From: an uncultured Oscillospiraceae bacterium
GTDB lineage: Bacteria; Bacillota; Clostridia; Oscillospirales; Oscillospiraceae
DNA length: 64,000 bases
Assembly (NCBI GenBank): GCA_944387075.1
Contig: CALXDO010000004.1
Location: 20,719-84,718 of the forward strand
Direction of reading: 5' to 3'
A program made the position numbers and the translations under genes. The notes below the pieces were generated by a model, which searched no databases, had not been told where the DNA came from, and saw only the letters and a list, made by a program, of their open reading frames with translations. Below are positions 1-64,000 of the stretch, in pieces (the first letter of the stretch is position 1; each line of letters starts with the position of its first letter).

Positions 1-83
1 CCATCGTTTTGGCTCCGATGCTGGCGGTAGCCGTGCTGCGCGCCTTGCGCATGGCCCATTTGGATGAGACACTTGAAAAGTGA
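1..83 (+). CDS. 3' end of an unknown gene
   Basis: Reading frame 3 is open from the window edge and ends at TGA 81-83. It gives a 26-residue C-terminal tail that starts hydrophobic (IVLAPMLAVAVLRALRMAH) and ends charged (DETLEK). A membrane protein is possible, but the fragment is too short to name. A strong intrinsic terminator follows five bases later, which supports a real gene end here. Confidence 0.5.
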   Translation, partial: IVLAPMLAVAVLRALRMAHLDETLEK

Positions 84-87
84 AAGA

Positions 88-129
88 AACACAAAAACGC
101 TGAGGCGAGGGCCTCAGCGTTTTTGTGTT
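88..129. terminator. Perfect bidirectional intrinsic terminator
   Basis: A 19-bp perfect stem (88-106 with 111-129) has a 4-nt loop (GAGG). The outer stem has an A-tract on one side and a T-tract on the other, so it can end transcription in both directions: the plus-strand gene ending at 83 and the minus-strand small RNA starting near 188. Confidence 0.85.
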
Positions 130-188
130 AGTTTGAAAGAGAAAAGAGAGAGGGAGGATGTTCAATTGATTTGCTACTTCTTCCTGAC
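90..188 (-). ncRNA. Candidate CU-rich small RNA, copy 1
   Basis: Read on the minus strand, an extended -10 (TGG TATGAT, 195-200) lies 6 nt before a predicted start at 188. The transcript would begin GTCAGGAAGAA, pass through a CU-rich stretch containing CCTCCCTCTCTC (about 159-136) and end in the terminator at 88-129, about 99 nt in all. A second unit at 352-451 shares the -10, the 5' end and an identical 24-nt CU stretch, but has a different terminator. The CCTCC core complements the Shine-Dalgarno GGAGG, as in known CU-rich regulatory RNAs of Firmicutes. No conserved ORF explains the shared blocks on either strand. It could instead be a decayed intergenic duplication. Confidence 0.55.
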
Positions 189-194
189 AAGTGC

Positions 195-221
195 ATCATA
201 CCAGAGTGGGGGTAGGCAGTG
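195..221 (-). promoter_or_regulatory. Promoter of small RNA copy 1
   Basis: Minus-strand TATGAT (195-200) has an upstream TG (extended -10). No TTGACA-like -35 is visible. Instead a block reading CACTGCCTACCCCC (208-221) is shared, with two changes, with the promoter of copy 2. This suggests an activator or alternative recognition site. Confidence 0.45.
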
Positions 222-351
222 ATGGATAAAATGAGAATCTTTTGTGAAGGAATTATGAATGCTGGGCTGTGGCATGACCGTTGCAAAGATTCCCGCCATC
301 CAGTAGCTAAATCAATCGAAGTTGCCCATTTTTACAGATGCACCCCTGGAA
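222..351. other. Spacer between the two small-RNA units
   Basis: No ORF with a ribosome binding site, hairpin or recognisable RNA motif was seen between the promoter of copy 1 and the end of copy 2. Confidence 0.5.
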
Positions 352-451
352 AATGGAAACCCCCTCCGGTTGGGCGACCGGAGGGGGTTTTCTAGAAAAG
401 AGAAAAGAGAGAGGGAGGATTTTGAAAAAGTCTGATGTGTTTCTTCCTGAC
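352..451 (-). ncRNA. Candidate CU-rich small RNA, copy 2
   Basis: This has the same layout as copy 1: extended -10 TGC TATGAT (458-463), predicted start at 451, 5' end GTCAGGAAGAA, an identical 24-nt CU-rich segment (420-397) and a terminator hairpin (357-390). The predicted length is 95-100 nt. The terminator sequence is unrelated to that of copy 1, while the 5' end, CU stretch and promoter are conserved. That is the pattern expected if the RNA, rather than the whole DNA block, is under selection. The unit lies downstream of dacA on the same strand, so dacA read-through could also end here. Confidence 0.55.
357..390. terminator. GC-rich hairpin terminator
   Basis: A 14-bp perfect stem (357-370 with 377-390) has loop TGGGCG. 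T residues follow on both sides, weakly on the minus strand (TTTCCATTTTCC). It ends the copy 2 small RNA and possibly dacA read-through. Confidence 0.75.
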
Positions 452-457
452 ACCCTT

Positions 458-484
458 ATCATAGCAAAGAGGGGGCAGGAAGTG
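458..484 (-). promoter_or_regulatory. Promoter of small RNA copy 2
   Basis: Minus-strand TATGAT (458-463) is preceded by TGC, with the block CACTTCCTGCCCCC upstream (471-484) in place of a normal -35. It matches the copy 1 promoter in both elements and in spacing. Confidence 0.45.
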
Positions 485-531
485 TTGTCTAATTTGAAAC
501 GAAATTATGAAAAAATCATGAATGAAAAGGG

Positions 532-1902
532 TTAGCGACGACCGCCTCGGTATCCGCCGCGACGCCGGGAGCCGGAGTACTTGCGGCGGCCCCGCTGGGC
601 AGGACGGATCAAAACCAAGTACAGTACCCCGAGAATCAGAAGAATCACCACCACAACCACCAGCAGCTTGACCCACCACAGGGCCCAAGTCTCCTGAATC
701 ACCTTCATCGCATATTGGAAGTTGGAACGCTGCACATCGTCAGTGGCCACCATATCCAAAGTGCCGTAGGTCACCCCGTTGTACACCAGGGACACGCTGC
801 CCACCACCTGGCCTTTGGTGACCGGGGCTTCCAGGCTCTCTGGTAGGTTCATCACCAGTTCTGCCTGGGCGGGATCGTAGTCGGAGGGAATGGTGGCCTC
901 AATGGAGCCGGAGGGCTGCGCCAGCACATGGCCGGTGTCCCCAGAGAGGGTGACAGGGATTTCCCGAATGACATCGTCCGAGGTCTCACTGAGCAGGGTG
1001 GTGCGCTGGAAATTCTGGAAGGCCCACTCCAGCAGGCGGGAACTTTCGCTGAAGGAGTAGAAGTGCCAGTTTCCGGCGTCATCCTGGGCATACTCAGACC
1101 CCAACACCACGCAGTAGAAAGTGCGGCCCTGGCTGTCTACGGCGGCAGAGGCCAGGCAGCGGCCTGCCTCCTCCGTGTAGCCGGTCTTGATGCCAATGGC
1201 CTTGGAATAGAGACAGCCGGCCACGTTCCAGTTGCTGATCAGGGCGTTGGTGCTGTGCAGCACACGGGGCTCCGAGACCTTGTTGGTGGGCTCCAGGGTG
1301 TAAGTGGGGGTGGAGACGATGGTGCGGAAAATGTCGTACTGCATGGCAGCCGCGGCCATGAGATAGATGTCATAGGCGGTGGTGTAGTGATTGGGGTCAT
1401 GGAGACCGTGTGGATTTGTAAAGTGGGTGCCGGTCATGCCCAGCTCAGCGGCGGTCTGATTCATACGCTCCACAAATTCCGCCTGGGTGTCGCATAGGGA
1501 CTCGGCCAGAATGTTACAGGCTTCGTTGCCCGACGGAACCAGATCACAGTAGAGCAGCTGCTCTATGGTGAGCACTTCCCCCTCTACGATACCGGCGGTG
1601 GAACTGCCTTCGGGGAGAGTGACGGCCTCCTTGGAAGCGGTAACCTGGGTGTCCAGGGACAATTCTTTGGCATCAATGGCCCGGAGAATTACTAGGGTGG
1701 TCATGATTTTGGTCACCGAAGCGGGATAACGCTTTTCGTGGGCGTTATAATCATAGAGCACCTCGTTGTTGTCTCCATCCACCACAATGGCAGCGGTACA
1801 GTGAGGCTTCGGGTCGTCCAGTGCAAAAGCGGGGATGCTTAAAGAAATCGCCACAACCAGGGCGGTGGCCAATGCCAGTCCACGGCGTAAGTATTTTTTC
1901 AT
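532..1902 (-). CDS. dacA: D-alanyl-D-alanine carboxypeptidase (PBP5-like, S11)
   Basis: This is a penicillin-binding serine DD-carboxypeptidase that removes the terminal D-Ala from peptidoglycan stem peptides outside the cell. The 456 residues begin with a signal peptide (about 1-27, cleavage near AFA). The three S11 motifs are complete: SVTK (S62, K65), SGN (124-126) and KTG (239-241). A C-terminal PBP5 beta domain follows, then one membrane segment (about 407-430) and a very basic Arg/Gly tail (RRKYSGSRRRGGYRGGRR), which would hold the enzyme at the membrane. The ATG is preceded by AGGAGA. It is transcribed away from the comEA-like gene. The Arg-rich tail is longer than in typical PBP5 proteins. 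Confidence 0.93.
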   Translation of the reverse strand: MKKYLRRGLALATALVVAISLSIPAFALDDPKPHCTAAIVVDGDNNEVLYDYNAHEKRYPASVTKIMTTLVILRAIDAKELSLDTQVTASKEAVTLPEGSSTAGIVEGEVLTIEQLLYCDLVPSGNEACNILAESLCDTQAEFVERMNQTAAELGMTGTHFTNPHGLHDPNHYTTAYDIYLMAAAAMQYDIFRTIVSTPTYTLEPTNKVSEPRVLHSTNALISNWNVAGCLYSKAIGIKTGYTEEAGRCLASAAVDSQGRTFYCVVLGSEYAQDDAGNWHFYSFSESSRLLEWAFQNFQRTTLLSETSDDVIREIPVTLSGDTGHVLAQPSGSIEATIPSDYDPAQAELVMNLPESLEAPVTKGQVVGSVSLVYNGVTYGTLDMVATDDVQRSNFQYAMKVIQETWALWWVKLLVVVVVILLILGVLYLVLIRPAQRGRRKYSGSRRRGGYRGGRR

Positions 1903-2054
1903 ATGCTTCTCCTGTAAATTATGTTATAATGTGAAAATGTAAAAGTGTGAAAGTGGGCACACAGGGACAACCCCTGATTGCACATTTATAGTTACTATAA
2001 CAGAGTTGAGAAAAAAACGCAACTAAGCAGCGAGGAAAAAGGGGTGCTGGAAAT

Positions 2055-2396
2055 ATGTGGCGTAGAGGCAGAGTGCTGGGAGCAGTGCTGTGCGGGATGA
2101 TTCTGGCCATGAGTGCAGTCTGGCTGGTGCGCCAGGGAAGTTTTGACACCTTAGAGCTGCGCCCGGGACCTCAGTCGGGGGTGGAATTTTCCGTTGTGGA
2201 CCGGGGCAAGGTGAACATCAACCTGGCCACCCGGGAGCAGTTGGAGACGCTGCCCGGCATTGGGCCGGAACTGGCTGGGTCCATTGTGCGCTATCGGGAG
2301 ACTCATGGGCCGTTTGAATACGCCGAGCACCTCATCGAAGTGCCGGGGATCAACAAGACCATGATGGAAACGCTGCTGGAACGGATTGCAGTTTAG
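2055..2396 (+). CDS. ComEA-like helix-hairpin-helix protein
   Basis: This is a small (113 aa) membrane-anchored DNA-binding protein. Residues about 8-27 form an N-terminal membrane segment. The C-terminal half is a ComEA-type double helix-hairpin-helix: NINLATREQLETLPGIGPE, then FEYAEHLIEVPGINK. In the ComEA family this domain binds DNA during competence uptake. The protein is shorter than Bacillus ComEA because the SLBB-type linker domain is missing, and no comEB or comEC is adjacent. It starts the plus-strand group that continues with the response regulator 24 bp downstream. The assignment to DNA uptake is inference. Confidence 0.8.
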   Translation: MWRRGRVLGAVLCGMILAMSAVWLVRQGSFDTLELRPGPQSGVEFSVVDRGKVNINLATREQLETLPGIGPELAGSIVRYRETHGPFEYAEHLIEVPGINKTMMETLLERIAV

Positions 2397-2420
2397 GTAT
2401 CATACAGGGAGGAATGACAA

Positions 2421-3116
2421 ATGCCCAATATCCTTGTGGTGGACGATGAGCGTCTGCTGGTAAAGGGAATCAAATTTAACTTGGAAAACGAAGGCTACCA
2501 GGTGGAGACGGGGAGTGACGGGGAGGAGGCGGTGGAACTGGCCCGCACAGGCCGCTTTGACCTGATTATCCTAGACCTGATGATGCCCAAAATTGACGGG
2601 CTTCATGCGTGCATGAAAATCCGGGAGTTCTCCAATGTCCCCATCATCATGCTCACAGCCAAGGGGGAGGATGCAGACAAAATTATGGGCTTTGAGTGTG
2701 GCGCGGATGACTACATCACCAAGCCTTTTAATATTTTGGAGGTGAAGGCCCGGATTCGGGCCTTACTGCGCCGTGCAGGAACGGCTTCTCAGCAAAAAAA
2801 GGTGGGAAATAGCCTGGTGCACGGGGCCATCACCCTGGACTTGGATCAGCGGGTGGCGCGCCGGGATGGACAGGTTGTGGATCTGACGGCGAAGGAATTT
2901 GATTTGATGGAGTTGCTCATGCGCAATCCGGGGCGGGTGTACAGCCGGGAAAACCTGCTCAATGTGGTGTGGGGATACGAGTATGTGGGAGAATTTCGCA
3001 CGGTGGATGTGCATGTTCGCCGTTTGCGGGAGAAGCTGGAGCCAGACCCTGCCAACCCCACCTATATTCTCACCAAGTGGGGGGTAGGGTACTACCTGAG
3101 CAGTGAATGCCCATGA
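2421..3116 (+). CDS. OmpR/PhoB-family response regulator
   Basis: This 231-residue protein has a receiver domain (1-120) with the acidic pair at D8/D9, phospho-acceptor D52 in the LDLMMP context and Lys in ITKPF. A C-terminal winged-helix DNA-binding domain (about 132-228) ends in the usual VDVHVRRLREK and GVGYYL signatures. It resembles PhoP/WalR-type regulators, but the exact orthologue cannot be fixed. AGGGAGGA precedes the ATG. Its stop overlaps the start of the histidine kinase gene, so the two are translationally coupled. The two-component pair sits between a ComEA-like gene and a GerMN lipoprotein, which suggests a role at the cell envelope. Confidence 0.93.
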   Translation: MPNILVVDDERLLVKGIKFNLENEGYQVETGSDGEEAVELARTGRFDLIILDLMMPKIDGLHACMKIREFSNVPIIMLTAKGEDADKIMGFECGADDYITKPFNILEVKARIRALLRRAGTASQQKKVGNSLVHGAITLDLDQRVARRDGQVVDLTAKEFDLMELLMRNPGRVYSRENLLNVVWGYEYVGEFRTVDVHVRRLREKLEPDPANPTYILTKWGVGYYLSSECP

Positions 3117-4612
3117 TGAGACGGATGTGGAAGCGATGGCGACGGAGAGTGCGCCGCGAAAATTTGGTGCTCAAAGCGGGAGAGGTGCCCTTTTTTCGCA
3201 GTTTGCAAGCCAAATATGTGGTCACTTACCTAATGCTGGTGGTGGTCATTGTGTTGGTGCTCAACACCTATCCGCTGCTGATGGCCCAAAATGTGGTGTT
3301 TTCTGCCAAGGAGACCTCTTTGAAACGGCAGGCGCTCACCATTGCAAATGCCCTGGCGGTGTCGGAGACACTCACTCAGGAGAGTGTAACCCAGGCCATG
3401 GAACTGCTGGACGACATGCAGGGGACCCGAGTGCTGGTGACGGATGAGTCGGGAGTCATTCTCTATGACAGCTCCGGTCTGGACAATCGAACTGGCAACT
3501 ATGCCATCGTCGCTGAGGTGGTGGCGGCGCTGAGGGGATCGGACGTGTGTCGGGCAGAATACCGGCAGGGAGCGTTCCGCACCCGTGTGGCAGTACCGGC
3601 TGTGTATCGTGGGGTGACCCTGGGGGCCGTGTACCTCTACGAGTACGACACCGAGCAGGCCGAGGTGCTTCTCTCCATTCAGTCCAATCTGCGGTATATT
3701 TCTCTGGTGATCTGTGTGGTAGCTCTGGGGGCTTCTCTGATCCTGTCCAAGGCTCTGACCCGCAACACGTCCCGGCTTTTGGGCGGCATTCGCTCGGTGC
3801 GGGAGGGCGAGTACAGCCACCGGGTGCAGGTGCAGGGCAAGGACGAAATGGCCCAGCTGGCCATGGAGTTTAACCAGCTCACTGACCGTCTCCAGACCAT
3901 CGAGGAAGTGCGGCGGCGGTTTGTCTCGGATGCCTCCCACGAGTTGAAAACGCCCCTGGCCTCCATCCGCCTGTTGGCCGATTCCATTTTACAAAATGAT
4001 TCGGTGGACATGGAGACGGTGCGGGAATTTGTCTCGGACATCGGAGAGGAGGCAGACCGGCTGACCCGGATCAGCCAGCGTCTGCTCACCCTCACAAAGC
4101 TGGACTCCAATCCCCAGCGCAAGCGGGTGCCGGTGGACGTGGGACAGCTGGTGGAGAAGGTAGGGCACATGCTGCTGCCTTTGGCGCAGTCGGTGCAGGT
4201 GGAATTGGTGTATCACCTTCAGCCTCACTGTGTGGTGCTGGCCACCGAGGATGATCTCTACCAAGTGGCCTTCAACCTGATGGAGAATGCGGTCAAGTAC
4301 AATCTGCCCGAAGGCCGGGTGGAGGTGTGGGTGTACCAGGAAGAGGGGCAAATTACCTTGGCGGTACAGGACACTGGCGTGGGCATTCCAGAGGAGGATT
4401 TGCCCCGGATTTTTGAGCGATTTTATCGGGTGGACAAGGCCCGCTCCCGCCAGGCGGGGGGAACCGGGCTGGGATTGTCCATTGCCCGTGACACAGCCCG
4501 GCTCCACGGCGGCGATATTACAGCCCAGCCGGGACCGGATGGGGTGGGGGCCAGATTCGTGGCCCAATTTCCCGCCGCTGCCCAAGGAGGTGTGGAAGAT
4601 GAAGAGATATAA
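3107..4612 (+). CDS. Sensor histidine kinase
   Basis: This is the partner kinase of the upstream regulator (501 aa). Its order is a basic N-terminus, membrane segment 1 (about 38-58), an extracytoplasmic sensor region (60-190), membrane segment 2 (about 197-215), HAMP (216-268), HisKA with H278 in SDASHELKTPLAS, and HATPase_c with the N box (NLMENAVKYN), G1 (DTGVGIPEED), F box and G2 (GGTGLGLS). The start ATG at 3107 overlaps the regulator stop by 10 bp; ATGs at 3113 and 3116 are alternatives. The 3' end overlaps the next gene by 14 bp, indicating a single operon. The signal sensed is unknown. Confidence 0.92.
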   Translation: MPMMRRMWKRWRRRVRRENLVLKAGEVPFFRSLQAKYVVTYLMLVVVIVLVLNTYPLLMAQNVVFSAKETSLKRQALTIANALAVSETLTQESVTQAMELLDDMQGTRVLVTDESGVILYDSSGLDNRTGNYAIVAEVVAALRGSDVCRAEYRQGAFRTRVAVPAVYRGVTLGAVYLYEYDTEQAEVLLSIQSNLRYISLVICVVALGASLILSKALTRNTSRLLGGIRSVREGEYSHRVQVQGKDEMAQLAMEFNQLTDRLQTIEEVRRRFVSDASHELKTPLASIRLLADSILQNDSVDMETVREFVSDIGEEADRLTRISQRLLTLTKLDSNPQRKRVPVDVGQLVEKVGHMLLPLAQSVQVELVYHLQPHCVVLATEDDLYQVAFNLMENAVKYNLPEGRVEVWVYQEEGQITLAVQDTGVGIPEEDLPRIFERFYRVDKARSRQAGGTGLGLSIARDTARLHGGDITAQPGPDGVGARFVAQFPAAAQGGVEDEEI

Positions 4613-5510
4613 AGCACTGGCCTGCGGGGTAGCCATGGCGCTGCTTCTGCCTGTGGCGGGGTGTTCCACCAACCAGGGAGAAGGGGTGGTGAGCCTGTGG
4701 TACCCCACCAACCTGGAGCACTGGAACAACGCCACCACGGCGTTGGATACTACGCCCTATACCGGGGAGATGACGGTGCCCGATTTGATGACGGCCCTGC
4801 TGGAAGGGCCGCCGGAGGGGAGCATTCTAGTTTCTCCTTTTCCAGAAGGAACGGATTTACAGCAGTGGAAACAGGAGGGAAAACGCCTGACGGTGGACCT
4901 CTCCTGGGTTTACGGAGACCTGGCAGGGATTGAACTGACCTTGGCCGATTATTGCATTACCCTCACATTGACCCAGCTGGATGGGGTGGAAGAGGTGTGC
5001 ATCACCGCCAACGGCAGCCAGCTGCCTTATCGGGACCGCCAAGTGTTCACCGCCCAGGATGTGATGTTTACGGGGGCAGAGGAGGAGCCGGTGGAAGTGA
5101 CGGCTGCCCTCCATTTTCGGCGCAAGGGCAGCCGGGAGCTGGGCTTTGAGTTTCGAGTATTCCAACTGACCGAGAATGACTCAGTGGCCCAGGTGGTGCT
5201 AAATGCCCTCCTGGCAGGCCCTCAAGATGATGGACTGGAGCGAATTTTGCCCACAGATCTGAAGGTGCTCTCGGTGCGCCAAGAGGGAAAGGTGTGCTAT
5301 GTGGACCTGTCTGGTGCCTTTTTGCGGGAAGTCCCCGCCGAGGAGTGGGAACAGCGGATGGTCATTGACTCTCTAGTCAACACGCTGTGCAGCCTGGAGA
5401 ATGTGGAGCAGGTGCAGCTGTTGGTGGAAGGGCAGAATCTGGAGTGGTACGGGGATATTCTGGTGAGCCAGCCCACCCAGGACCAGGACCCATCTCCGGC
5501 ATCCACCTGA
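4599..5510 (+). CDS. GerMN-domain lipoprotein
   Basis: This 303-residue secreted lipoprotein has an N-terminal signal (MKRYKALACGVAMALLLPV) with lipobox VAGC. Two GerMN domains follow, about 45-170 and 180-290; each has the family pattern of amphipathic strands (for example GTDLQQWKQEGKRLTVDLS and GKVCYVDLSGAFL). GerMN proteins occur in spore germination and sporulation and in envelope two-component loci. The start was chosen at ATG 4599 because GGAGG lies 8 bp before it and the signal peptide starts there; the open frame extends further upstream without a sensible start. It overlaps the kinase gene by 14 bp, so it is probably co-regulated with it or an accessory of it. Confidence 0.85.
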   Translation: MKRYKALACGVAMALLLPVAGCSTNQGEGVVSLWYPTNLEHWNNATTALDTTPYTGEMTVPDLMTALLEGPPEGSILVSPFPEGTDLQQWKQEGKRLTVDLSWVYGDLAGIELTLADYCITLTLTQLDGVEEVCITANGSQLPYRDRQVFTAQDVMFTGAEEEPVEVTAALHFRRKGSRELGFEFRVFQLTENDSVAQVVLNALLAGPQDDGLERILPTDLKVLSVRQEGKVCYVDLSGAFLREVPAEEWEQRMVIDSLVNTLCSLENVEQVQLLVEGQNLEWYGDILVSQPTQDQDPSPAST

Positions 5511-5511
5511 G

Positions 5512-5540
5512 TTGACAGTGTCACTTTACTGTGTTAGGAT
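5512..5540 (+). promoter_or_regulatory. Sigma-A promoter for metY
   Basis: A perfect TTGACA (5512-5517), a 17-bp spacer and TAGGAT (5535-5540) lie just past the stop codon of the GerMN gene. The leader is about 35 nt, too short for a SAM riboswitch or T-box. Confidence 0.75.
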
Positions 5541-5580
5541 AACAAAGACTACCCAGAAATTTTGGAAAGGAAGCGTTCCC

Positions 5581-6855
5581 ATGAAATTTGACACCAGTTG
5601 TCTCCATGCCGGATACCGGCCTGCCAACGGAGAGCCCCGCAACATTCCTATCATCCAGTCCACCACGTTCCGTTATGAGACCAGCGAGGACATGGGAAAG
5701 CTGTTTGACCTGCGGGCCTCCGGCTATTTCTACACCCGCCTGCAAAACCCCACCAGTGATGCGGTGGCGGCCCGGCTGTGTGAGCTGGAGGGCGGCTCGG
5801 CGGCCATGCTGCTCTCCTCGGGGCAGGCGGCCTCCTTCTTCTCCGTGTTCAACATTGCCTCCGCCGGGGATCATGTGGTGTCCTCTGCCACCATTTACGG
5901 CGGTACTTACAACCTGTTTGCGGTGACCATGAAGCGCATGGGCATCGACTTTACCTTCGTGGACCCCAACTGCTCGGAGGAGGAGCTTCAGGCCGCCTTC
6001 CGGCCCAACACCAAGGCTGTGTTTGGCGAGACCATTGCCAACCCCTCTCTGGTGGTGCTGGACATTGAGAAGTTTGCCCGGGTGGCCCACAAAAACGGCG
6101 TGCCGCTCATTGTGGACAACACCTTTGCCACCCCCGCCAACTGCCACCCCTTTGAGTGGGGCGCGGACATTGTCACCCACTCCACCACCAAGTACCTGGA
6201 CGGCCATGCCAACGCCGTGGGCGGAGCCATTGTGGACTCGGGCAACTTTGACTGGGAGGCCCATGCGGATAAGTTCCCCGGCCTCACCACCCCTGATGAA
6301 AGCTATCATGGGCTGGTGTACACCAAGGCCTTTGGCCAGGGGGGCGCATACATCACCAAGTGCGTGGTGCAGCTGATGCGGGATCTGGGCGCCTCTCCCG
6401 CCCCCATGAACTCTTACCTGTTGGGGATGGGCATGGAAACCCTGCCTCTGCGTATGGCCCGCCACTGTGCCAATGCCCAGGCGGTGGCCGAGTATCTGGC
6501 CAACCATGAGAAGGTGGCCTGGGTGCGTTATGTGGGGCTGCCCGGCGACCCCTACTATGAACTGGGTCAGAAGTACCTGCCCCATGGCAGTTGCGGTGTG
6601 GTCTCCTTTGGCGTCAAGGGCGGGCGCAGTGCCGCTGAGCGGTTTATGGCTGGGCTGAAGCTGTGTTCCATCGCCACCCATGTGGCGGATGCTAAGACGT
6701 GTGTGCTCCATCCCGCCTCCTCCACCCACCGGCAGATGAACGACGAGGAACTGGTGGCGGCCGGTGTGTCCCCCGACCTCATTCGCCTGTCTGTAGGCAT
6801 TGAAGATCCCGACGACCTGATTGCTGACGTGGAGCAGGCTTTGGCAGGCGTGTAA
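5581..6855 (+). CDS. metY: O-acetylhomoserine aminocarboxypropyltransferase (sulfhydrylase)
   Basis: This cytoplasmic PLP enzyme makes homocysteine from O-acetylhomoserine and sulfide (direct sulfhydrylation). The 424 residues show the Cys/Met-metabolism PLP fold: SSGQAAS at the cofactor phosphate site, the DNTFATP strand, and the Schiff-base lysine K204 in THSTTKYLDGHANAVGG. The family-typical insertion GLVYTKAFGQGGAYITK supports MetY over cystathionine gamma-synthase. The ATG at 5581 follows GGAAAGGA; an upstream in-frame start (5512) would overlap the promoter. A sulfide-using enzyme fits the siroheme reductase found elsewhere in the window, but the link is inference. Confidence 0.9.
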   Translation: MKFDTSCLHAGYRPANGEPRNIPIIQSTTFRYETSEDMGKLFDLRASGYFYTRLQNPTSDAVAARLCELEGGSAAMLLSSGQAASFFSVFNIASAGDHVVSSATIYGGTYNLFAVTMKRMGIDFTFVDPNCSEEELQAAFRPNTKAVFGETIANPSLVVLDIEKFARVAHKNGVPLIVDNTFATPANCHPFEWGADIVTHSTTKYLDGHANAVGGAIVDSGNFDWEAHADKFPGLTTPDESYHGLVYTKAFGQGGAYITKCVVQLMRDLGASPAPMNSYLLGMGMETLPLRMARHCANAQAVAEYLANHEKVAWVRYVGLPGDPYYELGQKYLPHGSCGVVSFGVKGGRSAAERFMAGLKLCSIATHVADAKTCVLHPASSTHRQMNDEELVAAGVSPDLIRLSVGIEDPDDLIADVEQALAGV

Positions 6856-6885
6856 GCAGAAGAGAAGGAAAGGAACGTGATACCC

Positions 6886-7626
6886 ATGGCAGAAAAGATT
6901 CAAGCGGTGGTATTGGCAGCGGGAAAGGGGAGCCGGCTGCAAACCGAAGGCGTTGACCTGCCCAAGGTGCTGCGGGAGGCGGATGGCCAGCCTCTGCTGC
7001 ACTATGTGCTCCAGGCCTTGAACTTCCTTCCCAAGGAGGACACCATTCTGGTGGTGGGCTGGATGGGGGACAAGGTGCGGGCCCGCTTCCCAAACTACCC
7101 CAGCGTGGAGCAGAAGGTGCTCAACGGCACCGGCGGGGCCGTGCGCTATGCCGCTCCCTTGCTCACCGATCCCGATAGCCACGTGCTCATCTGCTGCGGC
7201 GACATGCCCCTCATGCGCCGTGAGACCTATGAGGCCCTGATCCGGACCCATCTGGACAGCGGGTGTGCCTGCACCATGCTCTCCGCTCACCTGGAGGAGG
7301 GGGGCAATTATGGACGCATCGTCCGGGATGAGACTGGTCACTTTGCCGCCATTGTGGAGGCCAAGGACTGCACGCCGGAGCAGGCGGCCATCACCGAGGT
7401 GAATACGGCCACCTATGTCTTCCGAGTCAAGGAACTGCTGGAGTGCCTGGATCAGCTCACCACCGACAACGCCCAGGGGGAGTACTACCTCACCGATGTA
7501 CCCGCCCTCATTGCCAAGTCCGGGGGCAAGGTGGCTCTGTGCGACACCTGTTCTTCCCTGGAGATGCTGGGCGTGAACACGGTGGAGCAGCTGCAGCAGG
7601 TGGAGGACGTGCTGCATCAATGCTGA
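6886..7626 (+). CDS. GlmU-type nucleotidyltransferase (N-terminal domain only)
   Basis: This 246-residue protein is a sugar-phosphate nucleotidyltransferase. Its N-terminal motif AVVLAAGKGSRL, followed by DLPKVL, is the nucleotide-binding signature of GlmU/RfbA proteins. The sequences GDMPLM, EGGNYGRIVRDE, VNTATYVF and NAQGEYYLTD match the uridylyltransferase half of GlmU closely. The C-terminal left-handed beta-helix acetyltransferase half of GlmU is absent and no frameshift is visible, so this is a stand-alone domain. A likely product is UDP-GlcNAc or a related UDP-sugar. ATG 6886 was chosen; GTG 6877 is also possible. It follows metY by 30 bp. Confidence 0.8.
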   Translation: MAEKIQAVVLAAGKGSRLQTEGVDLPKVLREADGQPLLHYVLQALNFLPKEDTILVVGWMGDKVRARFPNYPSVEQKVLNGTGGAVRYAAPLLTDPDSHVLICCGDMPLMRRETYEALIRTHLDSGCACTMLSAHLEEGGNYGRIVRDETGHFAAIVEAKDCTPEQAAITEVNTATYVFRVKELLECLDQLTTDNAQGEYYLTDVPALIAKSGGKVALCDTCSSLEMLGVNTVEQLQQVEDVLHQC

Positions 7627-7655
7627 AGCAGCGATTTCCCGGGTTATATAAAACG

Positions 7656-7700
7656 AATGCCCAAGGCGGGGCCGATTCCATCGGCTCCGCCTTGGGCATT
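7656..7700. terminator. Long hairpin after the metY unit
   Basis: A 20-bp stem (7656-7675 with 7681-7700, one G-U pair) has a 5-nt loop (TTCCA) and begins 30 bp after the stop. There is no U-tract on either side, so it may be a factor-dependent terminator or an mRNA-stabilising structure. Confidence 0.55.
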
Positions 7701-7864
7701 GCTGCGACGAGAAGGGGGCAAAAGGGCTGCTCCAGAGAGAAAGAGACACGGAAGGGGGGGGACACCTCCCTTTCTTTGTATAATGATTCCATATACTGAA
7801 AATAGGACGACAAATTTGGTCTATTTCGACAAAAATGATGGACAAGGTTTGCTGTTATCCCATC
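7701..7864. other. Intergenic region upstream of the GH123-like gene
   Basis: No ORF is supported here. An isolated TATAAT (about 7780) lacks a good -35. A further weak hairpin (GCAGCCA...TGGCTGC, about 7930-7957) lies in the leader downstream of the promoter at 7865. Confidence 0.4.
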
Positions 7865-7893
7865 TTCAAGAAGTATTCCCTGCATGGTAAGAT
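7865..7893 (+). promoter_or_regulatory. Predicted promoter for the GH123-like gene
   Basis: TTCAAG (7865-7870), a 17-bp spacer ending in TGG, and TAAGAT (7888-7893) form an extended -10 promoter. The leader to the ATG is about 115 nt and carries a small inverted repeat near 7930-7957. Confidence 0.5.
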
Positions 7894-8012
7894 ATTATGA
7901 GTGGATGCGAATGTGTTTGCAACACAATGGCAGCCAAAACTGGCAGAAATGGCTGCATGGGGTTTGCCCCGTGGGCCGCAGGACCACGCCAAATAGAGAG
8001 AGGAGAAGCATT

Positions 8013-11000
8013 ATGCGGAAAAAAAGGGGAAAAGGAATTGTAGCAGCCATACTGGCAGTATGTATGGCATGTTCCACGGCTCCCGCTATGTCAGCGGCCA
8101 TCCCGAAGGATGAAGGGGTGACGATAGATGATACGGAGTTCCAATATTCTGCAGGTGACGCCAATAACGGCGGTTGGACCGCAGGGGGATGGGGCGACGC
8201 GACCACCACAGAGCACTGGGCCAATGTCCCGGATGCGTGGGCCAAAATCCAGTTTAACGGCACAGATCTGGAGATTTACGGGAAGAAAGCACCCAATCAT
8301 CGTATGTTTTCTGTTGGAATTGACGGCGTGACGGTGGAGTGTGACGCATACGATGCCACCGCCACCGGCAACAACCAGGTGCTCTTTTCCACCCAGACCT
8401 CTGGCTTTGAACTGGAGGCGGGGGACCACACCGCCACCGTAACGGTTCTGGAGAAGAAAAATGACGCAGCCACCCAGGTTTTGGGCATGAATTTGGCATA
8501 TGCCAAGGCATACGGCGGCGAGACGCCGGACATGGAAGCGCCGGAATTTCCCGGCTACACAGACATCGATGACAGTGTGACCACCACCACAGGGGAGCCC
8601 TTCAAGATCACCTACGAACCGACGGAGAACTGGCATCAAGAGTCTGGATACAATCAGTTTTTCAATGGCACGGATACATACAGTGACCGGAATGTGGATG
8701 TGTCCTACCAGATGGAGTTTACTGGAACCGGTGTTGCCATTTATGCCAGCAAGAACACCGCCCATGCCAACTGCGATGTGTACATAGATGGTAAGCTGGT
8801 GGGAACCGCAGAAGGCAATCTGGCATCGGGAGCTACCCAGCATAAGCAGCTGATTTTTGAAAAGAAAGACCTGGAAAACAGCACCCACACATTGAAGGTG
8901 GTGCCGGCAGAAGGCTATGGAGACAAAGCCATGCAGGTGGATCAAATTCGGGTGTACCATGACCAGCTGGCCCCCACCGCCCTGAACTTCAACAAAACCC
9001 AGGTTACCATGGCGCCCGAGGCGGTCAGTGAGCTTGTGGTCACAGCGGTGCCCTGGGTGGCATCCAAAGACGTGGTTTGGAAGACCAGCGATGACAGCGT
9101 GGTCACTGTGGAAAACGGTGTGCTGACCGCCAAAGCGGTCACGGAGAGAAAGCAGGCCACCGTAACGGCGGCCTCTGCCCTGGATAACACCGTGACTGCA
9201 TCGGTGACAGTGACTGTGGACCCCGCCCGTTCGGTGATGAACGCCTATGTGGGCGATGAGAAGCTCTTGGACTTGGGAGAAGATTATGAGGCGCTGAAAA
9301 ACGGTGTGGACAACACCTTTGCAGCTACAGCGTGGAGAGGGGATCTGATCAATTCCAAAGTTGTGGTGACCACCGAGAAGACGGTTCACAATGTGGAAGT
9401 GACTGCCTCGGACTTCACCACCGCCAATGGAGCAACCCTGTCCAAAGACCAGGTGGACATCAAGTGGCTCAAAGAAGTATCGGCCCAGGAGGGCCGCAAT
9501 GCAGCAGGCTCCCTCAAGCAGTACCCTGATGTGATCTACCAGGGCGGAGCCAAGAATATAGACGCAGGGGATGTGCAGTTTGCATGGGTGCAGATTGCCG
9601 TGCCGGAAGGAACGGCAGCGGGCACCTATACCGGTATCCTTACAGTGAGTGCCGACGAACTGAAACAGCCTGTGGAGCTGACCTACACCATTGAGGTGCT
9701 GGACTTGGTGCAGCCCTCTGTGGAAGAGGTCGATTACGAGGTGCAGATTTGGCAGCACCCCTTCTCTGTGGCCAACTACTATCTGGGGCTGGGCGAACAT
9801 GTGTCAGTTGGCGGAGTCTGCAATGAAACGGCCAATGACTTCTACTTCACTGATGCACACCTGAACTTGATGCGTGCTTCCATGGAAGAGTACGCCGCCA
9901 TGGGTGGCCACGATCTGGTTGCAACCATCTGCGAGGAGGCTTGGAGCCACCAGTCCTTCTACGGCGACCCATCCATGGTCAAGTGGACCAAGATGAACGA
10001 TGGAACCTGGAAATTTGACTACACCTGGTACGATCAATGGGTGAAATTTGCCATTGACACCGGTGTGATTGACCCCACACAGGGCATTGGACAGATTAAG
10101 TGCTACAGCATGGTTCTCTGGTCCAATTTTACATACTATACGGAAGATGGCAGACTGGTGACGGCCGATTTCAGCCTGGGCAGCCAGGAATGGAAGAATA
10201 TGTGGAGCGCATTCCTGAGAGATTTTGTGGCCCACAGCCAGGAAAAGGGCTGGTTGGGGATCACCTACATTTCCATGGATGAGCGAGAGCTGTCCCAACT
10301 GGAGCCGGTTGTGGAGCTGATTGAAGAGATGGAACAAGAGCTGAAGGTGGACATCAAGATCTCCAGTGCCATGAATAGGGAGTCTTTGTCCCACATGGAC
10401 TTTCTCAACCGCATTGACGATATTTCCATCAATCTGGACAACACCTACCCGGTAGAGACCATGAGACAGGTCAGCCAGGAGAGACGGGAGGAGGGAAAGA
10501 CCACTACCTTCTATTCCTGCACCGGAAACTATCCCACCAATTTCATGACCAGCGATCCGGGAGACAACTACTGGACGGCCTGGTATGCCTTGACGCTGGG
10601 AACCGATGGTTTCATGCGCTGGGCATGGGATAACTATGTGTATGATATGTTCGGCAATGCCACCTACCGTTACTGGGAGCCGGGAGACGGATGGTATGTG
10701 TACCCCCAGGAGCGGGAGAGCGTGGACGTCACCACGGGTTTGGACAAGGAGACGGGAAAGCCAGCGGCCATCTACTCTACCCCTCGGTATGAGATGTTCA
10801 AGCAGGGCCTGCGGGATGCGGCCAAGGCAAAATATCTGCTCAGAAATCCCGCCGTCAGCCAGGAACAGAAGGATGCTCTGGCCAGTGTGGTGGAGCATCT
10901 GACCATGGGACAGAAGGGAACCTATGTGGGAGCGGCGGTACCTGCCAACGAAGAACAGCGCATGCTCACCCACAGTGAATCTGCCCGGGCTCTGACTGCG

Positions 11001-11864
11001 ACCAACGAACTGGCCCGCCAGCTCACCGCCAGCCAGACCCCGGCGGTGAACAAGGATTTGCTCCAGGCCACCTACGACTATGCCAAACAGCAGTCCACCG
11101 AGGGCGTGACGGAGACCGCTGCTGAGCGGTTCCGGGCTGCTCTGGAAGCCGCTGAAGCTGTTCTCAATGATGAGACAGCCACCCAGGAGAGCGTGGACCA
11201 GGTTTGGCGTGACCTGCTCAAGGCCATCTGGGGATTGGGCGTGGCGCAGGGAGATATGACCGACCTGGATAAGCTCATTGCCACGGCAGAGGAAATGAAG
11301 GACACGCAGGACCGGTATGTGCAGAGCAACTGGCAGCAGCTGTTGGATGCGCTGGACAACGCTTGGGCGGTGAAGCGCAACGAAAACGCTCTGGAGGATG
11401 AAGTGAAGACGGCCGCTCAGGATCTGCTGAATGCCATTCTGGCCCAGCGCTTCAAGGCCAACAAAGAGAATCTGGAGCTGCTCATTGGCCAGGCCGAGGC
11501 CAAGGACCTGACCGGCTGCACCCAAGCGAGCATCGCTGCCTTCCAGGCCGCTCTGGCTACGGCAAAGGACGTTCTGGCGGATGACACCCTCAGTGAAGAC
11601 GATCAGACTGTGGTGGATGCTGCCTATACTGCCCTGTGGGCTGCTATGGACGGCTTGACCGCTGAGGGGGCCGGTGATACCGAGGAGCCCAGCAATACGG
11701 AGCAGCCCGGCGATACCAAGGAGCCTGGAAACACCCAGAAGCCCGAGAATGAGACTCCGGCGCAGACGGGCGACAACAGCCAGCTGGCCATGTATGTGTG
11801 TGTTTTGTCTATTGCCGCAGCGGGGATGACCCTGTTGGTGGTGCGCAAGCACAAGGAGGAATGA
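8013..11864 (+). CDS. Large wall-anchored glycosidase, GH123/DUF4091-like
   Basis: This is a secreted multidomain enzyme of 1283 residues. Its order is signal peptide (1-30); two galactose-binding-like beta domains (about 40-165, 180-318); a Big2-type immunoglobulin-like domain (about 320-405); a GH123 N-terminal beta domain (410-565); the catalytic (beta/alpha)8-like region (about 570-945); three FIVAR-type three-helix repeats (about 1012, 1083 and 1149 onward); a Pro/Glu/Thr linker (1217-1247); and PAQTGD, membrane segment and KHKEE tail. The adjacent acid pair D756-E757 in ISMDEREL matches the catalytic Asp-Glu of GH123 beta-N-acetylgalactosaminidases. The substrate is therefore probably a beta-GalNAc glycan, as in glycosphingolipid or host glycans. 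The GAGAGGAGAA RBS fixes ATG 8013. Confidence 0.8.
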   Translation: MRKKRGKGIVAAILAVCMACSTAPAMSAAIPKDEGVTIDDTEFQYSAGDANNGGWTAGGWGDATTTEHWANVPDAWAKIQFNGTDLEIYGKKAPNHRMFSVGIDGVTVECDAYDATATGNNQVLFSTQTSGFELEAGDHTATVTVLEKKNDAATQVLGMNLAYAKAYGGETPDMEAPEFPGYTDIDDSVTTTTGEPFKITYEPTENWHQESGYNQFFNGTDTYSDRNVDVSYQMEFTGTGVAIYASKNTAHANCDVYIDGKLVGTAEGNLASGATQHKQLIFEKKDLENSTHTLKVVPAEGYGDKAMQVDQIRVYHDQLAPTALNFNKTQVTMAPEAVSELVVTAVPWVASKDVVWKTSDDSVVTVENGVLTAKAVTERKQATVTAASALDNTVTASVTVTVDPARSVMNAYVGDEKLLDLGEDYEALKNGVDNTFAATAWRGDLINSKVVVTTEKTVHNVEVTASDFTTANGATLSKDQVDIKWLKEVSAQEGRNAAGSLKQYPDVIYQGGAKNIDAGDVQFAWVQIAVPEGTAAGTYTGILTVSADELKQPVELTYTIEVLDLVQPSVEEVDYEVQIWQHPFSVANYYLGLGEHVSVGGVCNETANDFYFTDAHLNLMRASMEEYAAMGGHDLVATICEEAWSHQSFYGDPSMVKWTKMNDGTWKFDYTWYDQWVKFAIDTGVIDPTQGIGQIKCYSMVLWSNFTYYTEDGRLVTADFSLGSQEWKNMWSAFLRDFVAHSQEKGWLGITYISMDERELSQLEPVVELIEEMEQELKVDIKISSAMNRESLSHMDFLNRIDDISINLDNTYPVETMRQVSQERREEGKTTTFYSCTGNYPTNFMTSDPGDNYWTAWYALTLGTDGFMRWAWDNYVYDMFGNATYRYWEPGDGWYVYPQERESVDVTTGLDKETGKPAAIYSTPRYEMFKQGLRDAAKAKYLLRNPAVSQEQKDALASVVEHLTMGQKGTYVGAAVPANEEQRMLTHSESARALTATNELARQLTASQTPAVNKDLLQATYDYAKQQSTEGVTETAAERFRAALEAAEAVLNDETATQESVDQVWRDLLKAIWGLGVAQGDMTDLDKLIATAEEMKDTQDRYVQSNWQQLLDALDNAWAVKRNENALEDEVKTAAQDLLNAILAQRFKANKENLELLIGQAEAKDLTGCTQASIAAFQAALATAKDVLADDTLSEDDQTVVDAAYTALWAAMDGLTAEGAGDTEEPSNTEQPGDTKEPGNTQKPENETPAQTGDNSQLAMYVCVLSIAAAGMTLLVVRKHKEE

Positions 11865-11893
11865 GAAACCGAAAATCCCATGCGATCAAACGA

Positions 11894-11927
11894 GAGGCTG
11901 ACCCTTTGGGGTTAGCCTCTTGTTTTT
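11894..11927 (+). terminator. Intrinsic terminator after the GH123-like gene
   Basis: An 11-bp stem (11894-11904 with 11909-11919, one G-U pair) has loop TTTG and is followed by TTGTTTTT. Confidence 0.85.
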
Positions 11928-11961
11928 GGCATGTGTCAGAGTGTGAGAAAGCAGTGGAAAC

Positions 11962-11997
11962 AAAGTCCTATAAATAGGACTTTATATGTGGTATACT
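11962..11997 (+). promoter_or_regulatory. Promoter with palindromic operator for the WYL regulator
   Basis: A perfect 9-bp inverted repeat AAAGTCCTA-TAAA-TAGGACTTT (11962-11983) covers the position of the -35 for the -10 element TATACT (11992-11997). The placement suggests negative control, probably by the WYL protein encoded just downstream. Confidence 0.55.
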
Positions 11998-12020
11998 TGA
12001 GGAAAAAAGGAGGGAAGACT

Positions 12021-13004
12021 ATGCCCAAGGGAGCCAATCAAAAGCGGAAGTTGATGGTGCTGGCCCGATTTCTGCTCAAACACAGCGACGAGGCGCACCC
12101 GGTCACCCTGGGGCAGCTCCAGGAGGAGCTGGAGCGGTGGGATGCCTCCGCCGAGCGCAAGAGCATTTATGACGATATGGAGCAGCTGCGGCAGCTGGGG
12201 CTGGACGTGCAGACCCGGCGGGGGGTGGGCGGCGGCTGGTTTATCGGTCAGCGGGAGTTTGAATTGGCTGAGTTGAAGCTGCTGGTGGATGCGGTACAGT
12301 CCAGCCGCTTTCTCACCCAGAAAAAGAGCAACGCCCTGATTCACAAGTTGGAGTCCCTGGCCTCCGTGTATCAGGCCCGGCAGCTACAGCGACAGGTCTA
12401 TGTGGACCGGCGAATCAAGACCATGAATGAGAGCATCTTTTACAACGTGGATCAGCTTCACGGGGCCATTGCCGCCCGTCGGGTCATCGCCTTCCGCTAT
12501 TTTGAGGTCAACATGGCCAAGGAGCGGGTGTACCGCCGGGATGGCAGCGAGTACCGGGTGACTCCATACGGCCTCATCTGGGACAACGAGAACTACTACC
12601 TGGCGGGGTGGGATCACGCCAAGAAAGAGGTGCGCCACTATCGGGTGGACAAAATGGCGGAGATTCAGCTCACCGGAGAGCGGGGAAGGGAGCGGGACGG
12701 CTGGGATTTGGAAGGGTACACCCGCCGTCATTTTGGCATGTACGCCGGACGGCCATGCCAACTGCGCCTGCGCTGTGCCGCTGCTCTGGCGGGGGTGTTT
12801 TTGGACCGGTTCGGACAGGACATCATGCTGGTGCCCCAGGACGAGGGGCACTTCACCGTAACCTTGGATCTGGTGGTCAGCCCACCCTTCTGGGGCTGGC
12901 TGTTCGGACTGGGGGAGCAAGTGGAGGTGCTCTCGCCCACCTGGGCGGTGGAGGAGTTTCGGGGCCGGCTTGCCCGGGTGGCGGCGGTGTATGAAAGCAC
13001 ATAA
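12021..13004 (+). CDS. WYL-domain transcriptional regulator (DeoR-type HTH)
   Basis: This 327-residue cytoplasmic regulator has an N-terminal winged helix (1-70; KRKLMVLARFLLKHSD, then AERKSIYDDMEQLRQLGLDV) followed by a WYL ligand-binding domain (about 140-220; YRVTPYGLIWDNENYYLAGWD, a WYL-like variant) and a C-terminal WCX extension. WYL proteins sense nucleic-acid or nucleotide ligands and are common in stress and defence regulation. AGGAGGG lies 6 bp before ATG 12021. No defence genes are adjacent; the neighbours are a surface glycosidase and pyrE. Autoregulation through the palindrome in its promoter is inference. Confidence 0.88.
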   Translation: MPKGANQKRKLMVLARFLLKHSDEAHPVTLGQLQEELERWDASAERKSIYDDMEQLRQLGLDVQTRRGVGGGWFIGQREFELAELKLLVDAVQSSRFLTQKKSNALIHKLESLASVYQARQLQRQVYVDRRIKTMNESIFYNVDQLHGAIAARRVIAFRYFEVNMAKERVYRRDGSEYRVTPYGLIWDNENYYLAGWDHAKKEVRHYRVDKMAEIQLTGERGRERDGWDLEGYTRRHFGMYAGRPCQLRLRCAAALAGVFLDRFGQDIMLVPQDEGHFTVTLDLVVSPPFWGWLFGLGEQVEVLSPTWAVEEFRGRLARVAAVYEST

Positions 13005-13065
13005 AACCGGCTCTGACCCCGGGGAAAATTTGGTTTGCCCCACAGGGAAAAAACCAGGCAATCTC

Positions 13066-13094
13066 TTGTGAAAATATGGGGAAAATGATATAAT
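13066..13094 (+). promoter_or_regulatory. Promoter of the pyrE-uvr gene run
   Basis: TTGTGA (13066-13071), a 17-bp spacer and a perfect TATAAT (13089-13094) lie 42 bp before the pyrE start. The leader has no room for a PyrR attenuator, and no LexA-type palindrome was seen. Confidence 0.75.
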
Positions 13095-13135
13095 ACATCG
13101 ATTAAAGCTTGGACCGTAGAAAGGATGTATGAAAC

Positions 13136-13810
13136 ATGAACTACCGCGAGGAATTCATTCACTTTATGGTGCGCTCCGGCGTGCTCACCTTCGGAGATTT
13201 CGTCACCAAATCCGGCCGTAAGACCCCCTATTTTGTCAACACCGGCAACTACAAGACCGGCGCACAGGCCGCTCGTCTGGGAGACTACTATGCCGCCTGC
13301 ATCCAGGAGAACATGCCTGAGGGCATCACTGCCCTCTTTGGACCTGCCTACAAGGGCATCCCTCTGGCGGTGACGGCTGCCGCCTCCCTGTATCGCAATT
13401 ATGAGCGGGACATCCCCTACTGCTTCAACCGCAAGGAGGCCAAGGACCACGGCGAGGGTGGCTCTATGGTGGGCTACAAGCCCCAGGATGGGGACCACAT
13501 CGCCATCATTGAGGACGTGGTCACCGCCGGTACAGCCGTGCGGGAGTCCATTGAACTGTTCAAGCATGTGGCTGATGTGCACATTGACGCCCTGTTTGTC
13601 TCTGTGGATCGCATGGAGCGGGGCACCCGGGACTGCACCACCCTGGACGAGCTGCGGGAAGACTATGGCATCCAGGTCTATCCCATTGTCACCATCCGTG
13701 AGGTGATGGAGTGCCTGCACAACAAGCCGGTGGATGGCAAGGTGTACATTGACGACGCCATGCTGGCCCGTATGGAGGAGTATTTGGCGACCTACGGAGC
13801 CAAGGGCTAA
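13136..13810 (+). CDS. pyrE: Orotate phosphoribosyltransferase
   Basis: This enzyme converts orotate and PRPP to orotidine 5'-phosphate in de novo pyrimidine synthesis. The 224 residues contain the PRPP loop IIEDVVTAGTAVRE (the PRTase signature), the catalytic-loop region FNRKEAKDHGEGG, and the N-terminal SGVLTFGDFVTKSGRKTPYF typical of the clostridial PyrE branch. AAAGGATG precedes the ATG. No other pyr genes are next to it; it heads a run with radC and uvrB, 5 bp from the next start. Codon use matches its neighbours. Confidence 0.94.
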   Translation: MNYREEFIHFMVRSGVLTFGDFVTKSGRKTPYFVNTGNYKTGAQAARLGDYYAACIQENMPEGITALFGPAYKGIPLAVTAAASLYRNYERDIPYCFNRKEAKDHGEGGSMVGYKPQDGDHIAIIEDVVTAGTAVRESIELFKHVADVHIDALFVSVDRMERGTRDCTTLDELREDYGIQVYPIVTIREVMECLHNKPVDGKVYIDDAMLARMEEYLATYGAKG

Positions 13811-13815
13811 TCGGC

Positions 13816-14523
13816 GTGGCGGACAGCAGTTCCAAAAAGAAACCCGGTGGGGTGCATCAAGGGCACCGACAGCGGGTGAAAACGGAATTTACGGCCCGTG
13901 GTCTGGCAGGCATGCCAGACCATCGGGCCTTGGAGTTGTTGCTCTTCTATGCCATCCCCCAGGGGGATGTGAATCCGTTGGCCCATGCGCTAGTGGAACA
14001 GTTTGGCTCACTGGCCGGGGTGTTCCACGCCACCCGGGAGCAGTTGCTGGCGGTCAGAGGGGTGGGGGAGAACACCGCCACCCTCATCCAGCTGATGCCT
14101 GCCTTGGCAGGGCGATATATGGAGGAACGTGCCAGCTTTCAAGGCCAACTCACGGAAAGTTGGCACTTTAAGGAATTGTTGATGCCTTTGTTTTTCGGCG
14201 CCCGCAATGAGATGGTGTATTTGGTGTGTATGGATGGAAAGCAAAAGCTCATCTGCTACCGCAAGCTGGGAGAGGGAGTCCCTGACCGGGTGGACATCAC
14301 GGGGCGGCAAGTGGTAGAAGTGGCGTTGGCCTGTGGGGCCACCCGAGTGGCTCTGGCCCACAACCACGTCTCCGGCATTGCCCTGTGTTCGGGTCAGGAC
14401 ATCCAGACCACCCGGCATCTCTCCCAGCTGTTGAACCAGGTGGGGGTGTATCTGGTGGATCATTTCATCATTGCGGAGGACGATATGGTCTCCATGCGGG
14501 AGTCCGGCTATCTTAGCGTATAA
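13816..14523 (+). CDS. radC: RadC-family JAB/MPN protein
   Basis: This 235-residue protein has an N-terminal helix-hairpin-helix-like half ([12 protein letters not shown], about 75-86) and a C-terminal JAMM metalloprotease-like domain. The metal motif is present as [14 protein letters not shown] (H-x-H-x7-S-x2-D), although the usual HNHPSG proline is a valine. A conserved upstream Glu lies in the [12 protein letters not shown] strand. RadC was once linked to DNA repair, but its biochemical role is unsettled. It starts at GTG 13816 just after the pyrE stop, with only a weak RBS, suggesting translational coupling. uvrB follows by 24 bp. Confidence 0.88.
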
Positions 14524-14546
14524 GAACGATGGGAGGGAGGCATTTC

Positions 14547-16511
14547 ATGGAACAGCGGTTTCAAGTGGTATCCGACTACACCCCCAGCGGGGACCAGCCC
14601 CAGGCCATTGAGGCACTGGCCCAGGGCATTGAAAACGGCCTGGACGAGCAGACCTTGCTGGGTGTCACCGGATCGGGCAAGACGTTTACCATGGCCAAGG
14701 TCATCGAGGCGGTGCAGCGGCCCACCCTGGTGTTGGCCCACAATAAGATTTTGGCGGCCCAGCTGTGCGCCGAGTTCAAGGAGTTTTTCCCCAACAACGC
14801 GGTGGAATACTTCGTCTCCTACTATGACTACTACCAGCCGGAGGCCTACATTCCCCATACGGATACGTTTATTGAGAAGGACTCCGCCATCAACGAGGAG
14901 ATTGACCGGCTGCGGCTGTCTGCCACGGCCTCTCTGTTGGAGCGGCGGGACGTGATTGTGGTCTCCTCGGTGTCCTGCATCTACGGCCTGGGCGAGCCGG
15001 AGGACTTTGCCAAAATGATGGTGTCTTTGCGGGTAGGGATGGAGATCCCCATTCCGGAACTGCTGAAAAAGCTGGTGGCCATTCGGTATGAGCGCAACGA
15101 CATCGCCTTTGAGCGCAACATGTTCCGGGTGCGGGGGGACACGGTAGAGATCTGGCCCGCCTACTGGAAGGACACCGCCCTGCGGGTGGAGTTTTTTGGG
15201 GATGAGATCGACCGCATCAGCGAAATCCACGCCTTGACCGGCTCCATCCTCCGGCGGCTGAACAACATCCCCGTGTGGCCTGCCACCCACTACGTCACCC
15301 CCAAGGAAAAAATGGATGCTGCCATCCAGGAAATCTACCGGGAACTGGAGGAGCGGGTGGCTCAGTTTGAAGCGGAGGGAAAACTCATTGAGGCCCAGCG
15401 CATCAAGCAGCGCACCATGTACGACATTGAGATGATGCAGGAGATTGGCTACTGCTCCGGCATTGAGAACTATTCCAGAGTGATTGAGGGGCGGCCTGTG
15501 GGCTCGCCGCCGCACACGCTGCTGGACTACTTTCCCAAGGATTTTGTGCTCTTCATTGACGAGAGCCATGTGACATTGCCCCAAGTGCGGGCCATGTACA
15601 ACGGCGACCGGGCCCGAAAGACCTCCCTGGTGGACTACGGCTTCCGGTTGCCCTGTGCCTATGACAACCGCCCTTTGAAGTTCGACGAGTTTGAAAAACG
15701 CCTCAACCAGGTGGTGTATGTCTCCGCTACCCCCGGGGAGTATGAGCGCACTCGGTCGGGGCAGGTGGTGGAACAGGTCATCCGTCCCACCGGACTGCTG
15801 GACCCCCTGGTGGAGGTGCGCCCCATCGAGGGACAGATGGACGACCTCATCGGAGAGATCAACCAGCGTGCCCAGAAAAACGAGCGGGTGCTGGTGACCA
15901 CCCTGACCAAGAAAATGGCGGAGACCCTGACCGATTATCTGAAAAACGCCGGCATTCGGGTGCGGTATATGCACCACGACATCGACACCATGGAGCGTAT
16001 GGAGATTGTGCGGGATCTGCGCCTGGGCGAGTTCGACGTGCTGGTGGGTATTAACCTGCTGCGAGAGGGCTTGGACTTGCCTGAGGTGTCCCTGGTGGCC
16101 ATTTTAGACGCGGACAAGGAGGGCTTTTTGCGCTCCGAGACCGCCCTCATCCAGACCATTGGCCGGGCTGCCCGCAATGCCCAAGGCCGGGTTATTTTGT
16201 ACGCCGATACCATCACCCCATCCATGGCCCGGGCCATGGCGGAGACCGAACGCCGCCGCTCCATCCAGGACGCGTTTAACCAGGAGCATGGCATTGTACC
16301 TAAGACGGTGCAGAAGTCGGTGCGGGAGCTGGTAAGTGTGGCCCAGGAGGCCGAGGAGACCACCAAGCGGGCCAAGAAGATGACGGACAGTGAGCGCAAG
16401 GCCGCCATTGCCCGCCTGGAGAAGGAAATGAAAGAGGCTGCAAGAATGTTGGAATTTGAATTGGCAGCTCAGTTGCGTGACCAGATCATTCGCCTCAGAG
16501 AAAAGGATTGA
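14547..16511 (+). CDS. uvrB: Excinuclease ABC subunit B
   Basis: This is the damage-verifying helicase-like subunit of UvrABC nucleotide excision repair (654 aa). It has Walker A GVTGSGKT, the beta-hairpin [12 protein letters not shown] used to pry open DNA, the DESH Walker B motif, helicase motifs V and VI ([22 protein letters not shown]) and a C-terminal UVR domain (about 613-652) that contacts UvrA/UvrC. ATG 14547 was chosen because GGGAGGGAGG lies 6 bp before it; the ATG at 14529 precedes that site. uvrA is three genes downstream, separated by ybaK and an aldo/keto reductase gene. Confidence 0.97.
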
Positions 16512-16519
16512 CGAGTACC

Positions 16520-17014
16520 ATGGCAAAGAAAAAAGAGGAAAAAACCAACGTGATGCGGGTTCTGGAGGAAAAAAAGGTGCCCTATCAGGGCCACACCTAT
16601 CCTCACGACGGGGAGATCGCCCCCGATGGGGCTGCTGTGGCCCGGAGTCTGGGCCAGGACCCGGCTTGCGTGTTCAAAACCCTGGTGACCCGTGGGGCCT
16701 CCGGGGGATATTATGTGTTTGACATTCCGGTGGAGGCCACCCTGGATTTGAAAAAGGCGGCCAAGGCCGTGGGAGAGAAGTCGGTGGCTATGCTGCCCAG
16801 CAAAGAACTCTTGCCTCTCACCGGGTACGTCCATGGGGGCTGTTCCCCGGTGGGAATGAAGAAGCAGTTTTCCACGGTGTTCCATGACAGCTGTCTGGAC
16901 CAGGACACCATTTATGTGTCTGCCGGAAAGATTGGATTTCAGGTGGAGGTGGCGCCCCAGGCTCTTATGGAACTGGTGCGGGCCACCGCTGCCGACGTGA
17001 TTGTGGATGAATAG
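16520..17014 (+). CDS. ybaK: YbaK/EbsC-type Cys-tRNA(Pro) deacylase
   Basis: This trans-editing protein (164 aa) hydrolyses cysteine mischarged on tRNA-Pro. The fold signatures are visible: the N-terminal TNVMRVLEEKKVPYQGHTY, the conserved lysine in VFKTLVTRG, and the GGCSPVGMKK loop that shapes the active site. The length is typical of the family. The start was put at ATG 16520 although an SD is weak there; TTG 16508 overlaps the uvrB stop. It lies in the uvrB-uvrA run with no gap for a separate promoter. Confidence 0.9.
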   Translation: MAKKKEEKTNVMRVLEEKKVPYQGHTYPHDGEIAPDGAAVARSLGQDPACVFKTLVTRGASGGYYVFDIPVEATLDLKKAAKAVGEKSVAMLPSKELLPLTGYVHGGCSPVGMKKQFSTVFHDSCLDQDTIYVSAGKIGFQVEVAPQALMELVRATAADVIVDE

Positions 17015-17026
17015 AGGAGATCAAAT

Positions 17027-18037
17027 ATGAACATGGTAACATTGGGAAACACAGGGCTGAAGGTATCTGCCATCTCCTTTGGCGGCATTCCGATTCAGCG
17101 TTCTGACGCCGCCAACACCATGGCAGTGGTGGATGAGTTGGAGAAGTTCGGCATCAACTATATGGACACCGCTCGGGGCTATACCGTATCCGAGGAATAT
17201 CTGGGAAAGGCCTTACAGGGACGGCGGGAGAAGTTCATCCTGGCCACCAAGTCCATGTCGCGCAGCTATGAGGCCATGGCCCGGGACATCGACATCAGCC
17301 TGGGCAACCTGCAAACCGACTACATCGACCTCTACCAGATTCACAACCTGCCCTTGAAGGACTTCGACCAGGTCTTTGGCCCTGACGGGGCCTATCAGGC
17401 TCTGGCAGAGGCCAAGGCGGCAGGGAAGATCGGGCACATTGGCGCCACCGCCCACAGCCTGGACGCCCTTCGCCGGTTGGTGGAGGAGCACGCCCACCAG
17501 ATTGAAACGGTGATGTTTCCCTATAACATCGTGGAGATGCAGGGCCACGAGGTGTTGGCTATGGCCCGGGAGAAGGGCATTGGCACCATCGCCATGAAGC
17601 CCATGGCCGGAGGAAATCTGGAGGACTGGAACCTGGCTCTGCGCGTCATTGCCGCCTCCGGCGTCATCGATGTGTCCATCCCCGGCATGGGCAGCGTGGA
17701 AGAGGTACAGCGCAACGCCCAGGTGGATTTGACTGCCCCTTTGACCCAGGAGGAGCTGGAGGAGTGCCAGAGAATCCGCCAGGAGCTGGGTACCCACTTC
17801 TGCCGCCGCTGCGGCTACTGCGCCCCCTGCACCGTGGGCATTGACATTCCCTCTCAGTTTCTCATGGCCAACTATGCCCGCCGTTACGGGCTGGCAGACT
17901 GGGCAGTGAGCCGCTATCAGGCCTTGGCTCACCACGCCAGTGAGTGTGTGGCGTGCGGAGCCTGTGAGAGCCGCTGTCCCTATGGGCTGCCCATCCGGGA
18001 GATGCTTCGTGATGTGGCAAAGGAATTTGGCTACTAA
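17027..18037 (+). CDS. Aldo/keto reductase with ferredoxin-like domain
   Basis: This NAD(P)H-dependent oxidoreductase (336 aa) fuses an aldo/keto reductase barrel (1-255) to a C-terminal 4Fe-4S domain. The AKR tetrad can be traced: Asp and Tyr in MDTARGY, Lys in ATKS and His in YQIHN. The C-terminus carries [10 protein letters not shown] and [14 protein letters not shown], enough cysteines for two clusters. Such AKR-ferredoxin fusions are common in anaerobes; the substrate is unknown. GAGGAGA precedes the ATG. It is placed between ybaK and uvrA with short gaps. Confidence 0.9.
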
Positions 18038-18070
18038 TAGCAGCCTGTAAACTTGAAGGAGACCCAACCC

Positions 18071-20911
18071 ATGCTAGACCATATTCTGATTAAGGGTGCC
18101 AGAGAGAACAATCTGAAAAATATTGACGTAGAGATTCCACGGGACAAGCTGGTGGTGCTCACCGGCCTGTCTGGCTCGGGAAAATCCTCCCTGGCCTTTG
18201 AGACACTGTACGCCGAGGGACAGCGGCGTTATGTGGAGTCCCTGTCCTCCTATGCCCGGATGTTTTTGGGGCAGATGGAAAAGCCGGATGTGGACTACAT
18301 TGAGGGCCTGTCCCCGGCAATCTCCATCGACCAGAAAACCACCTCCAAAAACCCTCGCTCCACCGTGGGCACCGTGACGGAGATTTACGACTATCTGCGT
18401 CTGTTGTGGGCCCGGGTGGGTACCCCCCATTGTCCCAAGTGCGGCAAGGAGATTCACCAGCAGACCATCGACCAGATCATCGACCAGGTGTTGGCTCTGC
18501 CCCAGGCCACCCGCATCCAGGTGCTGGCCCCCGTCATCCGAGGGAAAAAGGGTGAGCACGCCAAGGTGCTGGAGGATGCCCGCCGCTCCGGCTATGTCCG
18601 GGTGCGCATTGACGGTGCTCTTTATGACTTGTCCGAGGAGATCAAGCTGGAGAAGAACAAAAAGCACAACATCGAGGTGGTGGTGGACCGTCTGGTCATC
18701 CGGGAGGACATCACCCGCCGCCTCACCGACTCGGTGGAGACGGCCACCGCTCTGTCCGGGGGAGTGGTTATCATCAACCTGGTGGAGAAGGATGAGGATT
18801 TGCTCTTCTCCCAGAACTACGCCTGTGAGGACTGCGGCATCTCCATTGAGGAGCTGACCCCCCGCATGTTCTCCTTCAACAATCCCTTCGGCGCCTGTCC
18901 CACCTGTACCGGCTTGGGGGCCCAGCTGAAGGTAGACCCGGATCTCATCATTCCCAACCGCAGCCTGTCCATTTTGGATGGGGCTATCACCGCCACCGGA
19001 TGGAACAACATCAAATCCGACGGCATTTCCCGCATGTACTTTGAGGCACTGGCGGCGAAATATCACTTCAACCTCACCGATCCCATAGAGAAATTGACCC
19101 CAGAGGTGCTGAACATCATTTTGTACGGGACAAAGGGGGAGAAACTCACCATCCACTACGACCAGCCCCGGGGCAAAGGGGTGCTGTACCAGCCCTTTGA
19201 GGGGATTGTCAACAATCTGGAACGCCGCTATAAGGAAACCCAGTCGGACGCCATGAAGCGGGAGATTGAGGAGTGCATGAGTGAGTCTCTCTGTCCCGAC
19301 TGCCATGGGCAGCGGCTGCGCCCGGAGTCTCTGGCGGTGACAGTGGGGGGCATTTCCATCCACCAGTTCTGCGAGATGCCCGTGGATGAGGCTCTTGCTT
19401 TTTTGGACACCATCACCCTCACCGACACCCAGATGATGATTGCCGACCGTATTTTGCGGGAAATCCGGGAGCGGCTGGGCTTTTTGAAGAGTGTGGGTCT
19501 ACAATATCTGACCTTGAGCCGTCAGGCGGGCACCTTGTCCGGCGGCGAGAGCCAGCGTATCCGTCTGGCCACCCAGATTGGCTCTTCCCTCATGGGAGTG
19601 CTGTATATCCTGGACGAGCCCTCCATCGGCCTGCACCAGCGGGATAACGATTTGCTCCTTGCCACACTCCAGCATTTGCGGGACTTGGGCAACACCCTCA
19701 TTGTAGTGGAGCACGACGAGGACACCATGCGAGCTGCCGACTATATCATTGACATTGGGCCTGGAGCGGGTGTTCACGGAGGCCAGGTGGTGGCCTGCGG
19801 TACCGCCGAAGAGGTGATGAACACCCCCGGCTCCATCACGGGAGATTACCTGTCCGGGCGGAAAAAGGTGCCCATTCCCGACCATCGCCGGGAGGGCAAC
19901 GGAAAGGTGCTGCGGGTGCTGGGCGCTTCCGAGCACAACCTGCGCCACATTGACGTGGACTTCCCCCTGGGGACGTTTATTGCCGTCACCGGGGTGTCCG
20001 GGTCGGGGAAGTCCTCTCTGGTCAATGAGATTTTGTATAAGCGGCTGGGGGCGGAGCTCAACCGCACCAAGGCCCGGCCGGGGAAGCACGACGGCATGGA
20101 GGGCATCGAGCATCTGGACAAGGTTATCGCCATTGATCAATCTCCCATTGGCCGCACCCCACGCTCCAATCCTGCCACCTATACGGGGCTGTTTGGAGAC
20201 ATCCGGGATCTGTTTGCATCCACACCCGATGCCAAGAGCCGGGGCTACGGGCCGGGCCGGTTCTCCTTTAACGTGCGGGGAGGCCGGTGTGAGGCCTGCG
20301 CCGGAGATGGTCTTCTGAAAATTGAGATGCACTTTTTGCCTGATATTTACGTCCCCTGTGAGGTGTGCAAGGGAAAACGATACAACCGGGAGACCCTGGA
20401 GGTGCGCTACAAGGGCAAGAACATCCATGAGGTGCTGGAGATGACGGTGGAAGAGGCCCTGGGCTTCTTTGAGAATCTGCCCCGTCTGAAAAACAAGCTG
20501 CAAACCCTCATGGATGTGGGGCTGGGTTATGTGAAGCTGGGCCAGCCCTCCACCACCCTGTCCGGCGGAGAAGCCCAGCGGGTGAAGCTGGCCACTGAGT
20601 TGGCCAAACGCTCCACCGGTTCCACCATCTATATCCTGGACGAGCCCACCACTGGGTTGCACACCGCCGATGTGCACCAGCTGGTGGAGGTGCTCCAGCG
20701 GCTGGTGGAGGGGGGCAACACCGTGGTGGTCATTGAACACAATTTGGATGTCATCAAGACCGCCGACTACCTCATTGATCTGGGACCAGAGGGGGGTGCA
20801 GGAGGCGGCACCGTGGTGTGCTGCGGCACTCCGGAGCAGGTGGCCCAGTGTCCCGAAAGCTATACAGGTCGTTACCTGAAGCAAATTTTAGAGAAAGACA
20901 GAGGAGTTTGA
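18071..20911 (+). CDS. uvrA: Excinuclease ABC subunit A
   Basis: This is the ATP-driven DNA damage sensor of nucleotide excision repair (946 aa). There are two ABC modules: the first Walker A is GLSGSGKSS (near 31), its signature [12 protein letters not shown]; the second Walker A is GVSGSGKSS, its signature [12 protein letters not shown]. Zinc-finger cysteines lie in CPKCGKE, CPTC and [13 protein letters not shown] 18071 is preceded by AAGGAG with 9-bp spacing; an in-frame TTG at 18053 precedes that RBS. The next gene starts 3 bp after the stop. The protein is full length and appears intact. Confidence 0.97.
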
Positions 20912-20914
20912 GAG

Positions 20915-21400
20915 ATGGATTTGATGAAATGGCTCACCACCGACTTAAATGGAGAATTTCTCCTGACCTTATTGGTGTCCATGGTTCCGGTGATTGAGCT
21001 GCGGGGAGGCATTCCCTTTGGTGTAGCCGCCGGGTTGCCGGTATGGGCGGCATATCTGGCCGCTGTGATTGGAAATCTGCTGCCGGTGCCCTTTATTGTG
21101 GTGTATATCCGCCGGGTTTTTGTGTTTATGCGCCAGCATATGCCCCGGCTCAACCGTCTGGTGGATAAGATGGAGGAGAAGGCCCACCTGAAAAGTGCTT
21201 CGGTATTGAAGTATCAGTACCTGGGCCTGGCTATTTTTGTGGCCATTCCCCTGCCTGGTACCGGAGCTTGGACTGGGGCATTGGTGGCCGCCTTCCTGGA
21301 CATGCGCTTGAAGCGCGCCTTTCCCTCCATTGCTGGCGGCGTGCTTTCCGCGGGTCTCATCATCAGCATTCTCTCTTACGGAGTCAAAAGTCTCTTTTAA
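20915..21400 (+). CDS. COG2426 small membrane exporter-like protein
   Basis: This is a 161-residue integral membrane protein of the 'putative small multidrug export' family (COG2426). Four to five hydrophobic segments are visible (about 15-35, 40-65, 100-125, 135-158). Family-typical motifs are VPVIELRGGIPFG near the N-terminus and PLPGTGAWTGALVA in the middle. The two charged loops (MRQHMPRLNRLVDKMEEK) fit a cytoplasmic face. GAGGAG overlaps the uvrA end, so it is in the same operon. No substrate is established for the family. Confidence 0.85.
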   Translation: MDLMKWLTTDLNGEFLLTLLVSMVPVIELRGGIPFGVAAGLPVWAAYLAAVIGNLLPVPFIVVYIRRVFVFMRQHMPRLNRLVDKMEEKAHLKSASVLKYQYLGLAIFVAIPLPGTGAWTGALVAAFLDMRLKRAFPSIAGGVLSAGLIISILSYGVKSLF

Positions 21401-21440
21401 GCGGGATGTTGTGTGACCGCCCCCTGCGTTTGGGCATAGA

Positions 21441-21752
21441 ATGACCCAAAGGTGGTGGTTGCTTGTGGGAATGTATCTGGTTCTGGGACTTCTGGCGGCC
21501 CTGGGACTGCTGGGATTGTGCTGGCTGGTTCTGGGCAGGCTGCTCATGCCCATTCCCCTGGCGCTCACCGTCTCGCTGACGGGATATGGAGATGGGGAGT
21601 GCCTGGAACAGGGAGTCAAAGCGCTGCACTGGCTGCGGCGCACCGGCCTGTGGCGGGGTGAAATTGTCATTCGAGATGGAGGCATGTCCCCCCAAGGGTT
21701 GGCGGTGGCCCGCCGACTGGTGCAGGACTGCCATGCACAACTGTATATTTAG
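21441..21752 (+). CDS. Small membrane-anchored protein, unknown
   Basis: A 103-residue protein has one long N-terminal hydrophobic segment (about 6-38, LLVGMYLVLGLLAALGLLGL) and a short soluble C-terminal domain (TGYGDGECLEQGVKALHWLR, then EIVIRDGGMSPQGLAVARRL) that looks like a compact alpha/beta unit. I do not recognise a family. No clear SD precedes ATG 21441, so the exact start is uncertain, but the frame is open, codon use is normal and a hairpin terminator follows. It lies between the COG2426 gene and the M32 peptidase gene. Confidence 0.65.
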   Translation: MTQRWWLLVGMYLVLGLLAALGLLGLCWLVLGRLLMPIPLALTVSLTGYGDGECLEQGVKALHWLRRTGLWRGEIVIRDGGMSPQGLAVARRLVQDCHAQLYI

Positions 21753-21760
21753 GACAACAG

Positions 21761-21789
21761 ATGCCCCCCAGAAATCTTCTGGGGGGCAT
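21761..21789 (+). terminator. Hairpin between the uvr run and the M32 gene
   Basis: A 12-bp stem (21761-21772 with 21778-21789) has loop AATCT. The downstream flank ACAAG lacks T residues, so read-through into the peptidase gene is likely. Confidence 0.6.
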
Positions 21790-21808
21790 ACAAGAAAGGA
21801 ATGGTACC

Positions 21809-23305
21809 ATGGAGATGAAACAAGCACTGGAACAACTGGAACAACTGCAAAAGAAGCTGTACGCCTACACGGCTGCACAGTCCTCGCTGTACTTAGACGG
21901 CGTGACGGTGGCCCCTCGGGACACCGCTGCGGGTCGGGGGGTGGCCCTGGGGATTCTGGCTGGGGAGCAGCACAAGATCCTTTCTGACCCACAGGTGGGA
22001 GAGATGCTCTCTGTGCTCAGCCAGGCGCAAGAGCAGCTTACCCCCGAGCAGCGCCGCCAGGTGGAGTTGATGGGCCGGGAGTATGAAAAGCTTTCCCGCA
22101 TTCCCGCCCAGGAGTACATGGAGTACGCCATGCTGGTCAACGAGGCCAGCGACGTGTGGCACCAGGCCAAGGAGACCAACGATTTTCCTCTTTTTGCACC
22201 TTTGCTGGAGAAATTGGTGGAGTATAACCGCCGCTTTGCCGGTTATTATGACCCCAACAAGGCCCCCTACGATGCTCTGCTCAACGAATATGAGCGGGGA
22301 GCCAACATGGAACAGTTGGACCAGTTCTTTGCCGCTGTGCGGGACAAGCTGGTGCCTCTCATCCACGCCATTGGAGAGAAAGAGCAGCCGGACGTGAGCT
22401 TCCTCCACCGCCACTACCCAGTAGAGGATCAGCGGAAATTCTCCGACTACCTCATGGAGGTGTTGGACCTGGACCGGGCCCACTGTACCATCGGGGAGAC
22501 GGAGCACCCCTTCACCCTGGGCTTCAACTCCCGGGACTTGCGCATCACCACCCACTACCTGGAGGACGATGTGGCCAGTTCCATGTATTCCGTCATCCAC
22601 GAGGGAGGACATGCCCGCTACGAGTTGGATGTCAACCCGGCCTACGATTATACTTGTCTCAGTGGTGGCTCCTCTATGGGCGTGCACGAGAGCCAGTCCC
22701 GGTTCTATGAGAACCTCATTGGCCGCTCTCTGCCCTTTGTCCAGGCCATCTTCCCCAAAATGCAGGAGTTGTTCCCCCAGCAGCTGGGGGATGTGACCGC
22801 GGAGCAGATGTACCGGGCGGTGAATCGGGCCCAGCCCTCCCTCATCCGCACTGAGGCGGATGAACTCACCTACTGCCTCCATGTGATGGTGCGCTATGAG
22901 ATGGAAAAGCAGCTCATTGGCGGTACTCTGGAGGTCAAAGATGTGCCTCAGGTGTGGAATCGGCTGTACAAGGAGTATCTGGGTGTGGATGTGCCCGACG
23001 ATACCCATGGGTGCTTGCAGGATTCCCACTGGTCCGGCGGTATGATCGGGTATTTCCCCTCCTACGCGCTGGGCAGTGCCTATGGCGCGCAGATGCTGCG
23101 CAACATGGAGAAGGACGTGGATGTGTGGGGCAGCGTGGCCCGGGGTGATTTGGCCCCCGTTACCGCGTGGCTCACCGACAAAATCCATCGCCACGGCTGC
23201 ATGCTGGAGCCGGCCCAACTGATACAGGCGGCTTGCGGAGACTTTGATCCCACGGTGTACACCGACTATCTCACCGAGAAGTATACCAAACTCTATAACT
23301 TGTGA
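21809..23305 (+). CDS. M32 carboxypeptidase (Taq type)
   Basis: This cytoplasmic zinc metallocarboxypeptidase of 498 residues removes C-terminal amino acids from peptides. The HExxH motif is HEGGH (H264, E265, H268) and the third ligand Glu lies in GVHESQSRF (E294), as in the Taq carboxypeptidase family. The length matches the family (about 500 aa). The DTHGCLQDSHWSGG and GYFPSYALG segments near the C-terminus are M32 signatures. The start at ATG 21809 has AAAGGA upstream; longer starts run through the terminator hairpin. Its stop overlaps the RBS of the UPF0340 gene. Confidence 0.93.
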   Translation: MEMKQALEQLEQLQKKLYAYTAAQSSLYLDGVTVAPRDTAAGRGVALGILAGEQHKILSDPQVGEMLSVLSQAQEQLTPEQRRQVELMGREYEKLSRIPAQEYMEYAMLVNEASDVWHQAKETNDFPLFAPLLEKLVEYNRRFAGYYDPNKAPYDALLNEYERGANMEQLDQFFAAVRDKLVPLIHAIGEKEQPDVSFLHRHYPVEDQRKFSDYLMEVLDLDRAHCTIGETEHPFTLGFNSRDLRITTHYLEDDVASSMYSVIHEGGHARYELDVNPAYDYTCLSGGSSMGVHESQSRFYENLIGRSLPFVQAIFPKMQELFPQQLGDVTAEQMYRAVNRAQPSLIRTEADELTYCLHVMVRYEMEKQLIGGTLEVKDVPQVWNRLYKEYLGVDVPDDTHGCLQDSHWSGGMIGYFPSYALGSAYGAQMLRNMEKDVDVWGSVARGDLAPVTAWLTDKIHRHGCMLEPAQLIQAACGDFDPTVYTDYLTEKYTKLYNL

Positions 23306-23315
23306 GGTGAACGAC

Positions 23316-23876
23316 ATGGCGTGGACGCTGGAAGAAATCCAGCAGCAGAGCCGACAGGCGGTTACCGAACTGCTGGACGTGTCCGGCATGAAGCCGGGAC
23401 AAATTTTGGTGGTGGGCTGTTCCTCCTCGGAGGTGGTGGGAGGTCACATTGGCAAGGCCTCCAGCCTGGAGACAGCCCAGGCCATCTTCCGAGGGGTGTG
23501 GCCGGTGGTGCAGGAGCGGGGTATCTTTTTGGCGGCCCAGTGCTGTGAGCACTTGAATCGGGCACTCATTGTGGAGCAGGCCTGCGCCGCCCAATACGGG
23601 TATGAGCCCGTGTGTGTGGTGCCCCAGCCCAAGGCGGGAGGCTCCTTTGCCACCACGGCCTGGAAAAGCTTTGACCAGCCTGTGGCGGTGGAGCATATTC
23701 GGGCCCACGGTGGTCTGGACATTGGAGGAACCCTCATTGGGATGCACTTGAAGGACGTGGCGGTGCCGGTGCGTCTGAGCCTGGACCACATCGGGGAAGG
23801 GCTGCTGCTGTGTGCACGCACCCGACCCAAGTTCATTGGGGGCAGCCGGGCGGTGTACGATGGAGACGCCAGGTAA
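23316..23876 (+). CDS. UPF0340 / TIGR01440 protein
   Basis: This 186-residue protein belongs to the conserved Firmicutes family typified by B. subtilis YwlG, of unknown function. The family signatures are visible: VVGCSSSEVVGGHIGKASS near the N-terminus, the AAQCCEHLNRALIVE segment with paired cysteines, and the C-terminal DIGGTLIGMHLKDVAVPV and ARTRPKFIGG. The fold is probably alpha/beta and cytoplasmic. The GAGGTGA RBS overlaps the end of the M32 gene. Its 3' end overlaps the following regulator gene by 17 bp, so the two are translated together. Confidence 0.88.
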   Translation: MAWTLEEIQQQSRQAVTELLDVSGMKPGQILVVGCSSSEVVGGHIGKASSLETAQAIFRGVWPVVQERGIFLAAQCCEHLNRALIVEQACAAQYGYEPVCVVPQPKAGGSFATTAWKSFDQPVAVEHIRAHGGLDIGGTLIGMHLKDVAVPVRLSLDHIGEGLLLCARTRPKFIGGSRAVYDGDAR

Positions 23877-25020
23877 TCGCCTCTTTGTGGGGGCGGTGAT
23901 TCGGAGAGAGCGACTGCGCCGGGATTGGAGCCAGGAGGGGCTGTGCCGTGGAATTTGCACCGTGTCCTACCTCTCCGAAATCGAGCAGGGTAAGGCAGAG
24001 GGCAGCGGCGAGGTGTTGCGTCTGCTCTTGGAGCGTTTGGATGTGCCCTGGTATGAGGACACAGAGACCCTAACGGCGGGGAAGAAGTGGGTAGAGTGCT
24101 GCTATGAGGCGGTGCTGTCCTGCGACCCAGAGGACCATGGTGATCTGGCCCCGGAGTTTGATGCCCTGGCACCTCGGCTCTCCAACAGCCCCTATGGGCT
24201 GGACGTGGCGGTGCTGCGGGGCTTTGTCCACCCGGAACAGGCTGTGGAGGACACGGAGCTGGAGGAGTATCTGGACCGCCGCCAGCTGGCCCTGTGGCGC
24301 GTACAGCAGCAGAGCTACCGAGAGGCTTTGGACCTGTACCCCTGCGCCTATACCTGGCTGCGGGCGGGAATGGACCACTATTTCCGGGGGGACAGCTACA
24401 CCGCTGCGGTGGAGTGCCTGAGCCAGGCTTACCAGCGGTCCAGTGAGCAGGGCTATGTGCGCTTGATGCTGCTGTCAAAGATATATATGGGCAACTGCTA
24501 CTGCGGTCAGTTCCAGTTGGAACAGATGGAGGAGCAGTACCGAGTGGCCCAGCGTCTGATCCAGGCTTTGGGGGATGAGAGCACTCTGCGCGTCATGAAA
24601 TACAATCAGGCCTCGGGATACCTGGGGCGGGGGGAATACCAGAAGGCCTATGCGTATTTCTCCACCGTGGATCAGCCCATGGGGATGGAACTGCAAAAGC
24701 TGGCCCTGTGCTGTGAGAAGCTGGGGCTGATCGGAGAAGCCCTGGAGGCCCTGGATCAGGCAGACAGGATGAACTGGAGCATGGAGCTGGGCAGACAGAT
24801 GTGCCATCTGGTGCGCTACCGCCTGGAGCATCCCGACTATCTGCATCACCCGGAATACGGGACGCAGCTCTTGCAGGTGTTCCAGGACTGCCAGACCCAG
24901 CTCCCCATCAGCTATGCGGCGTTCCACCTACCCTGGGTGCTGGAATGGTACACCGCCAATCGGCAGTACCGAAATGCCTATGAGCTTCTCTGGAATTTTC
25001 CCGTCAAACTGGATTTATAA
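23860..25020 (+). CDS. XRE-HTH regulator with TPR-like C-terminus
   Basis: The 386-residue protein starts with a Cro/CI-type helix-turn-helix (about 6-60; GAVIRRERLRRDWSQEGLC, then SYLSEIEQGKAEGSGEVL). A long all-helical region of TPR-like repeats follows (about 150-380; for example YRVAQRLIQALGDES and GEYQKAYAYFSTVDQP). This is the layout of RRNPP (Rgg/PlcR/NprR-like) regulators, which bind secreted peptides; peptide control here is inference. It starts inside the end of the UPF0340 gene with a poor RBS, so translational coupling is likely. A Trp-rich short ORF lies 95 bp downstream, past the terminator. Confidence 0.82.
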   Translation: METPGNRLFVGAVIRRERLRRDWSQEGLCRGICTVSYLSEIEQGKAEGSGEVLRLLLERLDVPWYEDTETLTAGKKWVECCYEAVLSCDPEDHGDLAPEFDALAPRLSNSPYGLDVAVLRGFVHPEQAVEDTELEEYLDRRQLALWRVQQQSYREALDLYPCAYTWLRAGMDHYFRGDSYTAAVECLSQAYQRSSEQGYVRLMLLSKIYMGNCYCGQFQLEQMEEQYRVAQRLIQALGDESTLRVMKYNQASGYLGRGEYQKAYAYFSTVDQPMGMELQKLALCCEKLGLIGEALEALDQADRMNWSMELGRQMCHLVRYRLEHPDYLHHPEYGTQLLQVFQDCQTQLPISYAAFHLPWVLEWYTANRQYRNAYELLWNFPVKLDL

Positions 25021-25026
25021 CCGAGT

Positions 25027-25072
25027 AAGGCCCTTCCTTTGGAGAAAATTTTCCCAAAGGAAGGGCCTTTTT
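25027..25072 (+). terminator. Strong intrinsic terminator
   Basis: A 14-bp perfect stem (25029-25042 with 25054-25067) is followed by TTTTTC. It ends the run that started at pyrE or at the M32 gene. Confidence 0.9.
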
Positions 25073-25115
25073 CTGCCCTCGCCCCCTGTGCTACCATGGT
25101 GGTGAGGTGAAACAC

Positions 25116-25166
25116 ATGAGACAGACACTTTGGCTTCCGCCCTCATTTTGGCCATACAGCTGGTGA
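25116..25166 (+). CDS. Candidate 16-residue Trp-rich peptide
   Basis: A short ORF encodes MRQTLWLPPSFWPYSW. It has a good Shine-Dalgarno (GAGGTGA) 5 bp before the ATG. Three of 16 residues are Trp. It lies between the XRE/TPR regulator and a membrane protein. It could be a leader/uORF for the gene at 25213 or a signalling peptide, or be untranslated. No clear promoter was found in front of it. Confidence 0.3.
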   Translation: MRQTLWLPPSFWPYSW

Positions 25167-25212
25167 AACATGTGGAGAAGAGGAAGGCTCGGTTCTGAGA
25201 AAGGAGTTTTTC

Positions 25213-25746
25213 ATGTCTGGTATGTACGATCAAATTCTCCCTCAAGAGCAGCACAGAGCGAAGAGCGGAAAGGTCAAATTGGGGCTGATTGTGGCACTGG
25301 CCGTAGTGGTGCTGGTCCTCTGCATGGTCCCTATGGTGCGCATCCTGGCCCACCAGTACCACTACAAGCAGTTTGTCTCCTCCCTGTCAGAGCAGACCAC
25401 CCGGGCCTATTACAAGGAGAATCTACGGGCTGAGGTGGACGGAGCATCTCTGCGTATTACCGGGGACAACGCCTATGTCATCTACAACGCCATGTCCGCC
25501 CTGGGGGCTGGACAGATCGCCGGAGCACCGCCCCAGGAGGAGCCGGACGCCCGCCTGCACTACGGCACCTTCGCCACCATGGACCTGTGGGACGTGCCCC
25601 TGTCCGGGGATGGGGGGCGTAGCCGTGGGGTGTATGTGGAGTTTCACAGCAATGAGGTGGACTTTTCCTACATCCTCAACCGCACTGACATGGACTACCT
25701 GATGGGGGCCCTCTCTCCTGAGAAGAATACTCTATGGGAGGAGTAA
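25213..25746 (+). CDS. Single-pass membrane protein, unknown
   Basis: The 177-residue protein has a short cytoplasmic N-terminus, one strong membrane helix (about 22-46, LGLIVALAVVVLVLCMVPMV) and an extracytoplasmic domain of about 125 residues with mixed strands and helices (ARLHYGTFATMDLWDVPL, GVYVEFHSNEVDFSYIL). I do not recognise the domain. AAAGGAG lies 6 bp before ATG 25213 and a terminator follows, so it is probably a real single-gene unit. It is not obviously related to its neighbours. Confidence 0.75.
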   Translation: MSGMYDQILPQEQHRAKSGKVKLGLIVALAVVVLVLCMVPMVRILAHQYHYKQFVSSLSEQTTRAYYKENLRAEVDGASLRITGDNAYVIYNAMSALGAGQIAGAPPQEEPDARLHYGTFATMDLWDVPLSGDGGRSRGVYVEFHSNEVDFSYILNRTDMDYLMGALSPEKNTLWEE

Positions 25747-25784
25747 AGCCAACAAAGGACTGCTGCAAAACAGGCGTGTGAAAA

Positions 25785-25828
25785 GACAGACTGAGTCACC
25801 CCAAAAGGGTTGCCCAGTCTGCCTTTTT
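25785..25828 (+). terminator. Intrinsic terminator with imperfect stem
   Basis: CAGACTG...CAGTCTG forms the base of a stem (25787-25802 with 25807-25821, with internal mismatches), loop AAAA, followed by CCTTTTTGC. Confidence 0.7.
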
Positions 25829-25996
25829 GCTTTGAGGTTCCATTGACATGAAAAAACAAAAGCAAAATCAGGGTACCGTTGGTGGTTTATGAATGAATGT
25901 TCTCCAGCCCATGGGTCGTCAGCCTGGACGGGATGGAGAATGAAATGTATGTTTCTGGGATTTTGAGACAGAATACTAGAAAAGGAGGCGTACGCC

Positions 25997-26668
25997 ATGC
26001 CCGTTCTCACGCTTTGCCTCACCACAGTGGGGTCCTTTGCCGTCCTGTTTCTGGTGGCGAAATTCATTGGTCACAAGCAGATTGCTCAGTTGGATTTCTT
26101 CGACTATATCACAGGTATCACCATTGGCTCCATTGCCGCGGAAATGGCCACCGAGCTGGAAGCACCGTGGAAACCGCTGCTTGCCATGGTGATCTATGGC
26201 GGGATTACGCTGTCCCTGAGCCTGGTGTCCAGCCACTTTCCCAGGACCCGGAAGTACCTCAATGGAACCCCCACCATTTTGCTGGACCATGGGAAACTGT
26301 ACTACGAGAATATGAAAAAAGCCCGGTTGGATTTGAGCGAGTTTCTGGTCATGTGCCGGCAACAGGGGTATTTTGACCTGACCACCATCCAAACGGCAAT
26401 TTACGAGTATAACGGGAAACTCACCATATTGCCGGTCACTGCCCAGCGTCCCGTGACCCCCAAGGACATGGCATTGACGCCGCCTCAGGAGCTGATCTTC
26501 ACCGAGCTCATCATGGATGGCCGTATTTTGGAGGACAACCTTAAGCGCATGGGATTGGAGCGGACCTGGCTGGACATACAGCTCAAGCAGCAGCATATAT
26601 CCTCGGCCAAAGAGGTGTTTTTGGCAGCATGTGACCGAAATTTGAAATTTGTGCTCTACAAAAAATAA
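25997..26668 (+). CDS. DUF421 (YetF/YcaP-type) membrane protein
   Basis: This 223-residue protein has three N-terminal membrane helices (about 5-25, 35-55, 60-80) and a cytoplasmic DUF421 domain. Family motifs include KFIGHKQIAQLDFFDYITGITIGS at the start, the PTILLDHGKLYYENMKKARL strand and LTILPVTAQRPVTP. B. subtilis homologues (YetF, YkjA, YrbG) are spore or envelope proteins of poorly known function. AAAAGGAGG precedes ATG 25997. The upstream region (25830-25996) has no convincing sigma-A promoter; a sporulation promoter is possible but could not be shown. Confidence 0.88.
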   Translation: MPVLTLCLTTVGSFAVLFLVAKFIGHKQIAQLDFFDYITGITIGSIAAEMATELEAPWKPLLAMVIYGGITLSLSLVSSHFPRTRKYLNGTPTILLDHGKLYYENMKKARLDLSEFLVMCRQQGYFDLTTIQTAIYEYNGKLTILPVTAQRPVTPKDMALTPPQELIFTELIMDGRILEDNLKRMGLERTWLDIQLKQQHISSAKEVFLAACDRNLKFVLYKK

Positions 26669-26673
26669 GGACC

Positions 26674-26719
26674 GAGGCCCTCCGATGTGGATATACGCAG
26701 CCGGGGGCCTCAGTTTGTT
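26674..26719 (+). terminator. Terminator after the DUF421 gene
   Basis: GAGGCCC (26674-26680) pairs with GGGCCTC (26705-26711), extended by CCG/CGG after a bulge, and is followed by AGTTTGTT. Confidence 0.65.
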
Positions 26720-26735
26720 CAGGGATGCACCCATC

Positions 26736-26764
26736 TTGACAACCGTCATAGAATATGGTAAAGA
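26736..26764 (+). promoter_or_regulatory. Promoter for the NiCo riboswitch transcript
   Basis: TTGACA (26736-26741), a 17-bp spacer ending in TGG, and TAAAGA (26759-26764). The start near 26771 gives a leader of about 230 nt before the exporter gene. Confidence 0.65.
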
Positions 26765-26819
26765 GAAAAACTCTTTGCACTGCATTACATCCCAATGGGA
26801 TGCGAGATCAACAGTACAA

Positions 26820-26904
26820 ACTGAGCAGGCGATGAACCGAAGGGTCATGGGGCCGGGCCTCCTTGTGTGGCAGCAGATGGTTTTTCAAACATCTGTGGGA
26901 CAGT
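26820..26904 (+). promoter_or_regulatory. NiCo (czcD) metal-ion riboswitch aptamer
   Basis: The RNA-type sequence carries the conserved strands of the NiCo/czcD class in order: ACTGAGCAGGC, ATGA...GTCAT arm, GGGCCGGGCC junction, GGCAGCAGATG with a CATCTG return arm, and the closing TGTGGGACAGT. ACTG/CAGT, extended outward by flanking bases, closes the P1 helix. Characterised members bind Co2+ and Ni2+ cooperatively, and Fe2+ sensing has also been proposed. They activate efflux genes. It sits directly upstream of a cation diffusion facilitator gene, which agrees with this. The assignment is from remembered consensus, not a covariance search. Confidence 0.88.
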
Positions 26905-26908
26905 TGTA

Positions 26909-26944
26909 TGTTCCACGGGTGTTTTTATTTTCACCGGTGGAACA
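26909..26944 (+). promoter_or_regulatory. Expression-platform hairpin of the NiCo leader
   Basis: TGTTCCACGGGTG pairs with CACCGGTGGAACA (one mismatch) around a T-rich loop, right after the aptamer. No U-tract follows, so control may be by anti-termination with a different fold or at the level of translation. Confidence 0.5.
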
Positions 26945-26998
26945 GGATTATCTCAATGACGTGCTCATAAGGGACAAAACGACCAGGAGGGATCTTTT

Positions 26999-27949
26999 AT
27001 GAAGACCAAGCGAGACAAGACAACCGAGACGACCGGGAGTATTCACCATGTGGACGAGGCAGCAGTGATTCGGAAGCTGTCACTATCCAGCATCATCGGG
27101 AATACCCTTTTGTCCGGATTTAAGATTTTTGCCGGTATTGCCGGACATTCCGGGGCCATGATTTCCGACGCCATCCACTCCTTTTCCGACGTCCTTACCA
27201 CCTTCATCGCTCTCATCGGGGTGAAGCTGTCCCAGAAGGACGCAGACAAGGATCATCCCTATGGCCACGAGCGACTGGAGTGTGTGGCCGCCCTGTTTTT
27301 GGGGCTAGTGCTCATGGTCACTGGCTTAGGTGTGGGGAAAGTGGGCGTGGAGAACATTGTGTCCGGCCACTACGAGACCTTGACCATTCCTGGGGGAATT
27401 GCCTTGGTGGCCGCTGTGGTGTCCATTGTGGGCAAGGAGGCCATGTATTGGTACACCCGGTACTACGCCAAGCTCATCAACTCAGCCGCTTTCATGGCTG
27501 ACGCCTGGCACCACCGGTCCGATACCCTGTCCTCCATCGGTTCCTTCCTTGGCATTGCCGGGGCTATGCTGGGCTTCCCAGTCATGGACTCCATCGCCAG
27601 TGTAGTGATTTGCCTGTTTATCCTCAAAGTGGCCTATGACATCATGAAAGATGCCGTGGTGAAAATGCTGGACACCTCCTGCGGGGAGGAGTACGAGGCC
27701 AACATCCGTGCCTGTGTGGAGGAGCAACAGGAGGTGAGAGGCATTGATGCTCTGCGCACCCGGATGTTTGGCAACCGGGTATACATCGATATGGAGATAG
27801 CGGTGGATGGGGACAAGAGCCTCAACGAGTCTCACGAAATTGCCGAGCGGGTGCACAATGAACTGGAGAGCAGGTTCAAGGATGTCAAGCACATCATGAT
27901 CCACGTCAATCCCGCTGTGGAGGCTGTGACCACCGGGGAGGGACAGTAA
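26999..27949 (+). CDS. Cation diffusion facilitator metal exporter
   Basis: This proton-coupled divalent-metal exporter (316 aa) has about six membrane helices (30-215) and a C-terminal cytoplasmic domain (about 220-305). Metal-site motifs are HSFSD (helix 2) and DAWHHRSD (helix 5), the HxxxD/DxxxH-type pattern of CDF/ZitB/FieF proteins. The C-terminal ferredoxin-like domain carries VYIDMEIAVDG and MIHVNP. CAGGAGGG precedes the ATG. The NiCo riboswitch upstream suggests cobalt, nickel or iron as the exported ion. A strong terminator follows, so the gene is alone in its unit. Confidence 0.93.
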   Translation: MKTKRDKTTETTGSIHHVDEAAVIRKLSLSSIIGNTLLSGFKIFAGIAGHSGAMISDAIHSFSDVLTTFIALIGVKLSQKDADKDHPYGHERLECVAALFLGLVLMVTGLGVGKVGVENIVSGHYETLTIPGGIALVAAVVSIVGKEAMYWYTRYYAKLINSAAFMADAWHHRSDTLSSIGSFLGIAGAMLGFPVMDSIASVVICLFILKVAYDIMKDAVVKMLDTSCGEEYEANIRACVEEQQEVRGIDALRTRMFGNRVYIDMEIAVDGDKSLNESHEIAERVHNELESRFKDVKHIMIHVNPAVEAVTTGEGQ

Positions 27950-27959
27950 GGTTCAGAGA

Positions 27960-27999
27960 AAAAGGGCATGTGGTCTTCGCGGACCACATGCCCTTTTAG
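27960..27999 (+). terminator. Strong intrinsic terminator
   Basis: A 16-bp perfect stem (27960-27975 with 27982-27997) has loop TTCGCG and a T-tract inside the closing arm. It may also serve the convergent MATE gene. Confidence 0.9.
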
Positions 28000-28091
28000 C
28001 GTGTCGAAAACTTCAACTTTTTTCTTTTGGGGATGGAAAAACGTTTTCTCGCTTTTGGATGGGTTTCTTTTAACTGGGTGGAAATGACGGC

Positions 28092-29465
28092 TCAGGCCGG
28101 GTGGTGCATTCCGGTCTCAAGCCGCCGGAACAGCCGTTTGAGGGTGATGACGGCGGCAATACACAGAATGACTTCCGCACAGAACTGGGCCCAAGCCAGA
28201 CCATACAGGGGGAAGAGGCGGTTTAGTATGTAAAGGGCTGGGATCTCCAGTACAATTTTACGGAGAATTGCGAAGATCAGGGAGTTGCGGCCCAGACCGC
28301 AGGCCTGGAATACCCCCACCGCCAGAAAGTCGGTGGCAAAGAAGGGAAGGGCCAGACACATGGAGCGCAGGAAGGTACTTCCGTATTCTACCACCTCGGG
28401 GGTGTTCATGAACATGGTGATCAGGTTGTGGCTAAAGAAGAAAAAGCAGGAGGTGAGCACCACCAGAAAGGCCACAGTGACTTGTCCAGTAAAGAAAATG
28501 CCGTGCTTCATACGGCGGTAATTTTTACTGGCAAAATTGTAGCTCACCAAAGGCATTAGGCCCTGAGACAGGCCCATGGCCACATACATGGGCACCATGT
28601 TGATTTTCTGGGCGATGCCCATAGCGGCCACGGCGTTGGCCCCAAAGGGAGCGGTGAAATTGTTGAGCACCGTCATACCGGTGACGTTGAGCAGGTTCTG
28701 AATGGAGGCGGGAACGCCTACCCCACATACCCCCTTAACAATGTCCGCACGGAAAGAGAAGTAGGAGGGGCGAATGCACACATAGGTGTTGCCGCGGCGC
28801 ACCCAGAGCAGAATGAAGAAGTACAGGCAAGCCACACAGTTGGAGATGCAGGTGGCCAAACCGGCGCCGGCAGCTCCCATGTGGAATCCCCAGGGGAGGA
28901 TGAAGATGGGGTCGAGCACAATGTTGAGCAGACATCCACTCATGGTGCCGATGCTGGCATGCAGGGCGGAGCCTTCCGAGCGCACCAGATAGGCCATGAC
29001 CACGTTTAAGATGGCGGGGACAGCGCCCAGCCCGGTGGTCCAATTCAAATAGGAGATGGTGCCCTGGGTGGTTTGGGCATCCGCTCCCAGCACCACCAGC
29101 AGAGGGTCCCGAAACAGAAAATAGAGCAGGGAGAAGAGCACCCCACAGATGACGGAACAATAGAAACCAAATGAGGAACTCCGGTAGACGGTGTCATAGT
29201 CTTTCCGGCCCAAGGCGCGGCTCATCATGCTGGAACTGCCCACACCAAAGAGGTTGTTGATGGCATTGAAGGCCAACAGCACCGGTGCGGCCAGGGTGAC
29301 AGCTGCATTTTCCACCGGGTTGTTGAGCATGCCCACAAAAAAGGTGTCTGCCAGGTTGTAGAGTACCATCACCAGGGAGCTCATTACCGTGGGGATTGCC
29401 AGAGATGCAATGGCACGGGGAATGGGGGTGGATTCAAAAAGCTGGGTTTTATCGCTGGTATTCAA
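28092..29465 (-). CDS. MATE-family efflux transporter
   Basis: This 457-residue membrane protein has about 12 helices in two homologous halves. The N-terminal segment IPTVMSSLVMVLYNLADTFFVGML is the MATE/NorM signature, and GVGSSSMMSRALGRKDYDTV is the helix 2-3 loop. It probably exports drugs or cationic metabolites using Na+ or H+. No ATG lies near the N-terminus, so TTG 29465 is used; AAGGAGG lies upstream at a reasonable distance. It is convergent with the CDF gene and divergent from the Cys-rich ORF. Confidence 0.92.
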   Translation of the reverse strand: MNTSDKTQLFESTPIPRAIASLAIPTVMSSLVMVLYNLADTFFVGMLNNPVENAAVTLAAPVLLAFNAINNLFGVGSSSMMSRALGRKDYDTVYRSSSFGFYCSVICGVLFSLLYFLFRDPLLVVLGADAQTTQGTISYLNWTTGLGAVPAILNVVMAYLVRSEGSALHASIGTMSGCLLNIVLDPIFILPWGFHMGAAGAGLATCISNCVACLYFFILLWVRRGNTYVCIRPSYFSFRADIVKGVCGVGVPASIQNLLNVTGMTVLNNFTAPFGANAVAAMGIAQKINMVPMYVAMGLSQGLMPLVSYNFASKNYRRMKHGIFFTGQVTVAFLVVLTSCFFFFSHNLITMFMNTPEVVEYGSTFLRSMCLALPFFATDFLAVGVFQACGLGRNSLIFAILRKIVLEIPALYILNRLFPLYGLAWAQFCAEVILCIAAVITLKRLFRRLETGMHHPA

Positions 29466-29503
29466 GGGTATGGTTCCCCTCCTTCGAAGAAATGTTTTCC
29501 AAC

Positions 29504-29532
29504 ATTATACCGCTAAAATGCAAGAAGGGCAA
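29504..29532 (-). promoter_or_regulatory. Promoter of the MATE gene
   Basis: On the minus strand TTGCCC (29527-29532), a 17-bp spacer and a perfect TATAAT (29504-29509) lie about 40 bp before the start. Confidence 0.65.
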
Positions 29533-29725
29533 TATTTGTATGAATATGGTGCTGCATCAGGTACACACAACTGAAACAGGAATTTTACAAGAGCTAGATA
29601 GCTGTGAAGTGGGCATGGTACTATACTGAAGCAGAGGAAATGATCAAAGCAAGCAAAATCATGGGCCGGAGTGCGTGGAGAAGGACTCCGGTTCTGTATG
29701 AATTGATGGAGGAGTGGGGAGCACC

Positions 29726-29920
29726 ATGTTGCCGTGTCAGAAAACTTGTCCGAACTACCAAGAGGGATGCCACAAGACCTGTGCCAACTGGCTGTTGTTT
29801 CAGAGAAAGCAGAAGGAGCAGCGGGAGGCCAAAAAGGCATACCTCCGCTATCATATGACCCGGTGTGCCCAGGAGACTCGCCAGTTGGAGAGTTTGCAGG
29901 TGCGGCGTCAAATCTGGTGA
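29726..29920 (+). CDS. 64-residue Cys-rich protein, unknown
   Basis: The N-terminus MLPCQKTCPNYQEGCHKTC has four cysteines and a histidine spaced like a small zinc knuckle. It is followed by a highly charged helix (LFQRKQKEQREAKKAYLRYH). Similar short CxxxCPxYxxxCHxxC proteins occur near mobile or phage genes in Firmicutes (from memory). A purine-rich GGAGGAGTGGGG region lies upstream, and GTG 29714 is an alternative start. It has its own terminator. No phage genes surround it here, so it may be a remnant or a resident regulator. Confidence 0.6.
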   Translation: MLPCQKTCPNYQEGCHKTCANWLLFQRKQKEQREAKKAYLRYHMTRCAQETRQLESLQVRRQIW

Positions 29921-29934
29921 AGCTTGGATGAAAC

Positions 29935-29973
29935 GAAGTAGCCGCCCTCCCGAAAAGGGAAGGCGGCTGCTTC
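29935..29973. terminator. Bidirectional hairpin between convergent genes
   Basis: GAAGTAGCCGCCCTCCC pairs with GGGAAGGCGGCTGCTTC (one mismatch and one G-U pair) around GAAAA. It ends the Cys-rich ORF on the plus strand and the GH20 gene on the minus strand. Confidence 0.75.
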
Positions 29974-30007
29974 TATGATTCCAAGGGGGGACTTGGGATC
30001 GACAAAA

Positions 30008-33000
30008 TTAGGATTGCTTCTTGCGCTTGCCCATCAGATAGGCTGCACCGGACAGGGAAACGGACCCGGCAGCGGCCCAGGCCAGGAGATGGCTGGCATC
30101 TCCAGTGGCGGGAACGTCAGAAGGCTGTTTAGAGGGTTGCTCTGTGGGTTGTTCTGTGGGCTGTTCTGTGGGCTGCTCCGTGGGTTGTTCCGTGGGCTGT
30201 TCTGTGGGTTGCTCGGAGGGCTGCTCAGAGGGAGCGGGATCGGAAGCTGCGACCAGGCTCTGGATGGCTTTGGCCAGATTGGATACAGCGGTATCCACTT
30301 CGTCCTGGCTGGCCACAGGATTGTTGCAGACCACATTGGCCTGCGCCAGGGCATCTGCAAACACCTTCCAGCTGGCCTGGGTGTAATCGGCTTCCTGGTA
30401 CTGAGCGGCGTCTGCAATGGCCTGGATCAGTGCAGCCTTCTCCACGGTGGGGGTAGAAGCCAGGGTATCCAGGGCGGCACGCAGGGCGGCGACTGCGTCA
30501 GTGGTGTCCTTGCTGTCCTCGGCGTACAGCTTCTGCAGCTGGATGAGAGCGTCAATCATTTCATTGACAACAGCGGCGGGCTTGCCGGTGACGTCCAGGG
30601 CCTCAGCCTCGGCGATGATGTCCCGGGCAGTGGTGTCCTGGGGAATCTGCTCATAGGTGAACTGCACCTCGGAGATCTGATACCAGTTTCCCTTGTCGGC
30701 AGTGAGGAGAATCCGCACGAACTTCACGGCAGTTTGATCGAACTGGAAGGTGAAGTCCAGTTTGCTGTTGTCCATCTTTCCTACGGTGGTCCAGCTCTCC
30801 TTGTCGGTGGAGATCTGAACGTCGGCACCATCGATGATGTCAGCCTGGACATCGGAGGGCTGGACAATGCGAATCTGGGACATGTTGACGGCCTGGGAGA
30901 AGGTGAACACCACTTCCTTACCCTGGGTTTGATTCATATTAAACCAACACTTGGTGTCCAGATTGCCGTCCAGCATGTTGTTATAGATGAAGTTTTCGTA
31001 GTAACCGTCGGTGGCCGTGATGGCGGGGGTATTGTTGTCGGGCAGCATCAGGGCGGCCTTGGCGGCGTTGAGGGACTCCAGAGCGGCACGGACGGCCTGG
31101 GCATCATCTCCCTTGGTGAACAGCACCTCCTCGGCGGCAGCCACGGCCTCCCGATACTGGGAGTATCCGGATTGATAGCCAATGTCAGTGAGGGGGAACT
31201 GGGTTTCCACATAGAGCGCGAAGTTGGTGACCAAAACGGCCTTGGCCTTGGCCTGCGTGAGGGCGGCCAGTGCCTCATCCACAGCCAACTGTTCACTGTC
31301 GGCCTGGTCGTACACCGCCTGGGCGGCGTCCAGTGCAGCCTGATACGCGGTGAACGTGGCAGGAATGTACTGCGAGGCGTTCAGTCGGTTGGCCAGCTCC
31401 TGTTCCAGGGCGGACTTGTCGCAGTTGAGGGTGTAGGTGAAGGTGTACTCCATGCCCTCCTTGGTGTAGGTGCCGGAGACGGAGCCCTGGGACACCAGTT
31501 TGTAGCCATAGATGTCGTCGGCAGTGAAGGTGTATTCATTGCCCACGGTGCCGTACTTGACCACATCCTGCTTGAGGACTTTTCCGGTGTCGCTGACATA
31601 TTTCAGGGTAACCGTGCCAAGGGACTCAGAGCTCTGGAACTGTCCGGCATCCGGGAGGGTGGAGCCCTTTTCAAAGCCAGCCACATGACCCAGAACCTGG
31701 TAGTTCTTCTGGAACTGTGCAAAGTCGATGGTGGCATTGCTCTGGGTGTTCCAAGACTTGGAGGCCAGCGAACGCATCTCGTCAGCGATGTCAGAGGTCA
31801 CCACGTCCTCGTCGCACAAGGTGGGATTGTCACACCAGATGGCCATAGCCGCGCCCTTGATGAACGGGTGATCGTCGGCGATGGTATTGGACTGGAATTG
31901 ACCAGGCGTCCAATTTTCAAAAATGTTCTTGTCCTGGTTGAGCACATCAAAGGAGTGCTGCTCCCGGCCGTCGGTGGGCTTATCGTTGCGCAGCACATAG
32001 TAGAAGTAGCTGGCATTGATGTTGTAGATGTCTTGGTGACCTTTGTCGATAAAGGTCTGCAGGTTGGCAATGGCCTGGTTCCAGCCCATCTGAGACCAGA
32101 AGTCAATGCCGATGTAGTCGTGCATTTCGATGATCTGGGGAGTTTCTCCGTAAGCGCCGTTCTCGCCGTAGTACAGGCCATCGTTCCACACACGGGGCTT
32201 GAAGCCCTTGGAGTAGACGTGCTCGGCCAGATCGTTGAGGTACTTGGCCAGAACATCCTTCCACTGGGCGTTGGGGGCGATGGTCTCCTTGGCGTAGGCG
32301 TCCAGGACGCTCTTGTAGTCCGTGGTGAAGGGGGCTCGGTCGAACTCCATGTATTCATCGCCGCCAATGTGGAAGTCGGTGCAGCCCTCGAACAGCTCCA
32401 TGTACTCATCGTACAGGCTATACATGTAGGCCACGGCCTCGGGGTTGGTCACGTCCAGGCCGGACTTGTAATGGGTGCCCTTGTTGCTGATCTGACCGTA
32501 CTCAGGGTGAGCGCGGAGAATCTGATCCACATGGCCCGGGCTGTCAATGGAGGGGATGATTTTTACGCCATATTTGGCGGCTTCAGCCAGAATCTCCCGC
32601 ACCTCATCCTTGCTCAGGTATTGGTCTGAGACGATGGCGGGGTCGGTCTCGCACTCAATGCGGAAACCCAGATTCTCAGAAAAGTGCATCTGGAGGGTAT
32701 TCATTTTGAGGAAGGACATCTCCCGGATGGTCTGGATAAACCAGTCCTTGGAGAAGTACTTACGGCCGCAGTCCACAAACAGACGGCGCTCGGCCACATC
32801 CGGGTAGTCCACGATGGTGCCGTAGGGCAGGCCGCCGTTGGCCACCATGAAATTCTGAATGGTGCGCAGAGCGTACATCACAGCGTTTTCACTGGCGGCG
32901 GTGATGGTCACGCCGTTGGCCCCAATGTCAATGCGGTAGGCCTCTTCGCTGTTGGACTCCGCACAGATAGGATTCTCCGTGTCCAGCTGGATGAGCACAT

Positions 33001-33376
33001 CAGCGGCGCCCACATCCTCCGCATTGGCATACACCATGGTGAAGGGGGTAGCGGAGACCACATTTTTCTCTGCAAACTCTGCATTGACCAGCTTAACCAC
33101 CTCGGTCAGGCGGTCATTGGCCAGATTGGACTGGTTGGCCAACACGGCCAGGCGTGTGCTCTGGGACATCACCCAAGTCTGCTGGGCATCACTGACGGTG
33201 TACTGCTGCACGATGGGGGTGACCAAAGTGGCCAGTTCATCGCCGGAGCGCACTTGCAGGGTGGTGGAGGTGGGGGTGGTTGCCTGCGCACGGGGAAGGG
33301 TAAGAGGAGCGGCCAAACTAAATGTAAGAGTGGCAGCCAGAGCCAGACAAGCCAGCTTTTTTGCATCTTGATTCAT
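30008..33376 (-). CDS. Wall-anchored GH20 beta-N-acetylhexosaminidase
   Basis: This secreted enzyme of 1122 residues releases terminal beta-GlcNAc/GalNAc from glycans. Its order is signal peptide (1-33); GH20 N-terminal domain (40-165); catalytic barrel (about 170-530) with the acid pair D340-E341 in FHIGGDEYMEF; a MucBP-like domain (about 585-650); FIVAR-type helices; an F5/8-type carbohydrate-binding module (about 780-905); more FIVAR repeats; a PTEQ-repeat linker (1047-1085); and VPATGD, hydrophobic segment and GKRKKQS tail as a sortase signal. The MucBP-like domain points to mucin as a target. It lies 57 bp downstream of the GH84 gene, probably co-transcribed. Confidence 0.93.
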   Translation of the reverse strand: MNQDAKKLACLALAATLTFSLAAPLTLPRAQATTPTSTTLQVRSGDELATLVTPIVQQYTVSDAQQTWVMSQSTRLAVLANQSNLANDRLTEVVKLVNAEFAEKNVVSATPFTMVYANAEDVGAADVLIQLDTENPICAESNSEEAYRIDIGANGVTITAASENAVMYALRTIQNFMVANGGLPYGTIVDYPDVAERRLFVDCGRKYFSKDWFIQTIREMSFLKMNTLQMHFSENLGFRIECETDPAIVSDQYLSKDEVREILAEAAKYGVKIIPSIDSPGHVDQILRAHPEYGQISNKGTHYKSGLDVTNPEAVAYMYSLYDEYMELFEGCTDFHIGGDEYMEFDRAPFTTDYKSVLDAYAKETIAPNAQWKDVLAKYLNDLAEHVYSKGFKPRVWNDGLYYGENGAYGETPQIIEMHDYIGIDFWSQMGWNQAIANLQTFIDKGHQDIYNINASYFYYVLRNDKPTDGREQHSFDVLNQDKNIFENWTPGQFQSNTIADDHPFIKGAAMAIWCDNPTLCDEDVVTSDIADEMRSLASKSWNTQSNATIDFAQFQKNYQVLGHVAGFEKGSTLPDAGQFQSSESLGTVTLKYVSDTGKVLKQDVVKYGTVGNEYTFTADDIYGYKLVSQGSVSGTYTKEGMEYTFTYTLNCDKSALEQELANRLNASQYIPATFTAYQAALDAAQAVYDQADSEQLAVDEALAALTQAKAKAVLVTNFALYVETQFPLTDIGYQSGYSQYREAVAAAEEVLFTKGDDAQAVRAALESLNAAKAALMLPDNNTPAITATDGYYENFIYNNMLDGNLDTKCWFNMNQTQGKEVVFTFSQAVNMSQIRIVQPSDVQADIIDGADVQISTDKESWTTVGKMDNSKLDFTFQFDQTAVKFVRILLTADKGNWYQISEVQFTYEQIPQDTTARDIIAEAEALDVTGKPAAVVNEMIDALIQLQKLYAEDSKDTTDAVAALRAALDTLASTPTVEKAALIQAIADAAQYQEADYTQASWKVFADALAQANVVCNNPVASQDEVDTAVSNLAKAIQSLVAASDPAPSEQPSEQPTEQPTEQPTEQPTEQPTEQPTEQPSKQPSDVPATGDASHLLAWAAAGSVSLSGAAYLMGKRKKQS
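30129..30231 (-). repeat. 12-bp repeats coding the PTEQ linker
   Basis: Tandem 12-bp units encode (P-S/T-E-Q) about eight times near the C-terminus of the GH20 protein. Units differ at synonymous positions. They form a wall-spanning spacer and could vary in copy number between strains. Confidence 0.85.
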
Positions 33377-33433
33377 GGTTTTGCATCCTTTCCGGGATTT
33401 CTCAGCTCCATCCGCACAAGCGGGGAGGGAGTG

Positions 33434-36400
33434 TTATCCGTTGTGTTTTTTCTTTTGGTGAATCCATAGCAAGGACCCAGCACTGAGCAGGGCCACGAAC
33501 ACCCACAGCTGGATGACATAGGGGTCGCCGGTACCGGGGACTTCCTCAGGCTGTTGAGAGGCCTGGGGTTGATCCGAGGTCTGGGGGTTGCCGGAGGCCT
33601 GGGGTTGATCCGAAGTCTGCGGTTGGTCCGAAGGCTGGGGCTCTTCCGAGGGTTTGGGCTCCTCCGAAGGCTGAGGTTGAATGCTCACCAAACCATCCAT
33701 GGCGGCGTTGAGTGCAGCCAGAGCGGTTTGAACCTGCTCCAGGGTGGCATCCTCCTGCGCCAGAACGGCTTGGGCCTGGGCATAAGCCTGGGCAAAGACG
33801 GCCCAAGATTCCGCGGTGTAATCCCCTTGCTGGTAGCCGGCAGCCTGATTTACCGCAGCCTGAAGCTGGGTTTTGTCCACGGGGGTGGGGGGAGTTTCGG
33901 TGTCCAACTCAAACGCAGCGGTGATGACTACGTCTTCGGCAGGCATCAGGAAGCTGGTACCCTGCATAACGGTGTCATTGTACTTTAGAGAGCCGTCCTT
34001 CAGGCGGTAGCCTTCGGCGGGCGTCACATACACATTCACCTTGGCCCCCTCTTCATAGTTGGAGGCATCGGTGGTGATGGTGCCGTTGGCAATACCATCG
34101 GCGATGGTCAGGCTGTGGGTGCGGGCTACGGTGGCGGTGTCCACGCCGAACAGACGGCATTCGTAGATACGGGTGGCAGGGTAGGGGACATTGGGCTGGC
34201 AGCCATCGTTGATGTACAGGCGGAAGTAGCGGGCGGTCACCGGCTCAGTAAAGTTATAGTTGGTGATGTTCTCGGTGTTGTTGGTGTACTCCGCCACAAT
34301 GGTCCAGTTGGCATCGTTGCCCAAGTAGGCCTTGTCCTGAAGCTGTTCAGGTGTGGCGTTGGGGTCCTTGAGCACCTGGAGGGAGTAGTGGGAAGAGATG
34401 TCCAGCTCATGCTCCACACCGGCGTTGACCAGCTGCCAGGAGGAGATGGTCTTGTCCGCGCCCAGATCGAAGGCCACCCACTGGTCGTAGCGGGTGTTGT
34501 CGCCGGGACACCACTTGGAGCCGTCTTCGCTTTCATCAAAGAGGTTTTCCGGGCCACCGCCCACGCCGGGATTGCCGGAGCCGGCCAAAACATTCGCCCC
34601 ATAGGCCTGGTTGGTGGGAATGGTGGGATCCACATACACCCGATCGGCCACCTTCACTTCCACCTGGGCGGATACGGTGGGATTGTAGGCAGATACGGCC
34701 TTGACGGTAACGGTGGGGGAGAGTTCATTGGTGTCCATGGTGAGAATGCCATTGAAGTTCATGGTGGTGCCCTCACCGGAGTTGCCTTCCACAGACCAGA
34801 TCACGTCGCCCAGGTTTTTCCCCGTGGCGGTGACTTGGGCGGTGAACTGGCAGGTGGTGCCCTGACGGACCTCCACGGACTCATTGGGGAGAATCTCCAC
34901 CTTCTGAATCTGGGCAGCACTGGTGTCCAGAGCGGTGACGTCGAAGTCAGCAATGGCACTCATGGCGGTTTCTACAAAGGCCTTCATCTTGCCGTTGGAG
35001 GGCTCAGCCTGCCAAGTGCTGTAGTAGATGTCCGCACCGGAGCCTTCCAGGGCGATGATCTCATAGCGAGGATTGCGGTAGATGCTCAGACGCTCATAGG
35101 CGGCCTTGGCTAGGTAGTAGCCGTGGGTCTGCACCAGAGGATCGTCGGAGGACACCACAGCCATGGCGCCGCCGATGGCAGCGGCCATATCATAGAGCTT
35201 GTTGAAGGCGGGCTGGGCTTCCTTCACCAGCAGGCGCTCCACGGGATCGTCGCTGTTGGCCAGGGTCTCCAGTTTCTCAATGGAGGCCACGATCTCATAC
35301 ATTTTGTCCATGAGGTCGGCGGCTGCAGTCTGGCTGCCGCTGCCATACTGGGCATAGAGCCGAGTCAGTTCGGTGGGCTCATAGCTGGTGTTGAGACTGC
35401 CATAGGCCACTTTTAAGGCCTGGGCCAAGTCCGGGTCGTCAGGGAAAATGCCGTCAAAGCAATGTTCCCAGTTCTCCATGGCGTCAAAGGCGTTGGGGTT
35501 CCAGGTGTAATCGGCAATGCCGAAGAAGGCCACCTTGGAGGACTCGGAGTAGTTCATGGGGTTGGACAGCACACCCTTGAGGCTGGTGGGGTTGGAGTCC
35601 AGGGTGTAGTAGTGGTTGATGGGGTTGGTATAGTAGACGTTGTCCAGGTTGTCGTTGACAGGATAGTTCCACCACAGCACAGGATCTCGGCCAATCCAGT
35701 TTTTGAAGGTGGTGGCTGAGGAATTGCTGATGCTGGAGAATACGTCGTTACCGGTGAAACAGATTTCAATGTCTTGGTGCACCTTTTGGAACTTGGGCAT
35801 GTAGGTGGAGGCCCCGCTGGACCCGGTGGTGTACCAGGCGGGCGTGAAAAACAAAGGCTTCACCATGTCCTCCGCGGCAGCATCGGCTGTGTTGTAAGTG
35901 TCGTACAGACGCTGTTGGGTGGTGTTGAGCATATAGATCTGCATATCGCAAGTGCGAGCCGCTTCTTCATTGGAGATGTCATCCACAAAGATGCCGAACT
36001 GACGCACGCCCAGATCATACATGTCCGCAAACTTGGCCATCAGGCGGTCCACGCCCCCATTGACGGTGGTCTCATTGGTGAAGTCAATGGGCTTTTTCAT
36101 GGCGGGGTGGGCCACCCACACAAAGTCCACGTTGCAGGCAGCGGCCTTCTCGGCAAACTGCTGCATCTCACTGCGGGTACGGATGCCAATGGCGGCCTCC
36201 TCCTCGGTGACGGTCTCGGGATAGTCCTCGTCCCACTGGCCCAAATGGTAGGGATCGGTCTTGGGCCCGTAGAGGAAGATGTTCATTTTGTACCGCTTGG
36301 CAAAGTCAAACCAACTCAAGGTGCCCTCCACACTCCAGGGATAGCCATAGTAGCCCTCGACGCAGCCACGGTATTTCTGGAAGGCGTAGTCCTCAATGGT

Positions 36401-37363
36401 GGAAATCTTCATCTGACGGTCGGTGGTCTGCTCCAGCATCAGATCCAGAGTGGCCAGACCGTAGTAGGCAGCGTCGCTATCCTTGCCCAGGATCACGATG
36501 TCACCGGAAGAAAACACCTTCACCACATGCATGTCGTATTTGTTGGCGCCGTCGGCAAATACATCCTTGGGTACGTCTGCATGGGTATCTGCAGCATCCC
36601 CAGAGCCATGGACACCCACAAACAGGTTGGTGTTGGTCTGAGAAGGCTCATCGGCATAGACAGCGGTGAGGCCGTTGTCCGAGAGTACCTCGTCAATGCG
36701 GGCCTTGGTCACAGCATCAATGCCCTCCCCTTTGATGACGGTGATGGTATCGGTGAGCGAGATGGTTCCCGTCTCATCGGTCACTTTCTGGGGAATGGGG
36801 TAGATGGTGTAGTTGCTGTCAGGCCCCGCAGGGGTGTCATCCTTGGAATTATAGACAGCAAGCTCAAAAATAGAGACAGACTTCCAATCTGCCTTGTCGT
36901 AGCGGCTGACATACACCCGCAGATAGCGGCCCACGCCGGGAGCGGTCAGGCTGACGCTCTCGTCCTTTGTGACGGGATCGGAGTTGCGCTCGAACACGGT
37001 GGTCCACTTCTGGGCGTCGTCGGAGACCTCCAGCTTGTACTCCACCACGTTTTGCTGCTCCCAAGTGATGTCCACCGTATCAAAGGTGGTGGAAGCTCCG
37101 AAATCCACTTGTAGCCATTTGGGAGAGGTGCCGGCAGAGTCGGCGTTGCTGGCCCAGCGGGTGGATGTGTTGCCGTCTACGGCCAGATTAGCGGTAAATG
37201 ACGTGCCATCCTCCACGTCGCTGGCGGTGGCGGTCTTGTTCAATGCCAAGTTGGTGTTTGCAGCTCGTGTTGAGGTGGCTTGCAGGCCCAGCGCAGGAAT
37301 GCTGGAGGCCAAAAGGGATACCGCCAAAACCGCACTGGTGACACATTTGAGTATTGGTTTCAA
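33434..37363 (-). CDS. Wall-anchored GH84 hexosaminidase (NagH/NagJ-like)
   Basis: This 1309-residue secreted enzyme belongs to the GH84 family (beta-N-acetylglucosaminidase, clostridial 'hyaluronidase' type). Its order is signal peptide (1-33); F5/8-type module (about 37-175); GH84 N-terminal domain (185-320); catalytic barrel starting at RGCVEGYYGYPWS (about 330), with the paired catalytic acids D461-D462 in FVDDIS; a helical bundle (650-830); an Ig-like domain; a second F5/8-type module (about 920-1080); FIVAR helices; a Pro/Ser/Gln/Glu linker; and VPGTGD with membrane segment and KKKHNG tail. No ATG fits; TTG 37363 is preceded by GAAGGAGG and starts the signal peptide. Confidence 0.93.
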   Translation of the reverse strand: MKPILKCVTSAVLAVSLLASSIPALGLQATSTRAANTNLALNKTATASDVEDGTSFTANLAVDGNTSTRWASNADSAGTSPKWLQVDFGASTTFDTVDITWEQQNVVEYKLEVSDDAQKWTTVFERNSDPVTKDESVSLTAPGVGRYLRVYVSRYDKADWKSVSIFELAVYNSKDDTPAGPDSNYTIYPIPQKVTDETGTISLTDTITVIKGEGIDAVTKARIDEVLSDNGLTAVYADEPSQTNTNLFVGVHGSGDAADTHADVPKDVFADGANKYDMHVVKVFSSGDIVILGKDSDAAYYGLATLDLMLEQTTDRQMKISTIEDYAFQKYRGCVEGYYGYPWSVEGTLSWFDFAKRYKMNIFLYGPKTDPYHLGQWDEDYPETVTEEEAAIGIRTRSEMQQFAEKAAACNVDFVWVAHPAMKKPIDFTNETTVNGGVDRLMAKFADMYDLGVRQFGIFVDDISNEEAARTCDMQIYMLNTTQQRLYDTYNTADAAAEDMVKPLFFTPAWYTTGSSGASTYMPKFQKVHQDIEICFTGNDVFSSISNSSATTFKNWIGRDPVLWWNYPVNDNLDNVYYTNPINHYYTLDSNPTSLKGVLSNPMNYSESSKVAFFGIADYTWNPNAFDAMENWEHCFDGIFPDDPDLAQALKVAYGSLNTSYEPTELTRLYAQYGSGSQTAAADLMDKMYEIVASIEKLETLANSDDPVERLLVKEAQPAFNKLYDMAAAIGGAMAVVSSDDPLVQTHGYYLAKAAYERLSIYRNPRYEIIALEGSGADIYYSTWQAEPSNGKMKAFVETAMSAIADFDVTALDTSAAQIQKVEILPNESVEVRQGTTCQFTAQVTATGKNLGDVIWSVEGNSGEGTTMNFNGILTMDTNELSPTVTVKAVSAYNPTVSAQVEVKVADRVYVDPTIPTNQAYGANVLAGSGNPGVGGGPENLFDESEDGSKWCPGDNTRYDQWVAFDLGADKTISSWQLVNAGVEHELDISSHYSLQVLKDPNATPEQLQDKAYLGNDANWTIVAEYTNNTENITNYNFTEPVTARYFRLYINDGCQPNVPYPATRIYECRLFGVDTATVARTHSLTIADGIANGTITTDASNYEEGAKVNVYVTPAEGYRLKDGSLKYNDTVMQGTSFLMPAEDVVITAAFELDTETPPTPVDKTQLQAAVNQAAGYQQGDYTAESWAVFAQAYAQAQAVLAQEDATLEQVQTALAALNAAMDGLVSIQPQPSEEPKPSEEPQPSDQPQTSDQPQASGNPQTSDQPQASQQPEEVPGTGDPYVIQLWVFVALLSAGSLLWIHQKKKHNG

Positions 37364-37479
37364 AATAGTTCCTCCTTCACAGTGAAAACTCCTCTTTGGT
37401 GTGATGGTTCGACTCCCGCCTCCTGTTCGGATGAATTTGGTAAAGGGGACAACTGGCTGGATAAAACAAAGCAATACAT

Positions 37480-37533
37480 GTAGTTGTGTTAAAAAACAAT
37501 AACCCCGCCGAATGGCAGGCAGAGGAGCGGGGA
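37480..37533 (-). promoter_or_regulatory. Attenuator-like hairpin in the GH84 leader
   Basis: On the minus strand CCCCGC (37532-37527) pairs with GCGGGG (37508-37503), followed by TTATTGTTTTTT. It lies about 20 nt downstream of the predicted start and 140 nt before the gene, so it could stop transcription early unless relieved. Confidence 0.45.
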
Positions 37534-37929
37534 TCCTATGGTTGGTTGAGGATTATACTCAAGTATGCCTGGCCGTTTCGTGCGGGGGTGGTACTTTGTG
37601 CGAGGATGTCATGTCAGTCTGGCGCATCGGTGTGATGCAGTGCCCTTTCCCAGACCATTGTAGACGCTGGAGTAAACAAAGTCAACAATAATTTTTTGAT
37701 ATATGGATATGGAACTGTGCAAAATATGTCGGATGGGTTTCGGAGAAAAAGATGACGAAATGGATAGATACCGGACTGCCATACGATGTGGGATGGCGTG
37801 ATGGAGGGACAGATGCTGGGGACGCGTGCGGCACAGGGACGGGGAGATCCGTGTGCGTCAAGCATAAAAAAACACGGTTGGTAGAGAGGAAATTCAGCGT
37901 TTTTTAGAGGGAAAATCCAGGGAAAATTG
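37534..37929. other. Long divergent intergenic region between GH84 and codB
   Basis: This AT-richer region of about 400 bp separates minus-strand GH84 and plus-strand codB. It contains a minus-strand TATAAT (37552-37557) without a convincing -35, probably the activator-dependent GH84 promoter, and a GTCTGG...CCAGAC dyad (37618-37655). A 32-codon ORF near 37703 has no ribosome binding site and is not called. Confidence 0.4.
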
Positions 37930-37959
37930 TGGACAGGATACGGGAAAACATGGTATATT
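37930..37959 (+). promoter_or_regulatory. Promoter of codBA
   Basis: TGGACA (37930-37935), an 18-bp spacer ending in TGG, and TATATT (37954-37959) form an extended -10 promoter. The leader to codB is about 50 nt. Confidence 0.6.
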
Positions 37960-38014
37960 ATCTAATCGGGTGAATATACACAGAATACCAAGAGAAAAGG
38001 GAGTTTTATTTCGT

Positions 38015-39253
38015 ATGAGCAAAAATGAACACCAAAAGAGTCCCCAATTGGATGCAGACTATTCGCTGGAGGCAGTCCCCGCATCCGCCCGCAAGGGCTT
38101 TTGGAACATGTTCTTCGTCATGCTGGGCTTTACGTTCTTTTCCGCCAGCATGAGTGTGGGAGCTAAGTTGGGCAACGGCCTGGATCTGTCCGGCTTTGCT
38201 TGGGCGTGTTTGATTGGCGGTCTGATTTTGTCTGCCTACTGCGGGATTCTGGCCTACATCGGTTCGGAAACCGGATTGACCATGGACCTGTTATGTCGGA
38301 GAACCTTTGGGGAAAAGGGTTCCTACCTGTCCTCGGCCATTTTGGGCTTTACCCAGATTGGCTGGTTCGGTGTGGGCGTGGCCATGTTCTCCATTCCCGC
38401 CGCACAGCTGCTGGGGGTCAACGAGTGGGCTCTGACTATTGTGGCTGGCCTGCTGATGACTGCCACCGCCGCCACTGGCATGAGAGCCCTGGAGATTGTC
38501 AGCTATATTTCCGTGCCCCTCATTGTGGTTCTCGGCATGTACTCCATGGTGACGGCAACGGGAGAGGGGGGCGGACTTGCCGCCATCTTTGCCCAGTCTG
38601 CCGGTGGCATTTCTCTGGTGACCGGCATTGGCTATGTCATTGGCTCCTTTATTTCCGGAGGTACGGCTACCCCCAACTTCATCCGTTTCGCCAAGAACAG
38701 TAAAATTGCCGTTTGGACCACCGTTATTGCATTTTTCCTGGGCAACACCCTGATGTTCTGCTTTGGAGCTGTGGGCGGAGCCTTTACCGGGAAAGATGAC
38801 ATCTTCTACGTGATGATCGCCCAGGGATTGGCCATTCCTGCGCTGATTGTGTTGGGGGCCAACATCTGGACCACCAACAACAACGCATTGTATACCGGCG
38901 GTCTGGCCATCTCCAACGTGTCTGGAGTGCGGATGAAGTTTACCACTTGGATGGCCGGTATCGTGGGCACCGCCCTGGCCATCTGGCTGTACTGGAACTT
39001 TACGGGCTGGTTGAACATCCTCAACTGTGCCTTGCCTCCCATTGGAGCCATTGTCATTCTGGATTTCTTCAAAAACCGCGGCAAGTTCCGCTCTGCCCAA
39101 AAGAGTGTGGCGGTGAACTGGTTCAACATAGCCGGTATCGTGGTGGGTGCAGTCGTGGCTAACGTGTTCCCCTGGGGCATTGCTGCGCTGAATGCCATGA
39201 TTGTAGCTGCCATCTGCTTCTTCCTGGGGGAGCTGGTGGGGAAAAAACACTGA
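38015..39253 (+). CDS. codB: Cytosine permease (NCS1 family)
   Basis: This inner-membrane importer (412 aa, about 12 helices) has the NCS1 N-terminal pattern VPASARKGFWNMFFVMLGFTFF, then ETGLTMDLLCRRTFGEKGSY. The central GTATPNFIRFAKN and GANIWTTNNNALYTGGLA segments match CodB-type cytosine/proton symporters. The adjacent cytosine deaminase confirms the substrate class. ATG 38015 was chosen; GTG 37970 would start before the AAGGGAG region. The two genes are 23 bp apart and form one unit. Confidence 0.93.
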   Translation: MSKNEHQKSPQLDADYSLEAVPASARKGFWNMFFVMLGFTFFSASMSVGAKLGNGLDLSGFAWACLIGGLILSAYCGILAYIGSETGLTMDLLCRRTFGEKGSYLSSAILGFTQIGWFGVGVAMFSIPAAQLLGVNEWALTIVAGLLMTATAATGMRALEIVSYISVPLIVVLGMYSMVTATGEGGGLAAIFAQSAGGISLVTGIGYVIGSFISGGTATPNFIRFAKNSKIAVWTTVIAFFLGNTLMFCFGAVGGAFTGKDDIFYVMIAQGLAIPALIVLGANIWTTNNNALYTGGLAISNVSGVRMKFTTWMAGIVGTALAIWLYWNFTGWLNILNCALPPIGAIVILDFFKNRGKFRSAQKSVAVNWFNIAGIVVGAVVANVFPWGIAALNAMIVAAICFFLGELVGKKH

Positions 39254-39276
39254 AATAAGAGAGGACGGGATCAACC

Positions 39277-40515
39277 ATGCTGTTTCAGAAGCTGCACCTG
39301 GGCAATGCCCAGGAGACGGTGGACATCCGAGTGACGGATGGCAAGTTTGAACACATCGCTGCCCACTTGGACCCCCTGCCTGGGGAAGAAGTGGTGGCGG
39401 ACTGCGCTGGGAAAATGGCGCTACCTCCTTTTGTGGAGTCTCATGTGCACCTGGACACCTGCCTCACCGCCGGTCGTCCCCGCTGGAACCTCAGCGGCAC
39501 CCTTTTCGAGGGGATTCAGTGCTGGGAAGAGTACAAGCCGTCCCTGACCCATGAGGATGTGAAGGCCCGAGTCAACCAGGCCATTCGCATGCAGGCGGGA
39601 AATGGCATCCAGTATGTGCGCACCCATGTAGACATCAACGACCCAAAACTCACCGCCCTGAAGGCCATTTTGGAGCTGCGGGAAGAGGTGCGGGACTACA
39701 TGGACATCCAGATCGTGGCCTTTCCCCAGTACGGCATCCTCAGCTACCCCAACGGGGCCAAGCTGCTGGAGCAGGCCCTGGAGATGGGGGCAGACGCTGC
39801 GGGAGCCATTCCCCACTTTGAGTTTACCCGGGAGTATTCCGTGGAGTCTCTGAACATCTGCATGGACTTGGCTGCCAAGTACAACAAGTTGGTGGATGTC
39901 CACTGCGATGAAATTGACGACGAGGCCTCCCGTGGCCTGGAGACCCTGGCCACCCGGGCCTATGAGATGGGAATGGGGGAGATGGTTACCGCCTCCCACA
40001 CCACTGCCATGCACAGCTACAACAACGCCTATGTGATTCGCCTGATGCGGCTGTTGAAGCTGTCCGGGATCAATTTTGTGGCCAACCCCTGTGTCAACGT
40101 CCACCTGGGTGGACGCACCGACACCTATCCCAAGCGCCGCAGCATGACCCGGGTCAAGGAGTTGACCGAGGAGGGGGTCAACGTCTCCTTCGGCTCCGAT
40201 GACATCTTCGACCCCTGGAATCCCCTGGGCAACTCCAAAATGCGGGATCAGGTGTTCATGGGCTTGTATACCGGCCATATGCTGGGCTATGAGGAGATTG
40301 TCAACTCCTACCGCTTCGTCACCACCAACGCCGCCCGCACCCTCCACCTGGGGGATGCCTACGGCATCCGGGAGGGCAACGACGCCAACTTCATCATTTT
40401 GGACGCTGAGAATTGGTATAACGCCCTGAACTTCGACGTCCATGTGCTGCGCAACTACCGCAAGGGAAAGCTGATTGCCAGAACAGCTCCGCTGGATCAG
40501 AAGGTATTTTTCTAA
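39277..40515 (+). CDS. codA: Cytosine deaminase
   Basis: This amidohydrolase (412 aa) converts cytosine to uracil and ammonia. Metal and catalytic motifs of the CodA type are complete: HVHLD after strand 1, HCDEID (His and the catalytic Glu), SHTTAMHSY, and FGSDDIFDPW with the conserved Asp. The length is close to E. coli CodA. It is translated from ATG 39277 behind GAGGACGG. With codB it supplies uracil and nitrogen; uridine phosphorylase further along the window could take uracil or uridine onward. A bidirectional terminator follows. Confidence 0.95.
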   Translation: MLFQKLHLGNAQETVDIRVTDGKFEHIAAHLDPLPGEEVVADCAGKMALPPFVESHVHLDTCLTAGRPRWNLSGTLFEGIQCWEEYKPSLTHEDVKARVNQAIRMQAGNGIQYVRTHVDINDPKLTALKAILELREEVRDYMDIQIVAFPQYGILSYPNGAKLLEQALEMGADAAGAIPHFEFTREYSVESLNICMDLAAKYNKLVDVHCDEIDDEASRGLETLATRAYEMGMGEMVTASHTTAMHSYNNAYVIRLMRLLKLSGINFVANPCVNVHLGGRTDTYPKRRSMTRVKELTEEGVNVSFGSDDIFDPWNPLGNSKMRDQVFMGLYTGHMLGYEEIVNSYRFVTTNAARTLHLGDAYGIREGNDANFIILDAENWYNALNFDVHVLRNYRKGKLIARTAPLDQKVFF

Positions 40516-40531
40516 TTCGTTGCAGAACAAG

Positions 40532-40569
40532 AAATTCCCACGGAAATCGGACGATTTCCGTGGGAATTT
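40532..40569. terminator. Bidirectional terminator, codA / M56 gene
   Basis: A 17-bp perfect stem AAATTCCCACGGAAATC / GATTTCCGTGGGAATTT (40532-40548 with 40553-40569) has loop GGAC and A/T ends on both sides. Confidence 0.9.
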
Positions 40570-40576
40570 TGTCATA

Positions 40577-42379
40577 TCAAGGCAGAGCCATCCAATCCTC
40601 CAGGGGGAGGTGCTGGGTGGAGGCATCCGGGTCATAGATCAGAGTATCGTCCTCCTTGCGGAACACATAGGCAAAGCGTCCCTCGTTGGTGTAGAGAGTC
40701 ACGGTGTCCTGGGTCTGCTCATAGGGCCCTGTGGCGGCGTAACTCATGAGGATGGAGGGGGACCAGCAGAACGTGCCGTCGCTGCCCAGGTGCAGGTAGG
40801 GGGAATCCAGGCCGGTGGGGGAATCGTTGGCCGCCAGGGTTCCGGGGGTGTCCGTCCCCACATAAGTGGCCAGTGTAGTGCGGCTCTCATCGCCGTAGAA
40901 CAGGTGGATGATCTCAGCCCCACTGCCCTGATACCCGCCGCTGCCGTCTTTGTGCATGGGCTGGATCGCCAGGTGCAGATACCACCCGTCGATGCTGCCT
41001 GCACCCTGGTTGGTGTAGGTGATGGACCGCTCCGAACCATCTGGAATTCCCTCCTCGGTTTGGACAACCATATACCCATCGGCCTCAGGGGATAGGCGAC
41101 GAATTTCCTCCTGGGGCAGATACTTCAACGCCTCCAAATAAATCTGTAGATTGTATATGCTGGTTTGCCAGGGCCACACTTGGGGGGAGGTAACAAAATA
41201 CTGACCTTCATCCACGAAGAGCCGCAGCTGTGCGCTGTGGGTCTGTTGCTGCTGCACATAGAAAAACCGGATGGCACCGTCACCTTGAAATTGAAAGTCA
41301 GAGGTCAGCAGAAGCTCAAACTGATCTGCGTTGACGCACAGGACAGAGCCGTCATTGAGACCCGCTATGTCTGCAATCTGATCCACCATCTGTTGTGGGG
41401 CTAAATCGGAGATCGATGTACCCTGCATGGGAAACTTGCGGCTGGTGAGGGGATTGCTCAAAAAGCACACCCCCACCAGGGCGCAAACCAGCACCGAGGC
41501 GGTGATCACCAGAAGAGTGGGCCGTCGGTAGCGCAGCACGGCCTTTACCCGCTGTTTCACGCCAACCTCCCCAAAGGCCAGGGGACAGGCGGCCAGGGTC
41601 ACATGGTGGACGCTGCAGGTGAGCAGGGCCTGGGAGTAATCCGCCCGCTCCTCACAGCTGAGGGATTTTACCACCTTTTCGTCACAGGCCAGCTCAATAT
41701 CCCGGCACAGCAGTACATAGGCCACCCACATCAGCGGGTTGAACCAGTGTACGCACAGCAGAACGTAGCCCAGCAGCTTCCACCAGTGGTCTCGGCGCTG
41801 GATGTGCGCCTGTTCGTGGGCAATGACGGCGGACCGGGTGGCATCATCCAGTCCATAGGGCAGATAAATCCGAGGTCGGAACACTCCCATGACAAAGGGA
41901 GAACTGACCCGTTGGCACTGGAAAATGTGTGGTTGTATCTGTACGCCCTCCTGTACCATCTGGTACAGACGCAGATAGCGAATGGCGGCATATCCCAGCA
42001 GGGCGGCCGCTCCCATCACCCAGAGCACCGCCAATACCGGAATCCAAATTTCCAGGAGGTTGGGGGCGGCCTCCGGGCCGGTGGCAGTGGCTTGGGACAA
42101 GACCGGGTTGATGGTCTGGTTTAGGGTGGGAAAGCCGGTGTGAATGGTGGGGGTGGGGTCCGTCAAAATGGTGGGGGAGATGGTCTGGGCACTGGGGATG
42201 AGGCTCCAGGCGCTCTTCAAAGAAAAGAGACACACCAGACGTACACCAACCAGCCCCCATAACAGCACCCGCACCCACTTGGGACTACGGGACAGCACCA
42301 TGCGCAGGACAAGCACGGACAGAATCAGCCAGCTGGCGGAGATGTTCAGGTTTACCACATGCAGAAATGATTCGGACAC
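40577..42379 (-). CDS. M56 (BlaR1/MecR1-like) membrane metallopeptidase
   Basis: The 600-residue protein has about four membrane helices and a zinc peptidase loop with HEQAH (H188, E189, H192) in IAHEQAHIQRRDHWW and a downstream ELACDE, the M56 signature. In BlaR1/MecR1 this loop cleaves the BlaI repressor. The extracytoplasmic C-terminus (about 315-600) does not look like a beta-lactam-binding domain; it has a novel-looking strand-rich region ending in TLIYDPDASTQHLP. No blaI gene is adjacent. The start is GTG 42379 after AAAGGAGG. The signal and partner are unknown. Confidence 0.85.
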   Translation of the reverse strand: MSESFLHVVNLNISASWLILSVLVLRMVLSRSPKWVRVLLWGLVGVRLVCLFSLKSAWSLIPSAQTISPTILTDPTPTIHTGFPTLNQTINPVLSQATATGPEAAPNLLEIWIPVLAVLWVMGAAALLGYAAIRYLRLYQMVQEGVQIQPHIFQCQRVSSPFVMGVFRPRIYLPYGLDDATRSAVIAHEQAHIQRRDHWWKLLGYVLLCVHWFNPLMWVAYVLLCRDIELACDEKVVKSLSCEERADYSQALLTCSVHHVTLAACPLAFGEVGVKQRVKAVLRYRRPTLLVITASVLVCALVGVCFLSNPLTSRKFPMQGTSISDLAPQQMVDQIADIAGLNDGSVLCVNADQFELLLTSDFQFQGDGAIRFFYVQQQQTHSAQLRLFVDEGQYFVTSPQVWPWQTSIYNLQIYLEALKYLPQEEIRRLSPEADGYMVVQTEEGIPDGSERSITYTNQGAGSIDGWYLHLAIQPMHKDGSGGYQGSGAEIIHLFYGDESRTTLATYVGTDTPGTLAANDSPTGLDSPYLHLGSDGTFCWSPSILMSYAATGPYEQTQDTVTLYTNEGRFAYVFRKEDDTLIYDPDASTQHLPLEDWMALP

Positions 42380-42456
42380 GATAGGGCCTCCTTTCAGAGC
42401 TGGACGAACTTCTGCGCCGCAGATGGCTCCGATCTACTGGATTAGACTACTATGTA

Positions 42457-42485
42457 AATCTAACAGATTAGACTAAACTTGTCAA
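42457..42485 (-). promoter_or_regulatory. Promoter with embedded operator, M56 gene
   Basis: On the minus strand TTGACA (42480-42485), a 17-bp spacer and TAGATT (42457-42462). The palindrome TCTAATCTGTTAGA (42459-42472) overlaps the spacer and -10, and AGTCTAATC occurs twice nearby (again near 42441). This is a likely repressor site, by analogy of a BlaI/CopY-type protein. Confidence 0.65.
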
Positions 42486-42531
42486 GGGGGGAGAGGAAAT
42501 ATCAGGGAGGAAAGGTGGGTATAACAGATAA

Positions 42532-42573
42532 AAACTCCCCTCGGCACCCGGTGTGGGATACCAAGGGGAGTTT
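42532..42573 (-). terminator. Terminator of the mgl operon
   Basis: AAACTCCCCT pairs with AGGGGAGTTT (42532-42541 with 42564-42573). On the minus strand it is followed by TTTTTATC. Confidence 0.75.
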
Positions 42574-42596
42574 AACATTGAAACGTTCAAAGAGAA

Positions 42597-44252
42597 TTAC
42601 TTCTTCTGCACGTACTTCAAGCAGTCCAGAGTAACGGCCACCAGGATGATGATGCCGGAGAACACGAACTGCAGGTTGGTGTCGATACCCAGAGTGGTCA
42701 GGCAATAGGTCAGGGCGGTGAAGATGCACACACCCACCACGACGCCGGAGATCTTACCGATACCACCGGTGAAGGACACACCGCCCACCACGCAGGCGGC
42801 GATGGCGTCCATCTCCCAGCCTTGGCCGTAAGCAGCGGAACCGGAGCCCACCATGCGGATACATTCCAGCCAAGAGCCAAAGCCGTAGAGGATACCAGCC
42901 AGGATGAAGGCACCCACGGTGACAGCAAAGACGGAGATACCGGACACGGAAGCGGCCTCGGGGTTGCCGCCCACGGCGTACAGGTTTTTACCAAAGGTGG
43001 TCTTGTTCCAGATGAACCACACGATGACCACGGCGGCCAGAGCCCACAGAATGATGGTGGGGAACTTGCCGATCTTGGGGATAATCATGTCAGGGATGGT
43101 GATGTCGATGGCACCGAAGGACACACCCTTGGTACCATAGGTAACCAGACCGAAGATGACCAGCATGTTGGCCATGGTGGAGATGAAGGGGTGCATCTTG
43201 AACTTGGCGGTAAAGAAGCCTGCGATGGTGGTGAAAATGGTGCACAGCACGATGCAGACCACCAGAGCCAGGATGATACGGCCCACCACAGGAACGCCGG
43301 TAAAGTCGAAGATGTGACCAAACACAGAACCGGTGTTAATGCCGTTGTGCATGATAATGGTGGCAGCAGTCATACCCATACCCACCATACGGCCAACGGA
43401 CAGGTCGGTACCGGCCAGCATAATCAGGCCGGCCACGCCCAGAGCCAGGAACATACGGGGAGAGGCCTGCTGGAGGATATTCAGCACGTTGTTCACCGTC
43501 AGCAGCTGTACGCCCTTGACGGCGGGAGTAATGAAGCACATCGCAATGAAAATCACAGCGATGGCCAGATACAGACCGTTCTTCAACAGGAAGTTCCGGG
43601 AGTTGAAGGTGTAGCGATAGTTCTCCACCTTTTGAGCCATGCTCTCTGCGAAGGTGAACTTGGACATGCGCAGCATGTCGATGAGGTGGTACTTGTGGTC
43701 AAAGGCAGCATGCCGACGATCCTTGACCTCCTGCAGATCCTTGGTCAGCTGCATCTTGGCATCAAACAGACGGTTTTTGTGGACATATTTCTCGTCCTTG
43801 ATCTCATGAGAATCGGTGAGCTTAGCCAGCGTCTTCTCATGATCCTGCTGGAGTTGTGCCACGGTGGCGCGGTACTTCTCCTGTGCGAAGGACTTCTCTG
43901 CCGCGCAACTGGCCACAACATGCTGATAATAGTCTGTGTTAAAGTGGGACTTCAGATAGGTTTCCGCGTCGGCAATGAGTTTGTCGATCTCGCCCTTGTT
44001 TTTGGCTTCCACGGCCTTGGCCTTGGCCAGATCCTTCTTCCACTGGGAAGCGATGGAGTCTTTCTCATTCTGGGTGTAAATGCGATCCCGCTTCAGGTTG
44101 TCCAGATTATTCTGGATATCCACGACCTTGTTGGTGCCATCTGCACGCAGGGCGTCGATTTTTGCCTGAATGCTGCCGACGTACTCGTCGATGGACTGGC
44201 GGAGTTTGGCCTCCTGCTCAGCCGTAAGAACATTTGTATTCACTGGTGCCAT
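42597..44252 (-). CDS. mglC: Galactose-type ABC permease MglC with long coiled-coil N-terminus
   Basis: This permease of the ribose/galactose importer family is 551 residues, against about 335 for E. coli MglC. The extra N-terminus (1-200) is highly charged and helical, with coiled-coil-like heptads (for example KIDALRADGTNKVVDIQNNL), and precedes the first membrane helix (about 206). The membrane part carries standard MglC motifs: NILQQASPRMFLALGVAG, GTDLSVGRMVGMG, GKNLYAVGGNPEAASVSGI. ATG 44252 follows GGGAG. It is the last gene of mglBAC. The function of the extension is unknown. Confidence 0.9.
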   Translation of the reverse strand: MAPVNTNVLTAEQEAKLRQSIDEYVGSIQAKIDALRADGTNKVVDIQNNLDNLKRDRIYTQNEKDSIASQWKKDLAKAKAVEAKNKGEIDKLIADAETYLKSHFNTDYYQHVVASCAAEKSFAQEKYRATVAQLQQDHEKTLAKLTDSHEIKDEKYVHKNRLFDAKMQLTKDLQEVKDRRHAAFDHKYHLIDMLRMSKFTFAESMAQKVENYRYTFNSRNFLLKNGLYLAIAVIFIAMCFITPAVKGVQLLTVNNVLNILQQASPRMFLALGVAGLIMLAGTDLSVGRMVGMGMTAATIIMHNGINTGSVFGHIFDFTGVPVVGRIILALVVCIVLCTIFTTIAGFFTAKFKMHPFISTMANMLVIFGLVTYGTKGVSFGAIDITIPDMIIPKIGKFPTIILWALAAVVIVWFIWNKTTFGKNLYAVGGNPEAASVSGISVFAVTVGAFILAGILYGFGSWLECIRMVGSGSAAYGQGWEMDAIAACVVGGVSFTGGIGKISGVVVGVCIFTALTYCLTTLGIDTNLQFVFSGIIILVAVTLDCLKYVQKK

Positions 44253-44267
44253 AAGCAACTTCTCCCG

Positions 44268-45776
44268 TTATAGGTATTTTGCACTGAGTCTCAAGAGCTC
44301 TTCCTGGTCGGTATCCTTGGTATTGACGATGCCGGAGAGACGTCCGTTGGACATCACGCCGATGCGATTGGTGATACCGAGGATTTCAGGCATTTCGGAG
44401 GAGACCACGATAATGGTCTTGCCCTGCTTTGCCATGCGGATGATCAGCTCGTAGATCTCATACTTTGCGCCCACATCGATGCCGCGGGTGGGCTCGTCCA
44501 TCATAAAGATCTGGGGTTCCCGCTCAAGCCAGCGACCGAAGATGACCTTCTGCTGGTTGCCGCCGGAGAGGCTGGTAATCATGTCATCGGGGCCCATACA
44601 CTTGGTTCGCATGGTGCGGATTTCCTTGCTGGTGGCCTTCACCATCTTGGGGTCAGACAGGGACAAACCACTTTTGTATTGGTTTAGGTTGGCAATGGTG
44701 GTATTGAAGGTCAAATCACACTTGAGGAACAGGCCGTTGGCTTTGCGTTCTTCGGTAATCAAGGCAAATCCGTGGTCAATGGCCTCCTTGGGGGTATTGA
44801 AGTTCATCAACCGGTCGCGGAAGTACACACGGCCAGAGGCGCGGGTACGCATGCCAAAGATGGTCTCCAACAGCTCGGTACGGCCAGCGCCCACCAGACC
44901 GTACAAGCCGAAGATCTCGCCTTCCTTAACATCGAAGGTGATGTCTTGCAGGTGAGGGGCAAACTTGGTGGAGAGGTGTTGCACGGACAAAATGGTCTTT
45001 CCCGGGGTGTTGTCCACCGGGGGGAACCGGCTTTCCAGGGAGCGGCCTACCATGGCGCTGATTAGTTCACCCATGTTGGTCTCCTTGGAGGGCTTGGTCA
45101 TCACCAAGTTGCCGTCACGCAGCACAGAGATCTCATCACAGATCTCAAAAATTTCGTCCATCTTGTGGGAGATGTAGATCAGAGAGATGCCCTGTTCCCG
45201 GAGCATCCGCATCATCTCAAAGAGCTTGTCCACCTCTTTGACGGTCAGGGAGGAGGTGGGCTCATCCAGCACGATGACTTTGGCGTTGTAGGAGATGGCC
45301 TTGGCGATCTCACACATCTGCCGTTGTGACACTGACATGTTCCGCATGGGCTGGGTCAGGTTGACCGTCATGCCCAGCTTACGGAACAACTCAGAGGCTT
45401 TCTTCTTCATAATACCTTCGTCAACCACGCCCAGAGCGTTGACGGGGTAGCGGCCCAGGAACAGGTTGTCCATGACATTCCGTTCCAAACATTGGTTCAG
45501 TTCCTGGTGCACCATGGCGATGCCGTTTTCCAGAGCATCCTTGGGGCCGGAAAAATTGACTTCCTTCCCATTAAAATAAATCTTTCCCTCGTCCTTTTGG
45601 CAGGTACCGAACAGGCACTTCATCATCGTGGACTTACCGGCACCGTTTTCGCCCATCAGACCCATGACGGTACCTTTCTTGACATCTAGGTTGATGTGGT
45701 CCAATACACGGTTTCGGCCAAAAGACTTGCACATACCACGGATTGACAGGACAATATCGTCTTTTGCATCTGCCAT
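44268..45776 (-). CDS. mglA: Galactose-type ABC ATPase (two ATP-binding domains)
   Basis: This 502-residue ATPase energises sugar import with two tandem ABC domains, as in MglA/RbsA. In the first, Walker A is GENGAGKST and the signature is MSVSQRQMCEIAKA. In the second, the Walker A-like motif is degenerate (GLVGAGRTE), as usual in this family, with signature SLSGGNQQKVIFGRW and Walker B IFMMDEPTRGID. It lies between mglB and mglC; a hairpin in the 186-bp gap after mglB probably lowers its expression relative to the binding protein. Confidence 0.95.
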   Translation of the reverse strand: MADAKDDIVLSIRGMCKSFGRNRVLDHINLDVKKGTVMGLMGENGAGKSTMMKCLFGTCQKDEGKIYFNGKEVNFSGPKDALENGIAMVHQELNQCLERNVMDNLFLGRYPVNALGVVDEGIMKKKASELFRKLGMTVNLTQPMRNMSVSQRQMCEIAKAISYNAKVIVLDEPTSSLTVKEVDKLFEMMRMLREQGISLIYISHKMDEIFEICDEISVLRDGNLVMTKPSKETNMGELISAMVGRSLESRFPPVDNTPGKTILSVQHLSTKFAPHLQDITFDVKEGEIFGLYGLVGAGRTELLETIFGMRTRASGRVYFRDRLMNFNTPKEAIDHGFALITEERKANGLFLKCDLTFNTTIANLNQYKSGLSLSDPKMVKATSKEIRTMRTKCMGPDDMITSLSGGNQQKVIFGRWLEREPQIFMMDEPTRGIDVGAKYEIYELIIRMAKQGKTIIVVSSEMPEILGITNRIGVMSNGRLSGIVNTKDTDQEELLRLSAKYL

Positions 45777-45837
45777 TCTAGTTACTCCTGTTTACAGATT
45801 GACAGGTTAACCCTGCCGAAGGTTTCCACAAAACAAA

Positions 45838-45910
45838 CTATTAGGGAGAATTCCTTCTGCCGAACAGGGAAGAAACCTTCTCCTGACGGAGAATTCCTTC
45901 TCCCTAATAG
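45838..45910 (-). promoter_or_regulatory. mglB-mglA intercistronic stem-loop
   Basis: A perfect 13-bp inverted repeat CTATTAGGGAGAA / TTCTCCCTAATAG bounds about 47 bp that contain further short repeats (GAGAATTCCTTCT twice). On the minus strand it is followed by TTTGTTTTG. It may act as a partial terminator and as protection of the mglB message. Confidence 0.65.
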
Positions 45911-45962
45911 CGCATGTTACAACGGATTAGCGAACTGGAATTAAAGTGTTACCTACTTCTGC

Positions 45963-47243
45963 TTACTTCAGCAGGTTGGTGTAGGAAACAGCGTTGTCGG
46001 TCTTCACCATGTTGAAAGCGAAAGCATCGTAGGCGTCGGGGTTGCCCAGACGGTTGGTGATGTTGGACTCAACCTGACCGTCGCCGGCGATGTATTCAAC
46101 CTTCAGGTTCAGCAGGTCGTCATACTTCTCCAGCAGAGGACGATAGGTGGAACCCAGGAAGTTATCGGAGGAGTTATAGATGTTCAGCCACACGTTCTTC
46201 TCAGGGCTGGTCTCCTTGCTCAACTGGTTGGAAACAGGCTTCCAAGTCACCTTGGAGTCCAGGAAGTCCTTGTAGTTATCAGCGGTAACAGCCACGTTCA
46301 AAGCGTAGTAAGAGCGCTCCTCCTCCACATATTTGTACACGTCAGAGCTCAGCTGGTTGCCGGCCTCGTCAGCGGTGCCGATACCAGTGTCCATGTTCAC
46401 GCCGTCCAGAGCGTTGCGGATCACACGCAGGGTCAGGTAAGCCTGCACGTCGGCGTGCTGGCTGATGGTGCCGCCGTAACCTTCGGCGATGGCAGCCACA
46501 GCGTCGGAGTTGGCATCATAGCCAAAGGTGGGAACCTCATTGGCCTTGGACCAGGAGTTGAACATGGACATGCCCATGCCGTCGTTGTTGGAGGCAACAA
46601 CATCGATCTGGTCGCCGAAGGAAGAAGCCCAAGTGGTGAGGGCGTTACCGGCGGTACCGGCATCCCAAGTGGCACCGGCGGAGTTCTTCATCTCCTGAGA
46701 GGCCAGCTCACGGACGGTGTAGGTCTTGCCGTTCACTTCCAGCTTGCCGTCCTGAACGTGAGTGCTGGAACCGTCGGTGTTGGTGCCGACGGCCTCGCTG
46801 TCGACGTTGCCGTCAGCGCCCTTCACGGCAGTGCCCAGAGCGGAGCGGACACCGCGGGTACGGGCGATGGAGTCATTGTGGCCCACGTCGCCGATGGCCA
46901 ACACATAGCCGATGACGCCGTCGCCATTCTTATCAATGGTGTCGATGTTGGCCTTGATGTAGTCCAGAATCATCTGGCCCTGGAGTTCAGCGCCCTGGTT
47001 GGCATCGAAGCCCACATAGTAAGTATCCTTGTTGAAGTTCAAAGCAGCGGTGTCCAGCTCACCAGTGGTGGAGTTGGAGGGCTGACGGTTAAACCAGACA
47101 ACAGGCTTATCCTTGTTGGCGACGGTGGCGCTGTCGCCACCATCGGAGGTACCGGCCTCAGAGGTCTTAGGAGTGCTGGAACTACAGGCGGCCAGTCCCA
47201 GTGCCATGGTAGCGGCCAGAGTCAATGCAAGAGCTTTCTTCAT
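45963..47243 (-). CDS. mglB: Galactose/glucose-binding lipoprotein
   Basis: This extracellular sugar-binding lipoprotein (426 aa) feeds the MglAC importer. The signal MKKALALTLAATMALGLAAC has lipobox LAAC. The mature part is a periplasmic-binding fold type I with WFNRQPSN, YYVGFDANQGAELQGQMILD and the EF-hand-like calcium loop DKNGDGVIGY (compare D-x-N-x-D-x in E. coli MglB), plus ASNNDGMGMSMF and a final NPDAYDAF. It is longer than E. coli MglB. The first gene of the operon, it has its own promoter and a downstream hairpin, typical for high expression. Confidence 0.94.
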   Translation of the reverse strand: MKKALALTLAATMALGLAACSSSTPKTSEAGTSDGGDSATVANKDKPVVWFNRQPSNSTTGELDTAALNFNKDTYYVGFDANQGAELQGQMILDYIKANIDTIDKNGDGVIGYVLAIGDVGHNDSIARTRGVRSALGTAVKGADGNVDSEAVGTNTDGSSTHVQDGKLEVNGKTYTVRELASQEMKNSAGATWDAGTAGNALTTWASSFGDQIDVVASNNDGMGMSMFNSWSKANEVPTFGYDANSDAVAAIAEGYGGTISQHADVQAYLTLRVIRNALDGVNMDTGIGTADEAGNQLSSDVYKYVEEERSYYALNVAVTADNYKDFLDSKVTWKPVSNQLSKETSPEKNVWLNIYNSSDNFLGSTYRPLLEKYDDLLNLKVEYIAGDGQVESNITNRLGNPDAYDAFAFNMVKTDNAVSYTNLLK

Positions 47244-47310
47244 AACGATTCTCCTTTACTCGTCTGGAATTTGATGGGGTGTCAGAATGCAGCCCCAACT
47301 TATGTACACA

Positions 47311-47339
47311 ATAGTAAATAAATTCAGGTAAAAAAACAA
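47311..47339 (-). promoter_or_regulatory. Promoter of the mgl operon
   Basis: On the minus strand TTGTTT (47334-47339), a 17-bp spacer and TACTAT (47311-47316). The motif GTGTACA occurs near the start site (about 47306) and again about 47415, possibly a regulator site for the neighbouring AraC-type regulator. Confidence 0.5.
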
Positions 47340-47422
47340 GGGGAAAAATCACCGAAGAAAGGGCAAAAAATTATCCCAACTAAACAAGATGCGAAAAAAG
47401 AAAAGAGGATAATTGTACACTA

Positions 47423-48400
47423 TCACCAATTTACTCGGGTTTCAAACGCAAACAAGGCTTTTTGACTGTCGATGGAGAAGAGGTTTGTGCGGTCCACAAT
47501 ACGGGTGGAGGTATCCATGGTTGCGGACAGATCTTTGCCTTGCCCGGTCAGGAGCTTGTAGGCGCTTTCCACACCCAGATACCCCATGGCGTAGGGATTT
47601 TGGACGATGAGGGCATCCACAGACCCATCCTGAAGTCCGTCCACGGTGTTTACATTGGAGTCAAATCCCACCAAAAACACATCGTCAGACATGGATTTGG
47701 CCTGAATGGACCGGGCAGCACCCACGCTGGTGGGTTCGTTGAAGGCCAAGAGTACATTGATCTCCGGGTGTTGATCTAAGAGCACGGTGGTGTCGGATTG
47801 GGCATATTGGGCATCCGCCAGGGTGTTGACCACAGATACCACTTCGGCGCGGCCGCTTTTGGTAAAGGTTTCTACGGCGCCCCGTTCCCGCTCCTGGCCG
47901 TTGGCGCTGCTGATGTCATAGTTGATAATCCCCACGGTCAAAGTTCCAGGCACTCGTTCCAGGGCGGCCTGGGCGGCCATTTGTCCGGCGGCATAGTTGT
48001 CGGTGCCGATGTAGGTACTCACAGCCTGGGAGTTGACATTGCTGTCAATGGCCACAATTTTCACACCCGCCTGAGCGGCGGCGTCGATGGCGGGGGCATT
48101 GTTGTCATAGTGGATGGCGGAAAAGACCAGGGCATCGCTTCCGGCCTCCACAGCGTCCAACACCATTTGGTTTTGTGTCTCATAATCCTCCTCGGTGTTG
48201 GGGCCGACGATGTTTAAGTTCAGGTTATATTCTGTGGCGGCGGCCTCTGCCCCAGCGAAGACGGAGAGCCAGAATTCCGTCTGGGTGGATTTGGCCACGA
48301 GGGTAACGGTATGCTGGGTGGTGGTGGAAATGGGGGAACAGCTGCACAGCAGGGAAAGTGCCAGAGCAAAAGCCGGACAAGCCCATTTATTTCCCTTCAT
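47423..48400 (-). CDS. Sugar-binding lipoprotein of a sensory system
   Basis: This 325-residue type I periplasmic-binding-fold lipoprotein (signal then LLCSC) is of the RbsB/XylF kind: VTLVAKSTQTEFW, GSDALVFSAIHYDN, AIDSNVNSQAVSTYIGTDN, FNEPTSVGAARS, FDSNVNTVDGLQDGSVDALIVQNPY. No permease is next to it. Instead it overlaps (14 bp) the gene for a sensor kinase, so it probably presents sugar to the kinase. Systems of this design (for example XylFII-LytS-type) are known in Clostridia. The ligand is unknown; galactose is plausible given the adjacent mgl operon. Confidence 0.88.
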   Translation of the reverse strand: MKGNKWACPAFALALSLLCSCSPISTTTQHTVTLVAKSTQTEFWLSVFAGAEAAATEYNLNLNIVGPNTEEDYETQNQMVLDAVEAGSDALVFSAIHYDNNAPAIDAAAQAGVKIVAIDSNVNSQAVSTYIGTDNYAAGQMAAQAALERVPGTLTVGIINYDISSANGQERERGAVETFTKSGRAEVVSVVNTLADAQYAQSDTTVLLDQHPEINVLLAFNEPTSVGAARSIQAKSMSDDVFLVGFDSNVNTVDGLQDGSVDALIVQNPYAMGYLGVESAYKLLTGQGKDLSATMDTSTRIVDRTNLFSIDSQKALFAFETRVNW

Positions 48401-50105
48401 AGTCTCCCTCCTTAATTTTAGGCATGCGGATTTCCACGCAGGTCCCCATATCCGGTTTGCTGGTGATGGTCAGGCCATACTCCTTGCCAAAATAAATTTG
48501 CAGGCGGTCGTTGACGTTTCGTATGCCGATGCCAGAGCGCTCTTGGGGATCATGCTCCATAATGGCGACAATTTGCTCCTGACTCATGCCCACCCCGTCA
48601 TCCATGACCCGAAAGACAATGTCATCGCCGTCCTGCCGGACATACACGTCAATACTGCCTTCATCCACCAGCAAATCCAGACCGTGATTGATGGCGTTTT
48701 CAATGATGGGCTGTAGGGTAATTTTATTACAAAGGTAGTCCAGACAGGCGGGGTCTACATGAAACTGATAGGTAAAGCGGTTTCGATACCGATACTTCTG
48801 AATTTGCAGATAGCTTTCCGCGTGTTCAATTTCTTTGGCAATGGGAATGAGTTCGTGGCCTTTGCTGATGCTGATGCGGAACAGCCGTGCCAGAGCATGT
48901 ACCATTTTTACTGCATCCGCATTGCGACCCTGTTCGCACATCCAAGCAATGGAATCCAAGGTGTTATACAAAAAGTGGGGGTTGATCTGTGCCTGCAGGG
49001 CTTTCAATTCGGTCTTGCGCAGGATCACTTCTTCCTCCCGCACCGTGGTCATTAGCTGCTGAATGCGCATGACCATATGGCCAAAGGAGCAGGACAGTTC
49101 CTGCACCTCCCGGGTGCCTCCCACGGGATGATAGTCGAAGTGGTCGGCATCCTCCTCAAAGTTTTCCATGGCGGAGGCCAGGGCCCGGAGGGGACGACCC
49201 AGCAGACGGGAGAGCAGCCAGCTGGTGAGGATGGAGATGACGAGGACGATGGCAGCGCCGAGAATGGTCATGCGGATCATCTCGTTGACGTTTCGCCCCA
49301 CCAATTCGTCCACATAGCTGACACCCACCACACGCCAATCACTCCCTTCTATACTGGTCAGGGAATAAATGACGGTGTCATTGGCGTGAGCCCCGTCTGG
49401 CAACTGCGCCAGATGGGCCGTATCCTCGTTTTTCAGACCGGAGTAGAGCAACTGCTGTTGGGGGTGGTAAACCATATTTCCGTTCCGGTCCATCAAAAAG
49501 CAGTACCCACGTTGCCCGATGCTGACACTTTGAATGTAGCTGGAAAGGCTGGAAAAACTCAAGTCCAGAGAGACCCAGGTGGCGGTGCTGTGCTGGGGAA
49601 GGGGGGAGGTCATGGTGACCACCCAGGGATAATACCCCTCAAAGATACTTTCCACATGGGGGGTGGACATGTAGGCAGAGTCGGATGTGTGGGCCTGCTC
49701 CAAATCGAAGGACAGATTTTGCAGAATGTGCTCCTTGGGCTGGTGGTCAGGGGACCAGCACTGGAGCAGTTCCCCCTGTTCGGAGTAGCTGGTGACTGCC
49801 ACCACATCCGGGCGGAATTCCAGAAAGGCGGACAGAAGTTCATCCCGACTGGCATCATCTTCCGTCATAGACTGTTTGACCAACTCCATGGCCTGCTGCA
49901 TGTCGGATAAGTAAGCGGATACGGTGTTGGAGACCTGAGACACGGCTTGTACACTGTTGGTGCAGGCACTTTGGACCATAGCACCGCGGTATTGATGAAA
50001 AAACAGGAGAAGAAAACAACACGCCACAATGGAAACCACACCCACCACCGTGGCCACCAGAATGGTGGTGATGCGCAGACCGGTCTGAGAAAGTTTCCCG
50101 TTCAA
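48387..50105 (-). CDS. YesM/LytS-type sensor histidine kinase
   Basis: This 572-residue membrane kinase has membrane segment 1 (about 12-38), an extracytoplasmic dCache-like sensor domain (40-275), segment 2 (about 278-298) and HAMP (300-355). The His_kinase domain follows with H377 in QINPHFLYNTLDSI, then HATPase_c (NAINHGLD, DDGVGM, GIGIRNVNDRL). The start is TTG 50105, overlapping the regulator stop as TTGA; there is no nearby ATG. The HPFLYN-type core is that of kinases paired with AraC-type YesN regulators, as here. Confidence 0.92.
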   Translation of the reverse strand: MNGKLSQTGLRITTILVATVVGVVSIVACCFLLLFFHQYRGAMVQSACTNSVQAVSQVSNTVSAYLSDMQQAMELVKQSMTEDDASRDELLSAFLEFRPDVVAVTSYSEQGELLQCWSPDHQPKEHILQNLSFDLEQAHTSDSAYMSTPHVESIFEGYYPWVVTMTSPLPQHSTATWVSLDLSFSSLSSYIQSVSIGQRGYCFLMDRNGNMVYHPQQQLLYSGLKNEDTAHLAQLPDGAHANDTVIYSLTSIEGSDWRVVGVSYVDELVGRNVNEMIRMTILGAAIVLVISILTSWLLSRLLGRPLRALASAMENFEEDADHFDYHPVGGTREVQELSCSFGHMVMRIQQLMTTVREEEVILRKTELKALQAQINPHFLYNTLDSIAWMCEQGRNADAVKMVHALARLFRISISKGHELIPIAKEIEHAESYLQIQKYRYRNRFTYQFHVDPACLDYLCNKITLQPIIENAINHGLDLLVDEGSIDVYVRQDGDDIVFRVMDDGVGMSQEQIVAIMEHDPQERSGIGIRNVNDRLQIYFGKEYGLTITSKPDMGTCVEIRMPKIKEGDYEGK

Positions 50106-51385
50106 GCGGTGACACCTGCTTTCTCCGACTCCAGACGGCGGCGCAGGGCGTTGGGAGATTCCCCACAGTATTTCTTAAAGCAGTAACTGAAATAATGCTG
50201 ATCGGTGTAGCCGCACCGCCGGGAGATGTCCTGGATTTTCAGATTGGTGTTTACCAACAGCTCACGGGCCGCATCCATTCGTTTGCGAATGAGTATGTTG
50301 ATGAAGGTTTCCCCGGCGTATTTTTTGATGCAGGCACTGAGGTGGTTGGGGCTGACATCCAACATGTTGCTGAGAGAAACCAGAGACAAATCCACATCCA
50401 TATAATGTTGATCCAAGGTGTCCAGCGCCCGCTGGCACAGCAGGTGGCCGCCTTTGGAGGCAGGAGCCAGGTCGCTGATGAACTGCACGCAGCTTTCCCC
50501 AGGGTCCCCCTGACGCAAGGCATCCATGGCCTCCTTATAGGCGGTGTGCAGGGCGGTGAGGGAGCGGGCCATGCGGCTGACTCCAATGCGGCAGCGTTTG
50601 CTGAGAATGCGGTCCGCCATCTGGGCAATTTCGTCGGCCAGAATATGTAGGTACTCCTCAAAATCTGAGGGGTTGCCCAACAAAACCGAAATAACCTTTC
50701 CAGAAGCGTAAAAACTGACCCCGCGAAGGTATTTGGCGGCCAGATTATCCACGGAGGCCACGAAGGAGGGGGTGGTTCGGTTGGAGCCATCCTCTTCCAG
50801 CAGGCAAGTGACCATGATGGAGTAGCACGGCTGGTCCAGGTTATCCCGCAGCAAACCACACTGTCTGGCATAGGCTACGGCCTGATCCTCGTTTCCCAAT
50901 TCGGCATAATCGTCCAGTACCAGGGGCATGAGCATACTGGCCTGAAGGTCTTGCCCTGTCCCTTGAGAGACGGCCTGGCGAAACATGGAAAACTGGGCAT
51001 CTATTTTTTGGCGGATGTTGTTCAACTCCGCACCAAGGCCCTCCAATGTCAGGGGTTTGAGCATGTAACTGATGATGTTGTATTGGATGGCCTGTTTGGC
51101 ATACTCAAAATCATCATAGCCACTGAGAAAAGCGATGTTGGTGGCAGGACGCACCTCCCGCACATGGCGGGCTAGTTCAATGCCAGAGATGAAGGGCATG
51201 CGGATGTCGGTGAGGAGCAAATCCGGCTCATATTGTTCCACCAATTGCAGAGCATCCAGACCGTTGCTGGCACTGCCCAGGAGCTGGAAGCCATGATCCT
51301 TCCAAGGGATCATGGAGCACATCGCTTCTCGCAATTCGTCCTCATCATCCGCCACAATGACCGTGTATAAGGTTTTATTGGACAT
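50102..51385 (-). CDS. YesN-type response regulator with AraC DNA-binding domain
   Basis: This 427-residue transcription factor has a receiver domain (5-120) with acidic residues D13-D14, phospho-acceptor D60 in LLLTDIRMPF and the usual Lys at YMLKP. A variable middle region (130-315) follows, then a C-terminal AraC double helix-turn-helix (about 322-420; SLVSLSNMLDVSPNHLSACI and IQDISRRCGYTDQHYFSYCF). ATG 51385 was chosen; ATG 51394 is too close to the AAAGG. It is first in the three-gene sensory operon and is the likely activator of the mgl operon. Confidence 0.93.
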   Translation of the reverse strand: MSNKTLYTVIVADDEDELREAMCSMIPWKDHGFQLLGSASNGLDALQLVEQYEPDLLLTDIRMPFISGIELARHVREVRPATNIAFLSGYDDFEYAKQAIQYNIISYMLKPLTLEGLGAELNNIRQKIDAQFSMFRQAVSQGTGQDLQASMLMPLVLDDYAELGNEDQAVAYARQCGLLRDNLDQPCYSIMVTCLLEEDGSNRTTPSFVASVDNLAAKYLRGVSFYASGKVISVLLGNPSDFEEYLHILADEIAQMADRILSKRCRIGVSRMARSLTALHTAYKEAMDALRQGDPGESCVQFISDLAPASKGGHLLCQRALDTLDQHYMDVDLSLVSLSNMLDVSPNHLSACIKKYAGETFINILIRKRMDAARELLVNTNLKIQDISRRCGYTDQHYFSYCFKKYCGESPNALRRRLESEKAGVTA

Positions 51386-51483
51386 TGGAGTACCCATCCT
51401 TTCCCAAAAAACAAACTGTGGGGAATCTGCAATCCAGGGATACCCCCACAAAATCGACAAAAGTAAAATGCGTATATTTTTTT

Positions 51484-51512
51484 ATTATAGCAGAATTGTT
51501 GTAAATACACAA
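51484..51512 (-). promoter_or_regulatory. Promoter of the sugar-sensing operon
   Basis: On the minus strand TTGTGT (51507-51512), a 17-bp spacer and a perfect TATAAT (51484-51489). The leader contains a TGTGGGG...CCCCACA stem (about 51416-51450). Confidence 0.7.
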
Positions 51513-51546
51513 ACCTTTCTTGTGAGAAGATGGAAAAAATAGGGCT

Positions 51547-52206
51547 TTAACTACTGCCCAGGCGAGTAACCGTCATCGACACAGCGTCGGCCAGGTAGGA
51601 CCCGCCAGTGGGGACGATCTGTAAGGTGGTGGGGACGTTAGTGACCGAGATCGGCACAGTGAATGACTGTTCCGAGGCGTCAGTGGTGGATTGAAAGGTG
51701 AAGGGGACGGAGCCGCCGGGAACCACGGAGCCGTTGGCCTCTAGGGAGGTGATGATCGTGGCGGGAAAGGTATTGTCCCCCGTGGGCGAAATGACCCCAT
51801 GGAACTCCACAGAGTATACACCGGGTTGGGTGATGGTAAAGGTGTCGCTTCCTGCGGTGTGGGAGATGTCGCTGCCCAGGCTCAGGGAGTTCCGGTCAAA
51901 GGTAATGGGAGTGCCGGAGGTACCGGGTTGGGATGGAGTGGAATAGGAAGAGACCAAGCTCAATGGGGAAGCAGAACCAGACTCTCCCTGGGGAATGGTG
52001 AAATTGAGCACGGCATTTTGAGCCGTACCGGAATTGGTGACCTGGGCGGGCGTGCCGGGGGCGCCGGTGGTGACTGTGCCAACGGTAATGGTGGCAGCGG
52101 TGCCCGGAGGGCCGGGGGGACACACACAGCAGGGAGGAGGGATGGTGCCGATTGGGCAGAGGGGGGTGGTATGGAACACACAGCAGCGGGAACAGCATCG
52201 TCTCAT
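51547..52206 (-). CDS. Collagen-like / BclA-type surface protein, likely spore-associated
   Basis: A 219-residue protein has a Cys-rich N-terminus (MRRCCSRCC, then PPPCCVCPPGPPGT) with a few collagen-like Gly-X-Y steps (GAPGTPAQVTNSGTAQ and NFTIPQGESG). It is followed by a jelly-roll-like C-terminal domain of strands (about 85-219; TITQPGVYSVEFHGVI). This resembles clostridial exosporium proteins with a C1q/TNF-like fold. AAAGGAGG precedes ATG 52206. No signal peptide is seen, which fits a spore-coat protein made in the mother cell. It stands alone between opposite transcription units. Confidence 0.78.
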   Translation of the reverse strand: MRRCCSRCCVFHTTPLCPIGTIPPPCCVCPPGPPGTAATITVGTVTTGAPGTPAQVTNSGTAQNAVLNFTIPQGESGSASPLSLVSSYSTPSQPGTSGTPITFDRNSLSLGSDISHTAGSDTFTITQPGVYSVEFHGVISPTGDNTFPATIITSLEANGSVVPGGSVPFTFQSTTDASEQSFTVPISVTNVPTTLQIVPTGGSYLADAVSMTVTRLGSS

Positions 52207-52290
52207 GGGGCCTCCTTTGGTCGAAAGTGGATGGGAACAATTCAGCCTATGCCAACTCCACAGGAAAGGTCCCAATGGGGAAAATTCTCA

Positions 52291-52318
52291 TTGACGAACT
52301 GGGGTGCAGGTGTACAAT
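52291..52318 (+). promoter_or_regulatory. Promoter of the uridine phosphorylase gene
   Basis: TTGACG (52291-52296), a 16-bp spacer and TACAAT (52313-52318), about 60 bp before the start codon. Confidence 0.65.
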
Positions 52319-52379
52319 ATATATAAGGGAGTGGAGCGGAAGCTTGACTCTGCGACAGTAACTGGAGAGGAGTGAGTCC

Positions 52380-53144
52380 ATGCAGTATCATATTCAGCTG
52401 GATCAGCCCATGTTGGAAGGGGCGAAATACGCCATTCTGGCCGGAGATCCGGGACGGATTGAGGCTATCGCACAGGGGCTGGATCGGCCCAAGTACTTGG
52501 GCCAGAACCGAGAGTACACCAGTTACCTGGGTTACATCGGGCAGGAACCGGTGTTGGTGATGTCCCACGGGATTGGCGGACCTTCCACCGCCATTGCGGT
52601 GGAAGAACTTGCCCAGTTGGGGGTGACCACCATGATCCGGGTGGGTACCAGCGGCGGAATGCAGCAACAGGTGCGAGCGGGAGATGCGGTAATTGTCCAG
52701 GCGGCGATTCGTCAGGACGGCACCAGTCGGGAGTATCTGCCCATCGAGTACCCGGCGGTGGCAGACTTCTCGGTGACAGCCGCGTTGAAAAAGGCTGCGG
52801 TGGACCAGGGGGTCTCCCACCATGTGGGCGTGGTGCAGTGTAAGGATAGCTTTTATGGACAGCACGCTCCCCAGCGTATGCCGGTGAAGGGGGAGCTGCT
52901 GGCCAAGTGGGAGGCCTGGATCAAAGGCGGAGCCCTGGTCAGTGAGATGGAGACAGCGGCGTTGTTTGTGGTGGCTTCGGTGCTGCGCATCCGGGCCGGA
53001 GCGGTCATGCTGTGCATCTGGAATCAGGAGCGGGATGGAGCCGGGCTTCCCCATGAGGAATGCCATGACACGCAGGGGGTCATTGATCTGGCCATTCGTG
53101 CGGTGGCCCAACTGATGGCAGAGGAACATGGGGATTTGGCATAA
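52380..53144 (+). CDS. udp: Uridine phosphorylase
   Basis: This 254-residue nucleoside phosphorylase of the PNP/UDP-1 fold cleaves uridine with phosphate to uracil and ribose 1-phosphate. Signatures are YAILAGDPGRIEAIA near the N-terminus (phosphate site), SHGIGGPSTAIAVEEL, IRVGTSGGMQ (the family PS01232-like motif), and the substrate-specifying region CKDSFYGQ with SEMETAALFVVA (the ribose-binding Glu-Met-Glu). These fit Udp better than DeoD. GGAGAGGAG precedes the ATG. It belongs with codBA and pyrE to pyrimidine metabolism, though in separate units. Confidence 0.9.
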   Translation: MQYHIQLDQPMLEGAKYAILAGDPGRIEAIAQGLDRPKYLGQNREYTSYLGYIGQEPVLVMSHGIGGPSTAIAVEELAQLGVTTMIRVGTSGGMQQQVRAGDAVIVQAAIRQDGTSREYLPIEYPAVADFSVTAALKKAAVDQGVSHHVGVVQCKDSFYGQHAPQRMPVKGELLAKWEAWIKGGALVSEMETAALFVVASVLRIRAGAVMLCIWNQERDGAGLPHEECHDTQGVIDLAIRAVAQLMAEEHGDLA

Positions 53145-53259
53145 GGCAAACTTATCAACCTATTAAAAAAAATTATTTTCTCTTTGGTGTCACTGGGTGT
53201 AGAATAGAATGCAGAATACTTTGCACCGAAAAAATATTTTGAGAAACGGAGTGGAGCGC

Positions 53260-55824
53260 ATGAAAATCGTTGTGGCAGGCGGTGTAGCAGCTGGGACCAA
53301 GGCAGCTGCCAAGCTCAAGAGAGAGAACCCTGAGGCGGAAATCGTCATCTATACCAAGGGTACAGACATCTCCTATGCAGGCTGCGGCCTTCCCTACTAT
53401 GTAGGGGGAGCCATTGAGAGCCGGGAGGAATTGATTGTCAACTCTCCGGAGAAGTTTATGGGCCTGACTGGCACCAAGGTGTACACCCAGCATGAGGTGC
53501 TGCGCATGGATGCTCAGGCTAAGACAGTGGTGGTCAAGGGAGCTCAGGAGAAGACGGTGTCTTATGACAAGCTGATTCTGGCTGTGGGCGCAACCCCCGT
53601 GGTGCCGCCGGTCCAGGGTGTGAATCTGCCCGGTGTGTTCCCCATGCGTACTCCTGACGATGCCATTGGCACCCGCGCATATGTGGAGGCCAACAACTGC
53701 CGCCGTGCGGTGGTGGTAGGCGGTGGCTTCATCGGTTTGGAAGTGGCGGAGAACCTGATGGCCCGTGGCCTGAGCGTCACCGTGGTGGATATGGCCCCCC
53801 AACTGATGCCCAACATTTTTGACCCCGAAATGGCTGACTATGTGCGCCGTCAGCTCCAGGCCAAGGGGATGCGGGTGCTCACCGGCACCGCTCTGTCCGG
53901 CATCGCCGGCGAGGATCGGGTGACAGGGGTGGAGACCAGCACCGGCACCATTCCCGCCGATCTTGTGGTGTTGTCCATTGGTGTGCGTCCTGCCACCGGT
54001 TTCCTGGCTGGCAGCGGGTTGGAGATGGACCGTGGCTGCATTGTTACCGATTCCCTCCAGCGCACCAATCTGCCCGATGTCTACGCCGTGGGCGACTGCG
54101 CCCTGGTCAAAAACCGCATCACGGGCAAGGGCCAGTGGTCTGCCATGGGCTCCACGGCCAACATTGCTGGCCGCTGTCTGGCTTTGAACCTGTCTGGCAG
54201 CCAGTGGGAGTATCCCGGCTGCCTGGGGACCGGCGTGGTGAAGCTGGCCGAGGATCTGAACGCCGCCCGCACCGGTCTGACCGAAGCGCAGGCCAAGGAT
54301 GCAGGCTATGATGTGGTCACCGCCCTGAGCATTTTGGACGACAAGGCCCACTACTATCCCGGTGCCTCCAGTTTCATCACCAAGGTGATTGCCGATCGCG
54401 CCACCCACAAGCTGCTGGGCATGCAGGTGCTGGGTGCTGGTGCCGTGGACAAGATGGCTGACATCGCCGTGGTGGGCCTGTCCATGGGGGCCCGTGTAGA
54501 GGATTTCATTACCATGGACTTTGCCTATGCTCCTCCCTTCTCCACGGCCATTCACCCCTTTGCGGCTGCCTGCGGGATTTTGGTCAACAAGCTGGAGGGC
54601 CGTCTGGAGTCCTTTACCCCTGCGGAGTATGCCGCCGGTGCAGCCAAGGAGTACCGCGTGCTGGACGCCCATCCCGCTGCCACCATTCCTGGTGCCGAGT
54701 GGGTGAACCTGACCAATTTGGAGCCTGTGGTGTCCAAGATTGGCAAAGAGGAGAAGCTGCTGCTGGTGTGTGCCAAGGGCAAGCGCGGCTATCTGACCCA
54801 GAACAAACTGCGCGCCCTGGGCTACACCAACACTCGGGTGCTGGAGGGTGGCGCGACCTTTAATGTGGTGCGTGTGACCATGCCCGCCGGCGGCACCCTG
54901 AGTGCTGCTGAGATCAAGCGGGTCAAGGGCCTGGGCTGTCTGCAGGACAAGCGTACCCCCAATATGTTCAATGTGCGTGTGATTACCCGCAACGGTAAGA
55001 TTACCACCGATGAACACCGAGCTGTGGCAGAGGCCGCGCAGCGGTTTGGCAGCGGCGAGATCACCATGACCACCCGTCTGACCCTGGAGATCCAAGGCGT
55101 GCCCTATGAGAACATCCAGCCCGTCATTGATTTTCTCAATGAGCATGGGCTGGAGACCGGTGGCACTGGCTCCTTGGTGCGGCCTGTGGTGTCCTGTAAG
55201 GGTACTACCTGCCAGTATGGCCTGGCGGATACCTTCGCCATCAGTGAGCTGATGCATGAGAAGTTCTATAAGGGCTACCACAGTGTGACCCTGCCTCATA
55301 AGTTTAAGATTGCCGTGGGAGGCTGTCCCAACAACTGCGTCAAGCCTGACCTGAACGACCTGGGCATTGTGGGCCAGCGCGTTCCCATGTGGGATTTTGC
55401 CAAGTGCCGTGGCTGTAAGGTGTGCCAGGTGGAAAAGGCCTGCCCCATTCACGCCGCCAAGCTGGAAGATGGTACGCTGAAGGTGGCTGAGGACTGTAAC
55501 AACTGCGGACGCTGCAAGGGCAAGTGCCCCTTCGGTGTCACCGAGGAGTATGTCAGCGGCTACAAGGTGTACATTGGCGGTCGCTGGGGTAAGAAGATTG
55601 CCCATGGCATCCCTCTGGAGAAGGTGTTTACCACCCAGGAGGAGTTGATGGACGTGGTGGAGCGCGCCATCCTCTTCTTCCGTGATGAAGGTCTGACGGG
55701 TGAGCGGTTTGCCGATACCATTGAGCGTCTGGGCTTCGATTACGTTCAGGACAAGCTTCTCCATGGCACCATGGAGAAGAGTGCCATCTTGAATAAGACG
55801 GTCAAAGGCGGAGCAACCTGCTAA
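53260..55824 (+). CDS. Fused CoA-disulfide reductase, rhodanese, siroheme reductase and ferredoxin
   Basis: An 854-residue cytoplasmic redox enzyme. Residues 1-445 are an FAD/NAD(P)H oxidoreductase of the CoA-disulfide reductase type: VVAGGVAAGTKAAAKLK, active C42 in SYAGCGLPYY, GGGFIGLEVAE and DVYAVGDCALV. A rhodanese-like domain follows (about 465-540) with C504 in the loop CAKGKR. Then comes a nitrite/sulfite reductase-like part with CKGTTC (C646, C651) and GGCPNNC (C689, C693), a siroheme-4Fe-4S pattern. The end has two 4Fe-4S motifs (CRGCKVCQVEKACP, CNNCGRCKGKCP). Sulfite or polysulfur reduction to sulfide by NAD(P)H is a reasonable inference. The start was chosen at ATG 53260, where the FAD motif begins. 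Confidence 0.88.
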   Translation: MKIVVAGGVAAGTKAAAKLKRENPEAEIVIYTKGTDISYAGCGLPYYVGGAIESREELIVNSPEKFMGLTGTKVYTQHEVLRMDAQAKTVVVKGAQEKTVSYDKLILAVGATPVVPPVQGVNLPGVFPMRTPDDAIGTRAYVEANNCRRAVVVGGGFIGLEVAENLMARGLSVTVVDMAPQLMPNIFDPEMADYVRRQLQAKGMRVLTGTALSGIAGEDRVTGVETSTGTIPADLVVLSIGVRPATGFLAGSGLEMDRGCIVTDSLQRTNLPDVYAVGDCALVKNRITGKGQWSAMGSTANIAGRCLALNLSGSQWEYPGCLGTGVVKLAEDLNAARTGLTEAQAKDAGYDVVTALSILDDKAHYYPGASSFITKVIADRATHKLLGMQVLGAGAVDKMADIAVVGLSMGARVEDFITMDFAYAPPFSTAIHPFAAACGILVNKLEGRLESFTPAEYAAGAAKEYRVLDAHPAATIPGAEWVNLTNLEPVVSKIGKEEKLLLVCAKGKRGYLTQNKLRALGYTNTRVLEGGATFNVVRVTMPAGGTLSAAEIKRVKGLGCLQDKRTPNMFNVRVITRNGKITTDEHRAVAEAAQRFGSGEITMTTRLTLEIQGVPYENIQPVIDFLNEHGLETGGTGSLVRPVVSCKGTTCQYGLADTFAISELMHEKFYKGYHSVTLPHKFKIAVGGCPNNCVKPDLNDLGIVGQRVPMWDFAKCRGCKVCQVEKACPIHAAKLEDGTLKVAEDCNNCGRCKGKCPFGVTEEYVSGYKVYIGGRWGKKIAHGIPLEKVFTTQEELMDVVERAILFFRDEGLTGERFADTIERLGFDYVQDKLLHGTMEKSAILNKTVKGGATC

Positions 55825-55829
55825 AATCA

Positions 55830-55873
55830 CACAAAAAACGACCCAACACCTGTGTGTTGGGTCGTTTTTTGTG
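55830..55873 (+). terminator. Strong intrinsic terminator
   Basis: A 20-bp perfect stem (55830-55849 with 55854-55873) has loop CTGT and a built-in A/T tract. It follows the siroheme enzyme gene by 6 bp. Confidence 0.92.
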
Positions 55874-55905
55874 CAAAAATACGAGCTGGGAATATATGGG
55901 GTTTG

Positions 55906-55934
55906 TTGACATGGAGGCTCTTAGGGTGTATGAT
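55906..55934 (+). promoter_or_regulatory. Promoter of the VanY-like gene
   Basis: A perfect TTGACA (55906-55911), a 17-bp spacer and TATGAT (55929-55934). Confidence 0.8.
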
Positions 55935-55980
55935 AGTCAGGAACTGAAAACGGGCTTGTTATACAACAGGAGGGTTATCC

Positions 55981-56757
55981 GTGAAAAACTGGATACGAAA
56001 TATATTGTTGCTTGGAGGAAGCATAAGCGTCTTGATTGTTACACCTGGATGCACCACAGGACTGGCGCAGCAATGGATGCAGGATAGCCCTGCACAGGCG
56101 CAAGAAGCGTTGATGGAGGCCACCCAGGAACCGGAGGCCACGCCGTCGCCAGAGACAACGCCGTGGGTTGGAAGCAAGGAAATGGAAGCTGTGGTGGAGC
56201 AACCCCAGGGGCCGCTGTCACCCAGCGGGAAGAGCTACGCCTACTATGATACGGTGGAGCCGACCTATATAGATGGTGTGCTGCTGGTCAATAAGGAATA
56301 CGCCTTGCCCAGTGACTATGGAGATGGTGCAGATCCGGAGGCATACCAGGCGTTGCAGCAGTTGCAGGCAGGGGCCCGGTGGGCGGGCTATTCCATGCCA
56401 ATGCTGAGCGGGTACCGCTCCTTTGACTACCAGGATGAGTTGTACAATGACTATGTGATGGCGGATGGTAGGGATTTGGCCAACACATACTCTGCCTGGC
56501 CGGGACACTCCGAGCACCAGACGGGATTGGCGTTTGATGTGGGAAGGATCAGCATGCAATTTGCCAACACAGGGGCTGGACAGTGGCTGGCACGTCACGC
56601 CCATGAGTATGGCTTTATCATCCGGTATCCCGCCGGCAAGGAGGATATTACTGGGTATCAGTATGAGCCCTGGCATATCCGCTATCTTGGGGTGGATTTG
56701 GCTACCAAAGTATATGAGAGCGGCCTTTGTCTGGAGGAATATCTGGGCGTTGCATAA
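55981..56757 (+). CDS. VanY-type D,D-carboxypeptidase (M15B), secreted
   Basis: A 258-residue M15 peptidase that trims D-Ala or related bonds in peptidoglycan. The N-terminal hydrophobic signal (1-23) ends at TPGC, an atypical lipobox. A Pro/Glu/Thr-rich spacer leads to the catalytic domain (about 85-258). The zinc ligands and catalytic acids lie in GHSEHQTGLAFDVG (His and Asp), with the last His in EPWHIRYLG; SGYRSFDYQDELYND is the family strand. It starts at GTG 55981 behind AGGAGGG. No van resistance genes are near, so a housekeeping or spore-related role is more likely than vancomycin resistance. Confidence 0.92.
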   Translation: MKNWIRNILLLGGSISVLIVTPGCTTGLAQQWMQDSPAQAQEALMEATQEPEATPSPETTPWVGSKEMEAVVEQPQGPLSPSGKSYAYYDTVEPTYIDGVLLVNKEYALPSDYGDGADPEAYQALQQLQAGARWAGYSMPMLSGYRSFDYQDELYNDYVMADGRDLANTYSAWPGHSEHQTGLAFDVGRISMQFANTGAGQWLARHAHEYGFIIRYPAGKEDITGYQYEPWHIRYLGVDLATKVYESGLCLEEYLGVA

Positions 56758-56796
56758 GAAAATGGGAGCGGGTGTACCGCTCCCATTTTCTTATGC
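56752..56796. terminator. Bidirectional terminator overlapping two stop codons
   Basis: A 20-bp perfect stem GCATAAGAAAATGGGAGCGG with its return arm (56752-56771 with 56777-56796), loop GTGTA. It covers the stop codons of both the VanY-like gene and the convergent 28-codon gene. Confidence 0.85.
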
Positions 56797-56877
56797 ACGG
56801 GCTGTTAAGAACAACCAGAAATAGAAGAGCACAATCACAAGCACAACACAGCCCAGTGCGATGTACAACTTTTTCAT
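56791..56877 (-). CDS. 28-residue membrane peptide coupled to DUF4230 gene
   Basis: This short minus-strand ORF begins MKKLYIALGCVVLVIVLFYF and ends WLFLTARA. It is a single hydrophobic helix with a positive N-terminus. Its ATG overlaps the stop of the DUF4230 gene as ATGA, the classic arrangement for translational coupling, and its stop lies inside the terminator stem. Such a short gene would be missed by size cut-offs. A role as a partner or stabiliser of the membrane-anchored DUF4230 protein is inference. Confidence 0.55.
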   Translation of the reverse strand: MKKLYIALGCVVLVIVLFYFWLFLTARA

Positions 56878-57533
56878 CCGTTTTCACCGTCCTCGCTAGA
56901 TACAAATTGAATCTGATAGGTCCCTAAATCATAGGCGTTGCCAAAAAAACCAGTTAAAATTGTCTCCGCGTTGTCACGCGCATTGTCCAGCAGACCATTG
57001 GCAATGGCGTCCTTCTGGGCATTCTCTTTCATATTTTGCAACGCCTCGTTGTTTTCCGTCAGAGAGATCTGGCGGAAGATGCTCTCCTGTTCGTGGTATA
57101 CCTGAAAGGAGTCGTCAATGATTTCGGTGCTGAGAATTTGCGGCTCCGGCAGCTCCACCACAATGGTTTGGTCCTTTTCTTCCCAATGGATGGCTGAAAA
57201 ATCGTAACCGGCTTTAATCAACACATCATAGCTGTAGATGTATTTGCTTTGGGTGAATGGAATCTCCAGGCCAAAGATTTCCCGGGCCGCTTCGGTGACG
57301 TTTACCTGGGTGCAGTAGGCGGATTGAGTGGCCAATTCCCCAACGTTCTCAAAACCAATTTTGGTGGTCTTTTGTTGATTGGAAGAGCTGTTTTTCACCA
57401 GAGGCAAGACGAAAAAGACAACAGCGAGTACCACAAGGATGGCAAGGATTGGGCCGAGAAAGGGCAGACGTCTCACAAAAGACCACAATTTGAAACGTCG
57501 CCGAGGTTTCACCTGCGAATCAGTATCATGCAT
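56874..57533 (-). CDS. DUF4230 membrane-anchored protein
   Basis: A 219-residue protein has a basic N-terminus (KPRRRFKLWSFVRRLPF), one membrane helix (about 28-47) and an extracytoplasmic DUF4230 domain (about 60-210) containing VGELATQSAYCTQV, KYIYSYDVLIKAGYDFS and TIVVELPEPQILSTEI. These are the family's conserved strands. The function of the family is unknown. ATG 57533 is preceded by GGGAGGAAAA; the longer in-frame start at 57563 lies before that RBS. It is followed directly by the 28-residue membrane peptide. Confidence 0.85.
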   Translation of the reverse strand: MHDTDSQVKPRRRFKLWSFVRRLPFLGPILAILVVLAVVFFVLPLVKNSSSNQQKTTKIGFENVGELATQSAYCTQVNVTEAAREIFGLEIPFTQSKYIYSYDVLIKAGYDFSAIHWEEKDQTIVVELPEPQILSTEIIDDSFQVYHEQESIFRQISLTENNEALQNMKENAQKDAIANGLLDNARDNAETILTGFFGNAYDLGTYQIQFVSSEDGENG

Positions 57534-57652
57534 AAAGATTTTTCCTCCCAGTTGGGTGCGCATCCAGCGATGCTAGAATGAGACTATGGAGTCATTATAC
57601 TTCATACTTGTGCGTGATTCAACGGGAAAACAGAAAAATCGTCAATGAATAT

Positions 57653-57691
57653 AGAGAATCCCGGTTTCGCACAGCGAAACCGGGATTCTCT
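57653..57691. terminator. Hairpin between the DUF4230 and ATPase genes
   Basis: An 18-bp perfect stem AGAGAATCCCGGTTTCGC (57653-57670 with 57674-57691) has loop ACA. It lies 9 bp past the stop of the P-type ATPase and probably ends its transcript. Confidence 0.75.
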
Positions 57692-57699
57692 TTTAATGG

Positions 57700-60318
57700 T
57701 TACTTTCGCTCCAAGATTACCTTGGTAATCTGGATGATGACGGTGGGGATGAGGGCCAGGCCCACCATCTCGCCCAGGTTGGCAATGCCAAAGGCGGGGG
57801 AGACCATGAACAGGGTGTTCAGGCCGGGGACGAAGAGCACCAGCATCAGCAGAACCACACCAGCGAAGAAGGCCAGGATGGACGACTTGTTGGTGGAGAA
57901 CTTCAGGGTAAAGATGGACTCGGCACCTCGGCAGTTGAAGCCGTGGAACAGGCGGGCCAAGGTCAAGGTGGAAAAGGCCATGGTGGAGGCCAGAGCGGCA
58001 TCCCCGTTTTGATAGCCCAGGTAGAACGCCACCATGGTGACGATGGCAATGAGCAGACCTTGAATGCCAATCCGGGCCAGAAGAGGCTGGGTGAGGATAG
58101 GCTCCTTGGGGTCACGGGGCTTCTGGTTCAAAAGACCTCGGCGGGCGGGCTCCATGCCAATGGCGATGGCGGGCAGAGAGTCGGTGAGCAGGTTGATAAA
58201 CAGCAGGTGCACCGGCTGGAAGGGAACAGGCAGAGCCAGCAGGGAGGCGTACAGCACGCAGAAGATGCCGGCGGCGTTGCCGGAGAGGAGGAACTGAATG
58301 GCGTTTTTGATGTTGGCATAGACGCTGCGGCCATTGACCACCGCCTTGACGATGGTGGCAAAGTTATCATCCGCCAGAATCATGGAGGCGGCATCCTTGG
58401 AGACCTCGGTGCCAGTGATGCCCATGGCCACGCCGATGTCAGCCTTTTTCAAAGCGGGGGCGTCGTTGACGCCGTCACCAGTCATGGACACAATGTTGCC
58501 TCGACGCTGCCAAGCACTGACAATGCGGATTTTATGTTCGGGAGAGACACGAGCGTAGACGGAGACAGAGGTCAGACACGCATCCAACGCTTCCTCGCTC
58601 ATATTGTCCAGTTCCACCCCGGACAGGGCCTGGTCGCCCTCCTGGAAGATGCCCAGCTGCTTGGCGATGGCGGTGGCAGTAATCTTGTGGTCGCCGGTAA
58701 TCATAATGGTGCGAATGCCGCCCTGCTTGGCATCTGCCACAGCCTGAATGGCCTCAGGACGGGGCGGGTCGATCATGGAGATGAGGCCCAGGAAGGTGAA
58801 GCCATTTTCATCCTCCAGGGAGAGGGGGCGGATGGCATCCAACTCCCGATAGGCAAAGGCCAGCACACGCAGGCCCTCGGCGGAGAGTTCGGTGTTGATG
58901 CGTCCAATCTCATCCTTCATCTCCTGGGTCAGGGGGATACGGCCTTCGCTGGTGAGCAGCCACTGGGAGCGGTCTAACAACACATCCATGGCGCCTTTGG
59001 TGAACAGGGTAGGCACCCCGTCGATGTCGTGGAGGGTGCTCATGAGTTTACGATCGGAGTCAAAGGCCAGCTCACCCAGGCGGGGGTGCTGGAGACGGTA
59101 GTTCTCTTCATCCACACCGAACTGCTCGCCCAGCATGACCAGGGCTACCTCGGTGGGGTCGCCGATGGAGGTGCCGGTCTCCTCCTCGTGGGTGGCGTCG
59201 CTGGCCAGCAGAGCGGCCTTGAGCAGCAGACGCTGGACATGGTTAGCCAGGTTCAAATCCTTCCCCTCCAGCAGAACGCCGTCGGCGTATACCTTCTGGG
59301 GGGTCATCTTGTTCTGGGTCAGGGTACCGGTTTTATCCGAGCAGATCACCGAGACACTGCCCAGGCTCTCCACCGCCTTCAAGTCCTTCATGATAGCATT
59401 TTGTTTGGCCATCTTCTGGGTGCCCATGGCCAACACGATGGTGACGATGGAGGACAGAGCTTCGGGAATGGCTGCCACAGCCAGAGCCACGGCAAACATC
59501 AGGGAGTCTAGAATGGTCATGTGGGTGCGGAAGATGGACAGGGCAAAGACAATGGCGCAGATGACCATGATGACCACCGCCAGCTTGGCACTGAAGTTGT
59601 CCAGACTCTCTTGGAGAGGCGTTTTGCGCTGCTGGGTCTGGTTCATCAGGGTGGCAATCTTGCCCAGTTCCGTGTTCATGCCGGTGGCAGTGACCAGCAC
59701 GGTGGCGCGGCCATAGGTGACCAGGGAGCCGGAGAACACCATGTTTTTCTGGTCGCCCAGGGCCACTTGATCGGCGTGAATGGCATCGGCGGTTTTGTCC
59801 ACTCCTTCACTCTCACCGGTGAGGGAGCTTTCATTGACCTTCAGGGAGTAGTTTTCCAAAATGCGTCCGTCCGCCACCACCATGTCGCCGGCCTCCAGCA
59901 GCACGATGTCGCCGGGGACCACCTGGGTGGAGGGGATTTCTACACGTTTGCCGTCCCGCAGCACCTTCGCCGAGGGGGAGGACATGGCCTTCAAACTTTC
60001 CAGAGATTTTTCCGCCTTGAAGTACTGAACAGTACCCAAAACGGCGTTAAGAACCAGCACGGCAAAAATGACAATGGTGCTCTCCATGTTGCTGGAGGCG
60101 GCGGAAATCAAAGCGGCAATGATGAGAATGATGACCAGCAGATCCTTGAACTGCTCGGCGAACACCTGGAGCACGCTTTTCTTCTCACCCTCGGCCAGCT
60201 GGTTGGGGCCGAACTGCTGGGCACGGGTTGAGGCCTCTTGGCTGGTCAGCCCGTTGGCACTGGTTTTCTGGGTCTCCAGCGCCTGCTGCGGGGATTGTTT
60301 GTAATAGGCGTCTGTCAT
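57700..60318 (-). CDS. P-type cation ATPase (Ca2+/Mn2+ exporter type)
   Basis: This 872-residue P2-type ATPase has an actuator TGES motif (SSLTGESEGV), the PEAL ion-site helix (AAIPEALSSIV), phosphorylated D328 in DKTGTLT, nucleotide-binding KGAMDVLL, and GDGVNDAPALKKADIG in the hinge. It has ten membrane helices in SERCA-like order. Sequence alone suggests Ca2+ transport, but the Mn2+ riboswitch in front makes Mn2+ export (as for YoaB/MgtA of lactic acid bacteria) the better guess. ATG 60318 is preceded by GGAAGGAAGG; in-frame starts further upstream fall in the riboswitch. Confidence 0.93.
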   Translation of the reverse strand: MTDAYYKQSPQQALETQKTSANGLTSQEASTRAQQFGPNQLAEGEKKSVLQVFAEQFKDLLVIILIIAALISAASSNMESTIVIFAVLVLNAVLGTVQYFKAEKSLESLKAMSSPSAKVLRDGKRVEIPSTQVVPGDIVLLEAGDMVVADGRILENYSLKVNESSLTGESEGVDKTADAIHADQVALGDQKNMVFSGSLVTYGRATVLVTATGMNTELGKIATLMNQTQQRKTPLQESLDNFSAKLAVVIMVICAIVFALSIFRTHMTILDSLMFAVALAVAAIPEALSSIVTIVLAMGTQKMAKQNAIMKDLKAVESLGSVSVICSDKTGTLTQNKMTPQKVYADGVLLEGKDLNLANHVQRLLLKAALLASDATHEEETGTSIGDPTEVALVMLGEQFGVDEENYRLQHPRLGELAFDSDRKLMSTLHDIDGVPTLFTKGAMDVLLDRSQWLLTSEGRIPLTQEMKDEIGRINTELSAEGLRVLAFAYRELDAIRPLSLEDENGFTFLGLISMIDPPRPEAIQAVADAKQGGIRTIMITGDHKITATAIAKQLGIFQEGDQALSGVELDNMSEEALDACLTSVSVYARVSPEHKIRIVSAWQRRGNIVSMTGDGVNDAPALKKADIGVAMGITGTEVSKDAASMILADDNFATIVKAVVNGRSVYANIKNAIQFLLSGNAAGIFCVLYASLLALPVPFQPVHLLFINLLTDSLPAIAIGMEPARRGLLNQKPRDPKEPILTQPLLARIGIQGLLIAIVTMVAFYLGYQNGDAALASTMAFSTLTLARLFHGFNCRGAESIFTLKFSTNKSSILAFFAGVVLLMLVLFVPGLNTLFMVSPAFGIANLGEMVGLALIPTVIIQITKVILERK

Positions 60319-60363
60319 TGGTATTCCTTCCTTCCATGTGTTGAGTTGGGGGCGGAGAGGCAA

Positions 60364-60416
60364 ACAAAAAAGACTCTCCGCCAACCGCCGCAATACGACA
60401 GTTGTCGAAAAGTCTT
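60364..60416 (-). terminator. Riboswitch-controlled terminator
   Basis: On the minus strand AAGACTTTTC (60416-60407) can pair with GGAGAGTCTT (60379-60370), followed by TTTTTTG. The 5' arm is also the closing 3' strand of the yybP-ykoY aptamer, so the two folds exclude each other: metal binding should prevent termination. Confidence 0.75.
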
Positions 60417-60497
60417 GTTACCACAAGGGTGCATACCGCCAGGCCAGTAAACCTGAGCCGAGGTGTTGGCGGTACAGCTTTGAACTACTCCCTTTTC
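60407..60497 (-). promoter_or_regulatory. yybP-ykoY (Mn2+) riboswitch aptamer
   Basis: The minus-strand leader begins AAAAGGGAGTAGTT, close to the class consensus AAAGGGGAGUAG, and closes with AACAAGACTTTTC, which pairs with the AAAAG start. Between them are two arms (ACCGCCAACACC...CTGGCCTGGCGGT) typical of the paired-stem junction of this class. Known members bind Mn2+ and turn on Mn2+ export genes. The P-type ATPase gene follows 90 bp on. The assignment is from remembered consensus, not a search. Confidence 0.83.
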
Positions 60498-60507
60498 AAC
60501 CACCGAC

Positions 60508-60536
60508 ATTGTAGCATGATACAATGAGGAAGTCAA
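60508..60536 (-). promoter_or_regulatory. Promoter of the riboswitch-ATPase transcript
   Basis: On the minus strand TTGACT (60531-60536), a 17-bp spacer and TACAAT (60508-60513). The start near 60501 leaves a leader of about 183 nt. Confidence 0.8.
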
Positions 60537-60606
60537 GGGAAGAATTGAGTGGAAAGCAAGATGGGCGTATCAGAATTATTGCCCAGGAAGGGAGAGAGAA
60601 CCCCCC

Positions 60607-60644
60607 CCATGGTGCGAGGGAGGAGGGACTCCCTCGCGCCATGG
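60607..60644 (-). terminator. Hairpin after asnB
   Basis: A 15-bp stem CCATGGTGCGAGGGA / TCCCTCGCGCCATGG (60607-60621 with 60630-60644, one G-U pair). On the minus strand a G-tract rather than a U-tract follows, so termination strength is uncertain. Confidence 0.6.
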
Positions 60645-60648
60645 ACGA

Positions 60649-62226
60649 TCATTGCCCGCTCTGCCCGTAGTTGGACAGCACCCGAGCGGAAGGATCGTCT
60701 ACGTTGCACCCCTCCCAGGCCCGGTTGGGCATCCAGAAGTCTACCACCATCTGGCTCTGACCGGGATAGTACTTTTCAAACAGCTCTCGATACAGCAGCG
60801 ATTCCTTGGTGAAGGGCTGGGCGTGGGTGTAACACTGCCGCCGGACCTGGAATTCGGCGTCGGTGTAGCAGGTCTCGGCGTAGGCCTTGAGGTCATCCAC
60901 CATGGAGTGGCCCACGGCGTCGGAAAAAGCGGCCTTTTCCCGGTATAGAATGTTCAAAGGCAGGTAATCTCCCTCAAAGGCGCGGCGAAGTAAGTATTTG
61001 CCTTTCCCGTAGGTGTTGCACTTGAGCTTTGGATCAATGGCCATAACATAGCGGACAAAATCCAGATCGCCAAAGGGGATCCGGGCCTCCAGAGAGTTGA
61101 CGGAGATGCACCGGTCAGCCCGCAGCACGTCGTACATGTGCAGTTCGCGAACCCGCTTGGCGGCTTCCTCCTGAAAGGCTTGGGGGGAGGGGGCAAAGTC
61201 GGTGTATTTGTAGCCGAACAGCTCGTCGGAGATTTCTCCGGTGAGAAGCACCCGGATGTCCGTCTGTTCGTGGATGGCCTTACAGATCAGATACATGCCA
61301 ATGCTGGCCCGAATGGTGGTGATGTCGTAGGTGGCCAGCAGTTCCACCACAGGCTCCAGGGCGGCCAACACATCCTCTTGGGTGATGATAATTTCGGTGT
61401 GGTCGCTGCCGATGTACTCCGCCACCTCCCTGGCATATTTCAGGTCAATGGCATCTTGGTCCATGCCGATGGCAAAGGTGCGAATGGGAGCGTCCAAGGC
61501 CTTGGCGGCTACGGCACACACCAGGGATGAGTCCAGACCGCCGCTGAGGAGAAAGCCTACCTTGGCATCAGATACCAGGCGCTTTTGAATCCCTGCCACC
61601 AGCTTTTCCCGGATATTGCGGCAAATGGTATCCAAATCATCGTCCACGACCTGCTCCACACGGGTCATGTCTGCATATTGTACGAAGTTGCCGTCCAGGT
61701 AGTAGTAGCCCGGAGGGAAGGGGAGAATGGTTTCCACCAGCCCCACCAGGTTTTTGGGTTCGCTGGCAAGGATGATGGCTCCGGCCTCGTCGTAGCCATA
61801 GTACAGGGGGCGGATGCCAATGGGGTCCCGGGCAGCCACCACGTGGCCCCCGTCGGTGTTCAGAATGATGCAGGCAAACTCTGCGTCCAGTTGAGCGAAC
61901 AAATCCACTCCGTATTCCTTATAGAGTGGGAGAAGAATTTCACAGTCCGACTGGCTGCGAAAGGTATACTTCTCTTTCAGCCGCTCCCGCACAGACTCAA
62001 AGCCATACAATTCCCCATTGCATACGGCATAGCAGCCGTCCAATTGGAATGGCTGCATGCCCTGGGGGTGCAGGCCCATGATAGCTAAGCGGTGAAAGCC
62101 CAGCACACCCAGAGAAGTCTCTACCAAATGGGAGTTGTCAGGTCCCCGAGACTTAGTTTTCGAAAATCCCCGAGTGAAGACAGCGAGGTCTACCTTCGGG
62201 GAGCAATACCCCATAATAGCACACAT
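60649..62226 (-). CDS. asnB: Asparagine synthase (glutamine-hydrolysing)
   Basis: A 525-residue AsnB type enzyme makes Asn from Asp, ATP and glutamine. The N-terminal class II glutaminase domain starts with the catalytic Cys2 (MCAIMGY) and contains NGELYGF. The C-terminal synthetase domain has the PPi loop LLSGGLDSS and the substrate motif LTGEISDELFGYKY. Start ATG 62226 leaves Cys directly after Met and is 7 bp past AGGAGG; the open frame upstream is ignored. It lies downstream of glnN on the same strand, so the two glutamine-related enzymes may be co-transcribed. Confidence 0.95.
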   Translation of the reverse strand: MCAIMGYCSPKVDLAVFTRGFSKTKSRGPDNSHLVETSLGVLGFHRLAIMGLHPQGMQPFQLDGCYAVCNGELYGFESVRERLKEKYTFRSQSDCEILLPLYKEYGVDLFAQLDAEFACIILNTDGGHVVAARDPIGIRPLYYGYDEAGAIILASEPKNLVGLVETILPFPPGYYYLDGNFVQYADMTRVEQVVDDDLDTICRNIREKLVAGIQKRLVSDAKVGFLLSGGLDSSLVCAVAAKALDAPIRTFAIGMDQDAIDLKYAREVAEYIGSDHTEIIITQEDVLAALEPVVELLATYDITTIRASIGMYLICKAIHEQTDIRVLLTGEISDELFGYKYTDFAPSPQAFQEEAAKRVRELHMYDVLRADRCISVNSLEARIPFGDLDFVRYVMAIDPKLKCNTYGKGKYLLRRAFEGDYLPLNILYREKAAFSDAVGHSMVDDLKAYAETCYTDAEFQVRRQCYTHAQPFTKESLLYRELFEKYYPGQSQMVVDFWMPNRAWEGCNVDDPSARVLSNYGQSGQ

Positions 62227-62247
62227 ATTCATTCCTCCTGATACCAG

Positions 62248-62281
62248 CTGTGCCCATACCCCAGCGGGGGCATGGGCACAG
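62248..62281 (-). promoter_or_regulatory. Hairpin between glnN and asnB
   Basis: A 15-bp stem CTGTGCCCATACCCC with its return arm (62248-62262 with 62267-62281, one mismatch), no U-tract, ends just upstream of the asnB RBS. It could influence mRNA processing or translation. Confidence 0.5.
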
Positions 62282-62304
62282 ACCATGGTTTGGGTTGGTT
62301 GTCA

Positions 62305-64000
62305 TTACCGCACTCCGAACAGCAGCTGTCCGTAGGAGGGGTAGGGCCAGAACTTGCTGGCGGTGAGGGTCTCGGCTTGGTCGGCGGCGTGGCGCAGCTT
62401 TTCCATGGCGGGGAGAACCTCGTCTCGGATGGTGGTGGCGGCCTGGGTAACGTCGGTGTACTGTGCCACTAGATACACCACGTCCTCCAAACTCTCCATG
62501 CTCTGGGCAATCTCACCGGTGAGGGTGCACAGCTGCTCCAGCAGGCCCTCTTCGTAGGTGCAGGGAAGGGCCTTGTTCACGCCTTTTTTGGCGGTAATGC
62601 CCTGGGCGATATGGGTGGCGTAGCTCTCCACAGCGGGGAGGATGTCCTGACGGGCCATGTCGATCATGGTGTTGGCCTCGATCTCTACTGTTTTGCAGTA
62701 GTTATCCAGCATAATTTCGTACCGAGACTTGATTTCTGGGAAGGAGAATACCCCGTGGTGGATCAACATATCCACATTCTTATCCTTGAGCAGATAGGGC
62801 ATGCAGTCGGCGGTGGTGGGCAGGTTCAAAAGCCCCCGGGCCTTGGCCTCTTCAATCCAGCTGGCATCGTAGCCGTTGCCGTCGAAGAGAATGCGCTTGT
62901 GCTGACGGATGACATCCCGGAGAATCTGGTGGATTTCCGCAACCCGGTCTTGGGCCTGTTCCAGACGGTCGGCGTACTGACGCAGAGACTCGGCCACCGC
63001 AGCATTCAGCATCATGTTGGCGCAGGCAATGGAGTTAGAGGAACCCAGCATGCGGAATTCAAACTTATTGCCGGTGAAAGCAAAGGGGGAGGTGCGGTTT
63101 CGGTCGGTGGTGTCCCGGGTCAGGGGAGGCAGGGCATGAACGCCAAGTTTGACGCTCTCAGTCTGAGCGGCCATACACTGGCTGCCCTCCTCAATAGACT
63201 TGAGAATGCCGGACAACTCATCGCCCAGGAAGATGGACACTACGGCGGGAGGGGCCTCGTGGGCACCCAGACGGTGATCGTTTCCAGCAGTGGCCACGGA
63301 CAGACGCAGCAAATCCTGGTAGTCGTCTACGGCCTGGATGACAGCGCACAGGAAGAGAAGGAACCGGGTGTTTTCGTGGGGCTTCTCCCCGGGGGAGAGC
63401 AGATTGACGCCTGTATTGGTGGCCATGGACCAGTTGTTGTGCTTACCCGAACCGTTGACCCCGGCGAATGGTTTTTCATGGAGCAGACACACCAGACCGT
63501 GCTTGAGTGCCACCTTCTGCATGATCTCCATGGTTAGCTGGTTGTGGTCGGTGGCGATGTTGGTGGTGGTGTAGATGGGGGCCAGCTCGTGCTGAGCAGG
63601 GGCCACCTCGTTGTGCTGGGTTTTAGCCAGAATGCCCAGCTGCCACAGTTCCTGGTTCAGCTCATCCATGTAGGCAGCCACCCGCTCCTTGATGTTGCCG
63701 AAGTAGTGGTCGTTGAGCTCCTGACCCTTGGGAGAGCGGGCACCAAAGAGGGTACGGCCAGTGTAGATGAGGTCGGGACGCTGGTCGTACAGGGCGCGGT
63801 CCACCAGGAAATACTCCTGCTCGGGGCCCACGGACGTGCGCACCGACTTCACATCGGTGTCCCCCAGCAGATGGAGCACCCGCAGGGCCTGACGATTGAG
63901 GGCCTCCATGGAGCGCAGCAGCGGGGTTTTCTTATCCAGGGCCTCTCCGCCGTAGGAGCAGAAGGCGGTGGGGATGCACAGGGTTTTGCCCTTAATAAAG
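62305..64000 (-). CDS. glnN: Glutamine synthetase type III (C-terminal part, cut by window edge)
   Basis: The open frame continues to the window edge: the segment before the first Met at 63909 reads [20 protein letters not shown], then [10 protein letters not shown], which is normal GSIII sequence. The visible 565 residues hold the GSIII features: [44 protein letters not shown] and [17 protein letters not shown]. It makes glutamine from glutamate, ammonia and ATP. Full-length members are about 700 residues, so about 130 lie outside the window. The C-terminal helical region ends at LFGVR. Confidence 0.93.

Follow-up and report, generated by a model that had tools for sequence, protein, structure and literature searches.

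Near one end of a 64,000-nt stretch of DNA from an uncultured Oscillospiraceae bacterium (the window), the minus strand carries a pair of similar units separated by about 260 bp, raising the question of whether they are small RNA genes and, if so, what controls them and what they act upon. The two units, A and B, could be read directly from the sequence, with 5' ends at 451 and 188, respectively. As stated in the original prediction, they have in common an extended -10 element, the 5' end GTCAGGAAGAA, and a 24-nt CU-rich block (the CU block). A repeat search recovered the CU blocks as a 30-nt direct repeat (93%) and the promoters as an 84-nt repeat (70%), with spacings between the units of 261 and 263. 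Both units display the same order of elements: tandem elements spaced by 11 bp, a variable spacer, the extended -10, the presumed +1, a variable linker, the CU block, and a strong GC hairpin. The presumed +1 is the G of GTCAGGAAGAA, at 451 and 188, with the correct spacing to the -10.

Unit A (350-451, minus strand, as for all features of both units) is a predicted small RNA gene of ~95-102 nt identified from sequence, conservation, and fold, its 3' end being an estimate from the hairpin. The operator, defined by alignment and promoter-model match, contains the 11-bp-spaced repeats TTCATG, TTCATA, TTTCAA, and GACAACA (483-522), and is followed by the extended -10 TGCTATGAT (458-466), the CU block ATCCTCCCTCTCTCTTTTCTCTTT, which is the proposed pairing region (397-420), and a terminator hairpin formed by a 14-bp perfect inverted repeat (357-390). 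Unit B (82-188) is a predicted small RNA gene of ~100-107 nt, identified by a terminator scan in addition to the same three lines of evidence. It comprises the repeats TTCATA, TTCACA, TTCTCA, and TCCATCA (220-259; alignment and promoter-model match), the extended -10 TGGTATGAT (195-203), a CU block identical over its 24 nt to that of unit A (136-159; sequence and repeat search), and a terminator hairpin with 24-nt arms that are 92% complementary (83-134; stem called by the scan at 129-88). In 12 aligned units, the TGnTA and the final T of the extended -10 are invariant. The terminator stems of A and B show no mutual resemblance, in agreement with the claim that the terminators are unrelated. 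The terminator of unit A, which has a less U-rich tail, was not called by the scan that called the one of unit B; an arm of the former also contains CCTCC, though paired.

Coding genes were set aside since no ATG, GTG, or TTG precedes the terminator in unit A and a single TTG does so in unit B. A mobile element origin was also rejected since positions 80-520 of the window had no match among 50,697 phage and 72,556 plasmid records. In both window RNAs, most of the CU block is predicted to be unpaired. A hairpin follows the CU block in all distinct units that were folded (69/69; -20.8 to -48.6 kcal/mol). Many units additionally have a short 5' hairpin starting at the first base, for which covariation is weak (one compensatory pair, not above shuffles).

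Conservation was assessed by pattern and model searches. The exact pattern GTCAGGAAGAA-N20-40-CCTCCCTCTC was found in 8 of 60 relatives (own genome counted), each of which is one of the 37 genomes belonging to the genus, and its reversed form had 0 matches. In a collection of 84,980 species genomes, GTCAGG-N12-42-CCTCCCTCTCTCTTTTCTC matched exactly in 34 stretches; named records matched include Pseudoflavonifractor sp. An44 and An85, P. capillosus An386a, and Candidatus Enterenecus, the other titles being Oscillospiraceae, Clostridiales, Bacillota, or unclassified bacteria. A sequence model extending from the operator to the CU block and built from 12 units (R1) matched 41 of the 42 genomes of the genus (E up to 0.01); in 11 of the 42, a pair of strong matches lies within a short distance on a single contig. 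Six species contain recognizable versions of both types, A and B, and the duplication therefore predates those species.

For the six species having both tandem copies, mean pairwise identity was computed separately for types A and B. It was high in the operator boxes (89.5% for A and 87.0% for B), low in the spacer (47.3% and 46.7%), high again in the extended -10 (84.4% and 88.1%), and low in the discriminator (50.0% and 40.0%). Identity reached 100% for both types in the first 11 nt and 100% and 77.0% in the first 18 nt of the CU block. Because the 5' end and the CU block served in part to pick out the units, the figures for these two parts are inflated; boxes, spacer, and terminator played no role in the selection. 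The linker (73.0% and 59.9%) and the 60 nt following the CU block (50.6% and 57.6%) were less conserved. In type B, the CT repeats of the CU block vary in length, and CTCCTCCC is present in one of the six species. Selection on an RNA, as originally proposed, is well supported by this conservation mosaic, by the occurrence of the same layout at different genomic places, and by promoter-only searches that reach pyrimidine-rich RNA genes in other genera (see below). We give almost no credence to chance or to a recent functionless duplication: two-copy repeats often do arise by chance, and nothing else was found in favor of this explanation, but it is refuted at the sequence level by the mosaic, the family-wide promoter, and the 41 matching genomes, which are not what an ordinary decaying duplication would leave. 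The small-RNA reading of both units is well supported by sequence comparison.

The operator consensus TTCAYA-N5-TTCAYA-N5-TTCTCA-N5-TCCAACA consists of tandem 11-bp repeats located where a -35 element would be. A sigma-70 scan of positions 1-700 of the window called no -35/-10 pair because the -35 is absent, its place being occupied by the last repeat. Such an arrangement, with direct repeats in 11-bp register substituting for the -35, is typical of OmpR/PhoB-family activators, and the alignments revealed here this feature of two-component-controlled small RNAs. We therefore infer control by a two-component system. PhoP is an improbable candidate for the regulator, a role that would make the transcripts phosphate-starvation RNAs. 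TTCACA and TTCATA in 11-bp register do fit the B. subtilis PhoP consensus, but the main pstS promoter carries TTTACA-N5-TTTACA instead in 6/6 congeners, three weaker PstS-like genes carry neither box, and the pst locus is absent from the matches to the four-box pattern in three genomes. The Pho regulon was set aside on the basis of the box of the main pstS promoter, which differs from that of the units in the same genome.

To which genes does this operator belong? A promoter-only model built from 36 sequences (R2) was applied to eight congeners together with four further members of the family. In the eight congeners, 30 sites were obtained at E < 1e-5, the next match appearing only at 0.004. 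Judged from sequence, all 30 head RNA units: 16 of the present type, 8 encoding a shorter CU RNA with a 5' hairpin (e.g. L069), for a total of 24 CU-rich units, and 6 encoding a structured RNA of the L068 type. Frames starting within 150 nt were listed at 22 of the 30 sites, some of them long (up to 309 codons), with a best agreement to AGGAGG of 4 out of 6. Allowing up to two mismatches, the four-box pattern identified 9 sites in three genomes, corresponding to the tandem units and the structured RNA, and its reversed version identified 0. In the own genome, this promoter heads four genes: besides the tandem pair, there is a shorter CU-rich RNA located after an amidase gene, and a structured RNA of a different kind. 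The latter RNA is ~170 nt long and conserved with the same operator (L068:2117-2287 in G000:C95; also L070, L071, L072, L146, and L158). It has no Rfam match, and its consensus fold contains three main hairpins in which 5 of 49 pairs are changed on both sides. A sponge function was rejected for the G000:C95 copy, which avoids pairing with the CU block: 95% of 300 shuffles equaled or beat the most stable duplex between the two (-10.0 kcal/mol).

Beyond the genus, R2 matched 60 of 200 genomes of the family, representing 41 of 106 genera (E up to 0.001), 23 of 394 genomes of the order (E up to 1e-4), 18 of which belong to the family, and 4 of 398 genomes of the phylum (E up to 1e-4). Two of the latter four are congeners, and the two matches outside the genus lead to protein genes. 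In other genera, a run of at least 13 pyrimidines was present within 150 nt at 25 of the 26 R2 matches for which the downstream sequence was read (23/24 without the two located at training places) versus 2.7% of 3,691 random windows from those loci. The one match lacking such a run, L150, looks like another structured RNA. The genome G298, from another genus (g38), has 8 strong promoter matches, the highest number observed (L075-L078, L160, and L170-L172), with long pyrimidine tracts in most. In several other genera (L043, L051, L074, L079, L261, L271, and L276), the hairpin after the CU tract terminates with a GACAGAC(C)AAA-like sequence, beyond which lies a second hairpin; these RNAs may be longer two-hairpin molecules.

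Outside the family, R2 matched three genomes from one genus of another family of the order (G232, G269, and G420). In a wider model search, 20 matches were obtained outside the family, including real-looking ones in G232 and G420; four others (L055 and L057-L059) look like protein genes or chance matches. The two tandem copies at the G232 locus have the repeats and an extended -10; their RNAs would open with a GUCGAU...AUCGAC hairpin and contain a pyrimidine tract devoid of CCUCC as well as a terminator hairpin. At loci L056 and L063 (G232:C8 and G420:C6), the RNA units occur in a diverged tandem version that has a compensating 5' hairpin and keeps the operator and the pyrimidine tract but not CCUCC. 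If true, this version would make the RNA scheme older than the family. In two other genomes outside the family (G054 and G295), similar promoters seem to be followed by protein genes, and the operator, given these cases, appears not to be RNA-specific everywhere.

Pairing of the CU block with ribosome binding sites through CCTCC, as originally proposed, is plausible because CCUCC is the anti-Shine-Dalgarno core and the block is mostly unpaired in the predicted folds. The search for extended complementary Shine-Dalgarno sequences gave a negative result that counts against the proposal, since AGAGGGAGG-N3-11-ATG had 45 matches in six genomes versus 42 for the reversed pattern, several of the 45 being the antisense of RNA units. 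In the six closest genomes, the ribosome-binding region of comEA (window 2031-2060), a gene adjoining dacF, shows unusually high complementarity to the CU block. Duplexes at the comEA start ranged from -15.1 to -22.2 kcal/mol in these genomes, values that come from orthologues and are not independent, and were mostly between -12 and -19 kcal/mol at its likely start in more distant congeners. For comparison, the median for 38 window genes was -11.2 kcal/mol, 18% of them reaching -15.1, and the start of the response-regulator gene itself was nearly as good as that of comEA in the closest genomes. We consider comEA as a candidate target and only as a lead. An unlikely but not negligible explanation is that the RNAs are decoys, in which the CU block titrates a pyrimidine-binding RNA-binding protein, much as RsmY and RsmZ titrate a different protein, and mRNA pairing is not the main action. 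The lack of excess of complementary Shine-Dalgarno sequences is in keeping with decoys, as are the several copies per genome and the behavior of the tract in other genera, where it stays pyrimidine-rich while its exact letters vary. Against this explanation, CCTCCCTCTC is nearly fixed within the genus, beyond the need of a loose pyrimidine site.

The gene neighborhood was searched for a regulator and a signal. The upstream neighbor of the units (532-1902, minus strand) encodes a dacF-like D-Ala-D-Ala carboxypeptidase (Pfam Peptidase_S11 and PBP5_C), and at many loci within the genus the RNA units have a dacF orthologue beside them. Further along, the plus strand encodes a WalR/PhoB-like response regulator of the OmpR family (2421-3116; below every NCBIfam cut-off shown), which is a candidate regulator by linkage only, and an adjoining histidine kinase (3107-4612; Pfam HisKA, HATPase_c, and HAMP). 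Elsewhere in the window, a NiCo (nickel/cobalt) riboswitch was detected on the plus strand (26811-26905; 82.1 bits). A WalR-like response regulator with at least 81% identity was found in 19 of 34 named loci, several of which are incomplete. None was found in the 8-kb loci L116, L120, L133, and L139, where the RNA lies beside another carboxypeptidase (~32% identity). A CiaR-like regulator abuts the RNA gene in G398 and is ~4 kb away in G125 and G332. Its kinase had only partial matches in G010, G018, and G003, and no CiaR-like pair was found nearby at the other non-genus loci searched. The CiaR-like pair was rejected as a general regulator since it adjoins the RNA gene only in G398. Neither of these candidate two-component systems is general across the loci.

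The shorter CU RNA lies directly behind the amidase gene in six of eight congeners (for G003 and G019, no amidase gene was found in the 1.5 kb of sequence read), and an RNA lies behind an amidase or an amidase plus LysM-GH18 gene in eight genera, present genus counted. These neighbors (D,D-carboxypeptidase, amidase, and LysM-GH18 hydrolase) suggest an envelope-related signal. The location of RNAs directly behind dacF, amidase, or LysM-GH18 genes would also be expected if they were 3' processing or termination elements of these cell-wall genes rather than independent regulators. We hold this to be very improbable since every copy, including the second of the tandem, retains its own operator and extended -10, and several copies, such as those in G003 and G019, have no such gene beside them.

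The units are probably independent genes for two paralogous trans-acting small RNAs placed under an OmpR/PhoB-type operator and blocking Shine-Dalgarno sequences. From the architecture, a phosphorylated response regulator of the OmpR/PhoB family would bind the 11-bp repeats and recruit the polymerase to the extended -10. According to sequence and predicted fold, the transcript would begin at GTCAGG, carry the mostly unpaired CU block, and end at an intrinsic terminator that is unconstrained in sequence. The CU block would then pair with purine-rich ribosome binding sites and block translation. A broader proposal, which we put forward as tentative, is that this two-component system of the Oscillospiraceae, a family abundant in the gut, has a strong regulon that is entirely non-coding, with CU-rich anti-Shine-Dalgarno RNAs and the structured RNA under one operator, an envelope signal being converted to protein changes entirely via RNA. 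Pseudoflavonifractor sp. An44 and An85 offer a concrete regulon in named strains. The operator repeats, the further genomic copies, and the wide distribution were not part of the original prediction and are newly seen.

The family of CU-rich RNA genes is apparently uncatalogued. In Rfam 15, the units had no match at the gathering score (best E of 0.28-0.55 for positions 1-540 of the window, on the plus strand and far below gathering), and no match above gathering was found at the RNA units of nine related loci. No description of this RNA family was found among the papers listed in the literature searches, nor any account of small RNA regulation in Flavonifractor and Pseudoflavonifractor in the open-licence literature. 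Among known multicopy RNAs, the Cuckoo RNAs of alphaproteobacteria carry the motif CCUCCUCCC in hairpin loops; they belong to another phylum, and no sequence relation to the units was found. RsmY and RsmZ, also from another phylum, bind protein via GGA motifs. Two-component systems with an RNA-only output are rare. The extreme case of RNA output cited in one article is GacAS, which acts via RsmY and RsmZ (PMC4132741), and this output through small RNAs is similar to that proposed here.

Closer parallels are found in low-GC Gram-positive bacteria. RsaE and other UCCC RNAs use a C-rich motif against Shine-Dalgarno sequences (PMC4132741); RsaE had no Rfam match here, and its promoter and layout differ. 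LhrC1-5 of Listeria are multicopy CU-rich RNAs that need the two-component system LisRK and block Shine-Dalgarno sequences by a UCCC motif (PMC4132741). Each LhrC RNA contains three CU sites that are redundant and partly located in loops, whereas a single-stranded tract is present once per RNA here; the arrangement of three sites in a stem-loop, a single strand, and a terminator loop was not found in the folds of the units, which had no Rfam match to LhrC either. The likeness to LhrC and RsaE put forward in the original prediction thus holds for the logic and not for the sequence. The csRNAs of the streptococcal CiaRH regulon comprise several similar small RNAs, in tandem copies in known cases, with hexamer-N5-hexamer repeats ahead of the -10 and an unpaired anti-Shine-Dalgarno stretch often located between two stem-loops (PMC3091779, PMC8186281). 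Their CiaR-driven promoters have direct repeats before the -10 and no -35 (PMC3091779). The units share with csRNAs, as described there, the multiple copies, the repeats before the -10, the unpaired anti-Shine-Dalgarno stretch, and the tandem copies. The csRNA box is TTTAAG, in two repeats located about 10 nt ahead of the -10, and the present one TTCAYA in three to four, and the 36 aligned promoters have TTCAYA-type repeats with no TTTAAG-N5-TTTAAG pair. The csRNAs had no sequence match to the units in Rfam and, unlike the strong sites found here, CiaR in the same accounts also drives protein genes (15 promoters, five of them for RNAs). From sequence comparison, the units most likely belong to a set of multicopy anti-Shine-Dalgarno small RNAs under one two-component system that work like LhrC and csRNAs without sequence kinship to them, which would represent a further, apparently independent, origin of the LhrC/csRNA logic.
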